A DNA stretch of 16,774 nucleotides, taken from assembly GCA_024743015.1 (NCBI GenBank), contig JANSXJ010000040.1:1-16774 (forward strand). The letters run 5' to 3'. The translations under genes were made by a program, and so were the position numbers. The notes below the pieces were generated by a model. The model searched no databases. It was given only the letters and a program-made list of their open reading frames with translations, and was not told the DNA's origin. Positions within the stretch are counted from its first letter, which is position 1; every line of letters starts with the position of its first letter. Origin of the DNA: Hyphomonas sp. (GTDB lineage Bacteria; Pseudomonadota; Alphaproteobacteria; Caulobacterales; Hyphomonadaceae). Of this stretch, positions 1 to 16,774 are shown one piece after another.

Positions 1-128
1 CCGCATCCAAATATGGCATTCGCGGTCTACCAACCTTGATGATTTTCAAGGATGGCAAGGTCACCGCGCCTCATCCAGGCGCGATGTCCAAGCAGAAGAT
101 CACCGAGTGGATCAAAGAGAACACTTAA
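1..128 (+). CDS. trxA: Thioredoxin, C-terminal fragment (5' end outside window)
   Basis: This is the last 41 codons of a thioredoxin, read from base 3 to a TAA stop. Visible text includes KYGIRGLPTLMIFKDG and then a PHPGAMSK segment, the classical C-terminal half of thioredoxin. The LPT triplet carries the cis-proline that faces the redox-active disulfide, and the final helix reads ITEWIKENT. The CGPC active site lies upstream and cannot be seen. The protein is a cytosolic disulfide reductase. In many alphaproteobacteria trxA lies near folC; here it is on the opposite strand from folC with an SDR gene between them. A terminator follows 23 bases after the stop, so the unit ends here. The family call is very secure. 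The symbol trxA, rather than another thioredoxin paralogue, rests on this context. Confidence 0.9.
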   Translation, partial: ASKYGIRGLPTLMIFKDGKVTAPHPGAMSKQKITEWIKENT

Positions 129-151
129 GCGCGCGCACAATCCAAATCAGA

Positions 152-180
152 AAGCCTCGCCCTACAGCGGGGCTTTTTTT
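152..180 (+). terminator. Rho-independent terminator of the thioredoxin gene
   Basis: The left arm AAGCCTCGC (152-160) pairs with GCGGGGCTT (167-175) around the loop CCTACA, with one T-G wobble. It runs straight into seven T residues (174-180). It lies just after the thioredoxin stop and before the SDR start, as expected for intrinsic termination. Confidence 0.88.
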
Positions 181-222
181 GTGGTGGGAATGGGCTAGCG
201 TGCGGGAAAACGGAGTTCACAC

Positions 223-1008
223 ATGGTCCCTTATCAACCCCTGGATCGGTCAGTTGCCGGTAAAACAGTCTTCATCACCGGCGCCGCCAGCGGCATGGGC
301 CGCGCCACGGCGCATCTGTTTGCCCGAGAAGGCGCAAAAGTGATGGCAACAGACCTGAACGAGGCGGGGGTGAATGCGGTCGCGGACGAAATCCGCGAGG
401 CTGGCTTCTCGGACGTGGCGACGTTCACGCTCGACGTCGGCGATCACGACGCGATCAAGGCCGCGGTCGCCGCTACGGTGGAGACGTTCGGGGCGCTTGA
501 TATCCTGATTAACAATGCCGGCTTCGCGCGCCTCGCACATCCATCAGAAGATCAATATGAAGACATCTGGCATGACAGCGTCAATGTCATGCTGACGGCG
601 CAGCAGCGCCTGATACGGGCGGCGCTGCCCTACCTGATGAAAACTGAAACCGGCGGGCGCATCGTCAATATCGCCTCCACTGAAGGTCTCGGCGCAACGC
701 CCGGCAACGGACCTTATGTTGCCGCCAAGCACGGCGTGATCGGACTCACGCGTGCCATGGCAACCGATCTCGGGCGCGATGGGATTACCTGCAATTGCAT
801 CTGCCCGGGTCCGATCCTGACCAATATCAATGCCGAAATCCCGGATGAGCACAAAACCATTTTCGCCAAGCGGCGCGTGCCGATCCGGCGCTATGGGATT
901 CCCGAAGAGGTGGCGAACATCACCCTGTCCTGCTGTTTACCGGCCGCTTCCTACCTCAATGGCGTGGCCATTCCCGTAGATGGTGGCCTGACGATCAAGA
1001 ATGCCTGA
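223..1008 (+). CDS. SDR-family NAD(P)-dependent oxidoreductase
   Basis: A 261-aa classical short-chain dehydrogenase with a Rossmann fold. The nucleotide-binding glycine motif TGAASGMG is at residues 19-26 and Asp44 ends strand beta-2, which suggests NAD(H) preference. The NNAG motif is at 97-100. The catalytic set is Asn121, Ser152, Tyr165 and Lys169 (YVAAK). The C-terminal PVDGG signature is present. The start is supported by CGGAG at 211-215, seven bases before ATG. The segment before PVDGG reads LSCCLPAASYLNG, where many SDRs have an LASDxASxVTG-like stretch, so it carries an unusual Cys-Cys pair. The substrate cannot be deduced; FabG-like or sugar/steroid alcohol dehydrogenases are possible. 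It appears monocistronic between the trx terminator and folC, and its TGA directly abuts the folC stop on the other strand. Confidence 0.92.
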   Translation: MVPYQPLDRSVAGKTVFITGAASGMGRATAHLFAREGAKVMATDLNEAGVNAVADEIREAGFSDVATFTLDVGDHDAIKAAVAATVETFGALDILINNAGFARLAHPSEDQYEDIWHDSVNVMLTAQQRLIRAALPYLMKTETGGRIVNIASTEGLGATPGNGPYVAAKHGVIGLTRAMATDLGRDGITCNCICPGPILTNINAEIPDEHKTIFAKRRVPIRRYGIPEEVANITLSCCLPAASYLNGVAIPVDGGLTIKNA

Positions 1009-2259
1009 TCAATCGGGCAGCTGCTCATTCTTCTCGAGCACTTCGCCAGCGAGATATAGTGAGCCACAAATAAGGATCCGGTCCGGCTGCGTTGCCGCGG
1101 CACCGCGCATGGCCGCCTCCAGCGATTCATGAACGGATGTTTCCGGCAAATAGAGTTTGGCGGTCTCAGCAAGCTGGACGGGATCGGCACTCGCGTGCCC
1201 GGGCGCATTGGGGATTGTGTGGACCGCGCTTACGGCGCCCTTGAACGGGTGAAAGAAGCCGCCATGATCTTTGCTTGCTAGCATGCCGGCAACCATGACC
1301 GTCGTGCCACCCATTTCGCGCAGAAGCTCGGCGATGGCCGTCGCCGCATGCGGATTATGTCCGCCATCGAGCCAGACATCAGCGCCCTCGCCCAGTCGCG
1401 TGATCGGCCCGTCATCAAGTTTCTGCATGCGCGCCGGCCAGACGGCAGACTGAGCCCCCTTCCAGATCGCCGCCTCGCTGATTTTCGGCGATTGAAGCGT
1501 CCGCATGGCGAGCCCCGCCAGAGCTGCATTATAGCGCTGATGCGTACCGGGTAACGCCACCTGTTCGGGGACTTTCTCAATATCTTCGATTGAGAGCGGG
1601 GTGAGCGGAGCGTTGAGGTCTTCAGCCTGAGCCTTGATCACATCGCCGCAAACGCGCGCCTGGACTGCCGAAACAACTGGCCGATCAGCCTTGATGATTC
1701 CGGCCTTCTCACCTGCGATGAAAGCGAGGTCAGAGCCCAGAAATTGCTTGTGATCAAAATCGACGGGCGTGATGACACTGAGCGCTGGGTCCTGAATCAC
1801 ATTGGTCGCGTCATAGCGTCCGCCAAGCCCCACTTCGAGGATGAGCAAGTCGGCGGGCACTTCGCTGAAGGCCAGGAGCGCAGTCGCCGTTGTCGCTTCA
1901 AATCGCGTAATCTCGCGCCCGTCCAGCGCGGCATAGACGCGGTCAAGCCAGTCAATCAAAGCATCGTCTTCAACCAGTTTTCCCGCCAGCCGGATGCGTT
2001 CATTGAATCGCACCAGATGCGGCGAGGTATAGACATGCACACTGAGGCCTTCGGCTTCGGCCATGGCGCGCAAATAGGCGCAAGTTGATCCTTTGCCATT
2101 CGTACCAGCCACATGGATTGTCGGTGGAAGCTTGTCCTGCGGGCGCCCAAGGGCTTCCAGCAGGGATTCTATACGACCGAGCGACAGCTCGATCGTTTCG
2201 GGGTACAGGCCTTCAAATCGTTTGAGTGCCGCTTCAACGGCGGCAGAGTCCGCGCTCAA
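1009..2259 (-). CDS. folC: Bifunctional folylpolyglutamate synthase / dihydrofolate synthase
   Basis: A 416-aa Mur-ligase-superfamily enzyme. It joins glutamate to dihydropteroate and then adds further glutamates to folates, using ATP in the cytosol. The P-loop AGTNGKGS is at residues 51-58. LEVGLGGRYDATN is at 141-153. EKAGIIK (184-190) holds Lys185, the probable carbamylated lysine. GTHQRYN is near 238-244 and DGGHNPHAA at 298-306. Length is normal for FolC. The start must be TTG (2259-2257): no ATG or GTG lies upstream in frame, and the next Met (about residue 66) falls after the P-loop. That TTG overlaps the accD stop as TTGA, implying translational coupling. It is the last gene of the trpF-to-folC unit, and its stop abuts the convergent SDR stop. 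Confidence 0.95.
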   Translation of the reverse strand: MSADSAAVEAALKRFEGLYPETIELSLGRIESLLEALGRPQDKLPPTIHVAGTNGKGSTCAYLRAMAEAEGLSVHVYTSPHLVRFNERIRLAGKLVEDDALIDWLDRVYAALDGREITRFEATTATALLAFSEVPADLLILEVGLGGRYDATNVIQDPALSVITPVDFDHKQFLGSDLAFIAGEKAGIIKADRPVVSAVQARVCGDVIKAQAEDLNAPLTPLSIEDIEKVPEQVALPGTHQRYNAALAGLAMRTLQSPKISEAAIWKGAQSAVWPARMQKLDDGPITRLGEGADVWLDGGHNPHAATAIAELLREMGGTTVMVAGMLASKDHGGFFHPFKGAVSAVHTIPNAPGHASADPVQLAETAKLYLPETSVHESLEAAMRGAAATQPDRILICGSLYLAGEVLEKNEQLPD

Positions 2260-3242
2260 TCTTTTTTCACGCGCGGTGCGGGTGCATCCGCAGATGGCGC
2301 CTCGACCGGCAATGCCGAAACATCTTTCTCAGTCGCTTTGCGCTTGGGCATCAGGTGGCTGAGAAGCCGGGAAAGCGTGTCTTTCATCTCGCGGCGATCC
2401 ACGACAATATCAACGGCACCTTTCTCGCGTAGGAATTCCGAGCGCTGGAATCCCTCGGGCAGTTTCTCCCGGATGGTCTGCTCAATCACGCGCGGGCCGG
2501 AGAAGGCGATCATCGCCCCCGGTTCGGCGAGGTGAACGTCTCCCAGCATCGCATAGGAGGCAGAGACGCCGCCGGACGTCGGATCGCACAGGACAACAAT
2601 ATAAGGCAATCCAGCCTCTTTGACTTCCTGAATGGCGAGCGTAGAGCGCGGCATCTGCATCAGAGAAAGCGTGCCTTCCTGCATCCGAGCACCACCAGAC
2701 GCGGTACAGATCACAAAGGCCGCTTTGCGAGCGACCGCCATCTGCGCCGCGGCGATGAATGCCTCGCCCGCAGCCATGCCGAGCGAGCCGCCCATGAAAG
2801 CAAAATCCTGCACCAGCACGACAGTGGGGATGCCGTTTACTTTGCCGAACGCGGCCGCCATGCAATCATCTTGCGCGATCGGTGAAACGGCTCCGCTATC
2901 CGGCGCTTCTTCCTTGTCGCGTTTGGCAATCTTCGACTTCGCCCCTTTGATGCGCGACGGGTAGGCCTTGTCATCCTTGAACTTGAGTGGATCAGCGGCG
3001 ACCGGTGGCAGCGGAATCGGCTCCCAGCGCTCATGGTCGAAAAACAAGCGGAAACGGCGCCGCGGCGAGATCCGCAAATGCGCTCCCGCTGGCGTGACAT
3101 ACCAGCTCTCTTCCAGGTCAGAGCGATAGACCAGCTCACCAGAGACCGGACACTTCACCCAGAGGTTATCCGGGGTGTCCTTCTTGGTTCCAGATAGCAG
3201 GCCTTTCAGACCCGGTGTGCGAAAATTTGTCAGCCAGTTCAT
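2256..3242 (-). CDS. accD: Acetyl-CoA carboxylase carboxyltransferase subunit beta
   Basis: A 328-aa carboxyltransferase beta subunit. With AccA it transfers CO2 from carboxybiotin to acetyl-CoA, the first committed step of fatty-acid synthesis. Diagnostic segments are DPLKFKDDKAY (84-94), FAFMGGSLG (147-155), SGGARMQEG, the DPTSGGVSASYAMLGD stretch, and GPRVIEQTIREKLPEGFQRSE. The N-terminal region that forms a four-Cys zinc ribbon in E. coli is present in outline (WVKCPVSGELVYR), but only Cys31 remains. The equivalents of the other three Cys are Ser34, Thr50 and Gly53. As recalled, other alphaproteobacterial AccD proteins also lack these Cys. An extra acidic stretch of about 10-16 residues (around 111-126) interrupts the usual RAKTG region. 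The C-terminus ends in a Lys/Ala/Pro-rich tail. It starts 32 bp after trpA and overlaps the folC start. An AGAGGGA-like ribosome site lies about 10 bases upstream. Confidence 0.96.
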   Translation of the reverse strand: MNWLTNFRTPGLKGLLSGTKKDTPDNLWVKCPVSGELVYRSDLEESWYVTPAGAHLRISPRRRFRLFFDHERWEPIPLPPVAADPLKFKDDKAYPSRIKGAKSKIAKRDKEEAPDSGAVSPIAQDDCMAAAFGKVNGIPTVVLVQDFAFMGGSLGMAAGEAFIAAAQMAVARKAAFVICTASGGARMQEGTLSLMQMPRSTLAIQEVKEAGLPYIVVLCDPTSGGVSASYAMLGDVHLAEPGAMIAFSGPRVIEQTIREKLPEGFQRSEFLREKGAVDIVVDRREMKDTLSRLLSHLMPKRKATEKDVSALPVEAPSADAPAPRVKKD

Positions 3243-3274
3243 CGCGTTACGATCCCTCTGCCCATGACTCGGAC

Positions 3275-4105
3275 TTATTTGGCTGGCACTCCACCCGATA
3301 GCGCCGTACTTAACTCAAGGGCCAATTGACCCATCTTCTCTGCTGTAACTTGTGGCGTTTTGGCCACACTTGCAAGTCTTGCTTGTTCCACAAAAGCAGA
3401 CCCAACCACAACCCCGTCAGCGATTTTCGCCATTGCGACGGCCTGCTCGCCCGTTTTTATTCCGAATCCAACACAGACTGGCAGCCCTGAAACACGCTGC
3501 GCCATCTCCACACCGCTGCGGATCTCTTCCGGATCTGCTGACCCCGCACCCGTTACGCCCGCAACAGCGACATAATAGAGAAAGCCACTCGCGCCATCAG
3601 CCACTTTTGCCATTCTCGCTTCATCTGTGGTCGGGGTCGCCAGGCGAATAACCGACAGATCATGCGCGGCATAGGCGTCGCGTATGGGTTGATCCTCTTC
3701 TGGCGGCAGGTCGACGAGGATGGTTCCGTCGATTCCCGCATCTGCTGCGGCCGCGGCAAAGGCCTCATAGCCCATCTTATGCACCGGATTGGCATAGCCC
3801 ATCATGATCAGAGGCGTCTCCTGATCATCTTCGCGGAACCGTTTCGCCAGTGCCAGCACGTCGCTCAGCGAGGTTTTGTTCGCAAGCGCCCGCAAGGCCG
3901 CTTTCTGAATGGCCGGTCCGTCCGCCATGGGATCCGTGAACGGGGCACCCAGCTCGATCGCGTCCGCGCCATTATCCCGCAGCGCGCAGAGCGCCTGATA
4001 CGAGGATTCCAGATCCGGATCTCCCGCCATCATGTAGGCAACGAGCGCCGCACGACCTTCGGCTTTAACTTTGGCGAAGCGTGTATCTATTCGGGATGTC
4101 GGCAT
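3275..4105 (-). CDS. trpA: Tryptophan synthase alpha chain
   Basis: A 276-aa TIM-barrel subunit that cleaves indole-3-glycerol phosphate to indole and glyceraldehyde-3-phosphate and channels indole to TrpB. The catalytic acids are Glu51 and Asp62 in IELGAPFTDPMADGP (50-64). GYANPV and the FLYYVAVAGVTGAG phosphate-binding region are intact, as is GFGIKT. Length is normal. The ATG (4105-4103) directly follows the cutA TAA with no spacer (TAAATG), so translation is probably coupled to cutA. accD follows after 32 bp. The separation of trpA from trpB by cutA is unusual, since the two subunits form one complex and are normally adjacent. Confidence 0.97.
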   Translation of the reverse strand: MPTSRIDTRFAKVKAEGRAALVAYMMAGDPDLESSYQALCALRDNGADAIELGAPFTDPMADGPAIQKAALRALANKTSLSDVLALAKRFREDDQETPLIMMGYANPVHKMGYEAFAAAAADAGIDGTILVDLPPEEDQPIRDAYAAHDLSVIRLATPTTDEARMAKVADGASGFLYYVAVAGVTGAGSADPEEIRSGVEMAQRVSGLPVCVGFGIKTGEQAVAMAKIADGVVVGSAFVEQARLASVAKTPQVTAEKMGQLALELSTALSGGVPAK

Positions 4106-4429
4106 TTATCTGCTGTCCGTATTCTCTTCAACCCAGGCCTTATAAGGCGCATTCACCTGCGTGCAGCCCAAGGCAACAATTGCTGGCACATCATAGGGGT
4201 GGTGTTCTTTCACAATCGCTTCGATCTTGGCGAAATTTGCAGCGGGTGCCTTTAACCAAAGAATGAATTCAAATGCCTGCTCGACGACACCCTTCCAACG
4301 ATAGGTCGACGCCATCGGGCCTTCGATATTCGCGCAGGCGGCAGCGCGTGATTCAACGGCCTCATCTGCAATTGTGCGCGCCACGCGTTGGCGCGGACAC
4401 GTGACACGGATCAGGAGAAGATCAGACAT
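4106..4429 (-). CDS. cutA: CutA family divalent-cation tolerance protein
   Basis: A 107-aa ferredoxin-like trimeric protein of the CutA1 family, linked to copper and divalent-cation tolerance; its molecular role is debated. Family marks are LLIRVTCP (residues 4-12), AACANI (30-35), the YRWKG strand (43-47) and HHPYDVP (76-82), followed by the Trp-containing last helix (YKAWVEE). The reading frame extends 28 codons upstream, but ATG at 4429-4427 matches the family N-terminus and has AAGGA nine bases upstream, so the short form is chosen. The gene stands between trpB (127 bp away) and trpA (0 bp), which suggests it was inserted into the trp cluster. A TTGACA hexamer on the same strand (4482-4477) could be a -35 element, but no good -10 follows. 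Confidence 0.9.
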   Translation of the reverse strand: MSDLLLIRVTCPRQRVARTIADEAVESRAAACANIEGPMASTYRWKGVVEQAFEFILWLKAPAANFAKIEAIVKEHHPYDVPAIVALGCTQVNAPYKAWVEENTDSR

Positions 4430-4556
4430 GAGATTCAATCCTTGCTTAGCCGCCACATCCGCTGTCTGAGCGCCAGTGTCAACCGCTCCTGAAGGCATCC
4501 GCCCCGCGCCCAACCGAGACTAAAACCAACTCTTAAAACGCTGGGCGCGAGACGTT

Positions 4557-5768
4557 CTAGATCTCCACCCCGAGCGCTTCAGCAACGGAGAACACGTCCT
4601 TGTCGCCGCGCCCGCACATGTTGAGGATCATCATCCCATCCTTGCCAAGGTCTTCCGCGACCTCGCCAACTCGGGCAAGGGCATGACTTGGCTCGAGCGC
4701 CGGGATAATACCCTCGAGACGGGTGCACAACTGGAATGCCTCCAGCGCTTCTTCGTCCGTGCACGTCAGATATTCGGCGCGCCCCGTATCACGCAGAAAG
4801 CTGTGCTCGGGCCCGATACCCGGATAATCCAGTCCAGCTGAAATGGAGTGTGCGTCGATGATCTGGCCATCATCGGTTTGCAGGAGGTAAGTCTTATTCC
4901 CGTGCAGAATGCCGGGGGCACCGCCATTAAGAGCCGCCGCATGCTGCCCGGTCTCGATACCGTGTCCTGAGGCTTCGACTCCGATCAGGCGCACATCCTC
5001 GTCCTCGATGAAGGGATGAAACAGCCCAATCGCGTTGGACCCACCGCCAATACAAGCCATGACCGCATCCGGCAGGCGGCCTTCGCGCTCCAGAATCTGC
5101 GCCCGCGCTTCTTTGCCAATGACGCTTTGAAAATCGCGAACCAGTTCTGGATAAGGGTGTGGGCCGGCGGCTGTGCCGATACAATAAAATGTATCGTGCA
5201 CATTTGTCACCCAATCGCGCAGCGCCTCATTCATCGCGTCCTTTAGCGTCCCGGTCCCTGAAGAGACAGGTACGATTTCCGCACCCAGCAACTTCATTCG
5301 GAATACGTTCGGCTTTTGTCGCTCGACATCTGTCTCACCCATGAAGACGACGCATTTCAAACCAAATCGCGCGCAGACAGTCGCTGTGGCAACGCCGTGC
5401 TGGCCGGCACCGGTTTCCGCAATGATGCGCGTCTTTCCCATCCGCATAGCCAAAAGAACCTGGCCAAGACAATTATTGATCTTGTGCGCCCCGGTATGAT
5501 TCAGCTCATCGCGCTTCAGATAGATCTTGGCCGCGCCGAAATGCTCGGTCAGGCGTTCCGCAAAATAGAGCGGGCTGGGCCGACCGACATAGTGCGCCCA
5601 GAGGTCATCCATTTGCGCGGCAAAGGCCGGATCCTGCTTCGCAGCGCGATATTCTGTCTCGAGGTCGAGAATGAGCGGCATCAGCGTTTCAGCGACATAG
5701 CGCCCGCCAAACTCGCCGAAACGGCCATTTTCATCGGGCCACTGGTCCCAGGTATTTCGCAATTCCAT
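4557..5768 (-). CDS. trpB: Tryptophan synthase beta chain
   Basis: A 403-aa PLP enzyme that condenses indole with serine to give tryptophan. The PLP lysine is Lys96 in HTGAHKINN. The catalytic glutamate is Glu118 in AETGAGQHG. The phosphate-cradle motif GGGSN is at 241-245. The N-terminal [15 protein letters not shown] and C-terminal GRGDKD segments are typical, and the length is standard for TrpB1. The ATG lies 11 bp after the trpF stop with only a weak purine-rich ribosome site inside the end of trpF, consistent with coupling. Downstream, a 127-bp gap separates it from cutA. That gap contains a 7-bp inverted repeat (4506-4512 with 4542-4548) but no T tract, so it is not an obvious terminator. 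Confidence 0.97.
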
Positions 5769-5779
5769 CGTACAGCTTT

Positions 5780-6439
5780 CTAGGCAGATTTCGCGGCGTC
5801 GATGAACGCCCGGATCAAGTCTTCGTCCTTTAGCCCCGGCGCGCTTTCGACACCAGAGGAAACATCCACTGCGGTCGCACCTGTCGCAGCAATAGCGGTC
5901 TCGACGTTCTCAGGTGTCAAACCACCCGCCAGAAGCCAGGGGACATCCGGCTCGAATCCTTCGAGCAAGCTCCAGTCCATGGTTTCACCATTCCCGCCCG
6001 GACGGTCGGCATCTTCAGGCGGTTTGGCGTCAATCAGCAATCGATCGACGCGCCATTGTTCCAGCGCCTCGAGGTCTTCCTCTGTCGACACGCCGACGGC
6101 CCGCCACAGCTCGCAAATGCCGCTGCAATCACGCCACCAGCGCAGGACCTGATCCGGGGTTTCCTTGCCATGAAGCTGAATCGCGTCGGGCTCAACTTCG
6201 TGAAGCACATCATCGAAGAGGTCCTCATCCGGATCGACTAACAGGATGACCGAGAGCAGACCGAGATCCTGCGCAAAGTCGGAAAGCGCGCAAACTTCGT
6301 CCAGCGCATCGTCGCCCTCGCCGAGAATGTTTCGCGGACTTTTTGGATAAAGCACAAAGCCAACCCAATCAGCGCCAGCCTCCGCTGCCGCGCGAATGTG
6401 CGCCGTGTCCTTCAATCCGCAAATCTTTACCTGGGCCAT
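5780..6439 (-). CDS. trpF: Phosphoribosylanthranilate isomerase
   Basis: A 219-aa TIM-barrel enzyme that isomerises phosphoribosylanthranilate to CdRP in tryptophan synthesis. The general base Cys7 lies in KICGLK and the general acid Asp137 in [28 protein letters not shown] and VDVSSGVES (191-199) build the phosphate site. The frame stays open 43 codons upstream, but those residues are not TrpF-like and the family begins at M-x-x-V-K-I-C, so ATG at 6439-6437 is chosen. Its ribosome site is weak. It is the first gene of the trpF-trpB-cutA-trpA-accD-folC run. No Trp-codon-rich leader peptide is visible upstream, so classical attenuation is not supported. Confidence 0.95.
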
Positions 6440-6604
6440 GGCGGTCAGGTGCGTCGCTCCCGCATGGAAGTCAAGAACCGAAGCCGCGCAGGGGTCACTT
6501 CCTGATCTTCTTTCGGTCAACGCACCACGAACCCGGTTGACGCAGGCGGCGACGCTCGGCACCCGCAAAGCTCAAACGCAAACCTGAATCCCAGAGAGCA
6601 GCCC
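6440..6604. promoter_or_regulatory. Divergent intergenic region between trpF and the DUF481 gene
   Basis: This 165-bp stretch must hold the promoters for the leftward trp-acc-fol unit and for the rightward DUF481 gene. Candidate -35 hexamers are TTGACC (6520-6515, - strand), TTGACT (6474-6469, - strand) and TTGACGC (6537-6543, + strand). The last resembles the Caulobacter-type TTGACGS and is followed after 10 bases by GCTCGGCA, a poor match to GCTANAWC. None has a convincing -10 partner, so exact promoters are not assigned. No riboswitch or leader peptide is evident. Confidence 0.4.
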
Positions 6605-7537
6605 ATGTTCGAAGCCATGCTCGCGCCAACCGCAACCGTGCATGTAGAAGAATTCGAGCCCGCCGAAGACGCGCGCCTCGATACAGCAACCGAACGTATG
6701 CTATCGGCCGCGCTGCGCTTGGAGAATGAGGTCTATCTCGAAGGGGTCATTGAAGCTGCAAAGCTGGCATTTCCCGACCAGCATGATGCGATCGATGCCT
6801 ATGTCGCGGAAATGCAGACTCCGACCGAGCCGTTGATGATCGAGGCACTCGTGGTCACTGCGCCCGTACCGGAGCCGCCTGAACAGAGTTTTCTGGAGAA
6901 TTTCAGCGGCAAACTCACAATCAATGCCGCCTATGCCGAAGGCAATACCGATCTGTCCAGTCTCGGCGCGCGGCTGAATGTCAGCGCCAAACGAGCCGCG
7001 AACATCCATCGCGTGGACGCCTATGCCAATACAGGAGAGAATGCCGGACAGCGCACTCAGGAAAACTGGGGCGTGTCCTATCAGATGGATACGCTGTGGA
7101 CCGACGACGTTTTCGGCTATTTTCGAACGTCTTATGACAGCGACCCGTTTCTCGGTTTCGAGTATCGCTTATTTGGCGGGGCAGGTGCGGGCTATTACCT
7201 GATCCAGGAAGAGACTTTGTCCTTGCGCGGCGAGGTTGGACCGGGTCTGCGGTTCTCCAAGGAGACCGGAACCGGCACGGAAAGTCAGGACTGGGTAATT
7301 TATGGCTCAATCGATTCCAACTGGCAGATCAATTCGGATTGGACACTCAGCCATGCTTCGAAGGTGACATGGTCAGACCCCAGCACGAATGTGACATCAC
7401 GCTCAGAACTGAACACCGCCCTGACCGAAGCGTTGCGCGCAGGTTTGACCTATGAAGTGCAGTATGAGGAAAACCCACCCAATCAGAAAGAAAACGTCGA
7501 TACCATTATCAGTTTCAATGTATCATACGGTTTTTGA
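6605..7537 (+). CDS. DUF481 (YdiY-type) outer-membrane beta-barrel protein without visible signal peptide
   Basis: A 310-aa protein. Residues from about 93 onward show the DUF481 barrel pattern: a GKLTINAAYAEGNTDLSSLG opening, alternating polar and aromatic strands (WGVSYQMDTLW, GYFRTSYDSDPF, FGGAGAGYYL) and a terminal FNVSYGF. A final Phe is the usual signal for BAM-dependent insertion. Residues about 27-70 form a predicted helical segment (MLSAALRLENEV, VIEAAKLAF, DAIDAYVAEM) like that seen before the barrel in some alphaproteobacterial DUF481 proteins. The N-terminus (MFEAMLAPTATVHVEEFEP) is acidic and lacks a Sec signal, and the frame upstream has no alternative start before a TGA at 6503. 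Family members are called salt-induced outer-membrane proteins, but their function is unknown. It converges on the giant gene with 20 bp between stops. Confidence 0.85.
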   Translation: MFEAMLAPTATVHVEEFEPAEDARLDTATERMLSAALRLENEVYLEGVIEAAKLAFPDQHDAIDAYVAEMQTPTEPLMIEALVVTAPVPEPPEQSFLENFSGKLTINAAYAEGNTDLSSLGARLNVSAKRAANIHRVDAYANTGENAGQRTQENWGVSYQMDTLWTDDVFGYFRTSYDSDPFLGFEYRLFGGAGAGYYLIQEETLSLRGEVGPGLRFSKETGTGTESQDWVIYGSIDSNWQINSDWTLSHASKVTWSDPSTNVTSRSELNTALTEALRAGLTYEVQYEENPPNQKENVDTIISFNVSYGF

Positions 7538-7557
7538 ACTTAGCGCCTTCTATGTCC

Positions 7558-10500
7558 TTATTCCGTACCCAGTCCGAGGCTCTCCACAAGACCCTTGATC
7601 GTGTTTTGATCGAACTTTGCCCGTAGTTTGATGTAAGGGCCTTCCTGTTTGTATTTGGCCGCCTCGAAGTCGCTATCGTCAAATCCGGATGCGTTCCAAC
7701 CGACGCTGATCCAGACGTTCTTCTCTGGACTGAATCCAATACTTGGACCGTACGACCAGGTCTCGGTCCCGCTCACCTCGCCAGAAGTCCAGGTTGCCTG
7801 GAAGCCAAGATCGATTTTCTTGGTGATATCGTGGCGCGCCTCGCCCCCGACCAGGTGGGTAAACCCGCTGGCTTTTGCGCCGTTAAACTCCGTCTCGACA
7901 TGCTTGATACCGTGATAAACAGATACTTGCGTCCGTTTGGAGACCATCGCGTTCACCGCCAGATTGTTCACCACTTTCGAACGATTCTGAACACCATCCT
8001 CTTTCAAGTGACCATAATCAAAGCGGTTCAGCACCACCATGCCTTCACCGCGCGGACGCCAGGCTGCGCCGACACGAATATCCGTTTGTTTTCTGTTGGC
8101 CTGCTCTGTCAGCGACTCCCGTTGTTGCCGCGCCGCAGCGGAGAAGGAGAGGGTGTTGGTAATCTCTCTCGCCCCGCCAAGAACCGCAACCAGTCGCTTT
8201 CCGGATGTGCTATCGCGCGCTTCAATTCGGCCTGACGCCGCCATGCCCTCAACCTGGAATCCTGCTCCGAGATAGGCGGATGTGTATTGCTCAGACTCGG
8301 TGAGCGGGCTGCGCACACCATCCTCGAGCGGACCGAATGCGGCGTCTGGGGCAACGTCCAGTGGCGCATCACCGCCATCCACGTTCGCGCGGCGCGCCAG
8401 ACCGCCGCTCAAGGTCCAGGCGTCACTCACCTGCCAGACCTGATCGACGCCGACCGTGGCGCCAATCCGCTGCGCGCTATCCTGGGTCAACATATCAGCT
8501 CCGGCGCGGATCTGCGTGCCGCCGCGCGGCTCCCAGGTCACGCCAGCAATCGTGTTCTGACCAGAAGCGTGATCACCATTGGTAATCTCATGACGGACGT
8601 TCAGTGTTGCCGTTTTCCCAAGTGTCTTATCCAAACCCAGCACGGTACGCCCAGGGAATAGGGTGGCTTCATCATTTGCGCCTACCTGGTTCAATGGCTC
8701 TTCCCAAACGGCGCTGAGCGTCAGGCCCTGGTCGAGGAATGTCTTTCGCAGGCCCGCCAAAAGGAGAACGGATCGCCGCGCGTCTTCTTCCTTGTCATAT
8801 TCTTCCGCCACAGCGCGAAGTCCGATGCTTGCGCCGAATGTCTGGCTGTCTTGTGTGAGCAATGCATCCGCAACGGTCCGCTGCGCCCGCTGGCTCAAAT
8901 TTGTTTCGCGATAGGCCTGCGCTTCCACACGGCGCACGGAGCGATCATTACCGCCTGCGACTTCATGAACACCTATTTCGGCGCTGACTTGCGCCCCGAT
9001 ACGTCGCAGCGCTGACGTGTTCGACGCTTGCTGACCTAGCCCGAAGCCTTCTGTTTCCTGCCTATAGTACCCCGTCATACTCAGTTTTTCGGTCCGGTGC
9101 ACCGCCTCAAGCAAGACCGCATCACCTGCCATGTCGCCTAACTCGGTATTCGCCTCGGACGTTGCGAGCTCGGCCCGCAGCTCTGTCCGCTCATCCAGGT
9201 TCACAGTCAGATCTGCGGCGGCAAGGCGCGATCCATCAAACCCGCTCGACGCTCCGTCCTCTTCATGGACCAGGGTAAGGCCCGCCTGAACCTTTCCATC
9301 CGCCATTCGCGCGGCAGCTCGCAATCCAGCCGTGATCCCGCGTTCAGTGGCATCCGATGTTTCATAGTCGACCACAATTACGTTCGGATTGAGCGCGGCG
9401 TCCGTGGCATCGACAGGCTGACGGAAGAAGATCTCGCCGGTGGCATAGTCGATATCATAGTCGATATAGCGATTGTATCGACGGACATTCAGAACCTCAT
9501 CGGATCTGAATCGATCGCGCGTTTCGACCGAAATGACTTCTGATGATCGCACCAGAGGCGCTGATTTCAGGCGGAATGGCCCGGACGTTCCATCCGCAGC
9601 AAGCTCGTCCTTGACGAAGGTCTGATTGGTCTCAGACGCGAACGCTGTAACGCTGAACGCTTCGCTTTCATAATCGGCTTTGAGGCCCGACAGCCGACGC
9701 GAATAGCGGCCGAGATCCGTCTCGGTGAAACCCGTCTCATAATCCCCGAACAGGGCCTGGAACGTGTTCTTCTCAAGCTTAACATAGACCGGGTAGCGGC
9801 TTTCCGCATTATTGTGCTGCCAGGTGCGATCGCCGTAGAGCGTATAATATGCGTTTGGGTCGATTTCGTCGAAAATCTCGCCATCCGCATCGCCCCGACG
9901 CTTGGCTGTGTCGACCGCGACGGTGAGCAACCAGTCACCCTTGACCATGCCCTTCGCAAAAAAGGCGACGCGGCCATCCGCGGTCTTGCTGTTCACATCA
10001 CGCCCACCGGTTTCCGCCAATCGCGTGCTCAGACCTTCCGCTTCGACCAGTCCGACAACGATCCAGTCCCGCTTTTCCGATTCGAGCCAGACATCGATGG
10101 TTTCGACGGATCCGTCTTCAAGCTTGACCTCGAAGCGCGCGCGACCGGATTCAAGCGTGGGTTCCAGCTCGACCCTGGCGATGCCGTCTTGTCCGACGCG
10201 GATGCCTGAGACCGCAGCAAAGCCTGCATCGACCGGTGCTTCGAATTCTTCCTCAGCCTCTTGGGCCAAGCGGTATGGCGCGGCGACGTCAATCTCGACA
10301 ATCCGTCCCTCATGCACAGGATGACCGGCGCCATTTTCAAGGCGAATGGCGATCACGGGTCTGGTTCTTCCGTCCGCAACGGCGACGGACTGATCATCGA
10401 CCAACCATGCCCGGTCCACTTCGTCGACGAACCAGAGAGTCCGGGTCAAAGATTGAATCTCGTCGCCATTCTCATCATGGAGGCGCGCGACAAACGTGTT

Positions 10501-12621
10501 TTCACCGCGTTGAATGTCGACCCCGGCCCAGCGAGAGATTGCCACATCTCGTGATGCTGACAGATCTCGACCGGAGAAATTCAGACCTGGAACGGGTTGA
10601 CCGTTAAGCTCCAAAGTCACCTTCTGCCTTGGTGCATGAACGAGACCCAGGTTGGCTGATCGTCCTTGAGGACTCTGCCCGACCCGAGGATAGGCCCAGT
10701 TAAAGCCAGAATCCGTCTGGGCGTTTAACCAGGTCAGGTCAAAAATATCTTCGACTCGAGACTTGGCATCCGACTCGGTGACGAGCGCCTCAACAATGCT
10801 GGTCCTTTGCAGGTAGAAATTGGCGCGCCAGATCGTGCCGCCCTGGGCGTCGACAAATTTGGACAGAGCACTGCCGGCGTAACGCGTGCTTTCTTCACAG
10901 ATGATGGGTTCATATCCTGAAGGCAGCGTCGCTTCATCGACTTGCACGACGTGCGTTCCAGGCCGAACACCCTCGAAATGGAACAAGCCATCGGCGTCTG
11001 TCACCACATAGCGACCCGTTTCCATATATAGGCGTACGCCAGCGACGCCGGTGCCATCTTCGATACTGCGCGCCCATTCTTCATCTGGTCGGCAGGCGGC
11101 CTCAGCAACGCGTCCAACAATGGTCAGGCGCTCATTCAGGAAGTCGTCCTCGATTTGAATGGCGGCCTCTGCGGTATTCGAAAGTGAATCTCCGCTTGGG
11201 CTGATCGCGACCACCCGATTGACCGCCTCGCCCCGTTGCGCACCCGGCCCAACCGAGGCGAGATAAGTCAGTTCCATACGCTCGCCAGGCCCCAACAAAC
11301 CGCCCACGAACGTGAGACCGCGACCATCTGGATCTACGACCGGATCGTCAATCTGGGCGCCTGCCAATCGTGCCGACCCGGCGACATAGCGGAACCCGCC
11401 GGGCAGGGTGTCCTTCAAGCGAATGGGCGCCGACAACGTTGCCGCATTCTCGAGTTCGATCGTGTAACCAACAAAGTCACCAATCGCGGCTTGCGTCTCG
11501 AAAGCTTGCTTGCGAACGATGAGATCACTATTTGGATCCAGCGGGATATCCAGGTTCAAGGGTCCAGATGTCGTGATCGTGAACGTCTGGGCGAACGAAG
11601 CCTGCGTCCAAATATCAAATGGTGCATTTGGTAAAGCTTCGAAATCCGCTGTCGACCGAACGGATGGATAAGAGTAACCCGCCGGAGACTCGACCAGGAT
11701 CTGATATGTACCGGGCGTCAGAACCGGGAAAAAGAAAGCGCCTGGCTGGGTGAGAACTGTTTTTCCGGACGTATCGGTCACCGGTTTGCTGGTGAGCACG
11801 GTCGACGGAGACGTGCCGGTGCCATCAATGCCCAAAACCTCTGCTGGAAGTCCCGTATCTACATCTATAATCGTGACTGAGACATCGCTCAGCAATTCGC
11901 CGGTCAGACTGTCGAACACGCGGCCAAATGGGTCGATGACAGCAGTATCAATCGAGACTTCAGTCGCATCAAACGCGTCTACATAAGTCGCCGTCAGAAC
12001 GCTTTCCTGGGGGGCGGAAAGCTGCTCATCATAAATAGCGGTCGGGTCTCCGGTGCTTGGAAAGAACCCGTAAAACTCGCCCGTATCCGGACCGCTTTCG
12101 TACAAGCGGAGGACGATTGAATCGCCGCCATCCGTCTCAACCGTTACTATGACGGTCTCGATCCGGTTTGGATTGCCGTTCTGGCCCAGATCAATGACAC
12201 GAACGACCATAGTCTCACCTGGCACATAGGTTTGCGCCGGGACCAGGTCGACCGGAAGTGTCGGGTCCGTCGCCGCATCTCCGGGGAGCGCGATGCGATC
12301 TAGTGGAGAGAACGAATCGCTGCGTTCACCTGATGGACTATAATCAGAACCGTGCAATTGGACAGATAGGCCATCCGGGGCGTTCTGCACGATCCGGAAG
12401 AATTCGATTTCGGAAGGGGTGGTGCGCGCCTCAATAATAAAAGTCGCTTCATTGGTCTGCTGAACCACGCTGCCGGATGGAGAGTCTTGGCTGATCGTAG
12501 CCACGTTAGTGACGCGATCTCCCAGATCAGCGTTCGCCGGGACCGCGCATGCGAAAACCATTGCGCTCGCCAGAACGAGTGCAAACAACGCATGCCAGAT
12601 TAGCTTCCGCCCGAAGCCCAT
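7558..12621 (-). CDS. Giant exported protein: Ig/DUF11/SdrD-B-like modules plus large C-terminal outer-membrane barrel
   Basis: A 1687-aa protein. The signal peptide spans residues 1-31 (RK, then a hydrophobic stretch, cleavage after PANA). Next come a short VTNVATIS strand repeat (about 35-65), Ig-like segments (about 90-230), an SdrD-B/carboxypeptidase-regulatory-like unit (about 232-322), and a DUF11-like domain (about 365-490: VGYTIELENAA, LKDTLPGGF, SNTAEAAI). A second SdrD-B-like unit follows (about 498-605: VTDADGLFHFEGVRPGTHVV), then further beta-sandwich segments to about 850. From about 850 to the end, long alternating strands with FGDYETGFTETDLGRYSRRL and IDYDIDYATGEIFF indicate a very large barrel. 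The DY-x-TGEI-x-F pattern recalls barrels such as SprA; that is only a resemblance. Cys25 is not in a proper lipobox. The molecular role is unknown. GGAG lies nine bases before ATG. It is the third - strand gene after the IalB-family and DUF11 genes. Confidence 0.85.
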   Translation of the reverse strand: MGFGRKLIWHALFALVLASAMVFACAVPANADLGDRVTNVATISQDSPSGSVVQQTNEATFIIEARTTPSEIEFFRIVQNAPDGLSVQLHGSDYSPSGERSDSFSPLDRIALPGDAATDPTLPVDLVPAQTYVPGETMVVRVIDLGQNGNPNRIETVIVTVETDGGDSIVLRLYESGPDTGEFYGFFPSTGDPTAIYDEQLSAPQESVLTATYVDAFDATEVSIDTAVIDPFGRVFDSLTGELLSDVSVTIIDVDTGLPAEVLGIDGTGTSPSTVLTSKPVTDTSGKTVLTQPGAFFFPVLTPGTYQILVESPAGYSYPSVRSTADFEALPNAPFDIWTQASFAQTFTITTSGPLNLDIPLDPNSDLIVRKQAFETQAAIGDFVGYTIELENAATLSAPIRLKDTLPGGFRYVAGSARLAGAQIDDPVVDPDGRGLTFVGGLLGPGERMELTYLASVGPGAQRGEAVNRVVAISPSGDSLSNTAEAAIQIEDDFLNERLTIVGRVAEAACRPDEEWARSIEDGTGVAGVRLYMETGRYVVTDADGLFHFEGVRPGTHVVQVDEATLPSGYEPIICEESTRYAGSALSKFVDAQGGTIWRANFYLQRTSIVEALVTESDAKSRVEDIFDLTWLNAQTDSGFNWAYPRVGQSPQGRSANLGLVHAPRQKVTLELNGQPVPGLNFSGRDLSASRDVAISRWAGVDIQRGENTFVARLHDENGDEIQSLTRTLWFVDEVDRAWLVDDQSVAVADGRTRPVIAIRLENGAGHPVHEGRIVEIDVAAPYRLAQEAEEEFEAPVDAGFAAVSGIRVGQDGIARVELEPTLESGRARFEVKLEDGSVETIDVWLESEKRDWIVVGLVEAEGLSTRLAETGGRDVNSKTADGRVAFFAKGMVKGDWLLTVAVDTAKRRGDADGEIFDEIDPNAYYTLYGDRTWQHNNAESRYPVYVKLEKNTFQALFGDYETGFTETDLGRYSRRLSGLKADYESEAFSVTAFASETNQTFVKDELAADGTSGPFRLKSAPLVRSSEVISVETRDRFRSDEVLNVRRYNRYIDYDIDYATGEIFFRQPVDATDAALNPNVIVVDYETSDATERGITAGLRAAARMADGKVQAGLTLVHEEDGASSGFDGSRLAAADLTVNLDERTELRAELATSEANTELGDMAGDAVLLEAVHRTEKLSMTGYYRQETEGFGLGQQASNTSALRRIGAQVSAEIGVHEVAGGNDRSVRRVEAQAYRETNLSQRAQRTVADALLTQDSQTFGASIGLRAVAEEYDKEEDARRSVLLLAGLRKTFLDQGLTLSAVWEEPLNQVGANDEATLFPGRTVLGLDKTLGKTATLNVRHEITNGDHASGQNTIAGVTWEPRGGTQIRAGADMLTQDSAQRIGATVGVDQVWQVSDAWTLSGGLARRANVDGGDAPLDVAPDAAFGPLEDGVRSPLTESEQYTSAYLGAGFQVEGMAASGRIEARDSTSGKRLVAVLGGAREITNTLSFSAAARQQRESLTEQANRKQTDIRVGAAWRPRGEGMVVLNRFDYGHLKEDGVQNRSKVVNNLAVNAMVSKRTQVSVYHGIKHVETEFNGAKASGFTHLVGGEARHDITKKIDLGFQATWTSGEVSGTETWSYGPSIGFSPEKNVWISVGWNASGFDDSDFEAAKYKQEGPYIKLRAKFDQNTIKGLVESLGLGTE

Positions 12622-12736
12622 CCCCTTATCTCCACCATCATGCGGCCGACCTCTTTGGGTCTGTCCGCGCTCAAATACAGGCTGGTCTTTTGCCGCCTTA
12701 TGAGGAGACGCTATCGAACTATGGTTAGGATCGGAT

Positions 12737-12770
12737 TTGAGAGATCGATGAAATTTGATCGATCTCTCAA
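12737..12770. repeat. Perfect 13-bp inverted repeat in the leader of the giant gene
   Basis: TTGAGAGATCGAT (12737-12749) and ATCGATCTCTCAA (12758-12770) are exact reverse complements around an 8-nt centre (GAAATTTG). The repeat is centred about 130 bp before the giant gene's start. Neither strand has a T run after it, so it is not a standard terminator. It could be an operator for a dimeric regulator, or a hairpin in the 5' untranslated RNA. Confidence 0.75.
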
Positions 12771-12822
12771 GAAAAGTCAGTTCTTATTGGTCGATCAGAT
12801 GCGTGCCCGCCTGAATCATTGG

Positions 12823-12861
12823 CAAAAAGAAAGCCCTGAGCGCGGCGACACCCAGGGCTTT
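12823..12861 (-). terminator. Rho-independent terminator after the DUF11 gene
   Basis: Read on the - strand, AAAGCCCTG (12861-12853) pairs perfectly with CAGGGCTTT (12838-12830) around a 14-nt loop and continues into CTTTTTG. It begins 21 bases after the DUF11 TAA. It would end most DUF11 transcripts before the giant gene, so that gene needs its own promoter or read-through. Confidence 0.85.
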
Positions 12862-12882
12862 CAATCGTGGTTTGGGAGTTTA

Positions 12883-14130
12883 TTATTTCACGGCAGCTCG
12901 AATAATGATCTGCCCAACTTCTCCCGCAGCCAGGACTGCATCTGATAATTGGATGACACAATTCGTGGTTCCGTCACAGTCGCTATCCGCCGGCGTGCTC
13001 GGTGCACTCAGCACAGGACCCGCCCCCGCAACCCCTGTATCGTCGGCAAACCCGGTCGTCGTCGTCGTTGCAAGTGACGCCGCAACGAAGGTGACCTCCG
13101 CCGGAAGGATATCATCGATCACCAGGTTGGTTGCCGTCGCCGTCGCGCCATTATTCTGCACCTGAATAATATATTCGACGCAGGATCCCGGCACGGCTTT
13201 AGCGCCCGCGACGGCCGATGCTGTTGCGCAATCTGTCAGAGCAACGAACGGATCAGCAATGTCTGGCTCCTTGACCACAGTCACGGTTTTGGATGCAGCT
13301 AGACTTGCAGACTCAACCCGAATGATACCGGTGGCGGCAAACAAACCGTCCGCATCGCCAGCCGCTTCCGCTGCTGCGACGCCGGTACCATCGGCCAGGA
13401 CGTTCTGGGCCGACCCTGTCAGAACATTTGCACCGCCGGTCGCGGTGGTGACCGCCGCCGGTGTCGTGGAGGCCTCGTTCAGGAAGGCGGTCGGATCACG
13501 CGCTTCAGCCACCAGAGTAATGTCATCAGTGAACGTGTCCGAGACAGATGCGTCGATTGTTCCTTGCACCTGAACAAAGACCTGGACGCCTTTCGGGACA
13601 TCGCCAGTTATGAACGCCGACCCTGCCGCCGTCCCAATCGGGGTTTGCGCAATGGTTGTATAGGCACCATCGTCCGGCAATCCGTTATCATTCGCATCGA
13701 CGAGATAGCGAACCACGAGCGATGTCGCGTCGAAAGTTGTACCACCTGAGTCCAGATCATCGATCGAGAAGGAATACGCTGACGTATCATTGCCCTCATT
13801 CAGTACTTCAAACGTCAATGTGGCATTGGTGTTTGGCGCCGATGTGAGCGTCGAGTTGGTTGCCGTGACGATGAAGTCGACCTTCCGGTCAACCGTAAAT
13901 ACCGTCGGCGCTCCCTGCACAACCGCTCCGACCGGCGGACTCACATTATCGTTTGTGATGACCGGCTGGGCCGTTCCCGAGACGCTGTAGCTCAGCTCGA
14001 ATGTGTTGGAGACTGAAACGCCGGCTTCAGTCAGATTGTTTGCAGCATGTGCTGCGCTCGCCAAGCCAAGGCTCACTGCCACGGCAAGGCTTATACGGGA
14101 GAAAATCCCCCGTGCCCCTAGTCTACTCAT
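12883..14130 (-). CDS. Secreted DUF11-type beta-sandwich protein
   Basis: A 415-aa exported protein. The signal peptide (residues 1-29) has Arg residues, a hydrophobic core and an AHA cleavage site. The mature protein is acidic, rich in Thr/Ala/Val/Asp and nearly free of Lys. The N-terminal unit (about 34-110) runs VSVSNTFELSYSVSG to FTVDRKVDFIVTATN. A loop with DANDNGLPDDG (145-155) resembles a calcium-binding DxNxDG loop. A C-terminal DUF11-like domain (about 278-415) shows VEYIIQVQNNGATATATN and IDDILPAEVTFV. Four Cys (301, 317, 385, 391) could form two disulfides. It has no anchor, LPxTG or barrel of its own, so it is periplasmic, secreted or held by a partner. GGAG lies 11 bases before ATG. 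A strong terminator follows. The neighbouring giant barrel protein, which carries a related domain, is the obvious candidate partner. Function is unknown. Confidence 0.85.
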   Translation of the reverse strand: MSRLGARGIFSRISLAVAVSLGLASAAHAANNLTEAGVSVSNTFELSYSVSGTAQPVITNDNVSPPVGAVVQGAPTVFTVDRKVDFIVTATNSTLTSAPNTNATLTFEVLNEGNDTSAYSFSIDDLDSGGTTFDATSLVVRYLVDANDNGLPDDGAYTTIAQTPIGTAAGSAFITGDVPKGVQVFVQVQGTIDASVSDTFTDDITLVAEARDPTAFLNEASTTPAAVTTATGGANVLTGSAQNVLADGTGVAAAEAAGDADGLFAATGIIRVESASLAASKTVTVVKEPDIADPFVALTDCATASAVAGAKAVPGSCVEYIIQVQNNGATATATNLVIDDILPAEVTFVAASLATTTTTGFADDTGVAGAGPVLSAPSTPADSDCDGTTNCVIQLSDAVLAAGEVGQIIIRAAVK

Positions 14131-14198
14131 TTTTCGCCCGCTCCAATTATGTTTTTATAAAGCAGGGCAAGTGTTCCATATCTCAGTTAACAGGACGG

Positions 14199-14227
14199 AA
14201 AAATCGCTGGGATTCCGGCCCCGGAAC
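14199..14227 (-). terminator. Possible weak terminator after the IalB-family gene
   Basis: TTCCGG and CCGGAA (14213-14226) form a near-perfect palindrome. On the - strand it can fold as TTCCG-GGGC-CGGAA, and TTTTT follows nine bases later. It sits just after the IalB-family stop. The short stem and displaced T run make this tentative; it may be only a protein-binding palindrome. Confidence 0.3.
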
Positions 14228-14233
14228 GCATAT

Positions 14234-14734
14234 TCAACGGCAGATTGAATTGGCTCGATCTATCGCGTTTGACGAACCTTTCAGGGAGAAATGATAGGTC
14301 ACACGCGTGTTACGTGCTGACGTGGCTTCGACACGCAGCTCACTGCCGCGCTTGAGTTGCCGCACCAATGGCGCGTCGTCCTCGTCTTGTGCAAAGGCCT
14401 CGCGGCCGACCCCGAACATTGACCAGTTAGACCGACCGATCTTGGCTTTGCCCGGAAGATCGCCGCGCAGTTCGTAGCCGACCTTCAAGCTCGGTTGATT
14501 GCGCGCCTTACCGGACCGCCAATTGGAAACATAGAACCAGACATCGCCATGATCTGCAGATCTCGGGGCCTTGTCCGTCGCTTGGGTGGCGGCGTAACAC
14601 AGGCGCTCACCACCGACATCTTCGGTAAACACGACCCAGTCCGTATATTGCCGTACCACGGTCGGAGCGGCAGATGCCGCCAGCGAGCCAAACATCGTCA
14701 AAGAGCCTAAAACGACCAGGGATTGCCGCAACAT
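14234..14734 (-). CDS. Invasion-associated locus B (IalB) family secreted protein
   Basis: A 166-aa exported protein. The signal peptide covers residues 1-22 (hydrophobic core, ASA cleavage). The mature chain has the IalB-family layout: an early TDWVVF strand (31-36), Cys46, a central hydrophobic beta region (DVWFYVSNW, 64-72), a basic LKRGSELRVEA segment (127-137), and the end FSLKGSSNAIDRANSICR with Cys165. Cys46 and Cys165 are the likely conserved disulfide pair. In Bartonella IalB was linked to erythrocyte invasion, but most alphaproteobacterial homologues are general periplasmic or envelope proteins of unknown role. The start has AGGAG (14746-14742) seven bases upstream. It is divergent from the ECF sigma gene and lies 103 bp upstream of the DUF11 gene on the same strand. 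Confidence 0.82.
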   Translation of the reverse strand: MLRQSLVVLGSLTMFGSLAASAAPTVVRQYTDWVVFTEDVGGERLCYAATQATDKAPRSADHGDVWFYVSNWRSGKARNQPSLKVGYELRGDLPGKAKIGRSNWSMFGVGREAFAQDEDDAPLVRQLKRGSELRVEATSARNTRVTYHFSLKGSSNAIDRANSICR

Positions 14735-14757
14735 ATATATTCTCCTATATACGATAA

Positions 14758-14789
14758 GATATCTAGCCTAGGGCGAGATTCTTCTGTAA
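14758..14789 (-). promoter_or_regulatory. Candidate housekeeping promoter of the IalB-family gene
   Basis: On the - strand TTACAGA (14789-14783) and, 15 bases later, GCTAGATA (14767-14760) resemble the Caulobacter-type promoter TTGACGS-N10-14-GCTANAWC. The -10 matches seven of eight positions; the -35 is poorer and the spacer is one base long. The -10 lies about 26 bases before the ATG, so the 5' leader would be very short. Confidence 0.4.
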
Positions 14790-14812
14790 CAGTCTTGGGG
14801 CTGAAATAAGAC
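14785..14812 (+). promoter_or_regulatory. Candidate promoter of the ECF sigma-anti-sigma unit
   Basis: TGTAAC (14785-14790) followed after 16 bases by TAAGAC (14807-14812) could be an ECF-type promoter. TAAGA resembles the -10 reported for R. sphaeroides RpoE, but that sigma factor's TGATCC -35 is absent and the spacer is shorter. It overlaps the opposite-strand candidate promoter of the IalB-family gene. This is a weak call. Confidence 0.22.
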
Positions 14813-14903
14813 ACTCCAGATTAACGGGCGATTATGAACTTGTTGTATCGCAAAGGTTGCAATTCCAATCAGAAACGCGCTTTATACGAGTGCGAAGCTG
14901 AAC

Positions 14904-14910
14904 AGGGGAA
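14904..14910 (+). promoter_or_regulatory. Ribosome binding site that selects a GTG start for the ECF sigma gene
   Basis: AGGGGAA ends four bases before GTG at 14915. The upstream ATG at 14834 has no comparable site, and the 27 residues it would add do not look like a sigma-factor N-terminus. Confidence 0.6.
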
Positions 14911-14914
14911 TTCT

Positions 14915-15493
14915 GTGTCCCTCGACATGACTGGAAGCGACCCGACGGAACGGGATCGCCTGGCCGATTGCGTGGAACAAATCGCCAGCGCGAAATCGCG
15001 CGCCGCTTTTTCTGAAGTGTTTGAGTATTTCGCGCCCCGTCTGAAAAGCTACTTGATCCGGCTTGGTAGCGAAGCGTCGAGCGCCGAGGAAATCATGCAG
15101 GACGTGATGCTGAATGTCTGGCGCAAGGCTGGACAGTATGACCGTCGGCAGGCCTCTGTCTCGACCTGGATCTTCCGGATCGCTCGCAATCGTCGGATCG
15201 ATACGCTGCGGCGTCTGAACAAGCCAGAGCTGGACGCCGAAGACCCAATGCTGCAACCGGCGGAATCGGAGCAGCCGGACATCACCGTCAATCGTGCTCA
15301 AATCGAAGCTCAGGTTCGCACCGCCATGGACACGTTGCCTGAGGAACAGATCATCCTTCTGAAAGCGGCGTTCTATGAAGGGCTCTCACACTCCGAGATC
15401 GCCAAAAAATTCGACCTGCCTCTTGGTACGGTAAAGTCGCGAATTCGACTGGCATTCCTGCGTTTGCGGGGAACACTCGAGCGCGACCACTGA
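14915..15493 (+). CDS. ECF-family RNA polymerase sigma factor (RpoE/ChrR-associated type)
   Basis: A 192-aa group IV sigma factor from the GTG start. Region 2 (about residues 28-100) contains FEYFAPRLKSYLIRLG, EEIMQDVMLNVWRKA and STWIFRIARNRRIDTLRR, which bind core polymerase and the -10 element. A variable linker (101-125) follows. Region 4 (about 130-190) has LPEEQIILLKAAFYEGLSHSEIA and LPLGTVKSRIRLAFLRLR, the helix-turn-helix for the -35. The layout and several segments match R. sphaeroides RpoE, the singlet-oxygen response sigma factor (ECF11 type). It is followed by a ChrR-like anti-sigma factor, so activity is probably set by release from that partner. It diverges from the IalB-family gene. 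A longer start at ATG 14834 is possible but less likely. Target genes are not known. Confidence 0.92.
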   Translation: MSLDMTGSDPTERDRLADCVEQIASAKSRAAFSEVFEYFAPRLKSYLIRLGSEASSAEEIMQDVMLNVWRKAGQYDRRQASVSTWIFRIARNRRIDTLRRLNKPELDAEDPMLQPAESEQPDITVNRAQIEAQVRTAMDTLPEEQIILLKAAFYEGLSHSEIAKKFDLPLGTVKSRIRLAFLRLRGTLERDH

Positions 15494-15592
15494 GCTTATC
15501 GCTGCAATCTGGAGCTGCATTTGCTTGACGATAACCAAGATCCAACAATATCGGCGTATAGAACACGAAATTTTACGGAGCGTTCCGAGCCA

Positions 15593-16264
15593 ATGGGCAA
15601 AGCGCAATTGAATGATTTTGGAGAAGTGTATTCGAGCTATGCAGCCGGATGCCTAGATCCTGCTTTCTGCCTCCTCGTAGAGACACAGGCAGCTTTGCGC
15701 CCGGATGTCAGCCGTGCCGTCGCACGCGCAGAGACGATTGCCGGGATTTTTCTTGAATCGGAGCAAAGCGCTGCGCTGAGTGACGGCGCTGCTGCCACGG
15801 CAATGGCGATGATTGATGCCTTCGAAGCGTCTCATGCGACTTCTGATCTGGCTGTGCATCACGCGAATGAAGGTCTTGATGAGTTTCTGGCCCTCCCGGA
15901 GCCGCTGCGTGAAACGGCGCTGCAGTCTTTTCAAACGAACAAGTGGCAGACCCTGACAAGTGGAATCCGCCGCCTGAAGCTGGAGGCGAACAGCCAGGCT
16001 GAAATAGAGCTTTACCGCATCGACCCAGGCTGCACGGTGCCGCGTCACAGCCACAAGGGTAGCGAGTTCACGCTTGTCGTTTCTGGCGGGTTCTCAGATG
16101 AGAGCGGTAGCTTTGGACCCGGTGATATCAGCGTGAATGGCCCCGAAGACACGCACCAGCCCACCGGCGACTTGGACGGTGTTTGCTATGCCCTGGCGGT
16201 TCGCGATGGCGGCTTGAAGTTTACCGGCATGATGGGCCTGGTGCAGCGCCTGATCGGTCAGTAA
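15593..16264 (+). CDS. chrR: ChrR-like cupin anti-sigma factor with degenerate zinc anti-sigma domain
   Basis: A 223-aa two-domain protein. Residues 1-90 align with the ChrR anti-sigma domain (YAAG at 16-19), which binds and silences the cognate ECF sigma factor. Residues about 115-210 form a cupin with His152, His154, Glu158 (PRHSHKGSEFTLV) and His188 in place, matching the metal ligands of R. sphaeroides ChrR. In contrast, the four zinc ligands of the anti-sigma domain are replaced: His6, His31, Cys35 and Cys38 of ChrR correspond to Asn7, Gln32, Arg36 and Val39 here. Cys20 and Cys26 are present at other places. The ATG at 15593 gives an N-terminus of family length. A TTG at 15521 with GGAG six bases upstream would add 24 residues and shorten the gap after the sigma gene from 99 to 27 bp. 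Its TAA abuts the convergent stop. Confidence 0.88.
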   Translation: MGKAQLNDFGEVYSSYAAGCLDPAFCLLVETQAALRPDVSRAVARAETIAGIFLESEQSAALSDGAAATAMAMIDAFEASHATSDLAVHHANEGLDEFLALPEPLRETALQSFQTNKWQTLTSGIRRLKLEANSQAEIELYRIDPGCTVPRHSHKGSEFTLVVSGGFSDESGSFGPGDISVNGPEDTHQPTGDLDGVCYALAVRDGGLKFTGMMGLVQRLIGQ

Positions 16265-16603
16265 TCAGCGAACGATCTCGAATTTTCGGGTTTCAAAGAC
16301 ACTTAGCACCTGCTTGAGCTCACGGCCGCGCTTGAGGATCTGGCCTTGCGCACCAAGAACCGCGTAAGCGCCTTGCATTCGTGCCAGCGCAGGGGTTTTC
16401 ACAATGGTCCAATTCGGGTTTTCCGCGTGCCGTCTGAAGATCGCGAACACCGCCTGATCCTTGTGAATTCCGATCGCGTAATCCTTGGCCTGACCCGCCA
16501 TGACCAGGCGCCCGTAGACATCCAGAATCACATTCATCTCATGACGTTGAAATGCAACATTGGGTTTCCGGCGAGTATTCTTGAGTGGTGTAACGTGAGC
16601 CAT
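16265..16603 (-). CDS. DUF2794 family protein
   Basis: A 112-aa small cytosolic protein that matches the DUF2794 family as I recall it, common in alphaproteobacteria. Typical segments are VAFQRHEMNVILDVYGRLV (about residues 16-34), DYAIGIHKDQAVFAIFRR (41-58), KTPALARMQGAYAV and GQILKRGRELKQVLSVFE. No signal peptide or membrane segment is seen. The function is unknown. The ATG at 16603 has no good ribosome site: an AGGAAAG lies about 22 bases upstream, too far to use, and no alternative start codon is in frame. The TGA abuts the ChrR TAA with no spacer. It may be monocistronic or the last gene of a unit entering from the right. Confidence 0.85.
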   Translation of the reverse strand: MAHVTPLKNTRRKPNVAFQRHEMNVILDVYGRLVMAGQAKDYAIGIHKDQAVFAIFRRHAENPNWTIVKTPALARMQGAYAVLGAQGQILKRGRELKQVLSVFETRKFEIVR

Positions 16604-16774
16604 GTGGTTAATATTCGGGACAGTTCTTTCCTGAGTGACGTAATTTTAATGCAGAATAGGGCAGATTTGCCCCAATCATGCCTTGTATCGACCACCGATT
16701 ACGATCAGTTTGCAATTGTCGGGCGGCGAAGTCTAGCAGTCATTCCGGACCCATCAGCCCCCCCAGCCCCCCGG
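16604..16774. other. Unresolved right edge, no supported gene
   Basis: This 171-bp stretch upstream of the DUF2794 gene holds a small perfect hairpin, GGGCA-GATT-TGCCC (16659-16672), without a T run. On the - strand two frames stay open from the window edge and end at 16705-16707 and 16740-16742. Either could be the C-terminus of a gene lying outside; the second ends in RGAGGLMGPE. The last 20 bases are C-rich on + (G-rich on -). No frame can be chosen. Confidence 0.4.

Follow-up and report, generated by a model that had tools for sequence, protein, structure and literature searches.

A small DUF11 protein is encoded beside a giant exported protein

What do a small secreted DUF11 protein and a giant exported protein build when their genes lie side by side? 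We addressed this question in a stretch of DNA of 16,774 nucleotides from Hyphomonas sp. (hereafter the window), which is contig 468 of the 585-contig genome assembly G000 and whose nearest named relatives, in a scan of a species collection, are Henriciella and other Hyphomonadaceae assemblies. Both ORFs are on the minus strand and 261 bases apart, with the 415-aa DUF11 gene directly upstream of the 1687-aa gene. DUF11 exceeds the Pfam cut-off of 24.6 bits in each product (30.2 in the small protein, 28.8 in the giant) and NCBIfam is concordant, with TIGR01451 in both. ORFs, Pfam and structure models confirm what a sequence-only reading of this DNA had noted, namely a small secreted DUF11 protein next to a 1687-aa exported barrel-type protein. 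The features of the two genes are:

12883..14130, minus strand: 415-aa secreted DUF11 protein, the proposed shaft subunit, with donor hairpin, first domain and truncated acceptor domain (ORF; Pfam DUF11, 30.2 bits against 24.6; family alignment A3)
14044..14130, minus strand: subunit signal-peptide-like segment, residues 1-29 (AAHA followed by A; read from the sequence by eye)
13885..14019, minus strand: subunit N-terminal donor hairpin, residues 38-82, with Asn42 at 14005-14007 (Asn in 91/95; HHalign; pLDDT)
13492..13884, minus strand: subunit first globular beta domain, residues 83-213
12886..13302, minus strand: subunit C-terminal truncated DUF11/CLIPPER acceptor, residues 277-415, with Lys281 (13288-13290) and Asp340 (13111-13113); stops ahead of the Asn hairpin
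7558..12621, minus strand: 1687-aa exported protein, the proposed outer-membrane fibre base (ORF; Pfam; structure models)
12529..12621, minus strand: giant signal-peptide-like segment, residues 1-31 (PANA followed by D; read from the sequence by eye)
12424..12528, minus strand: giant N-terminal donor hairpin, residues 32-66, with Asn39 (Asn in 65/71 giants; homologous to the subunit hairpin)
11140..11526, minus strand: giant complete internal DUF11/CLIPPER domain, residues 366-494, with Lys371, Asp404 and Asn468 (Pfam; alignment to PDB 9IFR)
10906..11061, minus strand: giant SdrD_B / CarboxypepD_reg-like domain, residues 521-572 (Pfam)
9142..10089, minus strand: the giant's longest stretch of strong conservation (residues 845-1160), to which neither Pfam nor NCBIfam assigns a family at E ≤ 1
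7618..9387, minus strand: predicted large beta-barrel of the giant, ~32 strands, residues 1079-1668 (structure models)

The pair is conserved across proteobacterial classes

Among 61 related genomes, 15 carry the full giant and the same 15 carry the small protein; three further genomes have partial or distant giant matches only, without the small protein. The species collection yielded 14 loci, 10 in Henriciella/Hyphomonadaceae and 4 in Gammaproteobacteria (33-34% identity). At two loci (L027, L028) the flanking genes have changed and the pair is retained, and in the gammaproteobacterial loci L031 and L032 a related protein is again found directly upstream of the giant. The giant profile also matched 53 of 348 genomes in the order and 44 of 398 in the phylum (both at E ≤ 1e-40, own genome counted), and 11 of 385 in the class (E ≤ 1e-20). 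Since the pair is present in the order, the class and the phylum with changed synteny, the pairing extends far beyond close relatives, and the adjacency that the sequence-only reading had proposed to look for is thus borne out, named Gammaproteobacteria included.

For the adjacency count we required 1.3 kb or more of sequence upstream of the giant, which gave 70 loci, and 67 of these have a same-strand subunit within 450 bp (61 HMM hits and six ORFs added by eye, in L194, L195, L196, L202, L206 and L211). In the three exceptions the subunit is frameshifted (L176), displaced by 1.5 kb (L185) or near the contig start (L208). Altogether 77 loci were read; eight ORF pieces that were frameshifted, edge-cut or part of a giant-like protein were excluded, and 16 ORFs (12 subunits and four tip genes, see below) were added by eye on the fit of their position and termini. 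The subunit HMM covers the N-terminus, so that detection depends partly on the hairpin found there.

The small protein ends in a truncated isopeptide domain

DUF11 has been renamed CLIPPER, and the solved domain 9IFR is described as holding a Lys715-Asn806 bond, presumably catalysed by Asp748 (PMC12617251). The family profile matches 9IFR at E 1.5e-9. When the internal DUF11 domain of the giant is aligned to this structure (E 0.004), Lys371 and Asn468 fall on the bond-forming Lys and Asn, with the Asp one column off the published number; this one domain holds the whole bond triad, Lys371/Asp404/Asn468. Of the 72 complete DUF11 domains in the family, all have the Asn, 71 the Asp and 70 the Lys, so that the triad is nearly invariant.

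The C-terminal domain of the small protein retains Lys281 and Asp340, and its triad is incomplete, the Asn strand being absent: the chain ends in GQIIIRAAVK, short of the Asn-bearing hairpin. This is a family trait. In the alignment, the isopeptide Asn column lies beyond the end of 93 of 95 subunits, while Lys is present in 92 of 95 (the Lys of L204 is counted as absent, and a neighbouring Lys there is possibly misaligned) and Asp in 93 of 95. The two exceptions, from L032 and L078 respectively, run on into a short C-terminal extension that lacks the Asn motif. At L195 and L196, several DUF11 domains lie inside a long protein, which likewise ends in a truncated copy.

Subunit and giant begin with the same hairpin

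The mature small protein begins with AGVSVSNTFELSYSV...FTVDR and the mature giant with LGDRVTNVATISQ...FIIEA, and HHalign recognises the same module in both (97%, E 4e-11), a profile match indicating that the two hairpins are homologous. In alignment columns, Asn occupies the donor position in 91 of 95 subunits (79 of 83 without the 12 subunits added by eye, all four exceptions having been found by HMM) and in 65 of 71 giants, in an alignment that excludes two giants (L205, L206). The columns were used in place of a loose donor-motif regular expression, which matched 435 of 1429 control windows.

Direct comparison of the hairpin with the strands missing from the acceptor gave a less uniform picture. 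The hairpin profile matches the tail of complete DUF11 domains weakly (probabilities 6% and 26%, E 0.006 and 0.0007). When blocks sliding along the subunit were scored against the DUF11 tail, the three that overlap the hairpin were the top three of 45 (12.8-14.0; next 8.8), a ranking in which the local alignment chose the second Asn motif. Joining hairpin and domain in a test with the DUF11 HMM gave a mixed result, which we counted against the hairpin being the missing strands. When 18 giants were searched with a donor HMM, the N-terminus was the top match in about two thirds of them, usually at a low score, and the giant of the window was not among these. Equivalence of the hairpin and the missing DUF11 strands is nevertheless supported by position, residues and family pattern, and less by raw profile score. 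In one genome (G027), the donor Asn is gone from all three subunits, two of which also lack the Lys and the Asp; coming from a single genome, this joint loss is only suggestive.

We also modelled the small protein with AlphaFold. In the best model (the other four were poorer), pLDDT is 79-87 for residues 31-80, 80-92 for the C-terminal domain and 54-74 for the domain between them, and residues 213-272 form a long low-confidence linker. High confidence in hairpin and C-terminal domain together with a weaker middle is as expected if both ends pack together.

A third protein carries an acceptor and no donor

Many loci contain a further, conserved gene of ~160 aa (sometimes longer), hereafter the tip gene, whose product has one DUF11-like domain cut at the end point of the subunit and lacks the N-terminal hairpin. 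Linkage to the pair is seen in 43 of 70 loci, in some of them with the tip gene on the other strand. The loose donor expression matched 2 of 45 tips, both times inside the domain and in neither case as an N-terminal hairpin. The window has no tip gene. If a tip completes the chain, the genome should encode one elsewhere, and it was indeed found on another contig (G000:C284:1780-2256, 158 aa) among unrelated-looking neighbours.

We then compared the occurrence of tip and giant across genomes. Among the 61 relatives, a tip is found in 14 of 15 giant-bearing genomes versus 3 of 46 others, and across the order in 45 of 46 versus 18 of 302 (Fisher p ~1e-40, with kinship ignored). Counted among the 46 giant-bearing genomes are a few in which a full-length giant is represented by contig-edge fragments only (such as G959, G981, G930 and G1006), and the 302 others include seven with distant or core-only giant matches; G026 was scored as tip-less, its sole match being inside the subunit itself. 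The co-occurrence includes unlinked cases such as the genome of the window, and 16 of the 18 tip-bearing genomes without a full giant fall in a single genus (g5). Just downstream of the giant in G009, a 773-aa acceptor-only protein combines two stretches of GEVED and a CshA_NR2 domain with a truncated DUF11 end and no donor hairpin; GEVED and CshA_NR2 domains are described in fibrillar adhesins (PMC12617251).

Donors and acceptors balance in a proposed chain of tip, subunit and giant

Sorted by their termini, the tip has an acceptor only, the subunit a donor and an acceptor, and the giant a donor only. Donor and acceptor numbers therefore balance in a chain of tip, subunit(s) and giant, which favours intermolecular joining over closure within a single molecule. 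From the truncated acceptor, the homologous hairpins, the conserved Lys, Asp and Asn, the pairing and the co-occurring tip, all read at the sequence level, we infer complementation in trans, a covalent bond, a fibre, its surface exposure and its export route. Our main reading, to which we assign a probability of roughly 0.6, is a self-assembling surface fibre made of the shaft subunit and an outer-membrane base, with donor strands locked by intermolecular Lys-Asn bonds and an acceptor-only tip.

In such a fibre, the C-terminal DUF11 (CLIPPER) domain of the shaft subunit, without its last hairpin, would present an open groove, which a second subunit or, at the base, the giant would fill with its N-terminal hairpin as donor strand. 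The inserted Asn42 (or Asn39 of the giant) would meet Lys281 beside Asp340, the putative catalyst, and an autocatalytic Lys-Asn isopeptide bond would form. The separate acceptor-only protein would cap the far end as a tip, and the C-terminal barrel of the giant would hold the chain in the outer membrane. The suggestion that the barrel anchors, exports or assembles the small protein into a layer or fibre is thereby narrowed: a barrel-anchored fibre is its best-supported version, and the small protein resembles a polymerising subunit with donor strand and acceptor groove rather than a passive cargo. Likewise, the pair of the suggested two-protein layout is conserved, but a further, acceptor-only part exists and is encoded outside the window.

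The same conserved residues would also serve if the hairpin folded into the C-terminal DUF11 domain of its own chain and formed an intramolecular isopeptide bond, the closed monomer being bound to the barrel protein or released near it. The best AlphaFold monomer has both ends at good confidence, as pairing in cis would, and models residues 213-272 as a long low-confidence linker. However, with closure in cis the conserved donor of the giant would have no acceptor and the conserved acceptor of the tip no donor, and tip and giant occur together even where their genes are unlinked. We consider this alternative unlikely.

The giant has a predicted barrel and no recognised export domain

Structure modelling predicts that the C-terminal half of the giant forms a large outer-membrane barrel of ~32 strands, as the sequence-only reading had anticipated. 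Region 600-1687 matches no family in Pfam or NCBIfam at E ≤ 1, and at the same threshold Pfam finds no usher, FhaC, POTRA, SLAM or autotransporter domain in the giant. Its structural matches include the ushers PapC and FimD, PapC being one of many barrels matched by fold. Six proteins of the window were scanned with Pfam, which recognised no export machinery and no PapD-like chaperone among them.

Could the giant then be a secretion barrel, with the DUF11 protein as its released or displayed cargo, the hairpin as either an export signal or the mere beginning of the first domain, and a C-terminal domain that is simply short? The conserved pairing with a very large barrel, the presence of ushers among the structural matches and the weak similarity between hairpin and DUF11 tail all agree with this, and a hairpin common to both proteins could be a shared signal. 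Against it, the barrel protein itself bears the hairpin and the tip does not, the end point of 93 of 95 subunits is shared and falls within a domain of known fold, and the giant has no usher, FhaC, SLAM or autotransporter Pfam domain at E ≤ 1. Two-partner export thus appears improbable. A periplasmic or cell-envelope scaffold, a structural network of DUF11 proteins and barrel protein under or within the outer membrane for which Chlamydia OmcB offers a comparison, would suit the lack of recognised export machinery among the six scanned proteins, but is very improbable given the GEVED and CshA_NR2 domains of fibrillar adhesins in the acceptor-only protein beside one giant.

Other kinships of the giant were considered. 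The order of its parts (N-terminal passenger, C-terminal barrel) fits an autotransporter, but it has no autotransporter domain and ~32 modelled strands. Kinship with SprA (gliding/T9SS) was suspected and then set aside as less likely, SprA being absent from the Pfam matches, from the profile search against PDB sequences and from the 50 matches listed for each fold comparison. Deinococcus SlpA was among the Foldseek matches with a TM of ~0.30, which we read as a shared large-barrel shape.

Relation to known fibres

Chaperone-usher pili are built from Ig-like subunits, each with an N-terminal donor strand and an incomplete acceptor, arranged as tip, shaft and outer-membrane barrel. The proposed fibre would share the donor strand, the incomplete acceptor subunits and the tip/shaft/barrel layout, the first two being suggested here by the sequence pattern. 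In contrast to these pili, the giant has no usher family match, no chaperone was found among the scanned window proteins, and the barrel protein itself would give the last donor strand.

The CLIPPER fibrillar adhesin of Acinetobacter silvestris, B9T28_05395, is described as carrying CshA_NR2-like, GEVED-like and CLIPPER domains in one chain with an OmpA-like anchor (PMC12617251). Lys/Asp/Asn CLIPPER stalk domains, CshA_NR2 and GEVED (here in L237) and an outer-membrane anchor (here a predicted one) are common to both. That adhesin is a single long chain with intramolecular bonds and an OmpA-like anchor, whereas here the proteins are separate, the end domains are apparently split between neighbours and the anchor would be a large barrel. 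As cases of intermolecular autocatalytic isopeptide bonds, the same paper mentions phage capsids and a fold of alpha-helical hairpin type (PMC12617251).

In archaeal threads (Sulfolobus Saci_0406/0405), a donor-strand fibre, Asn57 is reported to be bonded to the N-terminal amino group two subunits away (PMC9715654). Going by this published description, threads and the proposed fibre would share an N-terminal donor strand, head-to-tail complementation, a covalent link between subunits and a partner with one half of the joint; the threads differ in their Asn57/N-terminal amino bond and archaeal origin, and the description gives them no outer-membrane barrel. TasA fibres and Pyrodictium cannulae were among the structure matches, as a common fold tied with unrelated chains. 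Assembly of TasA is reported to be driven by donor-strand exchange (PMC9674648); unlike the fibre proposed here, TasA fibres and cannulae are not barrel-based and have no split isopeptide domain.

Donor-strand fibres with covalent links are thus already known, and the proposed one is possibly a separate pilus class. The open-access literature searched describes neither a DUF11 domain split between proteins nor the barrel family of the giant, in keeping with the earlier remark that no characterised system with this layout could be named. We see about an even chance that these loci define a class of covalent Gram-negative pili, in which an isopeptide domain split between subunits makes insertion and autocatalytic Lys-Asn cross-linking a single event that needs no sortase, chaperone or usher, the barrel protein being the base that gives the first donor strand and the acceptor-only tips being adhesive. 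If so, self-insertion and self-locking through a split isopeptide domain would be a way of making surface fibres in two or more proteobacterial classes, and the subunits would be natural ligation pairs, a natural chain-forming counterpart of the split SpyTag/SpyCatcher pairs. It would also explain the joint encoding of a giant barrel with small DUF11 proteins, and give large uncharacterised outer-membrane proteins a role.

A terminator-like hairpin separates the two genes

Two features lie in the intergenic region of the window:

12829..12862, minus strand: terminator-like hairpin with a 15-bp stem and a T run, between subunit and giant
12737..12770, minus strand: 34-nt inverted repeat

Of 68 loci, 10 (seven of them in the genus of the window) have a strong terminator-like hairpin between the two genes, versus 7 of 663 control windows; this hairpin may lead to more shaft than base being produced. 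Outside this genus, the subunit and giant genes are mostly closer together.

An apparently broader barrel family

The barrel family seems to extend beyond the system formed by the subunit (the secreted DUF11 protein) and the giant (the exported protein with the predicted C-terminal barrel), because three fetched loci (L083, L084 and L088) encode barrel proteins of ~1,200-1,340 aa that carry the giant's core block, its longest strongly conserved stretch (residues 845-1160), and no DUF11 match was found within the regions fetched around them. The core block also lies within single open frames of ~4,900 to 7,100 residues on contigs of five genomes (G897:C4, G849:C4, G1018:C86, G1070:C8 and G832:C22). 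In draft assemblies, the reading frames of several giants from beyond the class of the window (L106-L111, L113 and L115) are interrupted by one or two TAA/TAG stop codons, which may reflect either sequencing error or decay.

A gene resembling the tip, the acceptor-only DUF11-like protein proposed as a far-end cap, is retained without a full giant match in 16 genomes of genus g5 (family f1). In G032 (L235), a tip-like gene lies near a trpB-like gene, a neighbourhood of the same kind as that of the giant in the window.

Genes flanking the pair

Around the pair, the window encodes:

6605-7537, + strand: DUF481 protein, matched at 141 bits and encoded between the giant and trpF
14234-14734, - strand: IalB-family protein, immediately 5' of the subunit
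14834-16264, + strand: an ECF sigma factor together with a cupin anti-sigma factor of the ChrR type

The DUF481 protein, read from its listed start, has no obvious signal peptide; its gene occupies the same location in L022 and L026 and is absent there in some relatives. In gammaproteobacterial loci, a TonB-dependent receptor immediately follows the giant (L031:15612-17645, L033:6336-8456).

The sigma and anti-sigma genes, which point away from those for IalB and DUF11, are retained in close relatives of the window (L020-L023 and L025) and were not seen adjoining the pair in L027-L029. The IalB gene is separated from the subunit by only ~100 bases, at the site that holds the tip gene in G022, where the order is IalB-like, tip, subunit (L185, L238).
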